Assembly (NCBI GenBank): GCA_958295875.1
Contig: OY282379.1
Span: forward strand, 1,364,001-1,428,000
Source of the DNA: an uncultured Pseudomonadales bacterium
Lineage (GTDB): Bacteria; Pseudomonadota; Gammaproteobacteria; Pseudomonadales; Azotimanducaceae
Reading direction: 5' to 3'
DNA length: 64,000 nt
Shown here: one piece after another, positions 1 to 64,000 of the stretch
How positions within the stretch are numbered: position 1 is the stretch's first letter
Layout of the letters: every line of letters begins with the position of its first letter
Made by a program: the position numbers and the translations under genes
Notes under the pieces: generated by a model
The model's input: the letters and a program-made list of their open reading frames with translations, nothing else
Databases searched by the model: none
What the model was told of the DNA's origin: nothing

Positions 1-192
1 CGGCGTCGTCAGTGCCAACACCACCCACAGCGCGAAGACGATTTCGATGAGCGAACGGGCGTAGACGGCTTTTCCCACCACATAGGGGAACACCGTCTCG
101 GTGGTGACCACGAGGGGCGTGAGCAGCAGCAATCCCAGCCCGGTGCGCACCCCCCACAACAGCCACGGACGGAGCTTGTCGGCCAGTCCCAA
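1..192 (-). CDS. O-antigen ligase/polymerase-like membrane protein, N-terminal part only
   Basis: A reading frame runs off the left edge; only about 64 codons are visible. The translated piece has a hydrophobic helix (WGVRTGLGLLLLTPLVV) followed by FPYVVGKAVYARSLIEI and a second hydrophobic stretch. That pattern resembles the first helices of Wzy/WaaL-type O-antigen ligase family proteins, which join polysaccharide repeat units at the periplasmic face of the inner membrane. The start is uncertain: TTG at 192 lies directly against an AGGGGAGG sequence, and an in-frame CTG at 186 has better spacing. The rest of the gene is outside the window, so the family call is tentative. Confidence 0.5.
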   Translation of the reverse strand, partial: MGLADKLRPWLLWGVRTGLGLLLLTPLVVTTETVFPYVVGKAVYARSLIEIVFALWVVLALTTP

Positions 193-245
193 CCTCCCCT
201 CTTGCGTCAGCGGTGGATGTGGGCAGCGAGCTGCCGCCGCATAGG

Positions 246-1643
246 TTAGCCGAGAAGCCGCGTTGAACGGCGCAGATGGTGCGAGACCCCGCGCCGAGGG
301 CGGGCGCTGCGCGTGAACGCGATGGCGCCGGCGATGACGGTGGCTGCCACATGCTCGCTCAGGAGGGTCTCCCGCGCCTGCGCCCACGGGCGATCCAACA
401 AGCAGAGGTCTGCCGGCGCACCCACCGCCACCTCCCGCTCCGCTCCGCCGGGGTCGGCGGGATGGGTGGTGAAGAGTGCCAAGGCCCGCTCTGGCGTCAA
501 TGCTTCCTCGCCGCCGATCACGCGCCCGTCCGCCGTTTGCCGCGTTACCGCGGCGCGCATCGCCGCCCAAGGGTCGGGCTTGCCGAACGGCGCGTCGGTG
601 CCGCCGCCCAGCGGGACGCCGGCGTCGATGAACGCACGGCATCGATACAGGTGCGAATGCATCGCCGGCACCACCTCTTGCAGGTACTGCACACCACGCT
701 CGGCGATGAAGTTCGGCTGGGTCACAACGGTGACCCCCGCCTGCGCCACGAGCGCCAGCCCGTCTGCATCCGCCACCGACGCATGTTCGATGCGGTCTTC
801 TCGCCCCGCTCCGGCATCGACGAGCGCCGCCAGGGCGAACACCAACTCAGTGCGGGTGACGCAGTGAATGGCGACTGGGCGCCCGGCGCCGTGGGCGCGT
901 TCAATGCGGCCACGCAAGGCATCGAACGTTGGCAGGGAGTGCTCGTCCAGCATGATCTTCAGAGCGCCTTCGCGCAGCGATTCGCCGCCCATCAGCACGA
1001 GGCGCTGTCGCATGCCGCGCCGCTTCAGCGCCGCCGCCGTCGCGGCATCATTGCCGGGCGTCGCATCGGTGACGCCAGTGACGCCGTAGCTCGCGAGCAG
1101 GCGCGACGCCCCGGCGATGTCCGCGCCGGGGCCGCCCCAATCGCGCAGCGCCTCGTCGGCGCGGAACACCCTGCCATCGGATGCTTCCTCCAAACCCGCG
1201 GCGCGGACGCCGGCGGAATTGAGGAACCACATCTTGCCGGAGCGATGCTGCACCCGCAGCGGACGCTCGCGCAGCAGCGCGTCGAGGCGTTCGCGGCAGA
1301 GCCGCCCAGCCACAGATTCGTGATAGCCAACGCCACGCACCCAACCATCGCCCGGCGCACCCTCAAGCGCGACGCGCAGCTGCTCCAAGGTCGTCACGTC
1401 GGGCGGCCCGCAAGGCGTCGAGCGCAGCGCAGCGCCGAGGGCGAAACTATGCAGATGATGATCGTGCAGCCCAGGCAAGAGCGCGCCGCCGCGCGCATCG
1501 AACAGCCGCTCCCCTGGCGCTGGCGCCAAGCCCCGGCCAATCTCCACAATGCGCTCGCCGCGGCAACGCACATCCAGCGCGCCGGCGGCGCGGCGCGCCG
1601 TTGGCGCCAACGCCGCGAACTCTGCGTTGCGAATCAACAACAT
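246..1643 (-). CDS. Amidohydrolase, YtcJ-like (amidohydrolase 3 family)
   Basis: Predicted metal-dependent hydrolase of 465 residues, the usual size for the YtcJ branch of the amidohydrolase superfamily; these are cytoplasmic and their substrates are mostly unknown. The N-terminal beta-sandwich segment leads into GLHDHHLHSF, the HxH metal-binding motif at about residue 60. RPVAIHCVTR carries the middle histidine, and GGTDAPFGKPDPW carries the late catalytic aspartate. The C-terminal strand GAPADLCLLDRPW is typical of the family. The ATG is preceded by AAAAGGA at about 10 nt. It is transcribed away from the enoyl-CoA hydratase gene with about 110 bp between them. The substrate cannot be inferred. 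Confidence 0.85.
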   Translation of the reverse strand: MLLIRNAEFAALAPTARRAAGALDVRCRGERIVEIGRGLAPAPGERLFDARGGALLPGLHDHHLHSFALGAALRSTPCGPPDVTTLEQLRVALEGAPGDGWVRGVGYHESVAGRLCRERLDALLRERPLRVQHRSGKMWFLNSAGVRAAGLEEASDGRVFRADEALRDWGGPGADIAGASRLLASYGVTGVTDATPGNDAATAAALKRRGMRQRLVLMGGESLREGALKIMLDEHSLPTFDALRGRIERAHGAGRPVAIHCVTRTELVFALAALVDAGAGREDRIEHASVADADGLALVAQAGVTVVTQPNFIAERGVQYLQEVVPAMHSHLYRCRAFIDAGVPLGGGTDAPFGKPDPWAAMRAAVTRQTADGRVIGGEEALTPERALALFTTHPADPGGAEREVAVGAPADLCLLDRPWAQARETLLSEHVAATVIAGAIAFTRSARPRRGVSHHLRRSTRLLG

Positions 1644-1755
1644 GGGGCGAATATCCTTTTCGGTATAGTACCGGCGCCGAGCGGTGCCACACGCCGTGCG
1701 GACTCAACCCGGCTCAACCGCGTTTTGGGGCAAGACGGAACCATTGCGTAACCTG

Positions 1756-2718
1756 ATGACACTCGCCGAGTTGCTGGCGCAACTGCGCTCGCCGGCCACC
1801 GCGGAAGCGTTCTCGCCGCTCTGCGGCACGCCATGCGTCATCGTCGCCTTCGATGGCGCCGAGCTGGACGCGCAGGCGGGTTTTCCGCCGCAGTGCCCGG
1901 TGGTGGGCGTCGGCGACATCAGCGCGGCGCCGCCGACGGTGGACGTGGTCACCACGACGCGGCCGCAAGCCGAGGAGGTGGCGCAGGCCATTGGCCGCAA
2001 CCCCATCGCCGCCACGACGCTGACGCAACTGCTGCGCCACAATGAACGCGCCAACGTGGCAGACCGTCTGTTCGCCGAGTCCTTAGCCTACTCCACGCTG
2101 CAGCATGGGGCCGAGTTTCAGAAATGGCTCAGCCAGCGGCCAGCGAAGCCACCGCGCGCGCCGGATGCCTCGCCCGCGGTGCTGCTGGACATTGACGATT
2201 GCGAGGCGACACTCACGCTGCACCGCCCCGGCAGGCGGAACGCCTATTCCGCCGAGATGCGCGACGCGTTGTGCGAAGCGCTCCAATGCCTCGCCGACGC
2301 GCCGCACATCGGGCGCGCGGTGTTGCGCGGCGCCGGCCGCTGCTTCAGCGCCGGTGGCGACCTCGACGAGTTCGGCCAAGCCAAGGACGCCGCGGTGGCG
2401 CATGCATCGCGCGCCACCCGCAGCGCCGCAACGTTGATGGAGCGCCTGCGCGATCGCGTGCGTCCACACCTGCATGGCGCCTGCATCGGCGCCGGCATCG
2501 AACTGCCGGCGTTCGCCAGCTATGTCAGCGCCCGCTCCGACGCTATCTTCGTATTGCCGGAAGTGTCGATGGGGCTGGTGCCGGGCGCCGGCGGCACGGC
2601 GAGCATCCTGTCCCGCATCGGGCGCCATCGCTTGGCCTACATGGCGCTCACCGGCACACGCATCGATGCGGCCACCGCGCTGGCTTGGGGCCTCGTCGAC
2701 GAACTCAATGATGGCTGA
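1756..2718 (+). CDS. Enoyl-CoA hydratase/isomerase family protein with N-terminal extension
   Basis: Crotonase-fold protein of about 320 residues acting on acyl-CoA thioesters. The crotonase core starts near residue 130. It shows the oxyanion-hole segment AGRCFSAGGDLDEFG, then HGACIGAGIELPAF and LPEVSMGLVPGAGGT; both glutamates used by hydratases are present. The first ~120 residues are not crotonase and look like a degenerate extra segment seen in some family members. ATG 1756 is preferred over an in-frame TTG at 1744; neither has a strong Shine-Dalgarno sequence. It is followed after 63 bp by the two-domain CoA-transferase on the same strand, suggesting a shared acyl-CoA pathway. Confidence 0.82.
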   Translation: MTLAELLAQLRSPATAEAFSPLCGTPCVIVAFDGAELDAQAGFPPQCPVVGVGDISAAPPTVDVVTTTRPQAEEVAQAIGRNPIAATTLTQLLRHNERANVADRLFAESLAYSTLQHGAEFQKWLSQRPAKPPRAPDASPAVLLDIDDCEATLTLHRPGRRNAYSAEMRDALCEALQCLADAPHIGRAVLRGAGRCFSAGGDLDEFGQAKDAAVAHASRATRSAATLMERLRDRVRPHLHGACIGAGIELPAFASYVSARSDAIFVLPEVSMGLVPGAGGTASILSRIGRHRLAYMALTGTRIDAATALAWGLVDELNDG

Positions 2719-2781
2719 CGCCGCTCCCCCTCGCTCACCCTTGGCGCTGGCGGACGACGGCCCGCGGCTGATCTGACGGAC

Positions 2782-5160
2782 ATGGATCGGGTGTTGGAGA
2801 TTGGCGGCTTCGCGGCCGGCTACTGCGGGCGGCTGTTTGTCCAAGCCGGTTGCGAAGTGGTGCGGGTGGAAGCCGAGCCGCTCGCTCCCGGCGCCGTGAG
2901 CGACCCGGCATTGGACTGCTACCTGCACGCCGGCAAGCGCCGCGTTCAAGCGGACGACCCGACGGCCATTAAAGCGCTTGCCAGCGAGGCCGACGTGGCG
3001 GTGGCGGAGGCGCCCTCGGCAAGCGCATTGGCCGCGCTCGGCTTCGACGCCTGGGACACGCCCGTCAAGGCGGCCATCACGCCGTTCGGGTTGACCGGCC
3101 CCAAGCGCGACTGCGCCGCCACGCCGAACACCTTGCTGGCGATGGCCGGCTACACCTACATCATCGGCGATGCCGAACGCCCGCCGCTGACGCTCCCCGG
3201 CCACTATCCGGAGTTCCAGAGCGGTGGCTTCGCCTTCGTCGCCGCGAACGCCAGCCGCTTGGGCCAAGAACGCAAGGCCATCGACATCGGCATGTTGGAG
3301 ACGGTGATGGCGTTGAGCCAGTTCACCACCGTGATGTGGCACTGCGCCGGCGAGGTTCGCCGCCGCCACGGCAACGACTTCTGGTATGTCGTGCCAACCA
3401 ACATGTTCCGCTGCGCGGACGGCTGGGCCTACGTCAACGTGGTGCCGGGCTTCTGGGATGCCTTCGCCACGTTCCTGGAACGGCCCGAACTCATCTTGGA
3501 CGAACGTTTCACCACCAATCCGCTGCGGCGAGCGAACCGCGACGCCCTGCACGAGATCATCGCCGCAGCGTTGGCGCCGCTGTCGCGGGCCACCATCGAG
3601 GCGCGCGCCAACGCCGCCCGCGTGCCGGTCGGCATCGTCCAGACGTTGGACGATGTGCTTGCAGACCCGCATTTGGCCGGGCGCGACTTCTGGCAAACCG
3701 TCACTGGCGGCGCCCACGGCCCGGTGCGCTCGCCGCGCCGCGCTTGGCGTGTGAACGGCGCCCCGCCGCCAACGAAGCGTTTGTCGCCGGCAAAGCCGGC
3801 GCCCGCCGGAGAAAGCGAGCCCGCCTTCTCGCTGCGCGACGACGGCGCAGCACACGGGGCGGGCGCTGTGGCAGCACACAATCGCCGCAGCGAACGCACG
3901 GACGCATCCCGCTTACGTGCGCCCGCCAAGCCCCCCGTGGACGGCCCCCTGCGCGGCGTGCGCATTCTCGACCTAACCCACGTTTGGGCTGGCCCCTTCG
4001 CCACCCGCATCCTGGCCGACCTCGGCGCCGAGGTGGTGAAGATCGAGGCGCCGTTCGGGCGCGGCCCGCGGGCCGTCCCCACGGAGCTCAACCTTGCCGG
4101 GTGGCTGGGGGATTCGCGGCACGAACCGTGGAATGGCAATGCCGTGTTCGTGAAGCTGCAACGCAACAAACGCAGCGTCGGCATCAACCTCAAGGCGCCG
4201 GCGGGACGCTCCACCTTTCTGCAGCTCGCGGCCGCCGCGGACGTCGTGATCGAGAACTTCAGCGCCCGCGCCATGCCGGCCCTCGGCTTAGGCTACGACG
4301 CCCTCAAAGCGGCCAACCCCGCAATCATCCACATCGCCATGCCGGGGTTTGGCACCCAGGGCCCATATCGCGATCGCGTGGCCTTCGGCCCCACCGTCGA
4401 GGTGATGTCCGGCTTGACGCATGTGCTCGGCTATGCGCCCGGCGAACCGCGCAACACCGGCATGGCGTTGATGGACCCCATCGCCGCCGTGAATGCGGCC
4501 GCGGCGGTGGTCGCCGCCCTGCGCGAACGCGACGCCACCGGCCGCGGCGCCTTTGTGGAAATGGCCTTGCACGAATCCGGCGCGGCGCACTGCGGGCCTT
4601 GGCTCATCGAACAGCAGCTCGGCGGCGCCGTGGGGCGCATCGGCAATCACCACCGGCGGATGGCCCCGCACGGCGTCTACCCCTGCGCCGGAGACGATGC
4701 CTGGGTCGCCATCGCATGCCGCGGCGACGCGGATTGGCAAGCGCTCTGCAGCGCCTTGGGCAACACTGCCGATGCGCCGCTGGGCCTTGCAGCCAGAGTG
4801 CGCGAGCAGGAGCGCATCGACGCCGCCATCGCCGCTTGGACGGCACAGCGCGACAAAGCCGAGGCAGAGCGGCTGTTGTTGGCTGCTGGGGTGCCGGCCG
4901 GCGCGGTGAACGCGACGCCGGACATGGTGGCGGACGCGCAGGTGGCGGCGCGCGGCTTCTTCGTGCCGCTGGAAGCCGGCGGCACGCCAATGCCCGGCAA
5001 TCCCATCAAGATGCCCGGCATTTCGCCCCGTGATTGGACACCTTGTCCAAAGCTCGGCGCCGACAACGCCCAAGTGTTGCAAGCGTGGCTGGGATGCAGC
5101 GTTGCGGCGGTGACGGAACTCATGGACGCCGGCGTGCTCTTCGACAAGCCGCCCGAGTGA
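2782..5160 (+). CDS. Two-domain class III CoA-transferase (CaiB/BaiF tandem fusion)
   Basis: Protein of 792 residues made of two CaiB/BaiF (family III CoA-transferase) domains joined by a linker at about residues 340-390. The second domain restarts with PLRGVRILDLTHVWAGP and has DLGAEVVKIEAP, the GRGAFVEMALHES motif and an aspartate (about D565, in ALMDPIAAVN) at the nucleophile position that forms the acyl-enzyme anhydride. In the first domain the aligned position is a glutamate (about E144, in YPEFQSGG), so only the second site looks canonical. Tandem CaiB enzymes with one active half include DMSP CoA-transferase/lyase DddD (about 830 residues), but many other fusions exist. Neighbours are an enoyl-CoA hydratase and an acyl-CoA ligase. 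The family is certain; the substrate is not. Confidence 0.88.
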   Translation: MDRVLEIGGFAAGYCGRLFVQAGCEVVRVEAEPLAPGAVSDPALDCYLHAGKRRVQADDPTAIKALASEADVAVAEAPSASALAALGFDAWDTPVKAAITPFGLTGPKRDCAATPNTLLAMAGYTYIIGDAERPPLTLPGHYPEFQSGGFAFVAANASRLGQERKAIDIGMLETVMALSQFTTVMWHCAGEVRRRHGNDFWYVVPTNMFRCADGWAYVNVVPGFWDAFATFLERPELILDERFTTNPLRRANRDALHEIIAAALAPLSRATIEARANAARVPVGIVQTLDDVLADPHLAGRDFWQTVTGGAHGPVRSPRRAWRVNGAPPPTKRLSPAKPAPAGESEPAFSLRDDGAAHGAGAVAAHNRRSERTDASRLRAPAKPPVDGPLRGVRILDLTHVWAGPFATRILADLGAEVVKIEAPFGRGPRAVPTELNLAGWLGDSRHEPWNGNAVFVKLQRNKRSVGINLKAPAGRSTFLQLAAAADVVIENFSARAMPALGLGYDALKAANPAIIHIAMPGFGTQGPYRDRVAFGPTVEVMSGLTHVLGYAPGEPRNTGMALMDPIAAVNAAAAVVAALRERDATGRGAFVEMALHESGAAHCGPWLIEQQLGGAVGRIGNHHRRMAPHGVYPCAGDDAWVAIACRGDADWQALCSALGNTADAPLGLAARVREQERIDAAIAAWTAQRDKAEAERLLLAAGVPAGAVNATPDMVADAQVAARGFFVPLEAGGTPMPGNPIKMPGISPRDWTPCPKLGADNAQVLQAWLGCSVAAVTELMDAGVLFDKPPE

Positions 5161-5202
5161 CCGCGCCGGCGGCCCCGGCCGGCGGAGCTCGCTAAGACCC
5201 GA

Positions 5203-6711
5203 TCAACCGGGGCTGCTCAGCTTCTCCCGCACCACCCGGCGCAATAGCTTGCCGGTCTCGGTGTAAGGCAGTTCGGGCCAGAACTCCAAACGCGCCGGCA
5301 CGCGGGACGAGCGCAGCCGCTCCCTGACCCAACCCTGGAGCGTTTCCGCGGTGACTTCTGCGCCCGGCTCCAGCACCACCGCAGCCGCCACGGCCTCGCC
5401 CCACTCTTTGTCTGGAACGCCCACGATGGCAGCATCGAACACCGCCTCGTGCTCCATGAGGGTGTCCTCGATTTCGCCTGGCGACATGTTCTCGCCGCCA
5501 CGCACGATGATGTCGTCGGCGCGCCCGGCAAGGAACAAGTAACCCGCTGCGTCCAGATAGCCGGCATCGCGGGTGGGGAACCAGCCATCGGCGTCGGTTT
5601 GGCTGCCGCGGCCCTCATACTCGCCGGACACCTGCTCGCCGCGCACAAACACCTCGCCATGCCCGCCGACGCCCAACGGCTGGCCGGCGTCGTCGCGAAT
5701 CTCGATTTCGATGCCCGGCAGCGGAATGCCGACCGACGTGAGCCGCTTCTTCACCGCCGGGTCGTCGCTGGCGGCCGCGGCGCGATGTTCGTCCGGCCCC
5801 AACAGGGTGATGGTGGAGCTGGTCTCCGTGAGGCCGTAGGCATTGGTGAAGTCTGTGTCTGGAAACAGCTGCATCGCCCGCTCCACCACCGGCAAGGGCA
5901 TCTTGCCGCCACCGAAGGACAGCGACTCCAAGTGCGGCATGTTCGCGCTGGACTCGCCCTGCAGGGCGTCCACGATGCGGTGCAGCATGGTCGGCACGAC
6001 AAACGCCGTGGTCACCCGCTCGGCGCGGGCGAGATTGATCCACGCTTCTGGCGTGAAGTGCGGGAGCTGCACGACGCGGCGCCCCGAATAGACGGAGCTC
6101 AACACCGCGGCGATGCCGGCCACATGGTACGGCGGCACGCAGACGAGCGCCGTCTCGGCTTCATCGGCGGACATGAACTCCACGGCGCCCAGGATGTAGG
6201 ACACCAAGTGCTTCTGCCGCAGGACCGCGGCTTTCGGGGCGCCGGTGGTGCCGCTGGTGAACAGGAGCGCGGCGATGTCGTCGCCGTCCATGGACCATGG
6301 CGGCGGCGCCTCGCCTCCCGCCAACGCCGCGTCCAGAAAGCCCGACCGGGGCTGGGCGACAACGCCTTCGGCATCGCCCCAACGATCGATGCGGTCGTCC
6401 GTGGCAACCAGCAAGGCCGGCTTCACCCTTTCGAGCTGCGCGTCGATCTCGCTGTCCGTCAGGCGATAGTTCATCGGCACGAAGGGAACGCCGGCCCAAG
6501 CGCTGGCGAACAGGCCCACCGGGAAGGCCAAGTTGGTGACGTCGATCATGGCGAAGCGCCGCGCCCCGGAACCCGCCACTTCGCGCGCCGCGGCGCCAGC
6601 GCTGTCGTAGAGCTGCTGACAGGTGATCGAACGGCCGGCCTCGGCATCGACGAATGCCGTGCGGTCGCCAAAGCCCGACGCCGCCATCTCAAGCAGCATC
6701 ATGATGTTCAT
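5203..6711 (-). CDS. AMP-dependent acyl-CoA synthetase/ligase
   Basis: ANL-superfamily adenylating enzyme of 502 residues that activates a carboxylic acid with ATP and CoA. Visible motifs: the P-loop-like A3 motif LLFTSGTTGAPKAAVL (about 150-165), NAYGLTETSS (A5), the GRADDIIVRGGENMSPGEIED hinge and A8 region, and the terminal A10 motif LPYTETGKLLRR with its catalytic lysine. The substrate pocket cannot be read. GAGGGGAA lies 6-8 nt before the ATG. It follows the small 6773-7078 gene on the same strand, and probably also the CoA-transferase at 7208, consistent with a short acyl-CoA operon convergent with the two-domain CoA-transferase. Confidence 0.9.
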   Translation of the reverse strand: MNIMMLLEMAASGFGDRTAFVDAEAGRSITCQQLYDSAGAAAREVAGSGARRFAMIDVTNLAFPVGLFASAWAGVPFVPMNYRLTDSEIDAQLERVKPALLVATDDRIDRWGDAEGVVAQPRSGFLDAALAGGEAPPPWSMDGDDIAALLFTSGTTGAPKAAVLRQKHLVSYILGAVEFMSADEAETALVCVPPYHVAGIAAVLSSVYSGRRVVQLPHFTPEAWINLARAERVTTAFVVPTMLHRIVDALQGESSANMPHLESLSFGGGKMPLPVVERAMQLFPDTDFTNAYGLTETSSTITLLGPDEHRAAAASDDPAVKKRLTSVGIPLPGIEIEIRDDAGQPLGVGGHGEVFVRGEQVSGEYEGRGSQTDADGWFPTRDAGYLDAAGYLFLAGRADDIIVRGGENMSPGEIEDTLMEHEAVFDAAIVGVPDKEWGEAVAAAVVLEPGAEVTAETLQGWVRERLRSSRVPARLEFWPELPYTETGKLLRRVVREKLSSPG

Positions 6712-6772
6712 GGGTTCCCCTCAACCCCGCTGCCGGCGCGCTTGGCGTCAAGCCAACTGCGCGGAGCGGCTC

Positions 6773-7078
6773 TCAGTCCGTCTTCGGGAGCTTCTTCGCG
6801 TCCTTCAATTTGAGCGGCTCGCCGCCGATTGCGAGAGACCCCTCACCCGCCTTCACGCACAGCACCTCGAGCTTGCCTTCCCCATCGGTGTAGCGCTTGC
6901 CCAACGTGGTGCCATCGGCAAAGCCGGCATCCACCGCGCCGCCGTTGCCGGCGCCATCCGCGCTCATCACCGCGCCGCCGCAAGTGAGTTCAACCTCCCC
7001 TGGCGGGGCGGCGATCACCATGATTTCCGTTTTGCAGACCGTGCTCTTGAGCCGCGCCCCTGTTGCGAGACCCGCCAT
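6773..7078 (-). CDS. Small conserved hypothetical protein in the acyl-CoA operon
   Basis: Protein of 101 residues without a domain I can name with certainty. It contains RLKSTVCKTEIMVIAAP, a cysteine-glycine pair (LTCGGAVMS) and a second YTDGEGKLEVLCVKAGEGSL segment; similar small proteins sit beside acyl-CoA synthetase genes in other bacteria. The two CxxGG- and C-containing beta segments could bind a ligand or metal, but this is not demonstrable here. The ATG has GAGGG about 9 nt upstream and a TAGAAT -10 about 34 nt upstream, so it may head the transcript that includes the acyl-CoA ligase. Confidence 0.6.
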   Translation of the reverse strand: MAGLATGARLKSTVCKTEIMVIAAPPGEVELTCGGAVMSADGAGNGGAVDAGFADGTTLGKRYTDGEGKLEVLCVKAGEGSLAIGGEPLKLKDAKKLPKTD

Positions 7079-7111
7079 GGATGAATGCCCTCTGCGCTCT
7101 AGAGAGCGGGG

Positions 7112-7117
7112 ATTCTA
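7112..7117 (-). promoter_or_regulatory. -10 hexamer TAGAAT upstream of the 6773-7078 gene
   Basis: TAGAAT within GGGTAGAATCC on the minus strand, about 34 nt before the ATG. No convincing -35 is visible. This gives a normal leader with its own Shine-Dalgarno sequence, in contrast to the leaderless genes in this window. Confidence 0.4.
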
Positions 7118-7207
7118 CCCATTTCAAGCGCCGAGCAAAGCGGCGGGCTTGCCATTGACGCGCGGTTGGCCAAATCGACGCAGCCGCTGAGAGTGCCGGC
7201 GCCGCCG

Positions 7208-8482
7208 CTAGGCGCGCTTAGTTCTCATCCAACTGGCCGCGTGCATCTCTTCACGCACGGCGGCCGCGTGCGCTTGCGCCGCGTCGACGTCTGCGGCGAC
7301 AAACCCCAAGTCGGCCATCACTGCCGCGGTGTGCTCCCCCAGCCCCGGCGGCGGCGCCGGCAGCGTGGTTGGGGTGGCGGCAAAGTCCATGAGCGTGCCG
7401 ACCGTCTTGGTTCTGCCCGTCACCGGCAAATCGATGTCCTGAACATAGCCGTTGGCCAGGTTCTGCGGATCATTCAACACATCGTCGTAGCCGCGCACCC
7501 GCTCCCAGATGATCTCCGGCTGCGAGGCGAGAAACTGCTCCCATTCCGCGAACGGCTTGGCAGCGAAGGCGTCTCGCACCAACGCCCGAATCTCCGCAAG
7601 GCCGGCATCGTCGCCGGTCACGCCGATGCGCTTGCCCGGCGTGTCCCACTCCTCCATCAGCAACGCCTCCGGACGATCCGCGAACAGCCAAAACGCCGTC
7701 CACGCATCGTCTGTCATCGCCACCACGAACAGAATCGGTACGCCATCCGCGCAGGTGTACACCCCATAAGGGGCCTTGATGCTCGGATTGTGCGAACCAT
7801 CGCGGCTGAGGGCCACGCCAGTCAGCGCCGAGTGTTGCAGCTCCCACATCTGCAGCCAAAGCTGCGCCCCCAAGGAAGAGGTGCGCACGAGTTGGCCGCG
7901 CCCGGTGGCGCCGCGATGCACCAAGGCCGTGACGCAAGCCAACGCCAGTTGCATGGCGCCGGCGTGGTCCGCCACCGCAGCCCCCGGCGGCATGGGCGTC
8001 TCGCCCGGCGCACCACTCATGGCCGCGAGGCCGCCACGCGCCTGGGCGGCGCCATCCAACATCGCCTTGTCTGCATCCTCGCCCAAGGGCCCAAACCCGT
8101 TGACATGGCCCACCACCAGCCGCGGGTGCTGCGCCGGCAACGTCTCTAGGCTGAGGCCCATGCGAGCGAGCGCCGCGGCGCGGAAATTGCTGAAGAAAAC
8201 GTCCGCCCGCCCCAATAGGCGCTGCATCACGGCGCGGCCCAATTCCGTATGCATGTCCAGCACGACGGAGCGCTTGCCCTTGTTCATGGCGACGAACTGC
8301 GAGCCCAAGGCATCCACCGGCAGCGTGTTGTTGGCACCGCGGAAATGGCGGCTGGGATCGCCCGTCGGCGGCTCCACCTTAATCACCTCCGCCCCCATGT
8401 TGGCGAAGTAAAGGCCCACGGCCGGCCCTTGGATGGCCGTCGCCAACTCCACCACCTTCAGCCCCTCAAGCGGCCCCGACAT
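7208..8482 (-). CDS. CaiB/BaiF family CoA-transferase (class III)
   Basis: Single-domain family III CoA-transferase of 424 residues, the usual length. It starts PLEGLKVVELATAIQGP, has ANMGAEVIKVEPP and GKRSVVLDMH, and the predicted nucleophile aspartate lies in GAAVADHAGAMQLALA (about residue 170). TGRGQLVRTSSLG replaces the more usual GQxVDVSLLE. These enzymes move CoA between acyl-CoA and a free acid without free CoA. The start has AAGGAGGG 6 nt upstream. It probably heads an operon with the hypothetical 101-residue gene and the acyl-CoA ligase. It is a different subfamily from the two-domain protein at 2782. Confidence 0.9.
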   Translation of the reverse strand: MSGPLEGLKVVELATAIQGPAVGLYFANMGAEVIKVEPPTGDPSRHFRGANNTLPVDALGSQFVAMNKGKRSVVLDMHTELGRAVMQRLLGRADVFFSNFRAAALARMGLSLETLPAQHPRLVVGHVNGFGPLGEDADKAMLDGAAQARGGLAAMSGAPGETPMPPGAAVADHAGAMQLALACVTALVHRGATGRGQLVRTSSLGAQLWLQMWELQHSALTGVALSRDGSHNPSIKAPYGVYTCADGVPILFVVAMTDDAWTAFWLFADRPEALLMEEWDTPGKRIGVTGDDAGLAEIRALVRDAFAAKPFAEWEQFLASQPEIIWERVRGYDDVLNDPQNLANGYVQDIDLPVTGRTKTVGTLMDFAATPTTLPAPPPGLGEHTAAVMADLGFVAADVDAAQAHAAAVREEMHAASWMRTKRA

Positions 8483-8512
8483 CGGCTGCCCTCCTTGCTT
8501 CTGCCTCGTGCG

Positions 8513-8518
8513 AGTGTA
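8513..8518 (-). promoter_or_regulatory. -10 hexamer TACACT upstream of the CaiB gene
   Basis: TACACT within GGCTACACTCGC on the minus strand, about 30 nt before the ATG, with a separate AAGGAGGG ribosome site. It shares the GGCTAYAMT form seen at several other promoters here. Confidence 0.45.
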
Positions 8519-8622
8519 GCCACAACCATCGGGCTACGGCGTGCAGGCGGGCAAGGGCGCACTCTGGCTACCTTCATTGCGCGTTTGCTACGCTCATTTC
8601 GTTCCGAAGGGGAGACGGTGCG

Positions 8623-9396
8623 ATGTCTCGAAACACGGCCGACGTCGGCCGGGCGCTTGAGTTGCTGCGCGAAGGGTTGGGGCCTTTCGTGGAGCGTGAA
8701 GTTGCGCGCTTTGCCACCCGCGAGCAGATCGCGGACTTCATACGAAACGGTCCGCGCTCGAATGCCCATCTCAAGGAAGAGCGAATTCGCGAATGGGATG
8801 TTCACGTCCTGCTCAACCTAATGCAGCGGCGATGGCGCGACGTCTTCGCCGACACGCTTGGGCGAACGGAACGCGGGTTCGTCGGCGAGTTGCAGGACTG
8901 GCGCAACAAGTGGGCGCATCAACAGATGCTGACGTCACCGGACGCGGATGTGGATCGGGCTTTGGACACCACCGTTCGCCTTCTTCGCGCCGTCAAGGCG
9001 GAAACGCAGGCAGCGGAAGTGGCTCGGCTTCGGGAGTCGCGCAGAGCTGCCAACGCGCCCGATGGGAACGCGCTCGCCTCCAGCAGTGGCACCGAGCCGC
9101 GGTCGTCTGTTCCGGCCCACAGACCGGTGCCCCGTTCGTCACCGGTGTCGCAAGCAGACGAGATTCGTCTGTATGCGATTGAGAACTATGTGATGCGGTG
9201 GCGCGAATCAGGCAATGAAACGCTTGCCATCCGCGCTGGCGACGTCGAGCGCGAAATGGGGCTGCGCCACGTTACGCCCAATGTTTGCAGCGCCTTGGAA
9301 GGCCGCAAGTTCCAAGCCCAAGCCAACCTCGTTCTCGTACGCCGCGAAGGCCCGCGCCGAAGCACAACAACCACGTACTACTACCAACAAGGCTGA
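8623..9396 (+). CDS. HEPN-domain protein (Swt1-type) with C-terminal winged-helix-like domain
   Basis: Protein of 257 residues in three parts. Residues 1-130 match the helical Swt1-family HEPN domain (ALELLREGLGPFVEREV at the start) and include DWRNKWAHQ, an Rx4H motif (R94, H99) that in active HEPN proteins is the RNase site. Residues 135-180 are a polar linker. Residues about 185-257 form a compact domain (AIRAGDVEREMGLRHVTPNVCSALEGRKF) that reads like a winged helix. HEPN proteins often act in toxin-antitoxin or antiviral systems, but some are non-catalytic. AAGGGGAG precedes the ATG. It is convergent with an AbrB-type antitoxin gene at 9474, though that arrangement is not a classical toxin-antitoxin operon. 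Confidence 0.65.
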   Translation: MSRNTADVGRALELLREGLGPFVEREVARFATREQIADFIRNGPRSNAHLKEERIREWDVHVLLNLMQRRWRDVFADTLGRTERGFVGELQDWRNKWAHQQMLTSPDADVDRALDTTVRLLRAVKAETQAAEVARLRESRRAANAPDGNALASSSGTEPRSSVPAHRPVPRSSPVSQADEIRLYAIENYVMRWRESGNETLAIRAGDVEREMGLRHVTPNVCSALEGRKFQAQANLVLVRREGPRRSTTTTYYYQQG

Positions 9397-9430
9397 TTCG
9401 GAGATCGGCTCCGGGTTGGCGTCCGGCTGT

Positions 9431-9444
9431 CTGGCAGCTGCCAG
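9431..9444. terminator. Small palindrome between convergent genes
   Basis: CTGGCAGCTGCCAG is a perfect 14-nt palindrome (stem CTGGC, loop AGCT) in the 77-bp gap between the HEPN gene and the AbrB gene. It could act as a bidirectional terminator, but no T-tract follows in either direction. Confidence 0.25.
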
Positions 9445-9473
9445 TGCCGCTGCGCCGGTAGCGATGCACATCC

Positions 9474-9725
9474 TCACTCTTCACCGGCCCAGCCGGCGGC
9501 GGAGGCTTCCCGGATCTCCTCCATCGAAAGGCGCTCCGTGTTGGACTGCGCCAGCAACCCGAAAATCGTCGACACCGGGTTCCCCGGGTTCCGTCGCAGT
9601 TGAACGCGATGCTCGGCGAGCAGATCGATGCTGAGCTTGTCGCCGGGCCGCACTCCAAGGTGCTGGAGCACATCCTTTCGGAGCGTGATCTCTCCCTTGG
9701 CGGTGACAGTGAGTGCGATGGCCAT
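9474..9725 (-). CDS. SpoVT/AbrB-fold DNA-binding protein, orphan MazE-like antitoxin
   Basis: Protein of 83 residues. The N-terminal 50 residues (IALTVTAKGEITLRKDVLQH then LGVRPGDKLSIDLLAEHRVQL) are a swapped-hairpin AbrB domain, as in MazE and VapB-type antitoxins and transition-state regulators. The C-terminal tail with SMEEIREASAAGW could wrap a toxin or oligomerise. ATG 9725 was chosen because the domain begins immediately after it. No PIN, MazF or other toxin frame follows in the 77 bp downstream, so it is orphan or regulates in trans. The nearest candidate partner is the convergent HEPN protein. Confidence 0.75.
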   Translation of the reverse strand: MAIALTVTAKGEITLRKDVLQHLGVRPGDKLSIDLLAEHRVQLRRNPGNPVSTIFGLLAQSNTERLSMEEIREASAAGWAGEE

Positions 9726-9838
9726 GACATGAAGCCTGCGCGTGGAGAGTGCCAATGGTAGGGCGCTCTCGCCTCGCCATCGAGGGCTCCTGCGGGCGGC
9801 AGTTGCGCGCACCGCGCCACCTAAGCGATGATGCCGCC

Positions 9839-10711
9839 ATGAACGACGCAAACACCCAACCCGTACGCTACATGGATCGCACGCGCCGCTATTACGAGGC
9901 GCAGGGGTTCGAGAAGTCCTATCAATGGGCGCAACACGATGACGTGCCATTCACCGCGCTGAAGCGGCCGCTGGCGGAGTCCACGGTGGGGCTGATCACC
10001 ACCGCGGCCTTGTACGATCGCGTGGAGTCAGACCCGCGTTCGGTGGCGTCCAACGCCACCGCCGAGCCGCCGCCGCGCCTGTACGCCGACGACTTGGCGT
10101 GGGACAAGCGCGCCACCCACATGGAGGACTTGAACTCCTATTGCCCCATCGACCGGCTGCAGGAGCTGGCGGCGGCAGGGCGCATCGGCCGCTTGGCGGA
10201 GCGCTTTCACTGCGTGCCCACGGAGTACAGCCAGCGCCGCACCATCGAGGAGGACGCGCCGGAAATCCTCAAACGCTGCCAGGCAGACGGCGTGGACGTG
10301 GCACTTCTCGTGCCGTTGTGACCCGTCTGCCACCAGACCGTGTGTCTGGTCGCCCGTGCGCTTGAAACCGCCGGCATCCCCACGGTGATCGTGGGCTCGG
10401 CCTTGGACATCGTGTCGCACGCCGGCGCGCCGCGCCATGTCTTCACGGACTTTCCGCTCGGCAATCCGTGCGGGAAGCCCTACGACACCGAGATGCAGCG
10501 CGCCATCGTCGGCGCCGCCATCGACATGCTCGAATCCGCCACTGCGCCGGGCGCGTTTCAACAGACGCCCTACGAGTGGGGCAGCCACGCATGGCGGCAA
10601 CGCTACATGGAGGTGCTGCCGGAGAACATGCAACGGCTTGCGGCCATGGGCGCGGCGCGGCGCAATGAACGCCAAGCCCGGCGCGATGCCGGCAAGGTGC
10701 GCGCTGGATGA
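9839..10711 (+). CDS. GrdB-family selenoprotein (glycine/sarcosine/betaine reductase B-like) with in-frame UGA
   Basis: Continuous frame of 290 codons if TGA at 10319-10321 is read as selenocysteine (residue 161). The sequence around it, LLVPL-U-PVCHQTV, gives a UxxC redox motif (U161, C164). The flanks are one family: ADGVDVALLVP before and VARALETAGIPTVIVGSALDIV after, then FTDFPLGNPCGKPYD. This is the GrdB/PrdB fold, in which the Sec/Cys centre attacks a substrate C-N or similar bond; proteobacterial members with CxxC exist, with unknown substrate. A 7-bp hairpin follows the UGA at SECIS distance. The stop overlaps the next ATG (ATGA). A weak GATGAT lies 6 nt before the ATG. No sel genes are in the window. 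Confidence 0.8.
10319..10321 (+). other. In-frame UGA, predicted selenocysteine codon
   Basis: TGA interrupts the GrdB-family frame at the position where relatives have cysteine of a CPVC-type motif. Homology continues in the same frame without any indel on both sides, which argues against a nonsense pseudogene or sequencing error. Confidence 0.78.
10332..10350 (+). promoter_or_regulatory. Bacterial SECIS-like hairpin after the Sec codon
   Basis: ACCAGAC and GTCTGGT form a perfect 7-bp stem closing a 5-nt loop, CGTGT. The loop starts 17 nt after the UGA and has G as its second base. Bacterial SECIS elements bound by SelB are hairpins with the apical loop about 16-37 nt after UGA and a G among the first two loop bases, so position, size and loop base all fit. 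Confidence 0.7.
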
Positions 10712-11916
10712 CGCCGACACGCCTGCGGCGCCGCGTCACAACACTGTGCGCGGCGCTCGGCGTCATCGCCCTCGCCGGCACCACATTCGGCGGCCCGCCC
10801 CATGTTGATCCAGCCGAGGACGCCGACCACTTCGGCGCCCCGGAATCGTTCCTGTTTTGGACCGCCGAGCAGAAGGTGGCCGGCTTTCGCAACACCGCGG
10901 CGATCTTCCCGGCGCGCGTCATCGCCGCCGGCGACGCCGCTTCGCCCATGCCGCCCGCCGCCACGCCAATCGACGACCTCCGCTTTGAGGCGGGGGGCGA
11001 GCCCTTGGACATCGACGGCTTCATGGAACACAACCATGTGGTCGGCCTCATCGCCCTGCAGGATGGCCAAGTGCTGCTTGAGCGGTACGCCGCCGGCAAC
11101 GACGCAGACAGCCTGTGGGTGTCGTTCTCCGTCGCCAAATCCGTGGTGGCCATGTTGATCGGGGCGGCCATCCAAGATGGCTACATCGAGTCTGCCCAAG
11201 AGAAGGTGACGAGCTACCTCCCGCGCCTCGCCGGCACCGCCTACGACGACGTGTCCATTGCCGACCTGCTGCAGATGTCCTCCGGCGTTGCTTGGAACGA
11301 AGACTACGCAGACCCCACCTCCGACGTGAACAACATGCCGCCGAACTTGGTGGACCTCTACCGGGCGCTGGCCGCCAAGGAGCGCGTGGGAGTCACCGGC
11401 GAAGTGTTCAACTACAACACGGCTGAGACGAACTTGGTCGGAGCCGTGCTGCGGGCCGCGATCGGCAACAACCTGGCCACCTACCTCTCGCACAAAGTTT
11501 GGCGGCCGTTCGGCATGCAGGCGCCGGCGAACTGGATGACCCATGGCCCAGATGGCGGCGAGCTCGGCGGCTGCTGCATCAGCGCAACCTTGCGGGATTA
11601 CGCGCGCATTGGCCTGTTCGCGCTGGCCGATGGGGTGCTGGCGAACGGCGAACGGGTGCTGCCGGCGGGCTGGATGGCGGCATCGACGACGCCGGCCAAG
11701 GGCTATGCCGGCTATGGCTATCTTTGGTGGCTGCAAGGCGATGGCGCCTTCAACGCCTTGGGCATCTTCGGGCAATCCATCCACGTTGATCCGGCGCGCC
11801 GCTTGGTGGTGGTCACGCACAGCGCTTGGCCAGTGGCAGTGGGGCAGCCGTTCAGCGAACGCCGGAGCGCGTTCCTCGAAGCATTGGCCCAGCACTTGGA
11901 CGACAACCTGGGGTGA
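10708..11916 (+). CDS. Secreted or periplasmic serine hydrolase, beta-lactamase/class C family
   Basis: Protein of 402 residues with a basic N-terminus and hydrophobic stretch (LCAALGVIALAGTTFGG), a likely signal peptide. The serine beta-lactamase-like fold shows the SxxK motif SVAK (S141, K144) and the YxN motif FNYNT (Y236, N238). Length and motifs fit the class C/esterase/D-aminopeptidase group rather than a true beta-lactamase; the substrate is unknown. Its ATG overlaps the stop of the selenoprotein gene (ATGA), so translation is probably coupled to read-through of the upstream UGA. Confidence 0.85.
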   Translation: MTPTRLRRRVTTLCAALGVIALAGTTFGGPPHVDPAEDADHFGAPESFLFWTAEQKVAGFRNTAAIFPARVIAAGDAASPMPPAATPIDDLRFEAGGEPLDIDGFMEHNHVVGLIALQDGQVLLERYAAGNDADSLWVSFSVAKSVVAMLIGAAIQDGYIESAQEKVTSYLPRLAGTAYDDVSIADLLQMSSGVAWNEDYADPTSDVNNMPPNLVDLYRALAAKERVGVTGEVFNYNTAETNLVGAVLRAAIGNNLATYLSHKVWRPFGMQAPANWMTHGPDGGELGGCCISATLRDYARIGLFALADGVLANGERVLPAGWMAASTTPAKGYAGYGYLWWLQGDGAFNALGIFGQSIHVDPARRLVVVTHSAWPVAVGQPFSERRSAFLEALAQHLDDNLG

Positions 11917-11971
11917 GCGCACACGAACATTGTTCCCGCCAACTGGGGGAATTGGGAGAAGCGACAGAGAG

Positions 11972-12307
11972 ATGATCTACGAAATTCGCAACTACCACTA
12001 CGCGCCGGAGCGGCTCGCCGAGTACCGCGTTTGGGCAACAGAGGTGGCGCTGCCATACATCCGCAGCCACATGGATCTCGTGGGCTTCTGGCTGAACCTG
12101 GACGAGCCGGCGCAAGTCGCCGGCACGCCACAGGACGAGCTCGGCGCCGCCACCGTCACCTGGATCATCCGTTGGGATTCCATGGCGGCGCGGAACGCGG
12201 GGATGGCCAAAGCCTTTGGCAGCGATGCTTGGGAACGCATCATGGATCAGAACCCCGGCCGCGAGAACTACCTGCGCACCGAAGCGAAGTTCGCCGAAGC
12301 CCTCTGA
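11972..12307 (+). CDS. NIPSNAP family protein
   Basis: Small alpha/beta-barrel protein of 111 residues beginning MIYEIRNYHYAPERLAEY, the classical NIPSNAP start, with WDSMAARNAGMAKAF in the second half. NIPSNAP domains form ferredoxin-like dimers; bacterial members often sit beside catabolic genes, and their role is unclear. GACAGAGAG precedes the ATG. It follows the serine hydrolase on the same strand by 55 bp and may share its transcript. Confidence 0.85.
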   Translation: MIYEIRNYHYAPERLAEYRVWATEVALPYIRSHMDLVGFWLNLDEPAQVAGTPQDELGAATVTWIIRWDSMAARNAGMAKAFGSDAWERIMDQNPGRENYLRTEAKFAEAL

Positions 12308-12323
12308 GCCGGCGGCGCGGCGC

Positions 12324-13301
12324 TCAGCCCGAGGCTTGCGCCGCGGCAATCTCCCGCATCAGCGCGTCGACGCTGTAGCTGCCGGCAGCCATGCCCTCCC
12401 GCACCAGCCGGTTGCCGATACGCTGCAGCGCCAAGTTCGCCGGCGTGGGCACGCCGTGCAAGCGGCCCAGCAGCACGATTTCGCCGTTCAGGAAGTCTGT
12501 CTCGATGTTGCCGGTGCCGCGCTGCACGCTCTGCCAAGAAGACCCGCCGTTGCGCTCGTGCCCAGGCACCGGCAAGGCGCGGATGCCGGTGCCGCGACGC
12601 TCGCGGGTCTCGGCGGCCGTCGCGCAGTCGATGCCCGCCGCTTGGTAGCAGGCCAGCGCTTCGTCGCGCAGCAAGCGCATGACAGCTCGGGGCGCCTCAT
12701 TGCAGGCGGCCTGCACCGCATTGCCGAGATTGGCAAGCAGCTTGGCGTGCTTGTGGCGCATGATGGCCGCGTCTGGCTGGGCGGTGAAGCCGGCGTCGGT
12801 CAACGCCGCGGCGACTTGTTCGGCCACGCGGTCTACGCCGGTGGGATAGCAACCCACATCCAAGAGGCCGGCGGGGCCTTCGGCGCCATGCACCACCTCG
12901 CCGGGCACCAAGTGTTCCGCCGGCAGCCACACCACCATCCCGTACACGCGGCGGAACCGCCGCGCCGCCATGCGTTCGTTGTCCACGCCGTTTTGGCAAC
13001 AGATCACCGGCACCGCGTCCCCGGCGACGGCGTGGAGTTCGCGCAGCGCCGCCTCGGTTTGGTGGCTCTTCATGCACAGCAGCACGAAGTCGCCATCCTT
13101 GCAGCCGGCCTCGGCGGGGCTCCCCACGGCGGGAATGGGCAGGCGCACATCCGCAGACGGCGTGATGAAGCGCAGCCCGTCCCTGCGCAAGGCATCCAAG
13201 TGGGCGCCGCGGGCGATGAGAAGCACCTGTTCGCCGTTCTGGAATAGCCGCGAACCGACCGCGCCGCCGATGCCGCCGGCGCCGTAGATGATGAATCGCA
13301 T
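12324..13301 (-). CDS. Ketopantoate reductase family oxidoreductase (PanE/ApbA-like)
   Basis: NADP-dependent reductase of about 325 residues. It begins MRFIIYGAGGIGGAVGSRL, the Rossmann GxGxxG of PanE/ApbA, continues with LLCMKSHQTEAALREL and CCQNGVDNE (the N and K of the active site are recognisable), and ends with the all-helical C-terminal domain. True PanE makes pantoate for CoA synthesis, but this paralogue is somewhat longer and could act on another 2-keto acid. An ATG two codons upstream (13307) is an alternative start. It lies 78 bp downstream of ruvX on the same strand and is convergent with the NIPSNAP gene. Confidence 0.82.
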   Translation of the reverse strand: MRFIIYGAGGIGGAVGSRLFQNGEQVLLIARGAHLDALRRDGLRFITPSADVRLPIPAVGSPAEAGCKDGDFVLLCMKSHQTEAALRELHAVAGDAVPVICCQNGVDNERMAARRFRRVYGMVVWLPAEHLVPGEVVHGAEGPAGLLDVGCYPTGVDRVAEQVAAALTDAGFTAQPDAAIMRHKHAKLLANLGNAVQAACNEAPRAVMRLLRDEALACYQAAGIDCATAAETRERRGTGIRALPVPGHERNGGSSWQSVQRGTGNIETDFLNGEIVLLGRLHGVPTPANLALQRIGNRLVREGMAAGSYSVDALMREIAAAQASG

Positions 13302-13379
13302 CGTCACCGCCCTTGGCGAACGCCTAAGCGGCGCGGATTGGAACGCAGCCGCGCACGGATCACCCGCAACGGCGTGGCG

Positions 13380-13805
13380 TCAGCCGGCGTGACGTGACGC
13401 CGTGCCGACATGCAAGCCCACGCCGCCGGCCGGCGCCGCGCTGTTGAGCCATGTTTCGGCAATCACTTCGGCCGCGGTTGCGTGGCTGCCGCCCCGCGAA
13501 ACCGCCTCGAAGGTGGATAGCCGTTCGTCCGCGAACTGCGCGCCGATGGCATAGCGCTTGCTGAGCCATGCGCCAAAACGCCGCGCCGCGGCGCTCATCT
13601 CGCTCTCCGTGTCGTCCATGTTCAATGGCAGGCCGACGACGAACCCCTCTGGGCGCCACTCATCCACCAGCCGATCCAGCGCCGGGCCAAGGGGCACGCC
13701 GCGGCGCGCCCTGATGTCGCAGAGGGCCGACGCCGTGCCGGCGCGCGGCTCGGCCACCGCCACGCCAATGTGGGAGAGGCCGAAGTCGAACGCGAGATGC
13801 GCCAT
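13380..13805 (-). CDS. ruvX: Pre-16S rRNA nuclease / Holliday junction resolvase-like RuvX (YqgF)
   Basis: RNase H-fold nuclease of 141 residues. Motifs: LAFDFGLSHIGVAVA with the first catalytic aspartate, VGLPLNMDDTESEMS, DERLST with the second acidic residue, and a late DxxA-like region that is less clear because the tail ends early. YqgF processes the 16S rRNA 5' end and has been proposed as a Holliday junction resolvase. It starts 4 nt after the yqgE stop, the standard gammaproteobacterial yqgE-ruvX pair. Confidence 0.9.
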   Translation of the reverse strand: MAHLAFDFGLSHIGVAVAEPRAGTASALCDIRARRGVPLGPALDRLVDEWRPEGFVVGLPLNMDDTESEMSAAARRFGAWLSKRYAIGAQFADERLSTFEAVSRGGSHATAAEVIAETWLNSAAPAGGVGLHVGTASRHAG

Positions 13806-13809
13806 GCCG

Positions 13810-14370
13810 TCAGGCGTGGCCGATCTTGCCGGACATGAGCGAAAAGTCGATGCCGATGATCTTCGCCGCGGCGCTCACGCGATCTTTGAACGGCACGTCG
13901 AAGATCACAGACTTGGAGCTTGGGCAGGTCAACCAGACGTCGCGTTCGATCTCCCCTTCCAACTGGCCAGGCCCCCAACCCGCATAGCCGAGCGCGAGCA
14001 GATAGTGGCGGGGGCCGCCACCGCCGGCGATGGCGGCCAACAGCTCCATCTCCGTGGTGAGCGCCAAACCGTTGCCGACGCCGAGGCTTTGTTCCACCCG
14101 CATGTCGTCCGTGTGCAGGATGAACGCGCAGTCTCTGCGCACGGGGCCGCCCTCGATGACGGGCGCCGCCGCGTCGAAATCGCAGGGCAGGTTGAGTTGC
14201 TGCAGCATGTCGCCCACCGTCATCTCAAGCGGCCGATTCACAACCAGCCCGAAGGCGCCTTCCCGGTTGTGCCGGCAGATGTAGGTGATGGTGTCGCCGA
14301 AGTAGTCGCTTAAGGACTCCGGGTTCGGCATGGCGAGCAGGAATTGGTTCTTGAGCGATGCGCTGGCCAC
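13810..14370 (-). CDS. yqgE: YqgE/AlgH family protein
   Basis: Protein of 186 residues with all family landmarks: SLKNQFLLAMPN at the start, EGAFGLVVNRPLEMTVGDML, EGGPVRRDCAFILH, and LALGYAGWGPGQLEGEI. The biochemical role is not known; it was named AlgH from alginate regulation in Pseudomonas. The start is GTG 14370, four residues before the conserved region. TATGAT lies only 6 nt upstream, so the mRNA may begin at the GTG itself. It is followed by ruvX with a 4-nt gap, and preceded on the same strand by an SDR gene. Confidence 0.9.
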   Translation of the reverse strand: MASASLKNQFLLAMPNPESLSDYFGDTITYICRHNREGAFGLVVNRPLEMTVGDMLQQLNLPCDFDAAAPVIEGGPVRRDCAFILHTDDMRVEQSLGVGNGLALTTEMELLAAIAGGGGPRHYLLALGYAGWGPGQLEGEIERDVWLTCPSSKSVIFDVPFKDRVSAAAKIIGIDFSLMSGKIGHA

Positions 14371-14376
14371 GCCGCC

Positions 14377-14382
14377 ATCATA
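14377..14382 (-). promoter_or_regulatory. -10 hexamer TATGAT 6 nt before yqgE GTG (leaderless candidate)
   Basis: TATGAT followed by GGCGGC and then GTG. Transcription normally starts 6-8 nt after the -10, which places the 5' end on or next to the start codon. No -35 element stands out. Confidence 0.55.
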
Positions 14383-14396
14383 CGCCAACGCCGGCG

Positions 14397-15158
14397 TCAG
14401 TGGTTCCACCAAGGCAGGTCTGAGAAGGAGCGCAGATCCAACTCGTGCGTCCACACCGAGCGATGCTGCCCGGCGATGTGCCAGTAGGTGTCCGCGATGC
14501 GTTCCGGCAGCATGAGGCCGTCTTCGGCGCCTTTGGTGTCCCGCAGGGCTTGGAACCGCTCGGCGCCGAGCATCTTGCCCAGCGTGTCGGGCGCGTCCAC
14601 CGAACCATCGACGACGACATGGGCGACGTGGATGTTGCGCGGTGAGAGTTCCGCGTTCAACGTCTGGCAGAGCAGGCGCCGCCCGCCCATCGCGGCCGCG
14701 TGGGAGTGCTGGCCGGCATTGCCCCGCACCGCGGCGGTGGCGGAGGTGACGATGAGCGTGCCGCCGCCACGTTCCACCATGTACGGGCAGGCGGCCTTCG
14801 CCAGCCGGAACAGGCCCAGCGTGCCGAGCCGCCAACCCATCTCGAATGCTTTGGCGCTGGTGTTGTCCAACGACCGGTCGCCGATTTGCGCGCCGAGGTT
14901 GTAGATGGCGACCTCGATCGGGCCGACGTCCGCCTCCACTTGCGCCACGCGCTCCTCGATCGAATCCGCCGCGATGGCGTTCATCAGAAAGCCCGACGCC
15001 GAGCCGCCTTCGCTTTCGATCGCGTCCACCAGCTTGTCGAGGCCAGCCTGATCCGTGCGGCGGCAAAGCACCGCGTGATAGCCCTCTTTGGCGAACCGCT
15101 TGCCGACGGTGCCGCCGATGCCGGCGCCGGCGCCGATGACCAGACAGACAGGCTTCAT
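14397..15158 (-). CDS. Atypical short-chain dehydrogenase/reductase lacking the YxxxK catalytic pair
   Basis: SDR-fold protein of 253 residues. The cofactor motif LVIGAGAGIGGTVGKRF is intact and CRRTDQAGLDKL favours NADP(H) through the arginines. NLGAQIGDRS replaces the usual NNAG, and the catalytic serine region is IVTSATAAVRG. At the place of YxxxK the sequence is HSHAAAMGGRRLL, with neither Tyr nor Lys. A group of SDRs with AHVVIDG-like endings (here VAHVVVDGSVD) also lacks the tyrosine. It may be inactive or bind ligands, or work with other residues. ATG 15158 is chosen because the Rossmann motif starts five residues later. Confidence 0.8.
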   Translation of the reverse strand: MKPVCLVIGAGAGIGGTVGKRFAKEGYHAVLCRRTDQAGLDKLVDAIESEGGSASGFLMNAIAADSIEERVAQVEADVGPIEVAIYNLGAQIGDRSLDNTSAKAFEMGWRLGTLGLFRLAKAACPYMVERGGGTLIVTSATAAVRGNAGQHSHAAAMGGRRLLCQTLNAELSPRNIHVAHVVVDGSVDAPDTLGKMLGAERFQALRDTKGAEDGLMLPERIADTYWHIAGQHRSVWTHELDLRSFSDLPWWNH

Positions 15159-15350
15159 CGCGTGTTTACTCCGTTTTCCGATTAGAGAGTTGGCGAACGC
15201 CGCGGCATCAAAGGTTGGGATGCGCGGCAATCAAGCGGCGGATGCTACCGCAATCCACCTTCTCGACGAGCAGGGCTGAGGTGCTGGCCGTGCTGGCTGC
15301 CCCACTGGCGGGCGCGGCATCGAACTGCGGCCACGCCCGCAACCAAGCCG

Positions 15351-16145
15351 TCACGCATGGAAGCGCCCGCCGCGCTGCTTCACAAACTGCCAGGTGCGCA
15401 CGATCTCCAGCACATCCGTCTCCCGGCGCATGGCCGGTGGCAGCGGCGCGTAGGGCGCTGCCAAGCGCACGATGCGCAGCGCCGCGGCATCGAGCTCGGC
15501 ATGGCCGGAGGATTCGAGCACGCGCACATCGCGCAAACTGCCATCCGCGGCGATGGCGACCAGCAGCTGCAGCCGCCCATAGAGCCGCTGCGCCCGTGCC
15601 GCCTGCGGATAGTTGAGGTTGCCGACGCGCTCCACCTCGCGCCGCCAAGCGGCGAGATAGTAGGCGTCTTCGCTCGTTTGCGGCGCCGCGGCATCGAGGC
15701 GGCGCACGCGAACGTCCCCACGCTGCGGCGGTGTGACGGCGCCCAGCTTGGCAACGTCGCGCACCAAGCCTGCATAGGCTTCACGCGGTGGTGTCCAGAC
15801 AGGGCGATCGGGCGGCGCAGGCGCCGGCTTTGCTGCCGGAGTTTCCGGCACCACCTCATGTGCAACTTCCGGCACAGCATCGGGCGTTGGGGATGCAAAC
15901 ACCGACTCCACGGCCGGCGCTGGCACAAACTCCGCAACGCCAGTTTCCGCTGCGGCAAGCGGCCTGACAGGCAACGCATCTGCGGGCTTGGGCGCGGCCA
16001 ACGTCACTTCAATCACCGAGCGGGGCGCCGTGAGCGCAGGAAAGGGCGAGTCCAACCCCAAGAGGAGCGCTAGATGCAGGGCGACGGCAATGCCAAGCGC
16101 CGCGGCCAGCCGCCAAGACGCCCAAGCATCGCCGAGGCCGGTCAC
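15351..16145 (-). CDS. tonB: TonB-family energy transducer
   Basis: Protein of 264 residues: a short cytoplasmic start, one transmembrane helix (LAAALGIAVALHLALLLGL), a long proline/alanine-rich periplasmic spacer, and a C-terminal TonB domain (NLNYPQAARAQRLYGRLQLLVAIAADGSLRDVRVLESSGHAELD). It links the ExbBD motor to outer-membrane receptors. The ATG overlaps the gshB stop by 4 nt. gshB-tonB-yqgE-ruvX is a common order in Pseudomonas-like bacteria, although here an SDR gene sits between tonB and yqgE. Confidence 0.88.
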   Translation of the reverse strand: MTGLGDAWASWRLAAALGIAVALHLALLLGLDSPFPALTAPRSVIEVTLAAPKPADALPVRPLAAAETGVAEFVPAPAVESVFASPTPDAVPEVAHEVVPETPAAKPAPAPPDRPVWTPPREAYAGLVRDVAKLGAVTPPQRGDVRVRRLDAAAPQTSEDAYYLAAWRREVERVGNLNYPQAARAQRLYGRLQLLVAIAADGSLRDVRVLESSGHAELDAAALRIVRLAAPYAPLPPAMRRETDVLEIVRTWQFVKQRGGRFHA

Positions 16146-17119
16146 AGGCCGAACTCCTCCGCCAACCGGTCCATCAAATCACCGGCGATGTCCAGTGAGA
16201 ACTGCGCATCCAACTCGCGGATGCAGGTGGGGCACGTGACGTTGATCTCCGTCAGGTAGTCCCCAATGACATCGATGCCGGCGAACAGGATGCCGCGGCG
16301 CTTGAGTTCCGGGCCCACGCGCCCAGCGATGAAGCGATCCCGCTCCGTCAACGGACGCCCGACGCCGGTGCCTCCGGCGGCGAGGTTGCCGCGCGATTCG
16401 CCGGCCCTCGGAATGCGCGCCAAGGCGTACTCCACCGGCTCCCCGGCGATCAACAGGATGCGCTTGTCCCCCGCCACGATCTCCGGCACGAACCGCTGCG
16501 CCATGATCTGCCGCGTGCCGCGCGCCGTCAGGTTTTCGATGATGACGCCCACATTCGGGTCGTCGTGGCGAGCGCGGAAGATGTTGACGCCGCCCATGCC
16601 GTCCAACGGCTTGAACACCACGTCGCCATGCTCGGCGTGAAAGCCCGCCAACCGCTCCGGGTGGCGGGCGATGATGAGCGGCGGCACGCAATCCGGAAAC
16701 CAAGACGCGAAGAACTTCTCGTTGCAGTCGCGCAGGCTCCCGGGCGCGTTCACCACCGCCGCGCCTTGCGCCGCGGCGTGTTCCAGAAAGTACGTCGCGT
16801 AGATGTACTCCATGTCGAACGGCGGGTCTTTGCGCATCATGATGAGGTCTGGTGCGCCGAGGTCCGTCTCCACCGCCGCGCCGAGGCGATGCCACGGCGT
16901 CGGCGCCAAGGCCGGGTCCAGCGATTCCAGGAACGCCGCATCAATCCCCACGTCGCGCAGCGCCGCCCAAGCGCGGCCATCGCGCCACGCCATGTCTGAT
17001 TGTTCAAAGCAGGTCACCCGCCATCCGCGCAGCGCGGCGGCGCGCATCATGGCGAGGGTGCTGTCCTTCTTGAGATCGAAGCTCGCGAGCGGATCAGTGA
17101 GGAAGGCGACGTGGGGCAT
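16142..17119 (-). CDS. gshB: Glutathione synthase
   Basis: ATP-grasp ligase of 325 residues adding glycine to gamma-glutamylcysteine. Starts HVAFLTDPLASFDLKKDST, with MRKDPPFDMEYIYATYFLE and NAPGSLRDCNEKFFASWFP, then the ATP-grasp loop VVFKPLDGMGGVNIFR, FVPEIVAGDKRILLI and EINVTCPTCIRELD at the end. Length and motifs are those of E. coli GshB. ATG 17119 follows the metK stop by 37 bp, so metK-gshB-tonB may be one transcript joining methionine, SAM and thiol metabolism. Confidence 0.95.
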   Translation of the reverse strand: MPHVAFLTDPLASFDLKKDSTLAMMRAAALRGWRVTCFEQSDMAWRDGRAWAALRDVGIDAAFLESLDPALAPTPWHRLGAAVETDLGAPDLIMMRKDPPFDMEYIYATYFLEHAAAQGAAVVNAPGSLRDCNEKFFASWFPDCVPPLIIARHPERLAGFHAEHGDVVFKPLDGMGGVNIFRARHDDPNVGVIIENLTARGTRQIMAQRFVPEIVAGDKRILLIAGEPVEYALARIPRAGESRGNLAAGGTGVGRPLTERDRFIAGRVGPELKRRGILFAGIDVIGDYLTEINVTCPTCIRELDAQFSLDIAGDLMDRLAEEFGL

Positions 17120-17156
17120 GGCTTGCGCTGGCCTTAGACGGGCGCGGCGCGGTGCG

Positions 17157-18311
17157 CTACAGCGCGGCGGCCAGCGTCTGCGCCTTGTCCGTTCGTTCCC
17201 ATGTGAAGTCGCCCTCATCGCGTCCGAAGTGGCCGTAGGCGGCGGTGGCGCGATAGATCGGCCGCTTCAGGTCGAGCATGTCGATGAGGCCGCGCGGGCG
17301 GAGATCGAAGTGCTCGCGCACCAAGCGTTCAATGCTCGCATCGTCCACCGTGCCGGTGCCAAAGGTCTCGACGCGGATGGATGTGGGTTCGGCGATGCCG
17401 ATGGCGTAGCTCACCTGTATCTCGCAGCGTTTGGCGAGGCCGGCGGCAACGATGTTCTTCGCCACATAGCGCCCCGCGTAGGCGCCGGAACGGTCCACCT
17501 TCGATGGATCCTTGCCTGAGAACGCGCCACCCCCATGCCGCGCCATGCCGCCGTAGGTGTCCACGATGATCTTGCGTCCGGTGAGGCCGCAGTCCGCGGC
17601 GGGGCCGCCGGTGACGAAACTGCCGGTGGGGTTGATGTGGTACGCCGTCTCCCCGGTGAGCCAGTTGCCCGGCAGCACTGGCTTGATGATCTCCTCCATC
17701 ACCGCTTCCTCGATGTCGGTGGGCGATGCCTCGGGGGCGTGTTGGGTGGAGAGCACCACGGCATCGACGCCGACCGGCTCGTCGCCGTCGTAGCGCAGCG
17801 TCACTTGGCTCTTGGCGTCTGGGCGCAGGAAGCCGACCGCGCCATTGCGGCGCACGTCTGCATGGCGGCGCATCAGCCGTTGCGCGAAGGTGATGGGCGC
17901 CGGCATCAGCACGTCCGTCTCGTCGCTGGCGTAGCCGAACATCAGGCCTTGGTCTCCAGCGCCCTGCTCCCGCTCCGACGTTGCATCCACGCCGACGGCA
18001 ATGTCCGCGGACTGCTGCCCAAGCGCGTTGATGACGGCGCAACTGGCCGGATCAAAGCCGAGGGCTGGGTCGTCATAACCGATTTCGCGGATGACGCGCC
18101 GCGCCAAGCGGTCCAAATCCACCTTGGCGCTGGAGCGGAACTCCCCGGCAAGCACCACGATGCCGGTTTTGATGAGCGTCTCGCAGGCCACGCGCGCTTC
18201 GGCGTCCTGCTCCAACATGGCGTCGAGCACCGCATCCGAAATCTGATCCGCCATTTTGTCGGGATGCGCTTCCGACACGGATTCGGAAGTGAACACGCTG
18301 AAACCGGGCAT
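17157..18311 (-). CDS. metK: S-adenosylmethionine synthetase
   Basis: 384 residues, exactly family size. Makes SAM from methionine and ATP in the cytoplasm. Signatures: [17 protein letters not shown] (catalytic His and metal-binding), [13 protein letters not shown], the [19 protein letters not shown] phosphate-binding loop, and [10 protein letters not shown] near the end. The ATG follows a TACAAT -10 by about 26 nt. It is divergent from tkt with 108 bp between the starts. No SAM riboswitch-like structure is evident in that short gap. Confidence 0.97.
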
Positions 18312-18337
18312 GGAATCGTCCGCAGGGCGGGCGTGCC

Positions 18338-18343
18338 ATTGTA
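18338..18343 (-). promoter_or_regulatory. -10 hexamer TACAAT for metK
   Basis: TACAAT in GCGATACAATGGCACG on the minus strand, about 26 nt before metK ATG. The opposite strand has a weaker GATACT at 18383-18388 that could serve tkt, so the 108-bp gap is a divergent promoter. Confidence 0.5.
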
Positions 18344-18419
18344 TCGCACCGCCGGCGCCGAGAACCTTGCGCCCCCTTTTGGGATACTCCGCTTTTCGGC
18401 CACATGTTCCGAGACGCCC

Positions 18420-20405
18420 ATGCCCTCCCGACAGGACCGCGCGAACGCCATCCGGGCGCTCGCGATGGACGCGGTCGAACGCGCCAACAGTGGCCACCCC
18501 GGCATGCCCATGGGGCTCGCCGACGTGGCGGAAGTGTTGTGGCGCGAGGTGCTGCGCCACAACCCAGCCAATCCCGACTGGTGGAACCGCGACCGGGTGG
18601 TGGTTTCCAACGGCCACGGCTCGATGCTGCTCTATGCGGTGCTGCACCTCACCGGCTACGACGTCAGCATCGACGACATCAAGCGGTTCCGACAACTCGG
18701 CTCGAAGACGCCGGGGCATCCGGAGCGTGGCCACTGCCCAGGCGTCGAGACGACCACGGGGCCGCTCGGCCAAGGCATGGCCAACGCCGTGGGGCTCGCG
18801 TTTGCGGAGGCGCTGCTGGCGCGCGAGTTCAACCGCGAGGGCTTGGCGCTGGTCGATCACCGCACATGGGTGTTCGCGGGGGATGGCTGCATGATGGAAG
18901 GCGTTTCCCACGAGGCGAGCGCACTGGCGGCAACCTTGGGCCTCGGCAAGCTCACCTGCATCTACGACGACAACGGCATCTCCATCGACGGCGAGACGAC
19001 GGGCTGGCACACCGAAGACGTGGCGGCGCGCTTTCGCGCCTACGGCTGGCACGTCCTGCCCGACGTGAACGGACACGATGCGGACAGCGTGCGCGCCGCG
19101 CTGCAGGCGGCCATGGGCGAGGCCGAGCGGCCAACGCTGATCTGCTGCAAGACCGTGATCGGCTTCGGCGCCCCGAACAAGGAAGGCTCGGCGGATGCCC
19201 ACGGCTCGGCGTTGGGCGCCGACGAGATCGCCGCGGCGCGGCAGCGCCTTGGCTGGCCGCATGCGCCCTTCGAGATTCCCGCCGACATCCATGCAGCCTG
19301 GGACATGACCGCCGCCGGCGCCGATCACGAGGCAGTTTGGCAGCGCGTCCTCAATCGTTGCCGGAGCGCCCATCCAGAGCTGGCCGCCGAGTTCGAGCGG
19401 CGCATGAACGGCGCACTGCCAACAGGTTGGAGCGATGCGCTGTTCGCCTATGCCGAAACCGCGCAAGCCGCCGGCGAAGCGCTGGAGACGCGCAAGGCGT
19501 CGCAGGCGTGCCTCAACGCGCTCGGCCAGAACCTGCCTGAGCTCTTCGGCGGCTCCGCAGATTTGACGAGCTCCAACGGCACCCGCTGGAACGGCGCCGG
19601 CAGCCTTGCCGAGGGTGGCCGCTACATGAGCTACGGCGTCCGCGAGTTCGGCATGACCGCCATCACCAATGGCATGGCGCTGCACGGCGGCATCATCCCT
19701 TACGCCGGCACGTTCCTTGTGTTCATGGAATACGCCCGCAACGCGGTGCGGTTGGCCTCGCTGATGGGCGTGCGCAACATCCTCGTCTACTCCCATGACA
19801 GCGTGGCCCTTGGCGAAGACGGGCCAACCCATCAGCCCGTGGAGCAGCTCGCCAATCTCAGGACGACTCCGAATCTCTCCCTGTGGCGCCCATGCGACGC
19901 CGTGGAAACGGCCTACGCTTGGGCGGCGGCGCTGACGCGGCGCGACGGCCCCACTGCCTTGGCGCTGACGCGACAGAAGACCCCCTGCCAGCCCCGGGAA
20001 GACGCGAGCGCCATCGCCAAGGGCGGCTATGTGCTGCGCGCCGAAGCCGGCAACCTGGATGTCATCGTCATCGCCACCGGCTCCGAAGTGGAACTCGCCG
20101 TCGCCGCGGCGCAGGCGGTGGAACCCTTGGGCGCGCGGGTGGTGTCCATGCCCAGCGTCGACGTGTTCCTAAGCCAAGAGGCGGCGTATCAAGATGCCGT
20201 CCTGCCGCCTGGCTGCCGCGCCCGCGTGGCCGTGGAAGCGGGGCACCCCGACATTTGGCGGCGGTTCGTGGGCCTCGACGGCGCCGTCGTCGGCATCAGC
20301 AGCTTTGGACTCTCCGCGCCCGGCGCGGAGGCCATGGACGCCTTGGGCATGAACGCGCCGGCCGTGGTGGCGGCCATCAAAGAAGTCTGCGCCCGATGCC
20401 AATGA
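18420..20405 (+). CDS. tkt: Transketolase
   Basis: Thiamine-diphosphate enzyme of 661 residues of the pentose phosphate pathway. Visible: [26 protein letters not shown] at the start with the catalytic His, [16 protein letters not shown], the metal-binding [31 protein letters not shown] and the pyrimidine-domain [20 protein letters not shown], and a full C-terminal domain ending near GMNAPAV. Its last codons overlap pgk. The usual gap gene between tkt and pgk is absent here. Confidence 0.96.
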
Positions 20406-21556
20406 TCTCGATGCGCGACGTGCCGCTCAAAGGCCGGCGCGTGCTCATCCGCGAAGATCTGAACACGCCCATCAGAAACGGCGTGGTGCAGAACGCCGCC
20501 CGCATCGAAGCGGCGCTGCCGACCATCCGCCATTGCGTGGAGCAGGGCGCCGCGGTGATGGTGGCGTCGCACGTCGGGCGCCCCACGCCGGGGCAGTGGG
20601 ACGGCTCGCTCTCGTTGGCCCACGCGGCCGAGTTGCTAGGGGAAGGGCTCGGCCAAGAGGTGCCGTTGGTGGCGCTCGGCAACTTCGACATCGACATCGC
20701 GGCCGGCCAAGCCATGCTGTTGGAGAACATCCGTTTCCTAGACGGCGAGTTGACGAACGACGACGACCTCGCGCGGCGCATGGCGGCGCCCTTTGACGTG
20801 TTCGTGATGGACGCCTTCGCCACGGCCCACCGCGCCCACGCCTCCACCCACGGCGTTGCCAGACACGCTGCCATCGCCTGCGCGGGGCCGCTGCTCGAAG
20901 CGGAGGTGGCGGCCTTGCAGCGCGCCTTGGCCAACCCCGCGCGCCCGTTGGTGGCCGTGGTGGGCGGCGCCAAGGCGTCGTCGAAGCTGCGCGCCTTGGA
21001 GGCATTGGCCGACATTGCAGACCGCATCATCGTCGGTGGCGGCGTCGCCAATGTCTTTCTCGTTGCGCGCGGGTGGCAGGTTGGCGCCTCGCTCCTCGAC
21101 GCCGATTTGGTCGATGTGGCGCGGCGCATCGAGGCGAAGGTGGATGTGCTCATACCGGAGGACGTCATGACCGCGCGCGGCGAACCGGCTGCCACGCCCG
21201 CGGTGCTGCGCCGCCGCGGCGAAGTGGCCGCGGACGAGCGCATCCTGGACATCGGCCCGGCGAGCGCGCGGGCCGCGAAGGCCGCGCTTGCATCCGCCGG
21301 CACCATCCTTTGGAGCGGGCCTTTGGGCATGTTCGAACTCGACCACTTCGGCGAAGGCACCCGCGTGGTTGCCGAAGCCATCGCCGAATCCGCCGCGTTC
21401 TCCATCGCCGGGGGCGGCGACACCATCGCGGCCATCGACAAGAACGGCGCTCGCGATGGGCTGTCATACATCTCCACCGGCGGTGGCGCCTTCCTGGAGT
21501 TCGTCGAGGGCAAACCGCTGCCCGCCATCGAGATGCTCAAAGCGCGTGCGCGGTGA
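20396..21556 (+). CDS. pgk: Phosphoglycerate kinase
   Basis: 386 residues. Reversibly transfers phosphate from 1,3-bisphosphoglycerate to ADP. Motifs: GRRVLIREDLNTPI, ASHVGRP, LLENIRF, MDAFATAHRAHASTHG, VAVVGGAKASSKL, WSGPLGMFE and AGGGDTIAAI. Start at ATG 20396 gives the same number of residues before the first motif as E. coli Pgk; ATG 20402 (overlapping the tkt stop as ATGA) is a close alternative. The tkt-pgk overlap indicates one operon. Confidence 0.95.
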   Translation: MPMISMRDVPLKGRRVLIREDLNTPIRNGVVQNAARIEAALPTIRHCVEQGAAVMVASHVGRPTPGQWDGSLSLAHAAELLGEGLGQEVPLVALGNFDIDIAAGQAMLLENIRFLDGELTNDDDLARRMAAPFDVFVMDAFATAHRAHASTHGVARHAAIACAGPLLEAEVAALQRALANPARPLVAVVGGAKASSKLRALEALADIADRIIVGGGVANVFLVARGWQVGASLLDADLVDVARRIEAKVDVLIPEDVMTARGEPAATPAVLRRRGEVAADERILDIGPASARAAKAALASAGTILWSGPLGMFELDHFGEGTRVVAEAIAESAAFSIAGGGDTIAAIDKNGARDGLSYISTGGGAFLEFVEGKPLPAIEMLKARAR

Positions 21557-22415
21557 GGGGGCCTTCAACCCTGCGTCCGGCTTCGGCGAGGACTACCGCC
21601 GTTTCTACGACCTGGACTTGGGCCAGCAGTGCTTCGATGTCCACTGGGGAAGCGAGCGGCTCGTGGCGCAGCGCTTCGCTCCCGCCAGCGCACCCAAGGG
21701 CACCGCAGTGGTGGTGCATGGCTACTACGACCATGTGGGGCTGTACGGCCACCTGATCCGCTACCTCTTGGGCCGCGGCTTCGCCGTGCTGGCCTACGAC
21801 CAGCCAGGCCACGGGCTATCGACCGGGGAACGGGCGACCATCGCCTCCTTCGATTTGTATGTGGACGCGCTGCAGGCGGTGTTGGCGGCCACGGAGGAAC
21901 CGTTGCCAAGACCCTTGTGCGCTGTGGGCCAGAGCATGGGCGGCGCGGTGCTGATGGAGCGCCTCATGCGGCCGGCGGCGCCGGCGTTCGACAAGACGGT
22001 GCTGCTGGCGCCCTTGGTGCGGCCCAAGGGCTGGCCGTTGGCGCGGCTCGCCCTCCCTCTGGCGCGGCCGTTCCTCACCCGTTTGCCGCGCGAGGCGCCG
22101 AGCAACTCCACGGACACGACATTCCTCGCCTTCCTGCGTGAAGACCCGCTGCAAACATGGTCTCTGCCGGTGCAGTGGGCCACGGCGCTGGCTCGCTGGA
22201 TTCGGCGGTTCGAAGCGCATCCGCCCACCAATCAGCGCGTCATCGTCGTGCAAGGCGGGCGCGACGGCACGGTGGATGCCCGCCACAACCTCGCCGTGCT
22301 GCAGCGCCTGTTCAAGGTGGAACTGTTGGAGATTCCCGGCGCCCGCCATCACTTGGTGAACGAGAGCCCGGCGACCCAGCGGCAGATGCTCGCGTTCCTT
22401 GACGCGCGCCTATAG
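21546..22415 (+). CDS. Alpha/beta hydrolase, monoacylglycerol/lysophospholipase-like
   Basis: Serine hydrolase of 289 residues. AVVVHGYYDHVGLY is the oxyanion strand, AYDQPGHGLST follows, and AVGQSMGGAVLME carries the nucleophile serine. GRDGTVDARHN holds the acid and GARHHLVNE the late histidine, a complete triad. Closest in pattern to the Hydrolase_4/PldB lysophospholipase group. The GTG start lies inside the last codons of pgk, so it is translationally coupled to glycolytic genes; the link to glycolysis is not explained. Confidence 0.82.
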   Translation: MRGEGAFNPASGFGEDYRRFYDLDLGQQCFDVHWGSERLVAQRFAPASAPKGTAVVVHGYYDHVGLYGHLIRYLLGRGFAVLAYDQPGHGLSTGERATIASFDLYVDALQAVLAATEEPLPRPLCAVGQSMGGAVLMERLMRPAAPAFDKTVLLAPLVRPKGWPLARLALPLARPFLTRLPREAPSNSTDTTFLAFLREDPLQTWSLPVQWATALARWIRRFEAHPPTNQRVIVVQGGRDGTVDARHNLAVLQRLFKVELLEIPGARHHLVNESPATQRQMLAFLDARL

Positions 22416-22451
22416 AGCGGCGACAGGGCCGGAGGCCGCCGCAGCGATGGC

Positions 22452-22457
22452 TATACT
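22452..22457 (+). promoter_or_regulatory. -10 hexamer TATACT 7 nt before ATG 22465 (leaderless candidate)
   Basis: GGCTATACT is followed by GCCGGCC and then ATG. The expected transcription start coincides with the A of ATG. No Shine-Dalgarno sequence is present in the 7-nt spacer. Confidence 0.55.
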
Positions 22458-22464
22458 GCCGGCC

Positions 22465-23835
22465 ATGCGCGACGCCTTGGAAGCCATCTTCAGCCCCGGG
22501 CGCGTCAAAACCGCGCCCGAAGACCTGAAGTTCTGGGGCACGGACTGGACGCGCGGCTTCAACATTGCGCCGCTCGCCATCGTCTTTCCCGAAAGCGTCG
22601 AAGAGGTGGTGGCCGTGACGCGCCTCGCCAACGAGCGCCGCGTCGGCTTGGTGCCTTCCGGTGGCCGCACCGGGCTTTCTGGCGGCGCCGTGGCCGCCAA
22701 CGGCGAGGTGGTCGTCTCGTTCGACCGCATGAACCGCATCCTCGATTTCAATGCGACGGACCAGCTCGTGCGCTGCCAAGCAGGGGTGCCGACGCAAGCC
22801 CTGCAGGAATACGCCGCGGCGCGTGGCTGCTTCTATCCCGTGGACTTCGCCTCGAGCGGCACGAGCCAAATCGGCGGCAACGTCGCCACGAATGCCGGTG
22901 GCGTCAAAGTGATTCGCTATGGCCTGACGCGAGACTGGATCGCCGGCCTCAAGGTCGTCACTGGCGCCGGGGACGTGCTCGACTGCAACCACGGCTTGGT
23001 GAAGAACGCCACTGGCTACGACCTGCGGCATCTCTTCATCGGCGCCGAGGGCACATTGGGCTTTGTGGTGGAAGCGCAGGTGCGGCTGCTGCCGGCGCCA
23101 GCCCCGCAGCGGGTGATCGTGCTGGGCATCGAACGCTTCGCGGACATCCTGCGGGTGCTGGAGCGCTTCCAAGCCAGCGTCACGCTCTCTGCGTTCGAGT
23201 TCTTCTCTGAACTCGCGCTTACGAAGGTGCTCGCGCATCGTGGCGGGCCGCGCCCCCTCGGCGCCCCGGCGCCGTTCTACGCGCTCATCGAGTTTGACGC
23301 GGACGCGGAAGCCGCGGCGCTGCGAGCCTTCCAAACTGTGTTGCAGGCCGGCTGGGCCGCCGATGGCGTGATGAGCCAATCCGAAGCGCAGGCGAAGGCC
23401 CTGTGGGGCCTGCGCGACGGCATCTCCGAGAGCATCGCGTCCTGCACGCCGCACAAGAACGACTTGGCCGTGCGCGTGTCCGACATGCCGGCGTTCCTCA
23501 CCCAAATCGACCGCCTCGTCGCCGAACGCTATCCGGCCTTCGACGTGTGCTGGTTCGGCCACATCGGCGACGGCAACTTGCACCTCAACATCCTGAAGCC
23601 GGAGCACCTTTCCCTTGAGGCGTTCCAAGCGCGTTGCCAGAGCATCAGCCCGCTCCTGTTCGAGGCCGTGCAGTCCCGCCGGGGCAGCATTTCCGCCGAA
23701 CACGGCGTCGGCCTCACCAAGCGCGACTTCCTGACGTTTTCGCGCAGCGAGCAGGAAATCGCGCTAATGCGCGCGGTGAAGCGCGTCTTCGACCCGCTTG
23801 GCGTGATGAATCCCGGCAAACTGCTTGCCGCCTGA
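22465..23835 (+). CDS. FAD-linked oxidase, GlcD / D-2-hydroxyacid dehydrogenase family
   Basis: 456-residue flavoprotein of the PCMH (VAO) fold. FAD-binding segment VPSGGRTGLSGGAVAANGEVV, then DFASSGTSQIGGNVATNAGGVKVIRYG, GYDLRHLFIGAEGTLG, and the C-terminal FAD-oxidase domain with WFGHIGDGNLHLNI (metal/substrate His) and SAEHGVGLTKRD. This architecture fits D-2-hydroxyglutarate or D-lactate dehydrogenases; a 2-hydroxyglutarate enzyme would recycle the by-product of SerA (40085). ATG 22465 is supported by the -10 just upstream; an in-frame ATG at 22447 would lie over the -10. Confidence 0.85.
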   Translation: MRDALEAIFSPGRVKTAPEDLKFWGTDWTRGFNIAPLAIVFPESVEEVVAVTRLANERRVGLVPSGGRTGLSGGAVAANGEVVVSFDRMNRILDFNATDQLVRCQAGVPTQALQEYAAARGCFYPVDFASSGTSQIGGNVATNAGGVKVIRYGLTRDWIAGLKVVTGAGDVLDCNHGLVKNATGYDLRHLFIGAEGTLGFVVEAQVRLLPAPAPQRVIVLGIERFADILRVLERFQASVTLSAFEFFSELALTKVLAHRGGPRPLGAPAPFYALIEFDADAEAAALRAFQTVLQAGWAADGVMSQSEAQAKALWGLRDGISESIASCTPHKNDLAVRVSDMPAFLTQIDRLVAERYPAFDVCWFGHIGDGNLHLNILKPEHLSLEAFQARCQSISPLLFEAVQSRRGSISAEHGVGLTKRDFLTFSRSEQEIALMRAVKRVFDPLGVMNPGKLLAA

Positions 23836-23901
23836 CGGCGCTTGCCCTCACGGGCGGCACTCGGACACACTTGGGTTCCCCACGGCGAACGGACTGAGAG
23901 C

Positions 23902-24924
23902 ATGGGCTGGCGCACGACCCTTGAAGACACGGCGAACGCCATGGCTGCCCCCGGCAAGGGCATCTTGGCGATGGACGAGAGCCACCCAACCTGCAAGCGG
24001 CGGTTCGACGGCATCGGCGTGCCTTGCGACGAAGCGAATCGGCGCGCCTATCGGGAACTGCTGCTCACCGCGCCAGGCTGCGCGGAGCATCTCTCGGGCT
24101 ACATCCTGTTCGACGAGACCATCCGCCAAGCCACCGCAGACGACACGCCATTCCCAGCGCTGATCGCCGCGACCGGCAGCCTCGTTGGCATCAAGGTGGA
24201 TGCCGGCGCCGCGGCCATGCCGCTGCACCCGGGCGAGAAGGCCACACTGGGCTTGGACGGCTTGCGCGAACGCCTGAACGGCTACCGGGAATTGGGCGCG
24301 CGGTTCGCCAAGTGGCGCGCCGTCATCACCATCGGCGACGGGCTGCCAAGCGCCGCCTGCATCCGCGCCAACACCCAGGCGCTGGCGATGTACGCGGCGT
24401 TCTGCCAAGAAGCCGGCATGGTGCCCATCGTCGAACCCGAAGTGCTGATGGACGGCGACCACGACATCGATGTCTGCGACGCCGTGACCCGCGCCACGCT
24501 GCGCGCGCAGTACGCCGCGTTGGCGGAGCAAGACGTGCATCTCGAAGGTTCCGTGCTGAAGCCTTCGATGGTGCTGTCCGGCAAGGGCTGTCCGCAGCAA
24601 GCCAGCGTGGCGGAAGTGGCGGAGCGCACGTTGGCATGCCTCTTGAGCACGGTGCCGGCGGCGGTGCCCGGCATCTTCTTCCTCTCCGGCGGCCAAACGG
24701 CGGTGCGCGCCACCGAGCACCTGAACGCGATGAACGCCGGCGGCGACGCCCCGTGGCGGCTGAGCTTTTCGTTCGGACGAGCGCTGCAGGAGCCGGCGCT
24801 GCAGGCTTGGGCGGGCGAGGCAGCCAACGCCGCGGCCGCCCAACGACAGTTGGCCTTGCGGGCGCGGCTGAACGGCGCTGCCACCTTGGGAGAGTACGGC
24901 GCGGCGATGGAGGAGGCTGCCTAG
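23902..24924 (+). CDS. fba: Fructose-bisphosphate aldolase, class I
   Basis: 340-residue Schiff-base aldolase of the eukaryote-like class I type. PGKGILAMDESHPTCKRRF, NRRAYRELLLTAPG and GYILFDETIRQ match the family start; IGDGLPSAAC and PIVEPEVLMDGDHD follow. HLEGSVLKPSMVLSGKGC holds the lysine that forms the imine, and FFLSGGQTAVRATEHLNAMN closes the barrel. Many gammaproteobacteria use class II FbaA after pgk, so a class I enzyme in this place is a variation. GAGAG lies before the ATG. It ends convergently with rpiA. Confidence 0.93.
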   Translation: MGWRTTLEDTANAMAAPGKGILAMDESHPTCKRRFDGIGVPCDEANRRAYRELLLTAPGCAEHLSGYILFDETIRQATADDTPFPALIAATGSLVGIKVDAGAAAMPLHPGEKATLGLDGLRERLNGYRELGARFAKWRAVITIGDGLPSAACIRANTQALAMYAAFCQEAGMVPIVEPEVLMDGDHDIDVCDAVTRATLRAQYAALAEQDVHLEGSVLKPSMVLSGKGCPQQASVAEVAERTLACLLSTVPAAVPGIFFLSGGQTAVRATEHLNAMNAGGDAPWRLSFSFGRALQEPALQAWAGEAANAAAAQRQLALRARLNGAATLGEYGAAMEEAA

Positions 24925-24930
24925 GCAGCC
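24915..24930. terminator. Palindrome over the fba stop codon
   Basis: GGCTGCC TA GGCAGCC is a perfect inverted repeat spanning the fba TAG, in the short gap to the convergent rpiA. A hairpin GGCTG-CCTAGG-CAGCC could form; there is no T-tract, so terminator function is a guess. Confidence 0.3.
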
Positions 24931-24950
24931 AGCGACCGGGGCAGCGAGTT

Positions 24951-25625
24951 TCAGGCGCGGCGCACAACGCCGGTCGGCGTGCCCACCAACACCGTGTCCG
25001 GGCGCCGAGCGGCGAAGAGGCCGTTTTCCACCACCCCCACGATGCCGTTCACTTGCCGCTCGAGCGCATCTGGGTCGCTCAGGTCGAGGCCATGCACGTC
25101 GAGGACGATGTGGCCGTTATCCGTCACGAAGCCTTGGCGATACGCCGGCTGCCCGCTGAGGGCCGCCAACGCCCGCGCCGCCAAGCCCCGCGCCATGGGG
25201 ATGACCTCCACAGGCAGCGGGAACTGGCCGAGTTGCTCGACGCACTTCGAGCCATCCACGATGCAGATGAACTCATCGGCCGCCGTGGCAACGATCTTCT
25301 CTTGGGTCAACGCGCCGCCGCCGCCCTTGATGAGGGCCTTGGAAGGGTCCACTTCATCCGCGCCATCGACATACACCGCCACAGCAGCCGCCGCGTTCAA
25401 ATCCAACACCGGGATGCCATGCGCCCGCAAACGCGCCGTGGAAGCGAGGGAACTGGAGACCGCAGCGTCGAACTTGTGGCGCACGGCGGCCAAGGCATCG
25501 ATGAAGAAGTTAGCCGTGCTCCCGGTGCCCACGCCCACCACCGCATCCCGCGTCAGCTTCGGTTCCAGCTCCTCCACCGCCGCGGCGGCGACCGCGTGTT
25601 TCAGGGCATCCCGCTCATGAGACAT
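24951..25625 (-). CDS. rpiA: Ribose-5-phosphate isomerase A
   Basis: 224 residues, usual for RpiA. Interconverts ribose-5-P and ribulose-5-P. Motifs: [56 protein letters not shown] (substrate-binding Asp and catalytic Glu), VEVIPMA and [12 protein letters not shown]. It lies 32 bp downstream of def on the same strand. Together with tkt and fba, several pentose phosphate and glycolytic genes are clustered here. Confidence 0.96.
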
Positions 25626-25657
25626 CGGCGCGCGACGCCGGTCAGCGCAACCGGGCG

Positions 25658-26215
25658 TCAGGCGCGCGCGTCCGCCGCTTCTCGCGGCAAGACATAACGC
25701 GCGTATTCGTCCTCGAACGCGAGCTTCGCCGGGTCTTCGATGCGGTCGATGTACAGGCGGCCATCAAGGTGGTCGAACTCATGCTGAAAGATGGTGGCGA
25801 GGAAGCCATCGGCGCGCAGCGACTGCGCCTGGCCGTGCAAGTCCAAGAAGCGCACGCTGATGCTCTGCGGCCGCTCCACATAGCCACGCAGCCCCGGAAT
25901 GGACAGGCAGCCCTCCCAGTAGCCGGCCGTGCGCTCGTCGAGCACGTCGATTTCCGGGTTCACGCAGATGGTGAGCGGCACCTGCTGCAAATCGCCGTAG
26001 CGGGTGGCGCCGCCAGCCACTTCGACGATGGCAAGGCGCACGCCCTCGTTCACCTGCGGCGCCGCGAGGCCGACGCCGCCATAGTCGTGCAACGTGTCGA
26101 TCATGTCCGCCACCAATCGCTGCAGCTCGGCGCTCTGCAATTCTTCCAGCAACAGCGGTCGGGCCGGCCGGCGCAGATTGGGGTGCCCCATGCGGATGAT
26201 CTTGCGAACGGCCAC
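25658..26215 (-). CDS. def: Peptide deformylase
   Basis: 185-residue metalloprotease that removes the N-formyl group from nascent proteins. The three family motifs are clear: [18 protein letters not shown] (metal Cys) and QHEFDHLDG (two metal His and catalytic Glu). The GTG start is placed 6 nt after a TATACT that overlaps the stop of the 5-formyl-THF cyclo-ligase gene, so def may have its own leaderless transcript. The gene lies 4 nt after that stop. def is more often beside fmt; fmt is not in the window. Confidence 0.95.
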
Positions 26216-26219
26216 CGTC

Positions 26220-26816
26220 TCAGTATAGCCGCAGGTTGCGCCCCCGCGCCGTGAAGCAGCGCCAGCCAGCCTCCGTCACCACAGCGTCCAACGGCACGTC
26301 CCAATCCTGTTGCGGGAGCTGCGGCACGCGCTGCAATTCGTGGGCGACGCCGATGAGCACGGGATGGCGGAACTTGGCGAAACGACGGTCGTAGAAGCCG
26401 GCGCCCATGCCAAGCCGCCCGCCGGCGTCATCGAAGGCCACCAATGGGGTCAACGCCGCGGACAACCGGAGCACCGACACCGGGGCGCCCCGCGCCGGCT
26501 CCTCAATGCCAAAGCGATTCGCGGTGAGCGGCTCGCCGACACGGTGGGAGCGGAACGTCATCCGCGTCGCAGACTCCACCACCGGCAGGGCGCAACGCGG
26601 GTGGCGGGCGATGAAGGGCCACACGTCTGGCTCGCCATCGAAGGCGGCATAGGCCGCAACCCAGCCCTTGAGCGGCAGCGCCGAGGCCATGAGCCAGCGG
26701 CAAACGGCGGTGGCGTGGCGGGTTTGCTCGGCGGGCGTCAGGGCGCGGCGGCGGGCGCGCAAACGCCGGCGCAATGGCGGTGGCGCACCGCGCGCGGCGC
26801 CGGCCGGCGCTGTCAC
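26220..26816 (-). CDS. fau: 5-formyltetrahydrofolate cyclo-ligase
   Basis: 198 residues. Converts 5-formyl-THF to 5,10-methenyl-THF with ATP. LRRRLRARRRALTPAEQTRHATAV is the conserved N-terminal helix; RFGIEEPARG and the substrate/ATP motif LVAFDDAGGRLGMGAGFYDRRF are diagnostic, followed by VLIGVAHELQ. The GTG start fits the family length. It lies about 50 bp downstream of the 6S RNA, the same ssrS-ygfA arrangement as E. coli, so it is probably co-transcribed with 6S RNA. Confidence 0.92.
   Translation of the reverse strand: MTAPAGAARGAPPPLRRRLRARRRALTPAEQTRHATAVCRWLMASALPLKGWVAAYAAFDGEPDVWPFIARHPRCALPVVESATRMTFRSHRVGEPLTANRFGIEEPARGAPVSVLRLSAALTPLVAFDDAGGRLGMGAGFYDRRFAKFRHPVLIGVAHELQRVPQLPQQDWDVPLDAVVTEAGWRCFTARGRNLRLY
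26222..26227 (-). promoter_or_regulatory. -10 hexamer TATACT 6 nt before def GTG (leaderless candidate)
   Basis: GGCTATACT overlaps the last codons and TGA of the upstream cyclo-ligase gene, then GAGACG and GTG. A transcript starting here would have no leader. Confidence 0.55.
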
Positions 26817-26865
26817 GCGCCAGCCATTGGGCGCAAGGCGGGCCGAGCGCCCACCCGGCTTGGTG

Positions 26866-27077
26866 CCGTCTCCCGATGACGCCGCTGTTGGGCTTGCCCT
26901 GAGCCGTCTAGGCTCAGAGCGGGGATTCGTATGGACGCACAAGGCTTCCCGCGGCAGCCACCCCAAAGCGGTGATGGCCGCCCGGCATCGGGCCTGCACA
27001 CCGGGCCCACAGCGGACTCCCCTTTTACTTCTTAACGGCTCAAGGACGACACCAACTGGCGCGCGCCTCAGGAGACT
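26866..27077 (-). ncRNA. ssrS: 6S RNA
   Basis: The ~210-nt segment between zapA and the 5-formyl-THF cyclo-ligase gene is where 6S RNA lies in gammaproteobacteria. The ends pair: GTCTCC near the 5' end with GGAGAC near the 3' end. An internal hairpin CTGAGCC-TAGAC-GGCTCAG is in the 3' half, and unpaired A/G-rich sequence (GTTAAGAAGTAAAAGGGG) can form the central bubble that mimics an open promoter for RNA polymerase sigma70. A TATACT -10 lies 7 nt before the proposed 5' A at 27077. It is about 25 nt longer than the E. coli RNA. Ends are estimates. Confidence 0.85.
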
Positions 27078-27084
27078 GCCGGCG

Positions 27085-27090
27085 AGTATA
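27085..27090 (-). promoter_or_regulatory. -10 hexamer TATACT of the 6S RNA promoter
   Basis: GGCTATACTCGCC on the minus strand, 7 nt before the predicted 6S RNA 5' end. It uses the same GGCTATACT form and spacing as the leaderless protein genes, and so calibrates the -10 to start distance in this genome. Confidence 0.6.
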
Positions 27091-27113
27091 GCCGACGCTC
27101 GCGGCGCGGCGCG

Positions 27114-27404
27114 TCAAGTGGGCAACGACTTCGTTTCCTCGATGGTCGTTGCGATGCGTTCCGACAGAGCCGTGGTTTGCTCGGCGGCGGCGGCGTTGGT
27201 CTTCAGATAGTCGTGCGCGATGTTGAGCGCTGCCATGACGGCGAGGCGGTCCAGCCCCACCACTTTGCCGGCGGCGCGGATCTTGCGCATCCGATCATCC
27301 ACGATGGCCGCGGAGGCGATCAGTTCGTCTTGTTCCTCGGCAGCGCAACTCACTTCGTAGGATTTGTCCAAAATCTGAATGGTCGCGGTGATCGTCTTGC
27401 TCAT
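27114..27404 (-). CDS. zapA: Cell division protein ZapA
   Basis: 96 residues: a small N-terminal strand-rich domain (TITATIQILDKSYEVSCAAEEQDEL) and a long C-terminal coiled-coil helix containing LAVMAALNIAHDYLK, the ZapA landmark. It bundles FtsZ filaments at mid-cell. Its ATG overlaps the stop of the upstream coiled-coil gene by 4 nt; the 6S RNA follows downstream, as in E. coli. Confidence 0.93.
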   Translation of the reverse strand: MSKTITATIQILDKSYEVSCAAEEQDELIASAAIVDDRMRKIRAAGKVVGLDRLAVMAALNIAHDYLKTNAAAAEQTTALSERIATTIEETKSLPT

Positions 27405-27619
27405 GGCTCCTGCTCCAGCGCCTTCAAGCGGCCGATGATCGATTCGACCAAGCTCTCGGCGCGTTCGTTCCGCTCCAACAGCTGGGCGCGCTCCGCGGCC
27501 AGCGACCGCATCTGCGTCCGCAAGGCGTGGTTCTCGGCTGCCAGCCTGCGGCTCAATGCGATGAGTTCGTCGATGCGCGCCTTCAGTGGCGCAAAATCGG
27601 ATGAGCCTGCCTCTGCCAA
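27401..27619 (-). CDS. Short coiled-coil protein, TIGR02449 family
   Basis: 72 residues, almost entirely one heptad-patterned helix (LKARIDELIALSRRLAAENHALRTQM). It is the small ZapB-like partner usually found just before zapA in gammaproteobacteria, and probably works in divisome organisation. The TTG start has GGAGACGG about 7 nt upstream. It is divergent from pepP, with a 271-bp promoter-bearing gap in which I see no other feature beyond a possible TAGCAT -10 near 27846. Confidence 0.85.
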   Translation of the reverse strand: MAEAGSSDFAPLKARIDELIALSRRLAAENHALRTQMRSLAAERAQLLERNERAESLVESIIGRLKALEQEP

Positions 27620-27890
27620 GCGCCGTCTCCGCCCTTGCGCACCGCAAGGCTAGTGTCCCCCGAACCGACGCCTTTGTGAAGTGCTTGTGCGGGCTTGGCA
27701 GCGCGCTCAGCGCCTTCTGGACGGCGTCGCGAGAGCGGCCTTGATCGTCGGCCGGTCCTCTGCTGGGCTTCGCGGATTGCCAGAGCTGGCCGGGCGGAGG
27801 CTCGGCCAAGGCGTTCTTTAGCTGCTCGGCCAAGCCTCGGTCTGCTAGCATTCGCGGCTTGCTCCACTTCGAGGCTTCGAGGCGACGCGC

Positions 27891-29294
27891 TTGAACCTTG
27901 TCGTCGGCTTGCCAGAGTATCGCCGCCGGCGGGCGCGGCTCATGGCTTTGATGGGCGCGGGGTCGGTGGCCTTCGTGCCAAGCGCCGATTTGAGCTATCG
28001 AAACCGGGACGTCGAGCACCCGTTCCGCCAAGACAGCGACTTCCACTATCTCACCGGCCTCGACGAGGCCGGCTGCCTGTTGGCGCTCGCCCCTGGCCGG
28101 GAAGACGGCGCCACCGTGTTGTTCTGCCAAGAGCGGGATGAACGCATGGAGCGCTATCGGGGCGAACAGCTTGGCCCGGAGCGGGCACCGGCCGCACTGG
28201 GTTTGGATGCGGCGTTGCCCCACACCGAGTTGGGCAGCGCGTTGCCGGAGCTGTTGGCCGGCCGCTCCCGCGTCTACGTCGCGCTCGGCGAGCATCCAGC
28301 CTTCGATCAACAGCTCATAGAAAGCGTCGGCGCCCTGCGGGCGCGAGCGCCATCCGGCGGCGGGGCGCCAGACGAGATCGTCGCCTTGGAGCGCCTGCTG
28401 CACGAACAGCGGCTCTTCAAGTCTCCGGTGGAATGTCGGCTGATGGGGCAAGCCGCGGACATCACCGCCGCCGCGCATCTGCGCGCCATGCGCCACTGCG
28501 CCCCTGGGATGGCGGAAGCAGAGCTCGAAGCGGAGATCCGCCACGAGTTCATGCGCCGCGGGGCGCCGGCGGCGGCGTATCCGCCCATCGTCGCCGGCGG
28601 CGCCAACGCCTGTGTAATGCACTACACGAACAACGACGCCCCGCTTCGCGACGGCGACCTCGTGCTCATCGACGCCGGCTGCGAGTATCGGTGCTACGCA
28701 GCCGACGTAACGCGCACCTTCCCGGTGAACGGGCGTTTCTCGCCGCCGCAGCGAGACCTCTACGAAGTGGTGTTGGCCGCGCAACGCGCCGCCCTCGCCG
28801 CGGCGCGGCCCGGCGCCGCCTTCGACGCGCCAGATCAGGCCGCGGCGCGGGTGCTCGCCGAAGGCCTGATCGCGCTCGGCATCATCGACGGCGACGTCGA
28901 CCAAGCGCTGGAGGACAAGGCCCACGAGCCATTCACCATCCACCGGTGCTCGCACTGGCTGGGCATGGACGTGCATGATGTCGGCGCCTATCGGATCGAC
29001 GGCGCGTGGCGGGCTCTGCAGCCCGGCATGGCGCTCACCATCGAACCCGGCCTGTACTTCCCCGACGATCCCGCCAACCCGGTGCCGCCGCCGTGGCGCG
29101 GCATGGGTATTCGCATCGAAGACGACATCGTGATCGGCAAGGCGGCCGGCGCAAGGCACGCAGCGCCGCCAGACGCATCCGGTAGCGCCCCGCCCGCCCA
29201 GCAGCAGCCGCCAGCGGGCGACACAGACATCCACATCTTGTCCGCGGCGGTGCCCAAGGCCATCGATGACATCGAGGCGTTGATGAATGGCTGA
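27891..29294 (+). CDS. pepP: Xaa-Pro aminopeptidase (aminopeptidase P II)
   Basis: 467 residues. Cleaves the first residue before proline. PEYRRRRARLMALMGAGSVAFVPSA and RQDSDFHYLTGLDE are the PepP N-domain start; the pita-bread catalytic domain has VLIDAGCEYRCYAADVTRTFP (two Asp), CSHWLGMDVHDVG (His), TIEPGLYF and RIEDDIVI (two Glu), the full dimetal site. Unusual: about 25 residues rich in Pro, Ala and Gln (about 420-445) interrupt the C-terminal segment before AAVPKAIDDIEALM. TTG start; it overlaps ubiH. Confidence 0.92.
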   Translation: MNLVVGLPEYRRRRARLMALMGAGSVAFVPSADLSYRNRDVEHPFRQDSDFHYLTGLDEAGCLLALAPGREDGATVLFCQERDERMERYRGEQLGPERAPAALGLDAALPHTELGSALPELLAGRSRVYVALGEHPAFDQQLIESVGALRARAPSGGGAPDEIVALERLLHEQRLFKSPVECRLMGQAADITAAAHLRAMRHCAPGMAEAELEAEIRHEFMRRGAPAAAYPPIVAGGANACVMHYTNNDAPLRDGDLVLIDAGCEYRCYAADVTRTFPVNGRFSPPQRDLYEVVLAAQRAALAAARPGAAFDAPDQAAARVLAEGLIALGIIDGDVDQALEDKAHEPFTIHRCSHWLGMDVHDVGAYRIDGAWRALQPGMALTIEPGLYFPDDPANPVPPPWRGMGIRIEDDIVIGKAAGARHAAPPDASGSAPPAQQQPPAGDTDIHILSAAVPKAIDDIEALMNG

Positions 29295-30483
29295 CGGCGC
29301 CTACGATGTGGCCATCGTCGGCGCCGGGCTGGTCGGCGCAGCAGCCGCGTTGGCCCTCGGCGGCGCCGGCCGGCGCGTCGCGTTGATCGACCGTGCAGCC
29401 CCGCAAGCGCAAGCCGGGCGCTTGGGCTTTGACCTGCGAACCATCGCCCTCAACGAAGCGTCTCTGGCACTGCTCGATGGCCACGTCGAGGCGACGCCCA
29501 TCCGCCGCATGAAGGTGTGGGAAGAGTGCGGCACCGGCTGCATCGAGTTCACCGCCGACGCCGTGGGCGCCCCTGCCCTCGCTTGGGTCGTCGAAGCGAG
29601 CCCGGCGCGAGCGGCTCTGTGGCAAGCGTGCGGCCAAGGCGAGAACGTCGACGTCGTGGTTGGCGACGTCGTGGGGCTCAACGAAGCGGCAACGGCCCTG
29701 CGGCTCACGCTGGCCGCGCCGAACGGGGCGGCTGCTGCTGCGCCAAGGGAGATCGCCGCCCAGCTGGTGCTTGCGGCGGATGGCGCCAGTTCGCGGGTGT
29801 GCGAGCTGGCCGGCGTCAAGGCGCTCGGGCGCGGCCAAGGAGACGCGGCAATCGCCACCGCGGTGCTGTTTGCACGGCCCCACAATCAAACGGCGCTGCA
29901 GCGGTTCGGCGCCGGCGGCCCGCTCGCGCTGTTGCCGCTGCGCCATCCGCGCGCCGTCTCGCTCATCTGGAGCCTCGACAAAGAGGCCGCCGAGCGCTTG
30001 GCGGCGCTCCCGGACGCAGCGTTCGCCACAGCGCTTGAGGCGGCTTCGGAGGGCGCCTTGGGCAGCGTCGAGGACATCGAGCGGCGCATGTTGGCGCCGT
30101 TGGCGCAGCGGGTGGTGGCGAACTGCAATCCGCGGCCGCGTCTGTTGGCATTGGGGGATGCGGCGCGCACCCTGCATCCCCTCGCCGGCCAAGGCGTCAA
30201 CCTCGGCTTGGAGGATGTGGCGCGGGTGGTCGAGAAGGCACGCCAAGGCGAGCCGGACCTTGGCCGCGCCAACCTATGGCGTGGCTTCGCAACCCGGCGG
30301 CGCCTGCGCAGCGAAGGCATGGCCGCGCTGATGACGGCGTTACGCGGCGCCTATGGCTGCGCCGGCCCAGTGGCGCGGTGGGCGCGGAACATCGGCGTGC
30401 GCTGGGTCGATCAAACCGCCGCGGTGAAACGGCAACTGATTCTGGAAGCCATGGGCAAGGGCCCGTTGGCGCAGCGCCTCTAG
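29287..30483 (+). CDS. ubiH: Ubiquinone biosynthesis FAD-dependent hydroxylase, UbiH/UbiI family
   Basis: 398-residue flavin monooxygenase. YDVAIVGAGLVGAAAALAL is the FAD Rossmann motif; VLAADGASSRVCELAGV is the conserved DG region; RLLALGDAARTLHPLAGQGVNLGLEDV is the UbiH/COQ6 signature. It hydroxylates the quinone ring at the membrane. E. coli has ubiH and ubiI here in tandem; only one is present, so it might serve more than one position or others lie elsewhere. Overlaps pepP by 8 nt and is followed by gcvT. Confidence 0.9.
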   Translation: MADGAYDVAIVGAGLVGAAAALALGGAGRRVALIDRAAPQAQAGRLGFDLRTIALNEASLALLDGHVEATPIRRMKVWEECGTGCIEFTADAVGAPALAWVVEASPARAALWQACGQGENVDVVVGDVVGLNEAATALRLTLAAPNGAAAAAPREIAAQLVLAADGASSRVCELAGVKALGRGQGDAAIATAVLFARPHNQTALQRFGAGGPLALLPLRHPRAVSLIWSLDKEAAERLAALPDAAFATALEAASEGALGSVEDIERRMLAPLAQRVVANCNPRPRLLALGDAARTLHPLAGQGVNLGLEDVARVVEKARQGEPDLGRANLWRGFATRRRLRSEGMAALMTALRGAYGCAGPVARWARNIGVRWVDQTAAVKRQLILEAMGKGPLAQRL

Positions 30484-30490
30484 CCGGCAG

Positions 30491-31582
30491 ATGGCGCTGC
30501 GCCGCACGCCGCTCCATGCCCTGCATCGCAGCGCCGGCGCCGTGATGATCGACTTCGCCGGCTGGAGCATGCCGCTGCGCTACGGTTCACAGATAGAAGA
30601 GCACCACGCCGTGCGCGCCGACGCCGGCATGTTCGACGTCTCGCACATGACCATCATCGACGTGCGGGATGCGCGCGGCGGAAACGGCCATGCGCAAGCT
30701 CTTTTGCGCCAGCTCATCGCCAACGACGTGGCACGGCTTGACGCGCCCGGCAAGGCCCTATACGGAACCCTGCTGAACGAGAGCGGCGGCATCGTCGACG
30801 ACGTCATCGCGTATCGGCTGCAGGATCGATTCCGCGTGGTGGCCAATGCTTCCACCCGCGAGCGGGTGCTCAGTTGGTGTACGCGCTGGGCGGCGGACTT
30901 CGCAGTCGCCGTGGAGGAACGGCCGGACTTAGCCATGGTCGCCATCCAAGGCCCGGCCGCGGTCCAGCGCTTCGTGGCGGCGACCGGGCACAGCGGCGCC
31001 GCCGCGCTGCAACGGTTCCAGGCATTGACGGCCGACACATGGATGATCGCCCGCACGGGCTACACTGGCGAAGATGGCTTGGAGGTGCTGGCGCCCGGCG
31101 CTGACGCGGCGGCACTGTGGCAGCGCCTCGCAGAGGGCGGCGTGCGCCCCATCGGCTTCGGCGCGCGCGACACGCTGCGGCTGGAAGCCGGCCTCAATCT
31201 GTACGGACACGACATGGACGAGACGACGTCGCCGCTTGAATCCAACCTCGGCTGGACGGTGGCTTGGACGCCCAAGGAGCGCGCCTTCATTGGCCGCGAC
31301 GCCTTGGAGGCGCAACGCGGCGCAAAGCCGGCGGCGAAGCTCACCGGGCTCGCGCTGACGCAACGCGGCGTCATGCGCCGCGGCATGCGCGTCGCCACGG
31401 CTGCTGGGGACGGCGTGATCACCAGCGGCGCGTTCGCGCCCAGCCTCGGCTGCAGCGTGGCGCTGGCGCGAGTGCCCCGCGGCGCGGCCGGCGACGCCCA
31501 GGTGACGGTGCGCGGCGAGCCGAAGCCGGCGCGGCTGCTGCGGCCGCCGTTTTGGCGCGACGGCGCCCGCACCTTCGAGTAG
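30491..31582 (+). CDS. gcvT: Glycine cleavage system T protein (aminomethyltransferase)
   Basis: 363 residues. Moves the aminomethyl group from lipoyl-GcvH to tetrahydrofolate, releasing ammonia. [33 protein letters not shown] is the start signature; [38 protein letters not shown] and FIGRDAL follow, with GVMRRGMRV in the last domain. It begins 8 nt after ubiH, in the E. coli-like pepP-ubiH-gcv order. Confidence 0.95.
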
Positions 31583-31592
31583 AGGAGGCCAA

Positions 31593-32012
31593 GTGAACGA
31601 ACTCCCGGGCGAACTCGCCTACGCGCCGACCCACGAGTGGGCGCGCCTCGATGACGACGGGCGCGTAGTGGTCGGCATCTCGGACTACGCCCAAGAGCAA
31701 CTCGGCGACGTGGTGTACGTCGAGTTGCCGGAGCTCGACCAAGACGTTGCAGCGGCTGAGGAATCCGCCGTCGTGGAATCCGTGAAGGCGGCATCCGACA
31801 TCTACGCCCCCGTGTCCGGCACCGTGGTGGCGCTGAACGATGCTTTGGCAGACGCGCCTGAGCTGGTGAATGAAGACCCATACGGACGCGGCTGGTTCTT
31901 CGCCATCGAACCTAGCGACCCATCTCAGCTGGAAGACCTCCTTGACGCAAGCGCCTACTCGGAACATTGCGAGAGCGCCGCGCAGGACGACGGCGGCGAC
32001 GAGGACGCCTAA
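31593..32012 (+). CDS. gcvH: Glycine cleavage system H protein
   Basis: 139-residue lipoyl carrier. [38 protein letters not shown] is the family start and [20 protein letters not shown] contains the lysine to be lipoylated (about K69). The C-terminal acidic tail is a little longer than usual. GTG start with AGAGGAGG about 5 nt upstream, one of the best ribosome sites in the window. Confidence 0.96.
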
Positions 32013-32021
32013 CCCCACGCC

Positions 32022-33377
32022 ATGCCCTTCATTCCCCATACAGCCGCGGACACCGCGGCGATGCTGCGCGCCATCGGCGTCGCGGACATCGAGGCACTCT
32101 TCGACGAGATACCAGACCGCTTGCGCAGCACGCCGTCGGGCACGCCGCGGGCGGGGCTGTCGGAGATGGAGATGCGCCGCCGCTTTGCGGAGCGGGCGGC
32201 CCAAGACGCGACCGGGCCCTGCTTCGTCGGCGCCGGCTGCTACGACCATCACATCCCCGCCGCGGTGTGGGACCTCGCCAGCCGCGGCGAGTTCATGACG
32301 GCCTACACGCCCTATCAGGCGGAAGCGAGCCAAGGCACGCTGCAGGTGATCTACGAGTTCCAGACGATGCTTTGCGAGCTCACCGGCATGGACGCCTGCA
32401 ACGCCTCCGTCTACGAAGGCGGCGCCGGCCTCGCCGAAGCGGTGCTGATGGCGGTGCGCGCCAACCGCAAGGCGGCCCGCGCCGGCTGGCCGCGCACCGT
32501 GCCCATGGCTGGAGCCGTACACCCCCTGTACGTGCAGGCGACGCGCAGCATCGTGTGCAACCAAGGCATCGACGTGCCGATGCTGCCCTACGGCGACGAC
32601 GGCCGGGTGGATCTCACGGCGCTGGACGGCCTCGCGGCGCCGCCGGTGGCCCTCGTGGTGCAGCAACCGAACTTCTTCGGCGTGCTCGAAGATGTGGACG
32701 CCATCGCGGATTGGGCGGCGGAGCGGGGCACGCTGTTGGTGGCTTGCGTCAATCCGCTGTCGTTGGCGCTGCTCAAGCCGCCATCCGCCTGGGGCAGCGC
32801 CGGCGCAGACATCGTGTGCGGCGATGGCCAGCCGTTGGGCGTGCCGATGGCCTCCGGCGGGCCGTCGTTCGGCTTTCTGTGCTCGCGCCAAGCCTTGGTG
32901 CGGCAACTGCCGGGGCGCATCGTCGGCCGCACCGAAGATGCGCACGGCGAGCCAGGGTTCACGCTCACCCTGCAGGCCCGCGAGCAGCACATCCGCCGCG
33001 CCAAGGCCACCTCCAACATCTGCACCAACCAAGGTTTGCTCGTCACCGCCGCGACCATCCACATGAGCCTGTTGGGCGCTGCCGGCTTGCGCGAAGTGGC
33101 CGCCGCCTCGTGCGCGAAGACGCGGGAATTGATACACGCCTTGCGGCGGCCGCGCCGCTTCAGCGCGCCCTGCTTCCACGAGTGCGTCATCGACCTTGGG
33201 TGCCCGGCCACGCCGGTGGTGGAAGCGCTGGCGCGGGACGGCGTGCTCGGCGGCCTCGCCTTGGGTCCTTACTTCGCGGAGCTCGCGCACTGCGTGCTGG
33301 TGTGCGCGACGGAGCGGCGCACCAGCGCGGAGATCGAGCGCTTCGCGACGGCGTTGCGGGGGGCGCTCAGCAACTGA
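32022..33377 (+). CDS. gcvPA: Glycine dehydrogenase (aminomethyl-transferring) subunit 1
   Basis: 451 residues, the N-terminal half of the P protein as a separate gene. [18 protein letters not shown] and [39 protein letters not shown] are diagnostic, as are [22 protein letters not shown] and [38 protein letters not shown]. It pairs with GcvPB to decarboxylate glycine on pyridoxal phosphate. E. coli and Pseudomonas have one fused GcvP, so the split form is a lineage marker. Confidence 0.95.
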
Positions 33378-34822
33378 TGGGCGCGCAGACCATCTTCGAT
33401 CTCTCGCAGCCCGGCCGCGGCGCCGGCGCCCAGCGTCCCAGCCCCGCCGCGGTGGACGACCTGCCCGCCGAGTTGCGCCGCGACGCCGCGCCGCGGCTGC
33501 CGCAGGTGTCGGAACTGCAGGCGCTGCGCCACTACACCAACCTCTCGCGCGCCAACTTTTCCATCGACTCGCAGTTCTATCCGCTCGGCTCCTGCACGAT
33601 GAAATACAACCCGCGTGGCGCGCACCGCGCCGCCAGCGAACCGGGCTTCCTCACCCGCCATCCGTTGGCGCCGGCCAGCGTGAGCCAAGGCTTTCTCGCC
33701 TGTCTGCACGACCTGCAGGAAATCCTCAAGAATGCCGCGGGGATGCCAGCGATGTCCCTGACGCCCATGGCCGGCGCCCAAGGCGAGTTCGCCGGCGTCG
33801 CCATGATCCGTGCTTGGCACGACGCCCAAGGCGACGCCTCAAGGCGCGAGATCCTCGTGCCGGCCGGCGCCCACGGCACCAATCCCGCAACGGCCGCGAT
33901 GTGCGGCTGCACCGTGCGGGAAGTGGCGGTGCGCGACCATGGCGACGTGGATTTGGACGCCTTGAAGGCCGCGGTGGGCGCCAACACCGCCGGGCTGATG
34001 ATGACTAATCCGTCCACCTGCGGCGTGTTCGAGCGGCGCGTGACGGACATCGCCGCCATCGTGCATGACGCCGGTGGCCTGCTGTATTACGACGGCGCGA
34101 ACTTGAACGCCATCCTCGGCAAGGCCAAGCCCGGCGACATGGGCTTCGACGTGCTGCACTTCAACCTGCACAAGACGTTCGCCACCCCCCACGGCGGCGG
34201 CGGCCCCGGCGCCGGGCCGGTTGGCGCCACGGCGCGGCTCGCGCCATTTCTGCCCGGCCCAATCGTTGAACGCACGGATGGCGGCTACCAGTGGGCAGAG
34301 CCGCCGCAATCCATTGGCCGGCTTTCGGCCTTCATGGGCAACGCCGGCATCCTGCTGCGCGCCTTGGCGTACGCGCTCATGCTCGGCACCGAGGGCGAGC
34401 GCCGGGTTGGCGAATTCGCCACCCTGAATGCCAACTACCTCGCTGCCCGCTTGAAGGACGCCGGCTTCGACCTCGCTTGGCCCCAGCGTCGCGCCAGCCA
34501 CGAGTTCATCATCACGCTGGCGGCGCTGGCCCGGCGCCACGGCGTGACCGCGATGGATTTCGCCAAGCGGCTGCTGGACTTCGGCGTTCACGCGCCGACC
34601 ACCTACTTTCCACTGATGGTGCCGGAGTGCTTGCTCATCGAGCCCACCGAGACGGAGTGCAAAGAGGAGCTGGATGCCTTCGTGGCGGCCATGGAACGCA
34701 TCCTCGCCGAGGCGCGGGACGACCCGGAAACCGTGCGCACCGCTCCTCATACCATGCCCGTGAAACGCTTGGATGACGTGAAGGCGGCGAGGGAACTCGA
34801 CCTCAGGTGGCGCCCGCAGTGA
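33377..34822 (+). CDS. gcvPB: Glycine dehydrogenase (aminomethyl-transferring) subunit 2
   Basis: 481 residues. The PLP-binding subunit: [39 protein letters not shown] and the cofactor lysine motif [18 protein letters not shown] are clear; [20 protein letters not shown] context and [26 protein letters not shown] end the fold. The ATG overlaps the gcvPA stop by one base (TGATG), so the subunits are co-translated. It is the last gene of the pepP-ubiH-gcvTHPAPB block. Confidence 0.96.
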
Positions 34823-34916
34823 GCCTGCGCGCGCCGCCCTGCCAAGCCGACTAAGGGCCGCCACGCCCCACGACGCTCCCGCCCCACCACGCCCCCGCCC
34901 CGCGACGTTGGGCGCG

Positions 34917-34947
34917 ATGGGCGCCGGCAGATGCCGGCGGGACCCAT
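34917..34947. terminator. Hairpin after the gcv operon
   Basis: GCCGGC-AGAT-GCCGGC (34923-34938) is nested in ATGGG (34917-34921) and CCCAT (34943-34947), an extended imperfect stem in the 257-bp gap between gcvPB and the DUF2066 gene. There is no T-run, so it may be a weak terminator or a REP-like element. The rest of the gap is C-rich with nothing else I can name. Confidence 0.3.
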
Positions 34948-35079
34948 TCCACACCACGAATACATTCGGCCACACCGTGAACACACTGGTTTTCACCACA
35001 CTTCGCCAGTTTGTAACATGCGCTTTGGCATCCTCCGAAACCCCAAGATCCCATTGACCGCCCACCGCTGGCCACCACC

Positions 35080-36441
35080 TTGAGACGAAACCGCCAAACG
35101 CTCCTCGCGGGCGCCACGCTGTGCTGCGCGCTCAGCGCCGAAACCGCCGTGCTGGATTGGCTGTACGAGGTGGAAACGCCAGTGCCGTCGCGCACCCCGG
35201 CAGACCGCCACGCCGCCGCCCAACAAGCCCTCGACACCATGTTGATGCGGCTCACCGGGCTCTCCAAGGTGCCCCGCGAACCGGCCATCGCCGCCGCGCT
35301 CGCCGCGCCGGAGCGCTATTACCAACGCTACAGCTTCGTTGCCGACGGCGGCGAAACACGCCTTGCGGTGAGTTTCGCGCCGCAAGCGCTGCACAAGCTG
35401 ATCGCCGAAGCCGCACTGCCCATTTGGGCGGCGGATCGCCCGGTGGCGTTGGCGTGGGTGGTGGTGGCCGACGACGATGCGGACACCCCAGAGCCAGCGG
35501 GCGGCCTTGAGCCAGACGGCGCACCAGACGGCTCGGTGGCTTCCGAGCCGCTCACGGCGGCTGCAGGTGCCGCCACCACCGACGCGGCGCCCACGATGCC
35601 CCTCGAACCGCAGGAACACACCCCCGCGCATCCCAACGTCGCCCCCGACGATGGCGCCAACGAGCCGGCCAGCAGCCTTCCGCTGCCCACCCTAGGGCGC
35701 GCCGGCAACGTCGCGCTGCTAGGCAGGCCGCTCGACCAGAGCATGGTGCTGTCGAGCGCATCACGCCATCCCGTTGCCGTCGCCCTGCGCCAACGTGCCA
35801 GCGAACGCGGCATCGAGATCAGGCTGCCGCTCTATGACCTCGAAGATCGAGACCGCATCCTGCCGGCGACGCTGTGGCGCGGCTACACCTACACCATTCG
35901 GGAAGCCTCCGCACGCTACCAGCCGGACTACATCATCCTCGGCCAAGCGCGACGCGGCGCCGCCGGAACGTGGCTGACGGATTGGCAGCTTTGGTTCGAC
36001 GATGCCGAGTTGCCCCTGCAGTTGGAGACGCCGGACGCCGCCACCAGCGCGATGCTCGCCGTGGACGCCGCCGGCGACGAGCTGGCGCGCCGCTTCGCCG
36101 TCACCGGCGCCGCTTCCAGCTTCGTGGAGCTCGAAGTGCTCGGCGCCAACTCCGTCGCCGGCTACGCCGGCCTGTTGCGGCACCTTGCGGGGCTGGCCTA
36201 TCTGGACCGCGTGGAGCTCATCGAAGCCACCGCGAACGCCATCAAGCTGCGCGTGGCCACGCGCTCGTCCCGCGAACAACTTGGCAACCTGCTCGCCGCC
36301 AGCAACGCCTTCGCTCTGGCGACGGATGCGCCAGCCCCCGCCAACGGCAACGGCGAGCCCATGGCGCCGCTGCGCCTGCTGTGGACTGCCGCCTCCATCC
36401 GGGCGCAGACGGCCCACGCCGCAACCCAACGGCGGCGCTGA
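35080..36441 (+). CDS. DUF2066 domain-containing exported protein
   Basis: 453 residues. A short signal-like start (LLAGATLCCALSAETAV) precedes LYEVETPVPSRTPADRHAAAQQALDTMLMRLTGL, the DUF2066 hallmark. Residues about 130-200 are a low-complexity acidic, Pro/Ala-rich insertion; the rest of the DUF2066 region resumes with YTYTIREASARYQPDYIILG and DWQLWFDD. Function unknown; it commonly precedes a CDP-alcohol phosphatidyltransferase and hda, exactly as here. The TTG start is inferred from the signal sequence. Confidence 0.8.
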   Translation: MRRNRQTLLAGATLCCALSAETAVLDWLYEVETPVPSRTPADRHAAAQQALDTMLMRLTGLSKVPREPAIAAALAAPERYYQRYSFVADGGETRLAVSFAPQALHKLIAEAALPIWAADRPVALAWVVVADDDADTPEPAGGLEPDGAPDGSVASEPLTAAAGAATTDAAPTMPLEPQEHTPAHPNVAPDDGANEPASSLPLPTLGRAGNVALLGRPLDQSMVLSSASRHPVAVALRQRASERGIEIRLPLYDLEDRDRILPATLWRGYTYTIREASARYQPDYIILGQARRGAAGTWLTDWQLWFDDAELPLQLETPDAATSAMLAVDAAGDELARRFAVTGAASSFVELEVLGANSVAGYAGLLRHLAGLAYLDRVELIEATANAIKLRVATRSSREQLGNLLAASNAFALATDAPAPANGNGEPMAPLRLLWTAASIRAQTAHAATQRRR

Positions 36442-36444
36442 ACC

Positions 36445-37011
36445 GTGCGCCACGTCCCCAACCTCATCACCGTAGTGCGCATCGCGCTGATTGCGCCCAC
36501 GGTCTGGCTGTTGCTGCGCGGCGACTACATGAGCGCCCTCATCCTCATCGTGCTGGCCGGCGCCTCCGACGCGCTCGATGGCGCCTTGGCGCGCCGTTTT
36601 GCTTGGACGACGCGGTTCGGCGCCTTCGCAGACCCGCTCGCGGACAAGCTGCTCGTCGGGGCCACCTTCATCATCCTCCTGCTGCAGGGCCATGTGCCGC
36701 TCTGGCTCGCCATCATCGCCATCGCCCGAGACTTGATCATCCTCGGTGGCGCCGGCGCCTATCGCCTGAAGTTCCAGCGCGTCGAGATGGACCCCACGTT
36801 CATCAGCAAAGCCAACACCGCGGTGCAGATCGGCATGTTGATCGCCGTGTTGGTGCAGCTCATCGACGTGGCGCAGCTGTCGGCGTTCGCCGCGGCGCTG
36901 GTGGACCCGTGGGGATTCGCCTTGGTCGCCCTGCTCTCCATCATCTCTGGCCTCGACTACGTCATCACCTGGGGAGGCCGCGCCGCCCGGCAGTGGCGAC
37001 AGCCGCCATGA
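36445..37011 (+). CDS. CDP-alcohol phosphatidyltransferase family protein
   Basis: 188 residues with about five membrane helices. It has the family signature DGx2ARx8Gx3Dx3D, seen as DALDGALARRFAWTTRFGAFADPLADK. Such enzymes exchange CMP in CDP-diacylglycerol for an alcohol such as glycerol-3-phosphate; this short type is related to PgsA but is the second copy usually linked to hda, and its exact product is not certain. GTG start, 3 nt after the DUF2066 stop; the stop overlaps hda. Confidence 0.9.
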   Translation: MRHVPNLITVVRIALIAPTVWLLLRGDYMSALILIVLAGASDALDGALARRFAWTTRFGAFADPLADKLLVGATFIILLLQGHVPLWLAIIAIARDLIILGGAGAYRLKFQRVEMDPTFISKANTAVQIGMLIAVLVQLIDVAQLSAFAAALVDPWGFALVALLSIISGLDYVITWGGRAARQWRQPP

Positions 37012-37664
37012 GCCAACAGCTGCCGCTCTGCTTCCCCTTGCGCGAGCGGTTTCTTTGGAGCCGCTTCGTCGCCGGCGCCAACGGCGAACTCATCGAGCGC
37101 CTGCGCCAAAGGCCTGAAGGCTTCGCGTGTTTCTGGCTGTGGGGGGCTGCTGGCGTCGGCAAGAGCCACCTGCTGCAGGCCCTGTGTCGAGAGGATGGCG
37201 GCGTTTACGTGCCGGCGCGGAAGATCCGCGAGCTCGATGGCTATGAGGCGTTCGAGCGGGTGGCGATCGACGACGTGGATGTTTGGTTCGGCGACGCCGG
37301 CGCGGAGGAGGCGTTGTTCCGCCTCTTCAACGAGCAATTCGCCCGCGGCCATGTGCTCGCCGTGGCCGGCCGCCGCCCGCCGGCGCAAGTGCGCTTCGCG
37401 CTGCCGGATCTGGCTTCCCGGCTGCGGGGCGCCGCCATCTTCGAGGTGCGCCCGTTAACGGAAGAGGCGCTGGCCGCGGCCCTCGCGAGGGCCGCGAAGG
37501 ACCGCGGCATCGACCTCGGCGACGATGCCGTGCGCTACCTCCTCCTGCACGCCAACCGCGACTTGGCGACGCTGTTGACCCTGCTCGACGCCATCGACCG
37601 CGAAGCGATGGCCACCAGCCGCCGGGTCACCGTGCCGCTGGTCAAACGGGCGCTGGCCCTGTAG
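37008..37664 (+). CDS. hda: DnaA regulatory inactivator Hda
   Basis: 218-residue AAA+ protein. The N-terminal QQLPLCFPLRERF is the beta-clamp-binding motif (QLxLxF-type); WLWGAAGVGKSHLLQA is Walker A and AIDDVDVW Walker B. The last domain (LLLHANRDLATLLTLLDAIDREAM) matches DnaA-family sensor 2 regions. With the clamp it stimulates ATP hydrolysis by DnaA after initiation. ATGA overlap with the preceding phosphatidyltransferase gene. Confidence 0.93.
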   Translation: MSQQLPLCFPLRERFLWSRFVAGANGELIERLRQRPEGFACFWLWGAAGVGKSHLLQALCREDGGVYVPARKIRELDGYEAFERVAIDDVDVWFGDAGAEEALFRLFNEQFARGHVLAVAGRRPPAQVRFALPDLASRLRGAAIFEVRPLTEEALAAALARAAKDRGIDLGDDAVRYLLLHANRDLATLLTLLDAIDREAMATSRRVTVPLVKRALAL

Positions 37665-37675
37665 CCGGCCCAGCA

Positions 37676-38785
37676 ATGCCGCCCAAGGCCGTCGTGACGG
37701 GTGGTGGCAGCGCCGGGCATGTGGTGCCGGCGTTGCCGGTGATCGAGGCGCTGTTGGCGAAGGGCTGGGAGGTGAGCTACGTCGGCTCGGATTCCGGGCT
37801 GGAGGAACGCCTCGTGGCGCCCCTCGGTATCCCGTACCACAGCGTGCGTTCCGGCAAGCTGCGGCGCTACTTTTCCGTTGCCAACGCGGTGGATGCGTTC
37901 CGCGTGCCGCTGGGCGCACTGCAAGCGTTGCGCGTTTTGCGGCGCCGTCGGCCGGACGTGGTGTTCTCCAAGGGCGGGTTCGTCGCATTCCCTACGGTGG
38001 TGGCCGCATGGCTGCTGCGAATTCCAGTCGTCGCCCACGAGTCTGACCGCTCGCCCGGGCTCGCCAACCGGCTCTCGCTGCCGTTCCTGAAGACGTTGTG
38101 CGTCACCTTCAGCGACACCCAAGTGAGCTCGGCGCAGGTGGTGTGGACCGGCACGCCGGTGCGCGCCGCGCTGATCCAAGGGAACCGTGACAAGGGGCTC
38201 GCTGCGGCCGGCTTCTCCGGCGCCAAGCCGTTCATGGTGGTGGTCGGCGGCAGCTTGGGCGCTCGCCGGCTGAACGCCGTGACCGACGCCGCCCGCCCAG
38301 CCCTGACGGAGACCTTCGATGTCTTGCATGTGCGCGGCGCTGGCAACTTGGCCGCCGACAGCGCCGACGAACCCGCCGGCGGCTATATCCAGCGCGAGTT
38401 CGTTGCCGACGGTTGGGGCGACATCTTGGCGGCGGCGGACGTCGTCGTGTCCCGCGCCGGCGCCAACGCGCTCTACGAGCTGCTCTGCTTGGGCAAGCCG
38501 AACCTTTTGGTGCCGTTGCCGGCGACGGCAAGCCGGGGCGATCAAATCGAGAACGCGGCCTATGCGCAGCGCAACGGCTACAGCCTGGTGCTTCAAGACG
38601 CGGACCTGGACGCCGCCGGCCTCGTGGCGGCTGCACACGCGCTATACCGCGATCGCGCCGATTGGCAGCGTGCCTTGGCGGGCTTCCGCCCGCCGGACAG
38701 CGTGGCGCTCATCGTCGCGCAACTGCTGGCGGCCGCCGGGTTGGAGCAGACGGGCAAGCCATCGCCCGGCACCACGCTTCGTTAG
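37676..38785 (+). CDS. murG: MurG-type UDP-GlcNAc:undecaprenyl-PP-MurNAc-pentapeptide GlcNAc transferase
   Basis: 369-residue GT28 enzyme that makes lipid II at the inner face of the membrane. TGGGSAGHVVPALPVIEAL is the first G-loop; RRPDVVFSKGGFVAFPTVVAAWLLRIPVVAHESDRSPGLANR and FMVVVGGSLGARRLN (second G-loop) are diagnostic; SRAGANALYELLCLGKPNLLVPLP binds UDP-GlcNAc. The HESDRSPGLAN form is typical of the Firmicutes-type MurG rather than the dcw-cluster gammaproteobacterial one. It lies outside any dcw cluster, beside a GT4 gene, so it may be a second, acquired copy. Confidence 0.88.
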   Translation: MPPKAVVTGGGSAGHVVPALPVIEALLAKGWEVSYVGSDSGLEERLVAPLGIPYHSVRSGKLRRYFSVANAVDAFRVPLGALQALRVLRRRRPDVVFSKGGFVAFPTVVAAWLLRIPVVAHESDRSPGLANRLSLPFLKTLCVTFSDTQVSSAQVVWTGTPVRAALIQGNRDKGLAAAGFSGAKPFMVVVGGSLGARRLNAVTDAARPALTETFDVLHVRGAGNLAADSADEPAGGYIQREFVADGWGDILAAADVVVSRAGANALYELLCLGKPNLLVPLPATASRGDQIENAAYAQRNGYSLVLQDADLDAAGLVAAAHALYRDRADWQRALAGFRPPDSVALIVAQLLAAAGLEQTGKPSPGTTLR

Positions 38786-38805
38786 ATTAACGCCCCCACG
38801 TGCCC

Positions 38806-38811
38806 TATACT
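38806..38811 (+). promoter_or_regulatory. -10 hexamer TATACT before the GT4 gene
   Basis: CCCTATACTGCACC in the short gap after murG. The predicted transcript would have a leader of about 43 nt before GTG 38861. Confidence 0.45.
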
Positions 38812-38860
38812 GCACCGTTGCGCCGGCCAAGCTGCGCCGGCGCGCAGTTTGGGATCCCGT

Positions 38861-40030
38861 GTGGGACATCGCGTCACGATCTACCTTCCTTCGCTCGACG
38901 GCGGCGGCCCGGAACGGGCGATGCTCAACGTGGCGAGGGGTTTGACGGGACGTGGCTTCCAAGTGGAACTTGCGGCCGCGAGCGCCGAGGGGCACTTCCT
39001 CGACATCGTGCCGGAGCATGTCCAGCTGGTGGACTTAGGCTGCCGGCGCACGCTCTCGAGCCTGCTGCCGCTCATTCGACATCTGCGGCGCGAGCGCCCG
39101 GATGTGCTCATTTCCAGCCTCCCACACGCCAATGTCGTGGCATTGCTGGCGAACAAGTTTCTGCAGCAGCCATTGCCGGTGGTCGCGTTGCGCACGAGCA
39201 ACTTCTCGCTGCGGCACGCGGATGCGAACTGGAAGGAACGCGCGGCGATGACGCTGGAGAAGCACCTGCTTCCAGCCGCGCACACGGTCGTTGCCGTGTC
39301 CAAAGGGGTGGCGGACGACCTCAAGCGCGTCGCGCCGCGGGCGGCGCACTTGGTGCGCGTCATTCACGATCCTGTGGTGTGGCGCGACCACGAAGAAGAG
39401 GCGGCGGCGCCTGTCGCGCATCCTTGGTTCGGAGGCTCCGGGCCGCCAGTGATCTTGGCGGTGGGACGCTTGGTGGCGCTCAAGGGGCACGCGCACCTGC
39501 TCCGCGCCGTGGCCCGCGTGGCCGATGCCCGCCCGGTGCGCTTGGTGATCGTTGGCGAGGGCCCGGAACGGGGCCGCTTGAATAAGTTGGCCGCATCCCT
39601 CGGCATCTCGCACTTGGTGGACTTCCCAGGGTTCCAACTCAATCCCCTGCCGTACATGCGCCAAGCTCAGGTGTTCGCCCTCTCCTCCACTTACGAGGCG
39701 CTGCCCAACGCCCTCATCCAGGCAATGGCCTGCGGCACGCCGGTGGTGAGCACAGATTGCCCGACCGGGCCGCGCGAGATCCTGGAGGACGGCAAATGGG
39801 GCGCGCTCACGCCAGTCCACGATGCCGAAGCATTGGCGACGGCCATCCTCAAGACGTTGGACAACCCGGTGGCGCCAAGCCTGCTGAAGGCCAGCGCGGC
39901 CAGATACGCAGCGCAAACCTCGATAGACGGCTATGCGAACGTGATGGCGGGCATCCTCGACACCGACGCCTTTAAGCGCAACGGCGCCAAGACCCCAACC
40001 AAGCAGGCGGCAGCACACAGCGCCCATTGA
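38861..40030 (+). CDS. Glycosyltransferase family 4 protein
   Basis: 389-residue GT-B transferase. TIYLPSLDGGGPERAMLNVARGL is the N-terminal glycine-rich loop; VAVSKGVADDLKRVA ends the N-domain; ILAVGRLVALKGHAHLLRAVARV and LSSTYEALPNALIQAMACGTPVVSTDCPTGPREIL (the E-x7-E donor motif) are typical of GT4 enzymes that build exopolysaccharide or LPS oligosaccharides. The acceptor is unknown. GTG 38861 is preferred because GGGA lies 6 nt before it; TTG 38849 is in frame upstream. Confidence 0.85.
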   Translation: MGHRVTIYLPSLDGGGPERAMLNVARGLTGRGFQVELAAASAEGHFLDIVPEHVQLVDLGCRRTLSSLLPLIRHLRRERPDVLISSLPHANVVALLANKFLQQPLPVVALRTSNFSLRHADANWKERAAMTLEKHLLPAAHTVVAVSKGVADDLKRVAPRAAHLVRVIHDPVVWRDHEEEAAAPVAHPWFGGSGPPVILAVGRLVALKGHAHLLRAVARVADARPVRLVIVGEGPERGRLNKLAASLGISHLVDFPGFQLNPLPYMRQAQVFALSSTYEALPNALIQAMACGTPVVSTDCPTGPREILEDGKWGALTPVHDAEALATAILKTLDNPVAPSLLKASAARYAAQTSIDGYANVMAGILDTDAFKRNGAKTPTKQAAAHSAH

Positions 40031-40084
40031 AAGGCGGCGGCGAACGGTGCTTAAATGCGCCGCTTTTCGCGCCCCACCCCTCCA

Positions 40085-41362
40085 ATGTTCAAGGTTCGAA
40101 CCTACAACCAGATCGCCGCCCGCGGCCTTGCGCGCTTCCCCGCCGAGCAGTTCGAGGTGGGCGCTGGCGTGGCGGCGCCGGACGCGATCCTGTTGCGCAG
40201 CCATCCGCTCGAAGCGGCGGAACTCGGCGCGCAAGTCACCGCCGTGGCGCGCGCCGGCGCTGGCGTCAACAACGTGCCGGTGGACGTCTGCACGACGCGC
40301 GGCATCGTGGTGTTCAACACCCCCGGCGCCAACGCCAACTCGGTGAAGGAGCTCACCCTCGCCGCCCTGTTGCTGGCCGCGCGCGACATCGCCGGTGGCC
40401 TTGAGTTCGTCGGCACGCTCTCCCACCTCACGGACGAGCGCGAGCTGAATCGGCTGGTGGAAGGGGAGAAGCGACGCTTCAAGGGCCGCGAACTCTTCGG
40501 CCGCACGCTTGGCGTGGTGGGCTTGGGCGCCATCGGGTCGCAGGTGGCGCGGGCGGCGTTGGACCTCGGCATGCGCGTGGTGGGCTATGACCCGGCGCTG
40601 TCTGTGGACGCCGCGTGGCGCCTGCCGAGCAGGGTGGCGCGCATGGACAACCTAGCGGCGCTGCTGGCCCGCTCAGACTATGTGACCCTGCATGTGCCGG
40701 CCCTGGTCGACACGGTTGGGATGATCGACGCGGACGCCCTCGCCGCGCTGCGGCCCGGCGCCACGCTGTTGAACTTCGCCCGACGCCAGATCGTGGTGGA
40801 AGCAGCCATCGCGGATGCCTTGGCCAGCGGCCGCCTGCGCGCCTATCTCTCAGACTTTCCGAGCACCACGCTGGGCGCGGGGCCAAATGTGCGCGCCACG
40901 CCCCACTTGGGCGCCAGCACCACCGAGGCGGAGGAGAACTGCGCCATCATGGCGGCGGATCAGCTCATGGACTTCCTGCGCTGCGGCAACATCGTCAACT
41001 CCGTGAACTTTCCGGACGTGTTCCTCGATCAGGCCGAGGGGCATCGCGTCGCCATCATCAACCGCAACGTGCCCGGCACGCTTGGGCAGGTGATGTCCGT
41101 GCTGGCAGACGCGAACATCAACGTCATCGACATGCTCAACAAGAGCCGCGACGACGTGGCCTACAACCTCATCGACATCGCGGCTGAGCCCACCGCGTCG
41201 CTGCTGGGCGAGATCGAGGCCATCGACAGCGTCATCGGCGCTCGGGCGTTCGCCGGTTGCGATCAAGGCGCTCTGCCGGCCGGCGGAGAAACGGATTCGG
41301 CCGCCGTCGCTGCCGGTCGCGAAAGCGCCCGGGCCGACACAAGGCTTCGATCTCCCGCGTAA
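40085..41362 (+). CDS. serA: D-3-phosphoglycerate dehydrogenase
   Basis: 425 residues. First step of serine synthesis; the NAD-binding domain GRTLGVVGLGAIGSQVARAALDLGMRVVGYDP is intact, with GATLLNFARRQIV and TPHLGASTTEAEENCA (the catalytic His). A C-terminal ACT domain (VAIINRNVPGTLGQVMSVLADANINVIDM) is the likely serine sensor. After the usual ACT end the frame continues about 40 residues, overlapping the tail of convergent mnmC by 131 bp. No Shine-Dalgarno sequence is evident before the ATG. Confidence 0.92.
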   Translation: MFKVRTYNQIAARGLARFPAEQFEVGAGVAAPDAILLRSHPLEAAELGAQVTAVARAGAGVNNVPVDVCTTRGIVVFNTPGANANSVKELTLAALLLAARDIAGGLEFVGTLSHLTDERELNRLVEGEKRRFKGRELFGRTLGVVGLGAIGSQVARAALDLGMRVVGYDPALSVDAAWRLPSRVARMDNLAALLARSDYVTLHVPALVDTVGMIDADALAALRPGATLLNFARRQIVVEAAIADALASGRLRAYLSDFPSTTLGAGPNVRATPHLGASTTEAEENCAIMAADQLMDFLRCGNIVNSVNFPDVFLDQAEGHRVAIINRNVPGTLGQVMSVLADANINVIDMLNKSRDDVAYNLIDIAAEPTASLLGEIEAIDSVIGARAFAGCDQGALPAGGETDSAAVAAGRESARADTRLRSPA

Positions 41363-43049
41363 CCGGCGGCAACTCGCCGCATACGAGGCTCGCGATCCAC
41401 TCGCCGGCCAGCATCGCGGACGCCACGCCCACGGAACCGTGGCCGCTGCTCACATAGGTGGCTGCATCCACTTGGCCGATGATGGGCGCACGGTCCGACG
41501 TGACGGCGCGGGTGCCTCGAAACGTGGCGAGACTCGCCCCCGGCGGGCGACCGAACAGCGCCTCGAAGCGGGCGCGATTCGCCGCCGTGGCTGCGCCTGG
41601 CGCCCACGGTCGATACTCATAGGTGGCACCGGTCCAACAACCGCCGGCGGCCGGCGCGAAGTAGCCGTCGGCGAGCACGGGCATTCGCAGCCGCCCGGCA
41701 AAGAGGTCTGCTTGGCCGGGCAGCCCGATCACTTCCAGTTCCGGCACCGCCGCCGCCACCGCAGCGCCGTTGGCAAGCACTTGAACCGCGTCTGCGGAGG
41801 CCGCCGGCGCAGCGCTCCCACCCGGCGCCTCGCCCCCGGCGTGCAGGGCCGCGCGTTGGAACTCGATGCATGGATGGTCGAGCAAGGCGGCGCAGAGGCT
41901 CGGCCCGTCCACGACGCCGGCGTGCGGGAAGTGCAGGCCGGCGGGCGCCGCGGCAAGGCCGGCCAAGTCCGCCGCGGCCGGCGGCGAGACCGGCGCCAGC
42001 CAATCATCGGGCAACGCCGTGGCGAGCTTCTTGAGCCGTTCAGCGCTCGCATTGGGGCCCGGCAGTTGCAGCGCGCCACGGCGGCGCACCCCCGGCATGG
42101 CACCGCAACGCCACGTCGCAAAGGCATAGCTGTGGGCGCGCCAAGCCGCCGCGGCGCTGCCATCCGCAAGCAAGCGCCCGTGCAACGCGGCGCCGGGAAT
42201 GCCGGAAGCGTCGGCGGCGACTGTGAGATCGCGCACCGTCACGCACACGTCGCGCTCGGCAAGCGCCCGCGCTGCGGCGCAGCCGGCGAAACCGGCGCCG
42301 TGGATGGTTGCCGCCCGATGCCGCGTGGGCACCGGCGTCCAGCGCCCGGGAAAGCGCCCCAAGAGGGTGTGACGCTTGTGCGGGCGCTGATCGATGCGCT
42401 CGACTGCAAAGCCGGCGCCGCGCAACGCCCGCTTGACGACCCCGGCGGCAGAATAGGTGGTGACAGTGGCGCCCGGGCGCGAGAGGCCCGCCAAGGCGAC
42501 GCACGCCGCTTCGCTCCACATGGCGGGATTCACACGCGGGGCGAAGCCGTCCAAGAACCAAGCGTCCACGCCTGCGCAGCGCCCATCGAGGTCCGCCAAC
42601 CCAGCGCCCACGTCGCCAAAGAACAGGGAGAGCTGCACCCGTCCCCCTGCGAAGCGGCGCCGATGCCAGCCGGAGATGCGCGGCGGCGGCGCCGATGCCA
42701 GTTCGCGGTGCATGCCGACGCCGGACTGACGGGCGGCGCACAGCAAATCCTCGGCGGCCACCGGCGCGGCCTCGAACGCGATGTAGTGCAGGCGGGCGCA
42801 GGCGGTTCCGAGCGCCCGCTCGGCCGCGACGGCGAAGTTGAGCCCGGCGCCAAAGCCGAGCTCCCCCACCGTGAACATGCCGGCATCCGCGCACCGCTCG
42901 GCAAACCTCGCCGGCGCCAAGAAGGTTCGCTCCGCCTCCGCCATGCCGTCGACGGCGCCGTAGATGTCGCCAAACTCTGCGGAGATGGGTTGCGGACCGT
43001 GCCAGCGGATGCGGGCCGGCGGGAGCACGCGATGCGCCAAGGGCTGCAT
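41232..43049 (-). CDS. mnmC: tRNA 5-methylaminomethyl-2-thiouridine biosynthesis bifunctional protein MnmC
   Basis: 605 residues, fusion of a methyltransferase and an FAD oxidoreductase that finish mnm5s2U34 in tRNA wobble positions. N-terminal MnmD: VGELGFGAGLNFAVAAE (SAM loop) and WFLDGFAPRVNPAMW. C-terminal MnmC1: ATIHGAGFAGCAAARALAERD (FAD GxGxxG) and FRGTRAVTSDRAPIIGQ, SGHGSVGVASA. Order and length fit E. coli MnmC. The last ~30 residues are Arg/Pro-rich and overlap the serA tail on the other strand, so one of the two ends may be an artefact. Confidence 0.93.
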   Translation of the reverse strand: MQPLAHRVLPPARIRWHGPQPISAEFGDIYGAVDGMAEAERTFLAPARFAERCADAGMFTVGELGFGAGLNFAVAAERALGTACARLHYIAFEAAPVAAEDLLCAARQSGVGMHRELASAPPPRISGWHRRRFAGGRVQLSLFFGDVGAGLADLDGRCAGVDAWFLDGFAPRVNPAMWSEAACVALAGLSRPGATVTTYSAAGVVKRALRGAGFAVERIDQRPHKRHTLLGRFPGRWTPVPTRHRAATIHGAGFAGCAAARALAERDVCVTVRDLTVAADASGIPGAALHGRLLADGSAAAAWRAHSYAFATWRCGAMPGVRRRGALQLPGPNASAERLKKLATALPDDWLAPVSPPAAADLAGLAAAPAGLHFPHAGVVDGPSLCAALLDHPCIEFQRAALHAGGEAPGGSAAPAASADAVQVLANGAAVAAAVPELEVIGLPGQADLFAGRLRMPVLADGYFAPAAGGCWTGATYEYRPWAPGAATAANRARFEALFGRPPGASLATFRGTRAVTSDRAPIIGQVDAATYVSSGHGSVGVASAMLAGEWIASLVCGELPPVTREIEALCRPGRFRDRQRRRPNPFLRRPAERLDRNRRTPERR

Positions 43050-43253
43050 CGAGACACCGTGCCCGTTTCGCCGGCGCCACGCAACGGCAGACGCGGCGCT
43101 CCCGCCCCTCCCGGCTCATCCACGGCACCGGGCCAGCGCCGCGGCGCGAGGGCCGATTGCCACCCGATGCCGCGCGCGAAGTGGTATCTTCCGCCCTGAG
43201 CCGCCACAATGGCTCGCCCCGCAGCATTGGACGCTTCAGTTCAAGGAGAGAGC

Positions 43254-44447
43254 GTGAATGTAATGGACTGGTGGTATGGCGTTGTCGGCCTATCCATTCC
43301 GACCATGATCGTCTATGTGCTCGTGATGACCCATGTGACGATCGTCGCCGTCACCGTCTACCTGCACCGCTTTTCGGCGCACCGGGCGCTCACGCTGCAT
43401 CCGGCGGCACAGCACTTTTTCCGCTTCTGGCTGTGGTTGACCACCGGCATGATTACCAAGGAGTGGACGGCGGTGCATCGCAAGCACCATGCGCTCACCG
43501 AAACCGAAGACGACCCGCACAGCCCCCGCATCCACGGCTTGGGCGCCATCGTCTTCAAGGGCGCCGAGTACTATCGCCAAGGCACCACGCCAGAGACCTT
43601 GAATCGGTACGGCAAAGGCACGCCGGACGATTGGATGGAGCGCCGCCTCTACACGCCGCACACCTCCGTTGGCGTCAGCCTCATGCTCGTCATCAACCTT
43701 GCGCTGTTCGGGGCGCTGGGCCTCACCGTATGGGCGGTGCAGATGATCTGGATTCCGTTCTTCGCGGCCGGCGTCGTCAACGGCGTCGGCCACTTCTGGG
43801 GATACCGGAACTTCGAATGCCCAGACAGCGCCACCAACTTCTCCCCGTGGGGCATCCTCATCGGCGGCGAAGAGCTGCACAACAACCACCACACCTACCC
43901 CAATTCGGCGAAGCTGTCCGTGAAACCTTGGGAGTTCGACCTCGGTTGGGCTTGGATTCGGGTGCTCACGGCATTCGGCCTCGCCAAGCCGCTCTCCACC
44001 GGGCCGATCGTGGCCCGCGTGGAAGGCAAGACAGCCATCGACATGGAAACGACTTGGGCCGTGCTGAACGACCGCTTTCAGGTGATGGCGCGCTACGGCG
44101 AGGAAGTGGTGGCGCCCCTCGTGGAGCAAGAGTACCGGCGCGCGGACCGGGCGACGCGAAGGCTGTTGAAGCGCTCGAAGGATGTGCTCTGCCGCCATGA
44201 AGGGTTGGTGGACGAGGGCCAGCAGCGGCGCATCGCCGCGGTGGTGGGCGCGAGCCCGGTGCTGCGCATCCTCTACGAGAAGCGCTTGGAGCTCTCCGCC
44301 GTATGGTCGCTGAAGAGCCGCGGCGAAGATTTGTTGGATGCCTTCCGCGACTGGTGCCACGAAGCCGAGGCCACCGGCATTCAGGCACTGGACGACTTTG
44401 TGCAGGATTTGCGCTCCTACACCGTGCAGCCAGCCCGCCCTGCCTAA
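43254..44447 (+). CDS. desA: Delta-9 fatty acid desaturase, DesA-like
   Basis: 397-residue membrane di-iron desaturase. His boxes: HRFSAH (38-43), HRKHH (75-79) and HNNHH (209-213), with four hydrophobic segments between them and a ~130-residue soluble tail after residue 265. The text around the boxes (MTHVTIVAVTVYLHR, REWTAxHRKHH-type, WGILIGGEELHNNHHTYPNSAKLS) closely matches Pseudomonas DesA, which introduces a cis-9 double bond in membrane lipid acyl chains. GTG start chosen because AAGGAG is 5-8 nt upstream; the next ATG would be 14 nt away. A TATCTT -10 lies about 70 nt upstream. Confidence 0.93.
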   Translation: MNVMDWWYGVVGLSIPTMIVYVLVMTHVTIVAVTVYLHRFSAHRALTLHPAAQHFFRFWLWLTTGMITKEWTAVHRKHHALTETEDDPHSPRIHGLGAIVFKGAEYYRQGTTPETLNRYGKGTPDDWMERRLYTPHTSVGVSLMLVINLALFGALGLTVWAVQMIWIPFFAAGVVNGVGHFWGYRNFECPDSATNFSPWGILIGGEELHNNHHTYPNSAKLSVKPWEFDLGWAWIRVLTAFGLAKPLSTGPIVARVEGKTAIDMETTWAVLNDRFQVMARYGEEVVAPLVEQEYRRADRATRRLLKRSKDVLCRHEGLVDEGQQRRIAAVVGASPVLRILYEKRLELSAVWSLKSRGEDLLDAFRDWCHEAEATGIQALDDFVQDLRSYTVQPARPA

Positions 44448-44497
44448 GGGCCGCGGCACCGCGCCCAAAAGCGAACGCGGCACCCGTCCGTGCGCGG

Positions 44498-46204
44498 CTA
44501 CATGCGCTCGGCGGTTTCGATGCCGAGCAAACCCAACCCGGTCCGCAGCGTCTCGCCGGTGATGGCACAGAGCGCGAGCCGGCTCTCCCGAACGGGCGCG
44601 GGGGCGTCGAGCACCGGGCAGGTTTCGTAGAACCGCGAGAAGGCGCCCGCCAAGCCGAATAGGTAGCCGCACAGGTAGTGCGGCAGGGCTTCCGCCGCAG
44701 CGGCCTCCAACGTCTCCTGGAAGCGCAGCAGCGCCACCCCGAGCTGGCGTTCCGCGCCCGTCTCGATGCTGGGCGCCTTACCCGAAAAGGCGTCACTCTC
44801 CACGCCGCCGCGGCGGAACAGGCTGTTGATGCGCGCATAGGCATATTGCAGGTACGGTGCCGTGTTGCCGTCGAAGCTCAGCATGGCGTCCCAGTCGAAA
44901 ACGTAGTCGCTCGCCCGATGGCGCATGAGGTCTGCGTACTTCACGGCGCCGATGCCCACCACCCGAGCGACCTCTGCCGCTTCCTCCGGCGGCAGGTGCG
45001 GGCTCTTCTCCCCCACCACGCGGCTGGCGCGCTGCACCGCCTCGTCGAGCAGCGCCGTGAGCTTCACTTGGCCGCCGTCGCGGGTTCTGAACGGGCGCCC
45101 GTCGGCGCCCATGACGGTGCCGAAGGGCAGATGCTCCAAGCTGCATTCCGGCGGCACGAACCCAGCCAAACGCACCGCCGCAAAGAGTTGCTTGAAGTGC
45201 AGCGCCTGGCGGGCGTCCGTGAAGTAGCAAATCCGCGTCGCGCCGTAGCGCTGGAGTCGGTGGCGCACCGACGCGAGGTCCGTGGTCGCATACAGGTAGC
45301 CGCCGTCGCGCTTCTGCACCATCATCGGCACGTCAAAGCCATCGAGAAAGATGCACTTGGCGCCCTCGGAGACGGTGATGAGGCCGCTTAAGTCCGCCAC
45401 CACCTTCGGCAGGTCTTCGTTGTAGCGGCTCTCTGGCTCTAAGTCTGCGTCGCTGAGGGTGACGCCCAACCGCTCGTAGGTGGCACGGCAGTGCGACAGC
45501 GAAAGCTCGATGAACCGTTGCCAATGCGCCCGCGCCGCCGCTTCGCCACCCTGCAGGGCGACGACCATCTGCCGGGCGCGGCCGGCGAACTCCGCATCCG
45601 CGTCGAAACGCTGCCGGGCCGCGGCGTAGAAGGCTTCCAAGTCTTCCAGTTTGGCGGCGTCTGTCCCGGCGCCTTCACCGCCTCCGACGTCCGCCAAGTG
45701 CGCGAGCAGCATGCCGAATTGCGTGCCCCAATCCCCCACATGGTTTTGGCGGATGACTTGGTGGCCGAGCGCTTCGAGGATGCGCGCCATCGCATCGCCG
45801 ATGATCGTGCTGCGCAAGTGCCCGACATGCATCTCCTTGGCCAGGTTCGGCGAGGAGTAATCGACGACGATCCGTTCTGGGCGCTGCGTCCGCTCGACGC
45901 CGGCCGCCCCAAGGCTTGCCGCCACGAATGTCGGGGAAAGGGTGATGTTGACGAAGCCCGGCCCGGCGACCTCGACGCGCTCCGCCACGGCGTCAACGCC
46001 ATCGGCCTGCAGCGCCGCCACCACGGCCTCGGCAAGGCCGCGCGGATTGCGGCCGGCCCGCTTCGCTGCGGCCATGGCGCCGTTCGCTTGGTAGTCGCCG
46101 AACTCCGGGCGCCCCGCCGGGCGCAACAGCGGCGCCGCGTCTTCGACGCCGGCGGCATCGAAGGCGCGTACGAAGCGTTCGGTCAGCGCGGCGCGCAGGT
46201 TCAT
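44498..46204 (-). CDS. argS: Arginyl-tRNA synthetase
   Basis: 568 residues, class I. PAGRPEFGDYQANGAMAAAKR in the N-terminal additional domain, EYSSPNLAKEMHVGHLRSTIIGD-type signature with the HIGH equivalent HVGH, NHVGDWGTQFGML, and the C-terminal anticodon domain with RASDYVFDWDAMLSFDGNTAPYLQYAYAR. KMSKS is not visible as such, as usual in ArgRS. Its ATG is 4 nt after the stop of the cold-shock-domain gene, so they are co-transcribed. Confidence 0.96.
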   Translation of the reverse strand: MNLRAALTERFVRAFDAAGVEDAAPLLRPAGRPEFGDYQANGAMAAAKRAGRNPRGLAEAVVAALQADGVDAVAERVEVAGPGFVNITLSPTFVAASLGAAGVERTQRPERIVVDYSSPNLAKEMHVGHLRSTIIGDAMARILEALGHQVIRQNHVGDWGTQFGMLLAHLADVGGGEGAGTDAAKLEDLEAFYAAARQRFDADAEFAGRARQMVVALQGGEAAARAHWQRFIELSLSHCRATYERLGVTLSDADLEPESRYNEDLPKVVADLSGLITVSEGAKCIFLDGFDVPMMVQKRDGGYLYATTDLASVRHRLQRYGATRICYFTDARQALHFKQLFAAVRLAGFVPPECSLEHLPFGTVMGADGRPFRTRDGGQVKLTALLDEAVQRASRVVGEKSPHLPPEEAAEVARVVGIGAVKYADLMRHRASDYVFDWDAMLSFDGNTAPYLQYAYARINSLFRRGGVESDAFSGKAPSIETGAERQLGVALLRFQETLEAAAAEALPHYLCGYLFGLAGAFSRFYETCPVLDAPAPVRESRLALCAITGETLRTGLGLLGIETAERM

Positions 46205-46208
46205 CCGC

Positions 46209-46637
46209 TCAGCCGTCGGCCAACGAGACTTGCTCTGCCTGCCAGCCCTTGCTGCGGGACACGGCCACGAAGGAGACCCGGTCCCCCTCTTTGAGGCCGC
46301 CGCGCCCACCACCCTGCGTCTGGATGCACCGCTGATGCACGAAGAGTTCCCCGCCAGCGTCCCGCACGATGAAACCGTAACCCTTGGTGTGGTTGAACCA
46401 CTTGACGGTGCCGCGCTCCACCGCCGCCGACGGCGAGGACGGCGCGCGGCGCTCCGCGGCCTCGGCTCGCGCTGCCGGGCGCGCCAAGCGCACTCCCGCC
46501 AACGCCGCAGCGACGCCGGTGAGCATCGTCATGCCCAGCGTACCGAGCCCAGCGCCGTCAAAGAGCCAGAAACCCGCTTGCGCGGCCACCACCCCGATGA
46601 ACGCCCCGACAACAGCGGCGAACGCGAACGGCTTCAC
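46209..46637 (-). CDS. Membrane-anchored cold-shock-domain protein
   Basis: 142 residues. Two hydrophobic helices at the N-terminus (about 4-24 and 33-50) followed by a linker and a CspA-type OB-fold domain from residue 75: GTVKWFNHTKGYGFIVRDAGGELFVHQRCI, with RNP1 (KGYGFI) and RNP2 (LFVHQ). Loose CSD proteins bind RNA; here the domain is tethered to the membrane, a known but less common design. GTG start. It lies between the PPIase gene (69 bp upstream) and argS. Confidence 0.88.
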   Translation of the reverse strand: MKPFAFAAVVGAFIGVVAAQAGFWLFDGAGLGTLGMTMLTGVAAALAGVRLARPAARAEAAERRAPSSPSAAVERGTVKWFNHTKGYGFIVRDAGGELFVHQRCIQTQGGGRGGLKEGDRVSFVAVSRSKGWQAEQVSLADG

Positions 46638-46705
46638 GGCGCGTCAGCCGGCTGCTTGGTGAGCGGGCGCGGATGCTGCCGGCCTGCTGGTCAGAGGCGC
46701 CGGCC

Positions 46706-47269
46706 TCATTGTCGGGTGGCCTTGTTGATGACGACGGCCGCCACCGGCACGTCACCCATCGAGGCTCGCGTCGTGGTGTCCACGGCGGCGATGGCATCCG
46801 CCACGGCCATCCCCTCGCTGACCCTGCCGAACACCGTGTAACCCGGGCTGCCGCGCCGATTGTTCAGGCTGTGGTTGTCGCCGATGTTGATGTAGAACTG
46901 AGCGCCCGCCGAATCTGGGTCTGAATGTCGCGCCATCGCCAAGGTGTAGCGATCGTTGCGCAGCCCGTTGGCGGATTCGTTGACGACGGTGCGCGGCGCT
47001 TCGCGGTAGCTCATGTCGGCGGTGTGGCCACCCGCTTGAATGACGAAGCCGGGGATGACGCGGTGGAAGACGAGACCCTCGTAGAAGCCGGCGTCCACGA
47101 GTTCCAAAAAGTTCTCCACCGTCTGCGGCGCTTCGGCTTGGAAGAGTTCCACCGTGAGGTCGCCCATGGACGTCTCCAGCACCACGACCGGGTTTTCCGT
47201 TTCGGCAGCGGGGGTTTGCGCCATAGCCATCATTACCAGTGCGGCGCCGAGGCGCGAAGAGCCAATCAT
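46706..47269 (-). CDS. Peptidyl-prolyl cis-trans isomerase, cyclophilin type, exported
   Basis: 187 residues. Short signal sequence (LGAALVMMAMAQTPAAE) then a cyclophilin domain: FHRVIPGFVIQAGG, LAMARHSDPDSAGAQFYINIGDN and YTVFGRVSEGMAVADAI. The catalytic Arg (FHRV) and the QFYI segment are present. It probably works on periplasmic proteins, like PpiA. The ATG overlaps the pdxJ stop by 4 nt. Confidence 0.93.
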   Translation of the reverse strand: MIGSSRLGAALVMMAMAQTPAAETENPVVVLETSMGDLTVELFQAEAPQTVENFLELVDAGFYEGLVFHRVIPGFVIQAGGHTADMSYREAPRTVVNESANGLRNDRYTLAMARHSDPDSAGAQFYINIGDNHSLNNRRGSPGYTVFGRVSEGMAVADAIAAVDTTTRASMGDVPVAAVVINKATRQ

Positions 47270-48063
47270 AGAACGGCACCGGCGCCGCTGCGCCCTTTTT
47301 CGATGGCGGCCAAGTAGGCGCGCACCGCCGGCGCCAAGCCGAGGCACAACGCATCGGCGATCAACGCATGGCCAATGGACACCTCCGCGATGCCGCCCAA
47401 GGCAATGAACGCCGGCAAATTGGCGCGGTTCAGGTCATGCCCGGCGTTCACTTCAAGGCCCACCGCGTGGGCGGCGCGGATGGCCTCGCCGTACGTCTCC
47501 AAAGAACGCAGCGCATCCGGGTGCGCCAAGCCAACCTGCTCGGCTAACTCGGCGTAGGGGCCTGTGTAGAGTTCGATGCGGTCTGCGCCGCATTCCTTGG
47601 CGCACGCCACCTGATCCACGTCTGGGTCCAAGAACAGGCTGACGCGCACGCCCCAAGCGTGGCACCGAGCGGCGAAGGCGCGCACGCGCGCCGCGGCGGC
47701 GGCATCCGCCAAGTTCCACCCGTGGTCCGATGTGAGCTGGTGTTCCGCATCCGGCACCAACGTCGCCTGCGCCGGCTGCGCGGCTTCGATGAGCTTGTCG
47801 AAGCCCGGATAGCCAGCGGCTGGGCCGGCCTCGGGGTTGCCTTCAATGTTGAACTCAATGTTCGGATGCCGCGCCACCAACTGGCCAAGCGCTTCGACGT
47901 CCGCTGGGCGGATGTGGCGTTGGTCTGGCCGCGGATGCACCGTGATGCCTTGGGCGCCGGCGGTGATGGCCGTTTGCGCTGCGCCGACCACGGACGGCAG
48001 TTCGCCGTCGCGCGCGTTGCGCAGCCAAGCAACTTTGTTGACGTTGACGGAGAGCGCCGTCAC
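47266..48063 (-). CDS. pdxJ: Pyridoxine 5'-phosphate synthase
   Basis: 265-residue TIM barrel that condenses 1-deoxyxylulose-5-P with 3-amino-1-hydroxyacetone phosphate. ALSVNVNKVAWLRNARDGELPSV, GITVHPRPDQRHI, FNIEGNPE, VPDAEHQLTSDHGWNL, VSLFLDPD and RIELYTGPYA, and VNAGHDLNRANL are all family motifs. GTG 48063 overlaps the TGA of the upstream SH3 gene (GTGA). Usually pdxJ is beside recO/acpS; here it is with an SH3 protein and a PPIase. Confidence 0.95.
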   Translation of the reverse strand: MTALSVNVNKVAWLRNARDGELPSVVGAAQTAITAGAQGITVHPRPDQRHIRPADVEALGQLVARHPNIEFNIEGNPEAGPAAGYPGFDKLIEAAQPAQATLVPDAEHQLTSDHGWNLADAAAAARVRAFAARCHAWGVRVSLFLDPDVDQVACAKECGADRIELYTGPYAELAEQVGLAHPDALRSLETYGEAIRAAHAVGLEVNAGHDLNRANLPAFIALGGIAEVSIGHALIADALCLGLAPAVRAYLAAIEKGRSGAGAVL

Positions 48064-48725
48064 GACCACGCGCTGCGACGCGGACGCGCCTTGACGGCAA
48101 CGCCGAGCAGCAAGCCCACCAACACCAGCCCGGCGCCGATGAGCATCCACTGACGTTCCACGTTCGCTTGCAACTGCTCGGCAGCGTCTGCCAAGTTGTC
48201 CACTTCCCCGTGCAGCGCCGCGTTCTCATCCGTCAGGCGCTCATTGTCGGCATGGACGTTGATGTCGTCCGCAAAGACGCTCTTGAACTCGGCGAACTCC
48301 GCCGCCAACGCCTCGTTGCTGCGCTGCAGGGCGCCGTTGGCCGTTTCGAGTTCATGCACGCGCATCAGCTCCGCCGCCATCGCCGGTTCGCCGCCTTCGA
48401 GCAACGCGGTCAACCGCTCAATCTCCGCCTGCGCGGTCGCGAGCCGTTGCCGAGCAATGGGTTCGCTCACCAGATACTGGCGGGGCAACCAGCCTGTCGT
48501 GTCGTCTTCCGTGCGCACTTCGGCGAAGCCCGATTCCTCATCTTCGCTCAACACTTCAAGGCTCATGCCGCTCGGCAGGCCCCAATGCAGGATGCGGTGT
48601 TCCGTCGAGGGCCCGGCGCGCAAGGGCACCCGCAGCTCATCCGAGATGTAACGGACGTCCGCGAAGGCGTGGCCAGCGAACGCCACCAGCGCCGCCGCCA
48701 GAGCGCCCACAACGCGGCGCGGCAT
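48060..48725 (-). CDS. SH3-domain membrane-anchored protein, TIGR04211 (YgiM-like)
   Basis: 221 residues: signal sequence (GALAAALVAFAGHAFA), a bacterial SH3 domain (YISDELRVPLRAGPSTEHRILHWGLPSGMSLEVL), a long coiled coil (LATAQAEIERLTALLEG then ERLTDENAALHGEVDNLADAAEQL) and a C-terminal transmembrane helix (IGAGLVLVGLLLGVAV) with a basic tail. Same layout as E. coli YgiM. Likely periplasmic and membrane-bound; role unknown. ATG overlaps the yciB stop by one base. Confidence 0.88.
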   Translation of the reverse strand: MPRRVVGALAAALVAFAGHAFADVRYISDELRVPLRAGPSTEHRILHWGLPSGMSLEVLSEDEESGFAEVRTEDDTTGWLPRQYLVSEPIARQRLATAQAEIERLTALLEGGEPAMAAELMRVHELETANGALQRSNEALAAEFAEFKSVFADDINVHADNERLTDENAALHGEVDNLADAAEQLQANVERQWMLIGAGLVLVGLLLGVAVKARPRRSAWS

Positions 48726-49285
48726 CACCCTTCCACCTCTTCCGGCGTGGTGGCCGGCGCCAAGTATCCGGCCGCGAACAGGTACGCCCCCGTCGCCACG
48801 GTGAGCAACAGCGGGATGGCGAATGCGGACACCAGCTTGTACGTGACCCACGCGGCCTCGCTGAAGCCAAACGCGACGAACAGGTTGGCGCCCCCCGCCG
48901 CGGCCAAGGCGAGGCCCCAACCCCATGTGACGCGCGTCCATGCCGGCGGCGGCAGCGTGATGGCACGGCCCAAGGCGCGCTCGAGGTAATCCCCGCGGCC
49001 GACGTAGCGGCTGCCAACCAACGCCGCCGCCATCACCCAGTACACGATGGTGGGCTTCCATTGGATGAACAAGGCATCCCGGAAGGCGAGGGTGAGCCCC
49101 CCAGAAGCGAGCGCCACCCACATCACCACCCACATTTGCCGGCTGATGTGCCGCCGCATCAGCTTCATGATCGACACTTGGGCGACGGCGCTCACCATCA
49201 ACGCCGCGGTGGCGATGAAGATGTCCGTGAAGGCGTACACGCCGACGAACGCGAGGACCGGCAGGAAATCCAACAACTGCTTCAT
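48725..49285 (-). CDS. yciB: YciB/IspZ family inner-membrane protein (septation protein A)
   Basis: 186 residues with about six membrane helices. KQLLDFLPVLAFVGVYAFTDIFIATAALMVSAVAQV at the start and FIQWKPTIVYW are signature segments. Involved in cell envelope integrity and septation in enterobacteria. Divergent from yciO with only 21 bp between start codons; a TATTAT -10 on this strand shares bases with the -10 of yciO and leaves about 9 nt to the ATG. Confidence 0.92.
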   Translation of the reverse strand: MKQLLDFLPVLAFVGVYAFTDIFIATAALMVSAVAQVSIMKLMRRHISRQMWVVMWVALASGGLTLAFRDALFIQWKPTIVYWVMAAALVGSRYVGRGDYLERALGRAITLPPPAWTRVTWGWGLALAAAGGANLFVAFGFSEAAWVTYKLVSAFAIPLLLTVATGAYLFAAGYLAPATTPEEVEG

Positions 49286-49293
49286 AAGAGGCG

Positions 49294-49300
49294 GATAATA
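49294..49300. promoter_or_regulatory. Shared divergent -10 (GATAAT / TATTAT) between yciO and yciB
   Basis: GATAAT (+, 49294-49299) lies 7 nt before the yciO GTG; read on the other strand the same bases give TATTAT (49300-49295), 9 nt before the yciB ATG. Both start codons flank this single element. Confidence 0.5.
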
Positions 49301-49306
49301 GCGGCT

Positions 49307-49918
49307 GTGAGCCAATTCTTCAGCGTTCATCCCACCCATCCGCAGCGCCGCCTGTTGACGCGCGCCGCGGAAGTGTTGACCGGCGGCGGCGTCATCGCCT
49401 ACCCCACAGATTCCACCTATGCCTTGGGCTGCCACATCGGCGACAAGGCGGCGCTGGACCGGGTGCGCGAGATTCGCGCCCTGCATCCGCGCCACCTGTT
49501 CACGCTGATGTGCCGGGATCTGTCCGAGCTGGCCGCTTACGCGATGGTGGACAACACGAGCTACCGAATCGTCAAGCGCTACACCCCCGGCGCCGTCACA
49601 TTCGTGCTTAAGGCCACGCGCGAGGTGCCCCGGCGGTTGATGAGCCGACGCCGCACCATCGGCTTGCGCGTGCCGAATTGCCCCGTCAGCCACGGCTTGC
49701 TCACGCTCTTGAATGAGCCGATGATGTCCACCAGCTTGGTGCTGCCCGGCGACGCGAACGCGCTCACCGAAGCCAGCGTCATCAAGGAGCGCTTGGCGGG
49801 CAGCGTCGATCTCATCCTGGACGGTGGCGCCCGCTCCCCAGAGTTCACCACCGTGGTGGACTTGACGGGCGACGCGCCCCGCGTCACGCGCCCAGGCCTC
49901 GTCAAGTTCGAGTTATGA
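49307..49918 (+). CDS. yciO: L-threonylcarbamoyladenylate synthase-like, YciO/Sua5 family
   Basis: 203 residues. AAEVLTGGGVIAYPTDSTYALGCHIGDKAALDRVREI and ATFVLKATREVPRRL-type, TIGLRVPNCPVSHGLL and STSLVLPGD are YrdC-fold motifs. This YciO branch is the paralogue of TsaC whose cell role is less clear. The GTG start is 7 nt after GATAAT (leaderless). It is followed by trpS, scpA, scpB and rluB, an order shared with Pseudomonas. Confidence 0.9.
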   Translation: MSQFFSVHPTHPQRRLLTRAAEVLTGGGVIAYPTDSTYALGCHIGDKAALDRVREIRALHPRHLFTLMCRDLSELAAYAMVDNTSYRIVKRYTPGAVTFVLKATREVPRRLMSRRRTIGLRVPNCPVSHGLLTLLNEPMMSTSLVLPGDANALTEASVIKERLAGSVDLILDGGARSPEFTTVVDLTGDAPRVTRPGLVKFEL

Positions 49919-49919
49919 T
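49914..49919 (+). promoter_or_regulatory. -10 hexamer TATGAT before trpS
   Basis: TATGAT overlaps the yciO stop region and lies about 27 nt before the trpS GTG, so trpS has a short normal leader. Confidence 0.4.
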
Positions 49920-49946
49920 CGCGCTGAATCGCTGGAACCCGTCCAC

Positions 49947-51158
49947 GTGAGCAACGATTCGGAACAGCGGGTGGTGTCCGGCATGCGGCCCACCGGCCGC
50001 ATGCACATCGGCCAGTACCACGGTGCGCTGAAGAACTGGGTGCAGCTGCAGCACCAGTACGAGTGCCTCTTCTTCGTGGCGGATTGGCACGCCCTCACCA
50101 CGCACTACCAACAGCCTGAGATCATCGAGCGCAACACCCTCGACATGGTGGTGGATTGGCTGGCTGCGGGGTTGAGCCCCGGCGCCGCCACCATCTTCGT
50201 GCAAAGCCGCGTGCCGGAGCATGCGGAACTGCATCTGCTGCTGTCGATGATCACGCCGATCAGTTGGCTCGAGCGGGTGCCGAGCTACAAAGACCAACAG
50301 CAGAAGCTCAACGATCGAGACCTCTCCACCTACGGCTTCCTCGGCTATCCCCTGCTGCAGTCCGCGGATGTGCTCATCTATCGCGCCGGCAAGGTGCCGG
50401 TCGGCGCAGACCAGGTGGCGCACATCGAGCTCATGCGCGAAGTGGCGCGGCGCTTCAACCACATTTATGGCAAGGAGCCGGGGTTCGAGGAGCATGCGCG
50501 GGCCGCCGTCCGCAAGATGGGGCGCAAGGCTGCGCGGCTCTACCGGGAGGCGCGGCGCGATTACTTGGAGCGTGGCGACCGCGAGGCTTTGGAGCGCGCC
50601 AGGGCGCTGTTGAGCGAGCAGCCAAATCTCTCCATTGGCGACCGCGAGCGGCTGTTTGGCTATCTGGAGGGAGGCGGCCGCATCATCCTCGCGGAGACCC
50701 AGGCGCTGCTCACCGAGACGCCGCTCATCCCCGGCATCGATGGCGACAAGATGTCCAAGTCTTACGGCAACACCATCGGCTTGCGCGAAGCGCCGAGCGA
50801 GGTGGAACGCAAGCTCCGCACCATGCCCACGGACCCGGCGCGGGTGCGGCGCTCAGATCCCGGCAATCCAGACAATTGCCCGGTGTTCGCCTTGCACCAA
50901 GCGCTGTCCGAAGAATCCGTGCGCACCTGGGCGGCGACGAACTGCCGCTCCGCCGGCATCGGCTGCGTGGACTGCAAAGGCCCGTTGATCGACGCCATCA
51001 TCAAGGAACAGGCGCCGTTTCGCGAGCGCGCCGAGCAATACGAGCGAGACCCGAACACGGTGCGCGCCATCATCGCCGAGGGTTCGGAGGCGGCCCGCGA
51101 CGTGGCCCGTGACACCATGGAGGCTGTGCGCGCGGCGGTGGGCGTCAGCCACCGATGA
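49947..51158 (+). CDS. trpS: Tryptophanyl-tRNA synthetase
   Basis: 403 residues, class I. SGMRPTGRMHIGQYHGAL has the HIGH equivalent (HIGQYHG), DWHALTTHY is conserved, and IDGDKMSKSYGNTIGL is the KMSKS loop. A ~60-residue insertion (about 190-250) of charged helices precedes KMSKS, as in the longer Pseudomonas-type TrpRS. CVDCKGPLIDAIIKE near the end is family-typical. GTG start; stop overlaps scpA (ATGA). Confidence 0.95.
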   Translation: MSNDSEQRVVSGMRPTGRMHIGQYHGALKNWVQLQHQYECLFFVADWHALTTHYQQPEIIERNTLDMVVDWLAAGLSPGAATIFVQSRVPEHAELHLLLSMITPISWLERVPSYKDQQQKLNDRDLSTYGFLGYPLLQSADVLIYRAGKVPVGADQVAHIELMREVARRFNHIYGKEPGFEEHARAAVRKMGRKAARLYREARRDYLERGDREALERARALLSEQPNLSIGDRERLFGYLEGGGRIILAETQALLTETPLIPGIDGDKMSKSYGNTIGLREAPSEVERKLRTMPTDPARVRRSDPGNPDNCPVFALHQALSEESVRTWAATNCRSAGIGCVDCKGPLIDAIIKEQAPFRERAEQYERDPNTVRAIIAEGSEAARDVARDTMEAVRAAVGVSHR

Positions 51159-52051
51159 AAGCCACCGAGGGCAGCGAGGACCGACCCGCCGCCGCGGCGG
51201 CGCCCACGCAACCCGGCGCCCGCCTGCAGGCCGCGCGGCGCGACCGTCCGGGCGAAGTGTTGGCGGTGGTCGGCGACCAGGTGGTGGATGCGCTGCCGGA
51301 GGATCTGCACATCCCCCCCCACGCCCTCGAGGTGTTCTTGGAAACCTTCGAGGGCCCGCTCGACCTTCTGCTTTACCTCATTCGACGCCGCAACCTGGAC
51401 ATCCTCCAAGTGAAGGTGGCGGAAGTCACCGAGCAGTACCTGCGTTACATCGAGTTGATGCGCGCCTTCGAGCTGACGCTGGCCGGGGAGTATCTGGCGA
51501 TGGCGGCGACGTTGGCGGAGATCAAGTCTCGCCTGTTGCTGCCGCGCCCGGCCAGCGCCGACGAGGCAGAGGACGACCCAGCCGCCGAGCTGATCCGCCG
51601 CCTGCAGGAATACGAGCGCTTCAAAGAAGCCGCGACGCAGCTTGGCGACTTGCCGCGCCTTGAGCGCGACCTGTTCGTCGCCACGGCGACGCCGCCGCAG
51701 TTCGTCGCCAAGCGCCCCGCCCCGACCGCGGACATGCGCGAGCTGATGCTTGCCTTGGCCGACGTGTTGCGCCGCGCCGACCTGCATGAACGCCACGCTG
51801 TGCAAATGGAGGCCCTCTCGGTGCGCGAACGCATGTCCCATGTGTTGGCGAGCGTGAGCGCCAGCGAGCGCTTCGTGCCCTTCGGCGCGCTGTTCACGCC
51901 CAGCGAGGGGCGGCGCGGCGTGGTGGTGACCTTCCTCGCCTTGCTGGAGCTGTGCCGGGAGGGGCTTGTGGAACTCGTGCAGCGGCGCCCGTTCGCACCC
52001 ATCTATGTGCGCAGCGCCGGCGCGGCGCCATCGAGCGCACCCGATGCTTGA
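51155..52051 (+). CDS. scpA: Segregation and condensation protein A
   Basis: 298 residues. Kleisin of the Smc-ScpAB condensin. ETFEGPLDLLLYLIRRRNLDILQVKVAEVTEQYLRYIELM is the Smc-head-binding N-domain; EYLAMAATLAEIKSRLLLPRP follows; the C-terminal winged helix (RRGVVVTFLALLELCREGLVELVQRRPFAPIYV) is clear. The first ~55 residues are an Ala/Arg-rich extension. Overlaps scpB by 8 nt. A gammaproteobacterium with ScpAB rather than MukBEF is outside the enterobacteria. Confidence 0.94.
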   Translation: MKATEGSEDRPAAAAAPTQPGARLQAARRDRPGEVLAVVGDQVVDALPEDLHIPPHALEVFLETFEGPLDLLLYLIRRRNLDILQVKVAEVTEQYLRYIELMRAFELTLAGEYLAMAATLAEIKSRLLLPRPASADEAEDDPAAELIRRLQEYERFKEAATQLGDLPRLERDLFVATATPPQFVAKRPAPTADMRELMLALADVLRRADLHERHAVQMEALSVRERMSHVLASVSASERFVPFGALFTPSEGRRGVVVTFLALLELCREGLVELVQRRPFAPIYVRSAGAAPSSAPDA

Positions 52052-52802
52052 GCAGCAGGACATCGAACGGGTAGTCGAGGCCGTGCTCCTCGCCGCCGCC
52101 CAACCCATGTCCGTAGACCGCCTGATGGCCGTGTTCCGGCCCGGTGAACTGCCGGAGGGCGACCCGCGCCAGGCGGTGCGTTCGGCGTTGAGCGAAATCG
52201 AGTACGCCCTCGATGGCCGCGGCTATGAGTTGAAGCGCGTCGCCAGCGGCTATCGTTTCCAAGTGCGGCAACAGTTGAGCCCGTGGGTGAGCCGGTTGTG
52301 GGAGGAGAAACCGCCGCGCTATTCGCGCGCGCTGTTGGAGACGCTCGCCCTCATCGCCTACCGCCAACCGGCTACGCGCGGCGACATCGAGGCCGTGCGC
52401 GGCGTCAGCGTGAGCCAGAACATCATGCGCTCGCTGTTGGAGCGCGGCTGGATTCGCGCCGTTGGCCAGCGCGAAGTGCCTGGGCGCCCTGTGTTGTACG
52501 CCACCACCCGCGCTTTTCTGGACTACTTCAACCTGAAGAGCTTGGAAGAATTGCCGCCGTTGGCCGAAATCAAGGCGCTGGTCGATCCGCATGTGGAGGA
52601 CGAGGCGGCCGCGGCGGAGCGCCCGCCGGCGCCGGCAGCCGAGGCGCGCGAGGACGCGGTGGACGAGCCAGGTGAACAGATGACGGCCGCGGAAGCTTCG
52701 AGCGACGCCGCCGCAACGCCCCAAGGCGACGCAGGCGACGCGGCACCGCCCGCCGACGAGCGCCCGCTGGCACAGGTGGTACACCTGCGCACGGACCGCT
52801 GA
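52044..52802 (+). CDS. scpB: Segregation and condensation protein B
   Basis: 252 residues. Two winged helices: VEAVLLAAAQPMSVDRLMAVF with GRGYELKRVASGYRFQVR, and KPPRYSRALLETLALIAYRQPATRGDIEAVRGVSVSQNIMRSLLERGWI, then LYATTRAFLDYFNLKSLEELPPL. After residue 180 there is an acidic low-complexity tail (Glu/Ala/Pro) as in other proteobacterial ScpB. It sits on the ScpA kleisin. Followed by rluB after 22 bp. Confidence 0.94.
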   Translation: MLEQQDIERVVEAVLLAAAQPMSVDRLMAVFRPGELPEGDPRQAVRSALSEIEYALDGRGYELKRVASGYRFQVRQQLSPWVSRLWEEKPPRYSRALLETLALIAYRQPATRGDIEAVRGVSVSQNIMRSLLERGWIRAVGQREVPGRPVLYATTRAFLDYFNLKSLEELPPLAEIKALVDPHVEDEAAAAERPPAPAAEAREDAVDEPGEQMTAAEASSDAAATPQGDAGDAAPPADERPLAQVVHLRTDR

Positions 52803-52824
52803 AGGCCCAGCAAGGCGGAGCGCG

Positions 52825-53709
52825 GTGTCCGAAAAACTCCAAAAGACCCTCGCCCGGCGCGGCATGGGCGCCAGGCGCGAAATGGAGGGCTGGATTCGCG
52901 CCGGGCGCGTCACCGTCAACGGCGAAGTGGCCACCATCGGCACGCGTGTGACGCCGGAAGACCGCATCGGCATCGACGGCCGCCGCTTGGCGCCGATGGC
53001 GCCGCCCCGCCCCCGGGTGTGGGTGATGAACAAGCAAGAGGGCGTGGTCTGCACCCGCCGCGACCCGGAGGGACGCCCCACCGTGTTCGACACGCTGCCG
53101 CGCCTCGGCCAGGGCCGTTGGCTCTCCGTCGGCCGCCTCGACATGTATTCCACCGGCCTCTTGATGCTCACCAACGACGGCACCTTGGCGCATCGCCTGA
53201 TGCATCCCTCGACGGGCATCGACCGCGAGTACGCAGTGCGTTTGGACGGCATGCTGTCTGACGCCGCGCTCGCCGAGCTCGCCGCCGGCGTGGAAATCGA
53301 TGGCAACCTGCAGCGCTTCTCGGATGTGCGCTACTACGACGGCCGCGGCGCCAACCACTGGTATCACGTCGTGCTGATGGAGGGGCGCAACCGCGAAGTG
53401 CGTCAACTCTTCGGCGCCATCGGGCACAAGGTCACGCGCTTGAAGCGCGTGCGCTATGGGCCGGTCGTCCTGCCGCCTTGGCTGCGGCGCGGGCAAGCCC
53501 GCGAAATGCGCGGCGCCGACGTGCGCGACCTCTCTGCCCTGCTGGGATTGCCGCCGCCACCGGCCGCGGCGCACGCCAAGGGCCGGCGCGAAGGCCCTTC
53601 GTTCTTGATCCCCTATCCCAAGCTGGCGGCAGCCAGCCAACCCGCCCAACCCGCCCAGGCCGTCACTGCGGCCCGCTCCAAGTCGCCGCGTCGAAGCTCT
53701 GGCCGGTGA
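52825..53709 (+). CDS. rluB: 23S rRNA pseudouridine(2605) synthase
   Basis: 294 residues. An S4 domain (KLQKTLARRGMGARREMEGWIRAGRVTVNGEV) then the RsuA/RluB catalytic core: SVGRLDMYSTGLLMLTNDG with the catalytic Asp, HPSTGIDREYAVRL, and LMEGRNREVRQLF. The basic tail after residue 245 is usual for RluB. GTG start. Its 3' end overlaps the convergent SDR gene by 47 bp. Confidence 0.93.
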   Translation: MSEKLQKTLARRGMGARREMEGWIRAGRVTVNGEVATIGTRVTPEDRIGIDGRRLAPMAPPRPRVWVMNKQEGVVCTRRDPEGRPTVFDTLPRLGQGRWLSVGRLDMYSTGLLMLTNDGTLAHRLMHPSTGIDREYAVRLDGMLSDAALAELAAGVEIDGNLQRFSDVRYYDGRGANHWYHVVLMEGRNREVRQLFGAIGHKVTRLKRVRYGPVVLPPWLRRGQAREMRGADVRDLSALLGLPPPPAAAHAKGRREGPSFLIPYPKLAAASQPAQPAQAVTAARSKSPRRSSGR

Positions 53710-54439
53710 CGCCGCACGCGTCTGGCCCCATCAGGTAGAGGTACAAATCCATGTGTTCCGCCGGTTCCGGCAGCGTGGCCGGATCCTCCGCCGGATAGGC
53801 CGCGGCGCGCATGGCCGTGCGGGTGGCGCCGGGGTTGAGCGCGTTCACGCGGATGCGCCCCGCGCTCTCCAGTTCGTCGGCCAGCGTCTGCGACATTCCC
53901 TCGATGGCGAACTTCGATGCCGCGTAGGCGCCCCAATAGGCGCGGCCGACGCGGCCCACGCCGGAAGAGGTGAAAATGATCGACGCATCCGCGGCCGCTT
54001 CCATGAGCGGCAACAAGGCGCGCGTCAAAGCGAACGGCGCGATGGCGTTCACGTTCATCACTTCCGTCCACTGCGCCAGCGGATAGTGCGCCATGGGCAC
54101 GCGCGGGCCGAGGATGGAGGCGTTGTGGAGGATGCCGTCCAAGCGGCCATACTCCTCCGTGAGCGCCGCCGCCAACTGTTCCGCGGCCGGCTCCGTCAGC
54201 TTGTCGAGATCCGCCGGCACGATGACCGGGCGCGTCTCGGTGCCCTGTTCGATGGCGTCGAACACGGCCTCGAGCTTGCCCCGCGTGCGCCCAAGCAGCG
54301 CCACGTTGGCACCGTGGCGCGCGTACGCGAGGGCCGCGGCGCGGCCGATGCCGGCGCCGGCGCCGGTGACCAGCACCACGCGGCCGGCCAGCAGGTTGGA
54401 AGGCGGGGCGTAGCGTCGCCGGCGAGCCGACGCGCTCAC
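53663..54439 (-). CDS. YciK-like short-chain dehydrogenase
   Basis: 258 residues, classical SDR. LVTGAGAGIGRAAALAYARHGANVALLGRTRGKLE (TGxxxGIG), HNASILGPRVPMA and the complete catalytic set: S in IFTSSGVGR, Y and K in WGAYAASKFAIEG. YciK-type proteins, found after ubiG in many gammaproteobacteria, have no settled substrate. GTG start overlaps the ubiG stop (GTGA). Confidence 0.9.
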   Translation of the reverse strand: MSASARRRRYAPPSNLLAGRVVLVTGAGAGIGRAAALAYARHGANVALLGRTRGKLEAVFDAIEQGTETRPVIVPADLDKLTEPAAEQLAAALTEEYGRLDGILHNASILGPRVPMAHYPLAQWTEVMNVNAIAPFALTRALLPLMEAAADASIIFTSSGVGRVGRAYWGAYAASKFAIEGMSQTLADELESAGRIRVNALNPGATRTAMRAAAYPAEDPATLPEPAEHMDLYLYLMGPDACGVTGQSFDAATWSGPQ

Positions 54440-55155
54440 GGCCGGGCGGGCGGTTTCTGCGCCCTCAGAAGGTAGTTCACATCGACGTCCGCGGTGAGCG
54501 AGCAGGCACGGGTGAACGGGTTGTAGCGCATGCCCACAATCTCCATCACCACGAGGCCGGCGGCGCGCGCGGCGCCGGCCAGTTCCGCGGGGCGCACCAG
54601 CTTCGCGTAATCGTGGGTGCCCCGCGGCAGCAGCCGCAAGACATATTCGGCGCCGAGCACCGCCAGCAAATACGACTTTGGCGTGCGATTGATCGTGGAC
54701 ATCACCACCTCCGCGCCCGGCGCCGCCAGCGCCCCCAGCGCCGCAACCGTTGAGGCCACGTCCGGCACATGCTCGACCATCTCCAGGCAGGTGACCAAAT
54801 CGAAGGCGCCAGGAGCCTGCTCCGCAAACGTCTCCGGCGTTGCGGACTCGTAGCGGATGACCTCATCGAGGCCGGCCTCCAGCGCATGCAGGCGCGCCAC
54901 TTCGAGGGGCTTGCGCGCGGCGTCGATGCCAGTCACTTGCGCCCCTAGGGCAGCCAAGCCCTCGGCCAAGATGCCGCCGCCACAGCCCACATCGACCACC
55001 CGCGCGCCGGCCAGCGCGCGATGGCGCGCCAAGTAGTCCAGCCGCAGCGGGTTCATGTCATGCAGCGCCTTGAAGTCTCCATCGGCATCCCACCAACGAT
55101 GCGCCAGCGCCTCGAACCTGGCGATTTCCCCGTGGTCGACGTTGGCGGCGCTCAT
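54436..55155 (-). CDS. ubiG: Ubiquinone biosynthesis O-methyltransferase
   Basis: 239 residues. SAM-dependent methyltransferase for the two O-methylations of the quinone ring. HRWWDADGDFKALHDMNPLRLDYL is the UbiG/COQ3 start; VVDVGCGGGILAEGLAALGAQVTGIDAA the SAM site; CLEMVEHVPD and STINRTPKSYLLAVLGAEYVLRLLPRGTHDYAKLVRP are diagnostic. ATG overlaps the mtaD stop (ATGA). Together with ubiH (29287) two quinone enzymes lie in the window. Confidence 0.95.
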   Translation of the reverse strand: MSAANVDHGEIARFEALAHRWWDADGDFKALHDMNPLRLDYLARHRALAGARVVDVGCGGGILAEGLAALGAQVTGIDAARKPLEVARLHALEAGLDEVIRYESATPETFAEQAPGAFDLVTCLEMVEHVPDVASTVAALGALAAPGAEVVMSTINRTPKSYLLAVLGAEYVLRLLPRGTHDYAKLVRPAELAGAARAAGLVVMEIVGMRYNPFTRACSLTADVDVNYLLRAQKPPARP

Positions 55156-56459
55156 GAGGCCATGCGGCGCGTCCACTGTTCAGCCTGCGCCAGCGCGCGC
55201 TCCACATCCATCGTGTGGAAGCGGCCGGCCTCGTACAGGCAGCGCCCCGCCACCCAAACATGGCTCACGCAATTGCCGGCCTGGGTGTGGACGAGCTGCG
55301 CCTGCAGGTCATGCTGGGGCTGCATGGCCGGGTGCCTGAGATCGACGGCGATGAGGTCCGCCGCCTTGCCCGGCAGCACAGAGCCGATTTCTTCGCCAAG
55401 GCCCAGCGCCCGCGCGCCATCCAGCGTCGCCATCTTCAGCATCGCCGCGGCAGACGCCGCGCCAGCGTCGCCGGCGGACCACTTCCATAGCAAAGCCGCC
55501 AAGCGCAACTCGCTGAACAGGTCCAAGGTGTTGTTCGAGGCCGCGCCATCGCTGCCAATGGCCACGTTGACGCCGGCCGCCTTCAGGTCTGCCACGCGGC
55601 ACACGCCGCTCGCCAGCTTGAGGTTGGAACTCGGACAATGCACCACATGGGCGCCGCCCCGGGCCACCCGCTCGATCTCGTCATCGTCGAGTTGCGTCAT
55701 GTGTACCGCCTGCAGCGCCGGCGTCAGCATGCCGATGGCGTCCAACAGCCGCACCCAGGTGTCGCCGGTGCGGCGGCGCGACTCGGCGACCTCCTGGGCG
55801 TCTTCGTGCAGGTGGATCTGGATGCCGGCGTCGATCTCGTCCGCCAGCACCTGCACACGCCGCAAGGCCTCGCGGTCCACCACATAGGCCGAATGCGGGC
55901 CAAAGGCCACGCGCACCAGCTCGCTGTCGCGGAACTGGTCGTGGAGTTCCAGGCCGCGGCTCACGCACTCCTCTTCCGAGTGCGCCCAAACGTTCTCGAT
56001 GCCAACCACCGGGAAGGCCACCTGCGCCCGAAAGCCGGCCGCCGCCGCCGCCTGCGCCACCACTTCCGGGAACCAATACATGTCGCTCGCGCACGTTGTG
56101 CCGGAGGCGATCATTTCCACCATCGCGAGGGTCGCGCCGTCCGCAACGAACTCCGGGCTCACCCAACGCGCCTCAAGCGGCCACATGGTCTCCTTCAGCC
56201 AAGCATCGAGAGACTGCGACTCCCCAAGGCCCCGCAACAGCGTCATCGCGAAGTGCCCGTGCGCGTTCACGAGGCCGGGCAAGAGGATGTGGGAATCCAG
56301 CGTCACCGGCGTGGCTTGCGGGAAGCGCGCGGTGAGTTCCGCGGCGGCGCCGACGGCGGCGATGCGGCCATCGCGGATCGCCACGGCCATCCCTTCCTGC
56401 ACCACGTTGTCTGGCTCGATCGGCAACAGGTAACGCGGTTGCAGCAGGGTCTCCGACAT
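55152..56459 (-). CDS. mtaD: 5-methylthioadenosine/S-adenosylhomocysteine deaminase-like amidohydrolase
   Basis: 435 residues, TRZ/ATZ branch of amidohydrolases. LLPGLVNAHGHFAMTLLRGLGESQSLDAWLKETMWPLE (HxH metal site), GPHSAYVVDREAL and IQIHLHEDAQEV with the third His, CPSSNLKLASG, and IGSDGAASNNTLDLFSE with the catalytic Asp. Deaminates adenine-type by-products of SAM metabolism, or a related base. mtaD-ubiG is a known Pseudomonas-type pair. ATG lies 6 nt after TACAAT, so the mRNA is predicted leaderless. Confidence 0.9.
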   Translation of the reverse strand: MSETLLQPRYLLPIEPDNVVQEGMAVAIRDGRIAAVGAAAELTARFPQATPVTLDSHILLPGLVNAHGHFAMTLLRGLGESQSLDAWLKETMWPLEARWVSPEFVADGATLAMVEMIASGTTCASDMYWFPEVVAQAAAAAGFRAQVAFPVVGIENVWAHSEEECVSRGLELHDQFRDSELVRVAFGPHSAYVVDREALRRVQVLADEIDAGIQIHLHEDAQEVAESRRRTGDTWVRLLDAIGMLTPALQAVHMTQLDDDEIERVARGGAHVVHCPSSNLKLASGVCRVADLKAAGVNVAIGSDGAASNNTLDLFSELRLAALLWKWSAGDAGAASAAAMLKMATLDGARALGLGEEIGSVLPGKAADLIAVDLRHPAMQPQHDLQAQLVHTQAGNCVSHVWVAGRCLYEAGRFHTMDVERALAQAEQWTRRMAS

Positions 56460-56465
56460 TCCGGG

Positions 56466-56471
56466 ATTGTA
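56466..56471 (-). promoter_or_regulatory. -10 hexamer TACAAT 6 nt before mtaD ATG (leaderless candidate)
   Basis: TACAAT then CCCGGA and ATG on the minus strand. No Shine-Dalgarno sequence fits in the 6-nt spacer. Confidence 0.55.
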
Positions 56472-56590
56472 TATCGAACCCCCGGCAGCACCGACAGTGC
56501 AGCGGCGGTTCATCAAGGTCGAGCAAGGCGGGCTCGTCGAGCGGAAAGGCGTCGATCAACGGGCGGGCAGTCCGGTGGGCACCCTTGTTC

Positions 56591-58207
56591 CTACGCGGCC
56601 CGCGCCACCTCGAAGGCGGCGATGTTGCGGTCCTCCCGGCTGAACTCCACGCCAATCAGATGCACCGGCCGGCCTAGGCGCAGGTACTTGTTGGCGGAGC
56701 CTTCAGCCGGGGAGCGCGAGGGGCTTGCCCCTCGCATGGAAGAGCGCCCCCTGTCCTTGATTTGGGCCAGCGCCCGCCCTGAAGCCCTCTCCACCGACTT
56801 GAACTCGAAAACGTAAACGCCGCTTTCAGAGCGCACCACCATGTCCGCCCGGCCCGCGCTGGAGCTGTCCTCCGGGATGAGGTCGAAGCCGTGCGCGGCG
56901 AAGCAGGAGTACACCACGCTGGCGTAGTAGCCCTCGTAGTCTCCGATGTTGTTGTTGACGTGCCATTGGTGGGGAACGCCGGCGAACAGGGAGCGGAAGA
57001 ACGCCTCCAGCCCCGCGAAGTCGTTGGCGGCCAGCAGTTCGCGGAGCGGGGCGTCGTCGGCCCGCCGCCGGGCGGCGTACGGCAGCAGGGCCCACAGCAG
57101 GCGCTCGTTCAGGCTTTGGCGCACCTCGCGGTTCGGGTAGCCCAGCCGGTATTGGGACAAGCCGTTCTCCGCGTCCTCGCCGGTGATGGTCAGGTAGCCG
57201 GTCTGGAACAGCAGCGCCTCGACGGACATCTCGTCAATGTCGAAGGCCGACAGCAGCGCCTCCGTGCCGACCATGCCCTCCAGGTCCGGCGTGGGTACGC
57301 CGCGCCGCAGCAGGGTGTCGATCAGGAACTTCGGCGAGCCGGTCTCGAACCAGTGCGCCTTGAACTTGCGCTGCCGGAACAGAAGCAGGATGTCGAAGGG
57401 GTTGTACACCTTTTCTTCGCCGAGCCAGCTGTAGCCGTTGTACCAACGGTGCACCTCATCGCGGTCCAAGCCGGGAAGCTCCGGCGCGAACACTTCGTCC
57501 AAGTCCCGTTCCGTGTAGCCGCAGATGGCGGAGTAGGCTGGATCAAGCGTGATGTCCATGAGGTTGTTCAGGCCGGAGAAGATGCTGACTTTCGCGAACT
57601 TGCTCACTCCCGTCAGCAAAGTGAACTCGATGTGCGCGTCGCAGGACTTGATGACGGAGTACAGGCCGCGCAGGAAACTGCGGTTGGCGCGGGCCACCTC
57701 CGGCGCCTCCAGCGCGTCCAGAATCGGCTTGTCGTACTCATCCACCAGAACGACCACGCGCCGCCCGGAACGTTCACGCAGCGATTCGATCAGATGCCCG
57801 AAGCGGGCCGGCGCGGTGTCGTAGCGGCCTTCCACGCCGGCGCGCCTTTCGATGGCGTCGAGCTGCGCCAACGCCTCCTTGGCGGCCAACCCCGGCTCAT
57901 CGAAGGATCCCCTGCCGAAGTCCAGCCGCAGCACCGGGTGGGGCCGGCCCCAGTCCCATCGGTCGTGGATGGCCAGCCCCCGGAACAGCTCCTCGCTGCC
58001 CTCGAACAGCTCCTTGATGGTGTCCAGCAGCAGGCTCTTGCCGAAGCGCCGCGGGCGGGACAGGAAGTAGTGCTTGCCGCCGTCCGTCATGCGCTGGACG
58101 TGGGCGGTCTTGTCCACGTAGTAGTAGCCTTCCCCGCGAACTTCCCGGAAGGTCTGGATGCCGATGGGCAGCCGGCGCTTGGCGGCGCCGTCGTCGGGGG
58201 CGCTCAT
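56591..58207 (-). CDS. AAA-ATPase-like / PD-(D/E)XK nuclease-like protein, copy 1 (with palindromic insertion)
   Basis: 538 residues. N-terminal PF09820-type AAA-like ATPase: LPIGIQTFREVRGEGYYYVDKTAHV and the P-loop-like FLSRPRRFGKSLLLDTIKELFEG, with VVVLVDEYDKPILDALE as Walker B. The C-terminal part has a PD-(D/E)XK-like core: SSAGRADMVVRS then YVFEFKSV. Such proteins are multi-copy in some bacteria and of unknown function; nuclease or ATPase activity is unproven. It is a tandem paralogue of 58263-59831. Near residues 490-505 it has 16 extra residues (RSSMRGASPSRSPAEG) absent from copy 2, encoded by a palindromic insert. ATG is 6 nt after TACAAT. Confidence 0.85.
   Translation of the reverse strand: MSAPDDGAAKRRLPIGIQTFREVRGEGYYYVDKTAHVQRMTDGGKHYFLSRPRRFGKSLLLDTIKELFEGSEELFRGLAIHDRWDWGRPHPVLRLDFGRGSFDEPGLAAKEALAQLDAIERRAGVEGRYDTAPARFGHLIESLRERSGRRVVVLVDEYDKPILDALEAPEVARANRSFLRGLYSVIKSCDAHIEFTLLTGVSKFAKVSIFSGLNNLMDITLDPAYSAICGYTERDLDEVFAPELPGLDRDEVHRWYNGYSWLGEEKVYNPFDILLLFRQRKFKAHWFETGSPKFLIDTLLRRGVPTPDLEGMVGTEALLSAFDIDEMSVEALLFQTGYLTITGEDAENGLSQYRLGYPNREVRQSLNERLLWALLPYAARRRADDAPLRELLAANDFAGLEAFFRSLFAGVPHQWHVNNNIGDYEGYYASVVYSCFAAHGFDLIPEDSSSAGRADMVVRSESGVYVFEFKSVERASGRALAQIKDRGRSSMRGASPSRSPAEGSANKYLRLGRPVHLIGVEFSREDRNIAAFEVARAA
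56716..56735. repeat. Perfect 20-nt palindrome inside an in-frame insertion
   Basis: GCGAGGGGC-TT-GCCCCTCGC: two 9-nt arms with a 2-nt centre. It lies within a 48-nt (16-codon) segment, roughly 56697-56750, that is missing from the otherwise matching place in copy 2. It keeps the frame open. Confidence 0.8.
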
Positions 58208-58213
58208 GGCCGC

Positions 58214-58219
58214 ATTGTA
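58214..58219 (-). promoter_or_regulatory. -10 hexamer TACAAT 6 nt before ATG 58207 (leaderless candidate)
   Basis: GGGCTACAAT then GCGGCC and ATG. The same sequence precedes copy 2. Confidence 0.55.
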
Positions 58220-58262
58220 GCCCTTCGCCGGGCCGATGCCGCCAAAGAAGCCTTGGTTGCCC

Positions 58263-59831
58263 CTACGCGGCCCGCGCCACCTCGAAGGCTGCGATGTTGC
58301 GGTCCTCCCGGCTGAACTCCACGCCGATCAGATGCACCGGCCGGCCTAGGCGCAGGTACTTGTCGGCATAGCCTTTTTCCTTGATCTGGGCCAGCGCCTG
58401 CCCCGAAGCCCTCTCCACCGACTTGAACTCGAAAACGTAAACCCCGCCGTCGAGGCGCACCACCATGTCCGCCCGGCCCGCGCTGGAGCTGTCCTCCGGG
58501 ATGAGGTCGAAGCCGTGCGCCGCGAAGCAGGAATACACCACGCTGGCGTAGTAGCCCTCGTAGTCCTGAATGTTGTTGTTGACGTGCCACTGGTGGGGGA
58601 CGCCGGCGAAGAGGGAGCGGAAGAACGCCTCCAGCCCCGCGAAGTCGTTGGCGGCCAGCAGTTCCCGGAGCGGGGCGTCGTCGGCCCGGCGCCGGGCGGC
58701 GTCCGGCAGCAGGGCCACCAGCAGGCGCTCGTTCAGGCTTTGCCGCACTTCTTGGTTGGGGTAGCCCAGCCGGTAGCGGATGCGCCCGCCGCGGTCCTCC
58801 TCATCCACGATGGTCAGGTAGCCGGTTTGGAACAGCAGCGCCTCGACGGACATCTCATCGACGTCGAAGGCGGACAGCAGCGCCTCCGTGCCAACCATGC
58901 CCTCCAGGTTCGGGGTGGGGACGCCGCGCCGCAGCAGGGTGTCGATGAGGAACTTCGGCGAGCCCGTCTCGAACCAGTGCGCCTTGAACTTGCGCTGCTG
59001 GAACAAAAGCAGGATGTCGAAGGGGTTGTACACCTTCTCTTCGCCAAGCCAGCTGTAGCCGTTGTACCAGCGGCGCACCTCGCCGCGGTCCAAGCCGGGA
59101 AGCTCCGGAGCGAACACTTCGTCCAAGTCCCGCTCCGTGTAGCCGCAGATGGCGGAGTATTGCGGATCAAGCGTGATGTCGGTGAGGTTGTTCAGGCCGG
59201 AAAACAGACTGACCTTGGAGAACTTGCTGACGCCCGTAAGGAAAGTGAACTTGACGTGCGCGTCGCAGTCCTTAATCACAGAGTAGATGCCGCGCAGGAA
59301 GTCGCGGTTGGCGCGCGCCACCTCAGGCGCTTCTAGCGCGTCCAGAATGGGCTTGTCGTACTCATCGATCAGGATGACCACCCGCTGCCCCGCACGCTCC
59401 CGCAGCGCCTCGATCAACGCCGTGAAGCGCCCCACGGCCGTTGCGCCGGCCGCGGCGACTCCCGCCGAGCGCTCGATGGCGTCCAGCTTGTCGCCGAATA
59501 GGGCCTCCAACTGGCCGGGAGTGCCGAAATGGCCGGCGCCGAAGCTGATCCGCAGCACCGGGCGGCGCACGCCCCAGTCCCATCGGTCGTGAACCGCCAG
59601 CCCCCGAAACAGCTCCTCGCTGCCCTCGAACAGCTCCTTGATGGTGTCCAGCAGCAGGCTCTTGCCGAAACGCCGCGGGCGGGACAGGAAGTAGTGTCGC
59701 CCGGCGTCCACCAACCGCTGGATGTGGGCGGTCTTGTCCACGTAGTAGCAGCCCTCCTCCCGGATCAGGCGGAAGGTCTGGATGCCGATGGGCAGCTTGC
59801 GCTTGGCGGCGCCGTCGTCGGGGGCGCTCAT
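58263..59831 (-). CDS. AAA-ATPase-like / PD-(D/E)XK nuclease-like protein, copy 2
   Basis: 522 residues from ATG 59831. Same two-part layout as copy 1: LPIGIQTFRLIREEGCYYVDKTAHI, FLSRPRRFGKSLLLDTIKELFEG, VVILIDEYDKPILDALEAPEVARANRDFLRG, then SSAGRADMVVRLDGGVYVFEFKSVERA as the PD-(D/E)XK-like core. Here the end reads AQIKEKGYADKYLRLGRPVHLI, the uninterrupted form, so copy 1 gained the insertion. An in-frame upstream start at 59864 would cover the -10, so ATG 59831 is preferred. Function unknown. Confidence 0.85.
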   Translation of the reverse strand: MSAPDDGAAKRKLPIGIQTFRLIREEGCYYVDKTAHIQRLVDAGRHYFLSRPRRFGKSLLLDTIKELFEGSEELFRGLAVHDRWDWGVRRPVLRISFGAGHFGTPGQLEALFGDKLDAIERSAGVAAAGATAVGRFTALIEALRERAGQRVVILIDEYDKPILDALEAPEVARANRDFLRGIYSVIKDCDAHVKFTFLTGVSKFSKVSLFSGLNNLTDITLDPQYSAICGYTERDLDEVFAPELPGLDRGEVRRWYNGYSWLGEEKVYNPFDILLLFQQRKFKAHWFETGSPKFLIDTLLRRGVPTPNLEGMVGTEALLSAFDVDEMSVEALLFQTGYLTIVDEEDRGGRIRYRLGYPNQEVRQSLNERLLVALLPDAARRRADDAPLRELLAANDFAGLEAFFRSLFAGVPHQWHVNNNIQDYEGYYASVVYSCFAAHGFDLIPEDSSSAGRADMVVRLDGGVYVFEFKSVERASGQALAQIKEKGYADKYLRLGRPVHLIGVEFSREDRNIAAFEVARAA

Positions 59832-59837
59832 GGCCGC

Positions 59838-59843
59838 ATTGTA
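59838..59843 (-). promoter_or_regulatory. -10 hexamer TACAAT 6 nt before ATG 59831 (leaderless candidate)
   Basis: GGGCTACAAT then GCGGCC and ATG, identical to the copy 1 promoter. Confidence 0.55.
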
Positions 59844-59923
59844 GCCCTTCGCCGGCGCCCTCAACTCTGCCGCGGGCGATCAGCGGCCTTCTGGACGCTG
59901 GGGTCAGGCAGCCACCCGTGCGA

Positions 59924-60616
59924 TCAGAACGGTACGTCGATCGCTTCGCAAAGGAACCGCACCAGTGCGCTCGCGTCCCGCATCCGCGCCGCCGCGGCGT
60001 CTGGAAAATCCGCGCGGAGGGCAGCCGGCAGTGGAATGTCGTGGATGGCGATGAAGTCCTTGCGCCGCAGGTCCTCCGCAAGGGGATGATCCTTCGCGAA
60101 CCCGCGCGGCATCGTCTTCAGGCTGTCCCCGCCGAGCCGGAACGACGCCCTAAACGGTGCGGCGCCACAGACCCGCCGCCAGGTGTCCGGCTCCTCATCG
60201 ATGCGCGCCCGGATCATCGCGAGCGCCCGCGAGTCTGGGTGCCAGGCCCCTGCCCCGAGGAATGCGCCGCCGCAATCGAGGTGTACGTAGAACCCCGGTG
60301 CATGCACGTCACGGCCGAGCGCGTGGCGGAACTGGATTCCGACGTTAGTCTTGTAGGGAGTCTTGTCGCGGGAGAACCGGGTGTCGCGGTGAACCCGCAT
60401 CAGCGAACCACCCTGCTTGCGATCGTCCGCCCGGAAGTGGGGAGAGATGGCGGCGAGGGCGGGCGCCATCGTCCGGATGAAGGCGCGGGCAGGCTCGCGC
60501 ACAGACTCCTCGTAGCGCTCCCGGTTGGCCTTGAACCAATCCCGCTCGTTGTTGTCCTGAAGTTCCTCCAGGAACACCGTCAACTCCGGCCCGAATCCCC
60601 GAAACGCGGCGCCCAT
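59924..60616 (-). CDS. TIGR02453/DUF2461 family protein
   Basis: 230 residues. ELTVFLEELQDNNERDWFKANRERYEESVREPARAFIRTM and MRVHRDTRFSRDKTPYKTNVGIQFRH and GFYVHLDCGGAFLGAGAW are the TIGR02453 landmarks. Function unknown; members occur widely in bacteria and fungi. The ATG is preceded by GGGGAAGGAAAAGG, strong but close. It overlaps the end of the preceding HPrK-like frame by 37 nt, so it may be the last gene of that operon; a TACAGT -10 about 45-50 nt upstream is also possible. Confidence 0.85.
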   Translation of the reverse strand: MGAAFRGFGPELTVFLEELQDNNERDWFKANRERYEESVREPARAFIRTMAPALAAISPHFRADDRKQGGSLMRVHRDTRFSRDKTPYKTNVGIQFRHALGRDVHAPGFYVHLDCGGAFLGAGAWHPDSRALAMIRARIDEEPDTWRRVCGAAPFRASFRLGGDSLKTMPRGFAKDHPLAEDLRRKDFIAIHDIPLPAALRADFPDAAAARMRDASALVRFLCEAIDVPF

Positions 60617-62691
60617 CCTTTTCCTTCCCCGCAGCGTCCCGCCTGCCCGTCGCGGGACACTGTAGCAGACCGAGCGGTCGGGCCGGAGCCCGTCCCTGCA
60701 ACGGGCCGCTGCCCGCTCGCTGCACCCTGCCGGTTCATCTCCCGCAAGTGCTCCTCTACCCGGTCCGCCAGCGCGTCGAGCCGGAACGGATGTGCGGGCC
60801 TCGCCACGCGCGCGATCGGCACCCGCCTCACCATCGCGGTGACGGTGCGGAAGTGCGCCGGCTGCTGCCCGAGCCCGTGCAGGCGCTGCTTGTGGTACGT
60901 GTACATGTACAACCACCGGAAAGCGTCGGCCCGCGATACCGCCTCGATCTCCACATCCTCTCGTTGATGGGACGTCAGCACGCAGACGGCACGCACCGCC
61001 AGCGGCTCGGCCCGAAACCGCTCCACCTGCACCAGATATTTCTCCAGCGCCTCCCGAACCTTCCCCCGCGCCCGGTTCCGCCAACCCAGCTTGTCCAGCA
61101 CGTCCGCCCACAGGCGCACTTGGGGAAAGGCGGACAGCACCATCGGATGGCCACCTGCGTCCAGCACCACCCCCGCCACGTCGTCGGCCAGCATCGGGTA
61201 GCCGCGCTCGACGAGCGCCGCGAGCAGCGACGACTTGCCGCTGCCCGAACAGCCCGCAAACAGCACTGCGCCCGAATCCGTCTCGATGGCGCTGGCATGA
61301 AAGGTGATCACGCCGCGCTGCTGCAACAGTGCGGAGAACATCAAGCCGGTGAGAAAGATGCTCACGTCGTGGTCGCTGTCGCCATGCGGCTCGACGAGGA
61401 TGTCGCGGCCGCCGGTGACCAGGCATCGGACTACGCCGGGCACGTTCATTAGGAAGGCGCCGGGGGCGGCTTCCCACAGGTCGCGTTCGTCTGCTGGCGC
61501 CGGGAGCGCCTTCGCCGTCGCGCCGACGCGAACCGTCACCTCCGGCTCGCAGGCCGGAGGCACGGGAGCAGGCACGAACGGCAAGGGAATGGGTGAGCGC
61601 ACCCACAGCCCGTACGCCCGGTAATCGCGTAGCGAGCGGCTCATGCGGGATTCGCCGTCCCGCCCGCTGGGCTCTTTCCGAGTGTTCCGGTGCAAGACAG
61701 TCCGGCGGCGGCCCCCATGGGCCGGCGCCACTTGGCGGTCGGGGGGGCCGAGAGCGTCGTCCGTGAGGAACGCCTCGGCTTCGCGCAGGTAGCCGAGCCG
61801 CGCCATCATCGGCCCGTGCGCATCCACCAATGCTTGCACCTGCGAGGGGGCCAGCGCGGTCCGCCACGACCCCGCCACCCCGGCCCGGAAGAACGACGGT
61901 GCCGTCGGCTGCTTTTCCGAGAAACCGGAGTCTTCCTCCTGGGCCCGCAGGCGGGAGAAGGCAGCATGGCCGATGGCCCGCGCGAGGCGCACGGATGCGC
62001 TCGGTTGCCCGGGTCCTTTAGGGTGTGTCCCGTCCCGGTCGAGGCCGGCGAAGCGCACGATTGCGCCGAACCCGGCCATCGGGTCCGCCAGCAGGTCCTC
62101 GTAGCGCGCGACATGTACCGGCAACTCCTCCTGGTCCAGCCAGCTCGCCGCGTGGCCGCTCCACGTCGTGAGTGGTTGCGGCAACTGGGTGTGAATGCCG
62201 CCTACCACCTCCCCTTCGGCCGCCGTCGGCTCGTTCATCCACCGCATCGTGGCGTCGATGGACTTCTGCCGATGGTGCGCGTAGGACACCGCAACATCCA
62301 GGGGATTACGCACCAGGTAGACCACCCCGCTCGTCGCGACCTTCGGGAACAGCGCCGCGCCGTTCCGGGCGTGGAGGTATGCGTCATGGACCTTGACCAA
62401 GGCCGGCGCCGATTGCGCCGGGCGCCTGCCTCCCCCGGCTGGGCGCCCGGCCAGCTCCCGGGCCAGCGACTCGTGGAATAGCGGCCGGTGGCGCAAGATT
62501 TCCTCCGGGGTCAGGTCCGAGGAATCCAGCCCGACGATTTCGCTGAACGTCTCGCGGTCGCTGGCTAGGAGCCCGCCGGCCAAGGCGTTGATCGAGACCG
62601 GCTCGCCGTCGTCTCGCAAGTAGTTGGTGAGCACCGCCCGCAGCCAAGTATTGCCGGACTTCGGATAGGAGACGAGCCAGACGATGGACAC
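60580..62691 (-). CDS. Sulfotransferase fused in frame to HPr-kinase-like protein
   Basis: One uninterrupted frame of 703 residues. Residues 1-~310 are a sulfotransferase: VWLVSYPKSGNTWLRAVL is the PAPS 5'-phosphosulfate loop and VVYLVRNPLDVAVSYAHH the 3'-phosphate site. After a linker, residue 350 (ATG 61644, MSRSLRDYRAYGLWV) looks like a natural HPrK-like start; then GVITFHASAIETDSGAVLFAG, P-loop GCSGSGKSSLLAAL and YPMLADDVAGV, and the C-terminal domain. The last ~55 residues exceed the usual kinase. So this is a true fusion or two genes with a lost stop. GTG start with GAGGGAG 8 nt upstream, 20 nt after the hydroxylase stop. Confidence 0.75.
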   Translation of the reverse strand: MSIVWLVSYPKSGNTWLRAVLTNYLRDDGEPVSINALAGGLLASDRETFSEIVGLDSSDLTPEEILRHRPLFHESLARELAGRPAGGGRRPAQSAPALVKVHDAYLHARNGAALFPKVATSGVVYLVRNPLDVAVSYAHHRQKSIDATMRWMNEPTAAEGEVVGGIHTQLPQPLTTWSGHAASWLDQEELPVHVARYEDLLADPMAGFGAIVRFAGLDRDGTHPKGPGQPSASVRLARAIGHAAFSRLRAQEEDSGFSEKQPTAPSFFRAGVAGSWRTALAPSQVQALVDAHGPMMARLGYLREAEAFLTDDALGPPDRQVAPAHGGRRRTVLHRNTRKEPSGRDGESRMSRSLRDYRAYGLWVRSPIPLPFVPAPVPPACEPEVTVRVGATAKALPAPADERDLWEAAPGAFLMNVPGVVRCLVTGGRDILVEPHGDSDHDVSIFLTGLMFSALLQQRGVITFHASAIETDSGAVLFAGCSGSGKSSLLAALVERGYPMLADDVAGVVLDAGGHPMVLSAFPQVRLWADVLDKLGWRNRARGKVREALEKYLVQVERFRAEPLAVRAVCVLTSHQREDVEIEAVSRADAFRWLYMYTYHKQRLHGLGQQPAHFRTVTAMVRRVPIARVARPAHPFRLDALADRVEEHLREMNRQGAASGQRPVAGTGSGPTARSATVSRDGQAGRCGEGKGWAPRFGDSGRS

Positions 62692-62710
62692 CGCGTGCGC
62701 TCCCTCGGCT

Positions 62711-63352
62711 TCAGAAGCCGCTGCTCGCATCGGACTCCGGGCCTCTCCGGTGGCCGGCGCCCTCGAACACCTCGAAGACGAAGTGGATCCGATCCTCCTC
62801 GCCGCCGTTGAACGCACTGTGCGGCAGGAGGTTGTTGACCTCGAAGGCGTAGCCGGCCTGCAGATGGAACTCGGCGTCCGCCACCGTCAGCGTCGCCCGC
62901 GGATTGGTCTGCAACGGCACGTGGATGCGATGCGTCAACGGGTGCGAGCCCTCGCCGTCTATGTGCTGGTCGATCCCGTGCCCGGCCGCAAGCCTAGCCA
63001 GCATCGCCTTGGGGTAGACCGGCTGGGCGTAGCCACAAGGTGCCGCTGCCTGCGCCATCACCGGCAGCAGCAGCCGCTGCCAGACCGTCCATATCGGCGT
63101 CGAGTAGTAGCACAGCGGCGTCCAGTTGCGTTCGATGAACCGGAACACGATGTGTCGGGTGTGGGCGAAGCAGAAGTAGTCGTTCTCCTTGGCGGCGTCT
63201 TCCTGCCGCCACACCTTCTCCGACAGCCGCCCGACCCGCCCCCGCAGCGCTTCGACGTCCACGGGACCGAGACAGCGCACCAGGGCCGGCTTCTCGACCC
63301 GTGGCAGCGCGGGAGCGGTCGCGCAGGTGATTGACTTTGACGCTACCGACAC
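62711..63352 (-). CDS. Aspartyl/asparaginyl beta-hydroxylase-like Fe(II)/2-oxoglutarate enzyme
   Basis: 213 residues. The AspH cupin fold is seen from residue 60: FRFIERNWTPLCYYSTPIW, then LAAGHGIDQHIDGEGSHPLTHRIHVPLQTNP with the HxD pair (H130, D132), GYAFEVNNLLPHSAFNGGEEDRIHFVFEVF with the distal His (H178) and a late Arg (R188) for 2-oxoglutarate. It would hydroxylate an Asp/Asn-like side chain, or another small or peptide substrate. GTG start. It lies between two HPrK-like genes and just before the sulfotransferase, all on one strand. Confidence 0.82.
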   Translation of the reverse strand: MSVASKSITCATAPALPRVEKPALVRCLGPVDVEALRGRVGRLSEKVWRQEDAAKENDYFCFAHTRHIVFRFIERNWTPLCYYSTPIWTVWQRLLLPVMAQAAAPCGYAQPVYPKAMLARLAAGHGIDQHIDGEGSHPLTHRIHVPLQTNPRATLTVADAEFHLQAGYAFEVNNLLPHSAFNGGEEDRIHFVFEVFEGAGHRRGPESDASSGF

Positions 63353-63427
63353 GATCGCCTACCACTGCGAGTCATGGTCACCCTGATGGTCCGGCGCCAG
63401 AAGATCGACACGGACGCTCCCTTGGCG

Positions 63428-64000
63428 TCACCCGGAAGCGCCGCCCGCAGGGGAGACCGTCTCGGCGCCGCGCTCGCACAGAGACCGCTCGATTTCGTCC
63501 GCCAGCGCATTGATCTGCAACGGATGCGCGGGCCGCTTCACCCTGAAGGCCGGCACCTGCCCCGCCATTGCCGCGACGGCGCGAAAGTGCGCCGGGCGCT
63601 GGCCGAGCCCGGACAGGTATCGCCTGCGGTAGGTGTATTTCAACAGACGCTCGAAGGCCGTGTGGCGCGTGCATGGCTCGATCTCGATGCCGCTCCCGGG
63701 GGAAGGCGTCAGCATGTAGGCGGCGCGCACGGCCAAGGGGGTGGCGCGGAACCGCCCCACTGGTGCCAAGTACTTCTCCAAGCCCTTCTGCACGCGGCCC
63801 CGCGTCGGGGCCTGCCAGCCCAATTCGTCCAAAGCGTCCGCCCACAGGCGCGCGCAGGGAAACGCGGACAACGCCGTCGGACGTCCGCCGGAGTCCAGGA
63901 TGACGCCGGTGACGTCGTCGGCGAGCATGGCGTGCCCCCGCTGCACCATCGCCGCGAGCAGCGAAGACTTGCCGTCGCCGGAGCGGCCGAGGAACAGCAC
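63428..64000 (-). CDS. HPr kinase/phosphorylase-like protein, 5' end outside the window
   Basis: The frame enters from the right edge; the last 190 residues are visible. MLFLGRSGDGKSSLLAAMVQRGHAMLADDVTGV is the P-loop plus ADDV site of HprK-type kinases, and the C-terminal segment GLGQRPAHFRAVAAMAGQVPAFRVKRPAHPLQINALADEIE matches the kinase part of the 60580-62691 fusion almost line by line. The two are clear paralogues. The first part of this protein is missing, so it may also be fused to another domain. The stop lies 76 bp before the hydroxylase gene. Confidence 0.8.
   Translation of the reverse strand: MLFLGRSGDGKSSLLAAMVQRGHAMLADDVTGVILDSGGRPTALSAFPCARLWADALDELGWQAPTRGRVQKGLEKYLAPVGRFRATPLAVRAAYMLTPSPGSGIEIEPCTRHTAFERLLKYTYRRRYLSGLGQRPAHFRAVAAMAGQVPAFRVKRPAHPLQINALADEIERSLCERGAETVSPAGGASG

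Follow-up and report, generated by a model that had tools for sequence, protein, structure and literature searches.

A PrdB-like protein, very likely a selenoprotein, with no detected pyruvoyl-type partner in an uncultured gammaproteobacterium

The gene at positions 9839-10711 of the window, by which we mean the whole stretch of 64,000 nucleotides analysed from an uncultured Pseudomonadales bacterium, very likely encodes a real selenoprotein, as judged from the Cys residues at the corresponding column of its homologues, the presence of sel genes, the conservation of TGA throughout the family, the covariation of a hairpin downstream of the UGA, and the selection acting across the UGA. We hold with considerable confidence that the product is a PrdB-like protein, that its UGA is very likely decoded by the organism's own SelA, SelB, SelD and tRNA-Sec, and that it likely works as a stand-alone selenol-thiol reductase, free of PrdA. 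The features of the gene are as follows.

9839-10711, plus strand: probable PrdB-like selenoprotein gene, 290 residues with the UGA read as Sec
10319-10321, plus strand: in-frame UGA, codon 161, predicted Sec161
10328-10330, plus strand: codon of Cys164, second residue of the UxxC motif, a conserved column
10332-10350, plus strand: predicted apical hairpin of a bacterial SECIS, inside the coding sequence, supported by covariation

The reading frame begins with an ATG at 9839, contains a single in-frame UGA, and closes with a TGA stop at 10709-10711; re-reading of the sequence gave the limits 9839-10711 and the UGA at 10319 exactly as the first-pass annotation had placed them. The motif at the UGA is U161-P-V-C164, or U-P-V-C-H-Q-T in its extended form. 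It had also been expected that automated gene calling would truncate this gene, and the gene's own database entry (P0002, 188 aa) indeed ends in ALLVPL, at the residue directly preceding the UGA, which makes the gene a clear case of gene calling halving a conserved enzyme.

A search of the protein database returned 1517 homologues, and residue counts were taken from the best 120 of these. The UGA column is occupied by Cys in all 116 of the homologues among these 120 that span it, as the first-pass annotation had anticipated of the relatives, and the remaining four, P0002 included, end exactly before the UGA. Within the family, defined here as the taxon assigned to the window by the search tool (206 genomes in 37 genera), a match to the gene was found in 180 of the 206 genomes and in 34 of the 37 genera. 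An in-frame TGA is present in 149 of 150 family matches, among the matches listed, a count that takes stops anywhere in the match; when the exact column was read in 120 loci, a set that holds duplicates and two distant paralogues, it was TGA in 114 and TGC in 6. The column of Cys164 is Cys in all 96 Sec rows, all 32 Cys rows, and both clostridial PrdB rows. Furthermore, the same UGA occurs in a separately assembled genome that is 98% identical (G189/OY282519). For seven pairs of sequences, dN/dS was 0.06-0.17 over the 80 codons downstream of the UGA and 0.07-0.21 over the 150 codons upstream, so that the earlier statement that homology runs on unbroken after the UGA holds, with the downstream region conserved and dN/dS similar on both sides.

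Sec forms are intermingled with Cys forms in a tree of 130 proteins, which was built without the distant paralogues L063 and L135, duplicates, and proteins containing X, and which includes 24 of the 116 spanning database homologues. The tree requires 6 changes between the two forms, compared with about 30 in shuffles, and at least 4-5 of the changes are forced by well-supported branches. This interleaving suggests that Sec and Cys have been exchanged repeatedly at this position.

The organism's own genome is a single contig of 3,746,347 bases. The search for sel genes that had been proposed as a check recovered selA (515 bits), selD (268 bits) and a tRNA-Sec with anticodon TCA by model, while SelB was recognised by eye only, as a selB-like frame of 623 residues with an EF-Tu-like start, directly after selA. 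The two outcomes that had been named in advance as refuting a selenoprotein, a genome devoid of sel genes and a variable UGA column followed by an unconserved region, were both not observed. The selD match (G000:C1:2914649-2915545) sits in an open frame of 738 residues, which is more than twice the length of the SelD model, and is therefore probably part of a fusion. A second match to the tRNA-Sec model lies at G000:C1:3342317-3342401 (48.4 bits, against a gathering score of 47).

Among the 206 family genomes, selA was found in 176; for the 30 without it, of which 20 are listed, the TGA form is present in at least 11 genomes, the assemblies of which are rated 58-96% complete and include G115 (96%) and G037 (93%). 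When 369 other genomes sampled from the class were searched, 9 had a match to the gene. selA was detected in 6 of 6 of those with the TGA form, and no selA was detected in the three with the Cys form only (G252, G375, and G464). The TGA form in G440 (34% identity) and in G518 (29%) is a distant match.

The own genome also contains a second, distant PrdB-like frame (L063, 391 residues, at about G000:C1:3656811-3657422 on the minus strand), with the motif U-P-L-C-T-R-T and an in-frame UGA of its own. The hairpin of this frame has a z of -1.9, with 5 of 200 shuffles equally good, and the frame has no NCBIfam match at E<=0.01. In G518 and G440, possible relatives of it are encoded no more than about 4 kb from selA.

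That a Cys-type gene has here been disabled by a nonsense mutation, or was misread in sequencing, a reading to which the commonness of Cys homologues might lend itself, is so improbable as to be negligible and is already contradicted by the in-frame TGA in 149 of the 150 family matches listed, by the same UGA in the separately assembled genome, by the purifying selection that persists after the UGA, and by the presence of sel genes. It is very improbable, too, that the real product is a truncated protein of 160 residues for which the UGA serves as the stop, for example when selenium is scarce. Database gene calls do stop at the UGA, but such a product would lose Cys164 together with the second half of the conserved fold, and the similarity of dN/dS downstream and upstream of the UGA also speaks against it.

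The predicted hairpin starts at the 11th base after the UGA, where positions 10332-10338 pair with 10344-10350 to form a stem of 7 bp closed by a 5-nt loop, CGUGU, with G as its second base; the geometry described in the first-pass annotation is thus present. The folding energy alone is unremarkable (z of -0.8 to -1.7), and Rfam gave no match at the hairpin at its gathering threshold, so that a comparative test of the hairpin was needed. (The only match in the window at the Rfam gathering level is a 6S RNA gene at 26866-27077 on the minus strand, RF00013, 67.8 bits.) The comparison covered 92 distinct TGA windows, in which the U of the UGA is position 1; repeats of the same window, any window with an N among its first 42 bases, the six TGC loci, and the distant paralogues L063 and L135 were excluded from the set. 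Pairing was found in 91.0% of the hairpin cells, compared with 16.6-34.5% when the partner was slid, and the covariation score was 0.210 against a shuffled mean of 0.119, with none of 500 shuffles scoring equal or higher. Pairs that had changed on both sides were not in excess (3, compared with 2.4 in shuffles), and the outermost pair, 14/32, was unpaired in 35 of the 92 windows. For the inner pairs, columns 18/28 are G-C in 71 windows, G-U in 13, and A-U in 8, and never A-C; columns 19/27 are A-U in 80, U-A in 6, and unpaired in 6; and columns 15/31 are C-G in 39, U-A in 36, U-G in 3, and unpaired in 14. Fisher tests, in which relatedness is ignored, gave 2e-6, 3e-7, and 8e-12 for these three pairs, respectively. 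All six inner pairs are intact in 72 of the 92 TGA windows as opposed to 0 of the 6 TGC loci. On this comparative evidence, the predicted hairpin is more than a product of chance, and the compensatory changes in the 92 windows bear out the earlier proposal of a SECIS-like element. Taken as a reading of sequence, Sec would almost certainly be inserted at this UGA in vivo.

The first-pass annotation had assigned the protein to the GrdB family, and this part of it has to be revised, as PrdB is the closer relative. The top NCBIfam model was PrdB (TIGR04483; 113.5 bits, E=1e-32, residues 38-247 aligned to 20-234 of 238), for which the curated cut-off of 300 was not reached, while the GrdB model TIGR01918 gave 42.3 bits (E=5e-11), again short of its cut-off of 65.45, and the Pfam GRDB model PF07355 gave 21.1 bits, below the cut-off of 22. 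A PrdB of Terrisporobacter, the gene of which lies close to prdA, shows 33% identity over 213 aa, and its UGA-encoded residue aligns with U161. The residues in common with two clostridial PrdB rows are D97, P103, the UxxC motif, H165, R173, E176, R199, P206, G208, and G212. Judged by these comparisons, the protein is PrdB-like and not proven PrdB. It resembles the PrdB of clostridial D-proline reductase in a homologous stretch of about 210 residues, in the UxxCH motif, and in the Sec at the same column; however, it is about 50 residues longer, being extended at both ends, and has UPVCHQT where the clostridial protein has UGTCHRS. With GrdB of glycine, sarcosine, and betaine reductases it has UxxC in common and matches the C-terminal third of the NCBIfam models (E of 1e-8 to 1e-11), but these models have about 430 residues, of which only the last third is matched, and no GrdE-type partner was detected in the own genome with PF09338.

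Both D-proline reductase and glycine reductase require a pyruvoyl-type subunit, which is derived from PrdA or GrdE. The excerpt of PMC10838667 available may be compared on this point. Two models were used for this subunit, PF09338, a Pfam model that covers both PrdA and GrdE, and TIGR04480, which is specific for PrdA, and neither had a match in the single contig of the own genome. Of the 206 family genomes, 205 gave no match to PF09338, while this model found the subunit in 3 of 3 clostridial records that served as positive controls. TIGR04480, a model without a positive control, exceeded its cut-off in none of the 206 family genomes; its match in G148 was weak, at 31 bits. Neither model had a match in the 14 built-in control genomes, and thus PF09338 alone has a positive control. 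The single family genome with a GrdE-type PF09338 protein is also G148 (L161, G148:C195:56878-58110, 469 bits, a full-length match), and its locus may be a true glycine-reductase-type operon.

All 9 genomes of the genus carry COX1-family oxidase genes (PF00115), and such genes suggest aerobic respiration in the genus. With no partner detected and with these COX1 genes, the clostridial reaction is unlikely here; "proline reductase" is probably the wrong name, given the absence of PF09338 against its detection in all three controls, and the protein likely performs a different reduction, since the gene for the partner subunit was not detected. It could be argued that the protein is nevertheless a true D-proline reductase subunit, with its PrdA encoded elsewhere or too diverged to be recognised, as PrdB is the best curated model and the predicted Sec is aligned with the Sec of clostridial PrdB. 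We consider this improbable in view of the lack of matches to PF09338 and TIGR04480 in a genome that is a single contig, the detection of PF09338 in 1 of 206 family genomes against 3 of 3 clostridial controls, the score of 113.5 against a cut-off of 300, and the COX1-family oxidase genes of the genus.

The AlphaFold2 model has a mean pLDDT of 88.2 and positions residue 161 between a strand (154-158) and a helix (162-177), where, according to the model, an activated selenolate could be accommodated. The PDB and fold searches used an alignment (A2) of the query with 43 homologues from the 120 listed; no solved structure was matched by sequence at E<=0.01, and the matches from fold comparison were generic alpha/beta proteins. 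By analogy with PrdB and GrdB, we tentatively propose, as a guess, that Sec161, as a selenolate, would attack a carbon that is electrophilic and lies beside a carbonyl, in a C-N or C-X bond, to form a selenoether; that Cys164 would release the reduced product, leaving an Se-S bond; and that this bond would be opened again by thioredoxin or another cellular dithiol. With no pyruvoyl subunit, a Schiff base could not form with an amine, and substrates that can do without such a base are favoured. A precedent is FarB/FarE, the GrdB-like fluoroacetate reductase of Cloacibacillus porcorum, in which, according to the part of PMC10838667 available, a GrdB-type Sec protein is proposed to attack a C-F bond, so that proposals for the superfamily are not confined to C-N bonds. 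However, FarB has a GrdE-like subunit as its partner and comes from an anaerobe that possesses a glycine reductase system (PMC10838667, same part), whereas PF09338 finds no GrdE-type gene in the own genome here.

The Sec161/Cys164 pair might alternatively carry out general thiol-disulfide or peroxide redox chemistry, similar to that of Trx or Prx, instead of cleaving a bond in a metabolite. UxxC is a common redox motif (PMC1088965, in the part available), which is consistent with this alternative. Nevertheless, we regard it as rather unlikely, although it is the best placed of the alternatives, on the grounds that the protein shares its homologous core with the PrdB/GrdB group, the members of which cleave substrates, and that D97, P103, H165, R199, P206, and G208, beyond UxxC itself, are common to the two clostridial PrdB rows.

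The surroundings of the gene were compared in 37 loci, the window included, some of which are near-duplicates. The neighbours in the window are as follows.

5203-6711, minus strand: AMP-forming acyl-CoA synthetase, 502 aa, of a cluster present in 17 of 37 loci
6773-7078, minus strand: 101-aa protein, in 9 of the 37 loci directly beside the gene of the acyl-CoA synthetase
7208-8482, minus strand: CaiB/BaiF-type (family III) CoA-transferase, upstream
10708-11916, plus strand: serine hydrolase (beta-lactamase superfamily, PF00144), the ATG of which overlaps the stop of the selenoprotein gene
11972-12307, plus strand: NIPSNAP-family protein, downstream, recurring in 3 of the 37 loci when the window is counted

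A serine hydrolase had been noted beside the gene, and it does adjoin the gene here, but it is not a general partner; its close relatives occur in 3 of the 37 loci, window included, and 3 further loci have a different cluster of PF00144 serine hydrolases no more than about 6.5 kb away. Five of the 37 loci have members of one CaiB/BaiF-type CoA-transferase cluster, and five have members of one amidohydrolase cluster. The 101-aa protein has no Pfam or NCBIfam match and has 393 homologues in the protein database. Between the CoA-transferase and selenoprotein genes lie a gene for a Swt1-like HEPN protein (8623-9396, plus strand) and a short AbrB-like frame (9474-9728, minus strand) recognised by eye. 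At another locus (L022:3381-5291), the acyl-CoA synthetase in the vicinity of a PrdB-like gene is a protein of 637 aa that carries a glyoxalase/dioxygenase domain as a C-terminal fusion. The Cys homologues in Roseomonas and Haematobacter have different gene surroundings. No neighbour is conserved throughout the 37 loci, and the substrate is therefore not indicated by the neighbourhood. The acyl-CoA synthetase and CoA-transferase nearby hint at a catabolic substrate and at activated carboxylic acids, with the caveat that acyl-CoA synthetases are common enzymes and that the count of 17 of 37 includes near-duplicates.

Reports of abundant Sec-containing PrdB in marine metagenomes go back to 2005 (PMC1088965 and PMC2398784, in the parts available), so that the kind of protein described here was already known. 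According to these parts, "proline reductase PrdB" ranked third in abundance among the selenoprotein families of the Sargasso Sea set, with 42 genes and a UXXC motif (PMC1088965), and the GOS set contained 235 Sec and 110 Cys forms (PMC2398784). The gene described here probably belongs to this marine group, as the Sargasso and GOS proteins are likewise PrdB-related, have UxxC with Sec, and have known Cys homologues. In these papers the clostridial name is kept, and in PMC1088965 the clostridial reaction as well; no mention of PrdA was counted in either paper, and no discussion of the missing partner was found in the portions available of the open-licence literature, whereas the partner was searched for here and was not detected. 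What is new in this work is the test for the partner at the genome level, the conservation of Sec throughout the family, and the covariation evidence for the SECIS.

Sec-PrdB-like genes are among the commonest selenoprotein genes in seawater, yet they carry a clostridial name, and the partner that this name requires was not detected here. It is conceivable, though we would not put it above a speculation, that one of the most abundant marine "proline reductases" is in fact no proline reductase but an aerobic branch of the Stickland reductases that operates without a partner, in which the Sec/Cys pair alone would cleave C-N or C-X bonds beside carbonyls in compounds scavenged by uncultured gammaproteobacteria. 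One-contig genomes with a defined SECIS, together with the Cys homologues, make the question directly testable. If the protein is indeed a different enzyme, it would represent a widespread use of selenium, in apparently aerobic bacteria, for a protein without an assigned reaction.
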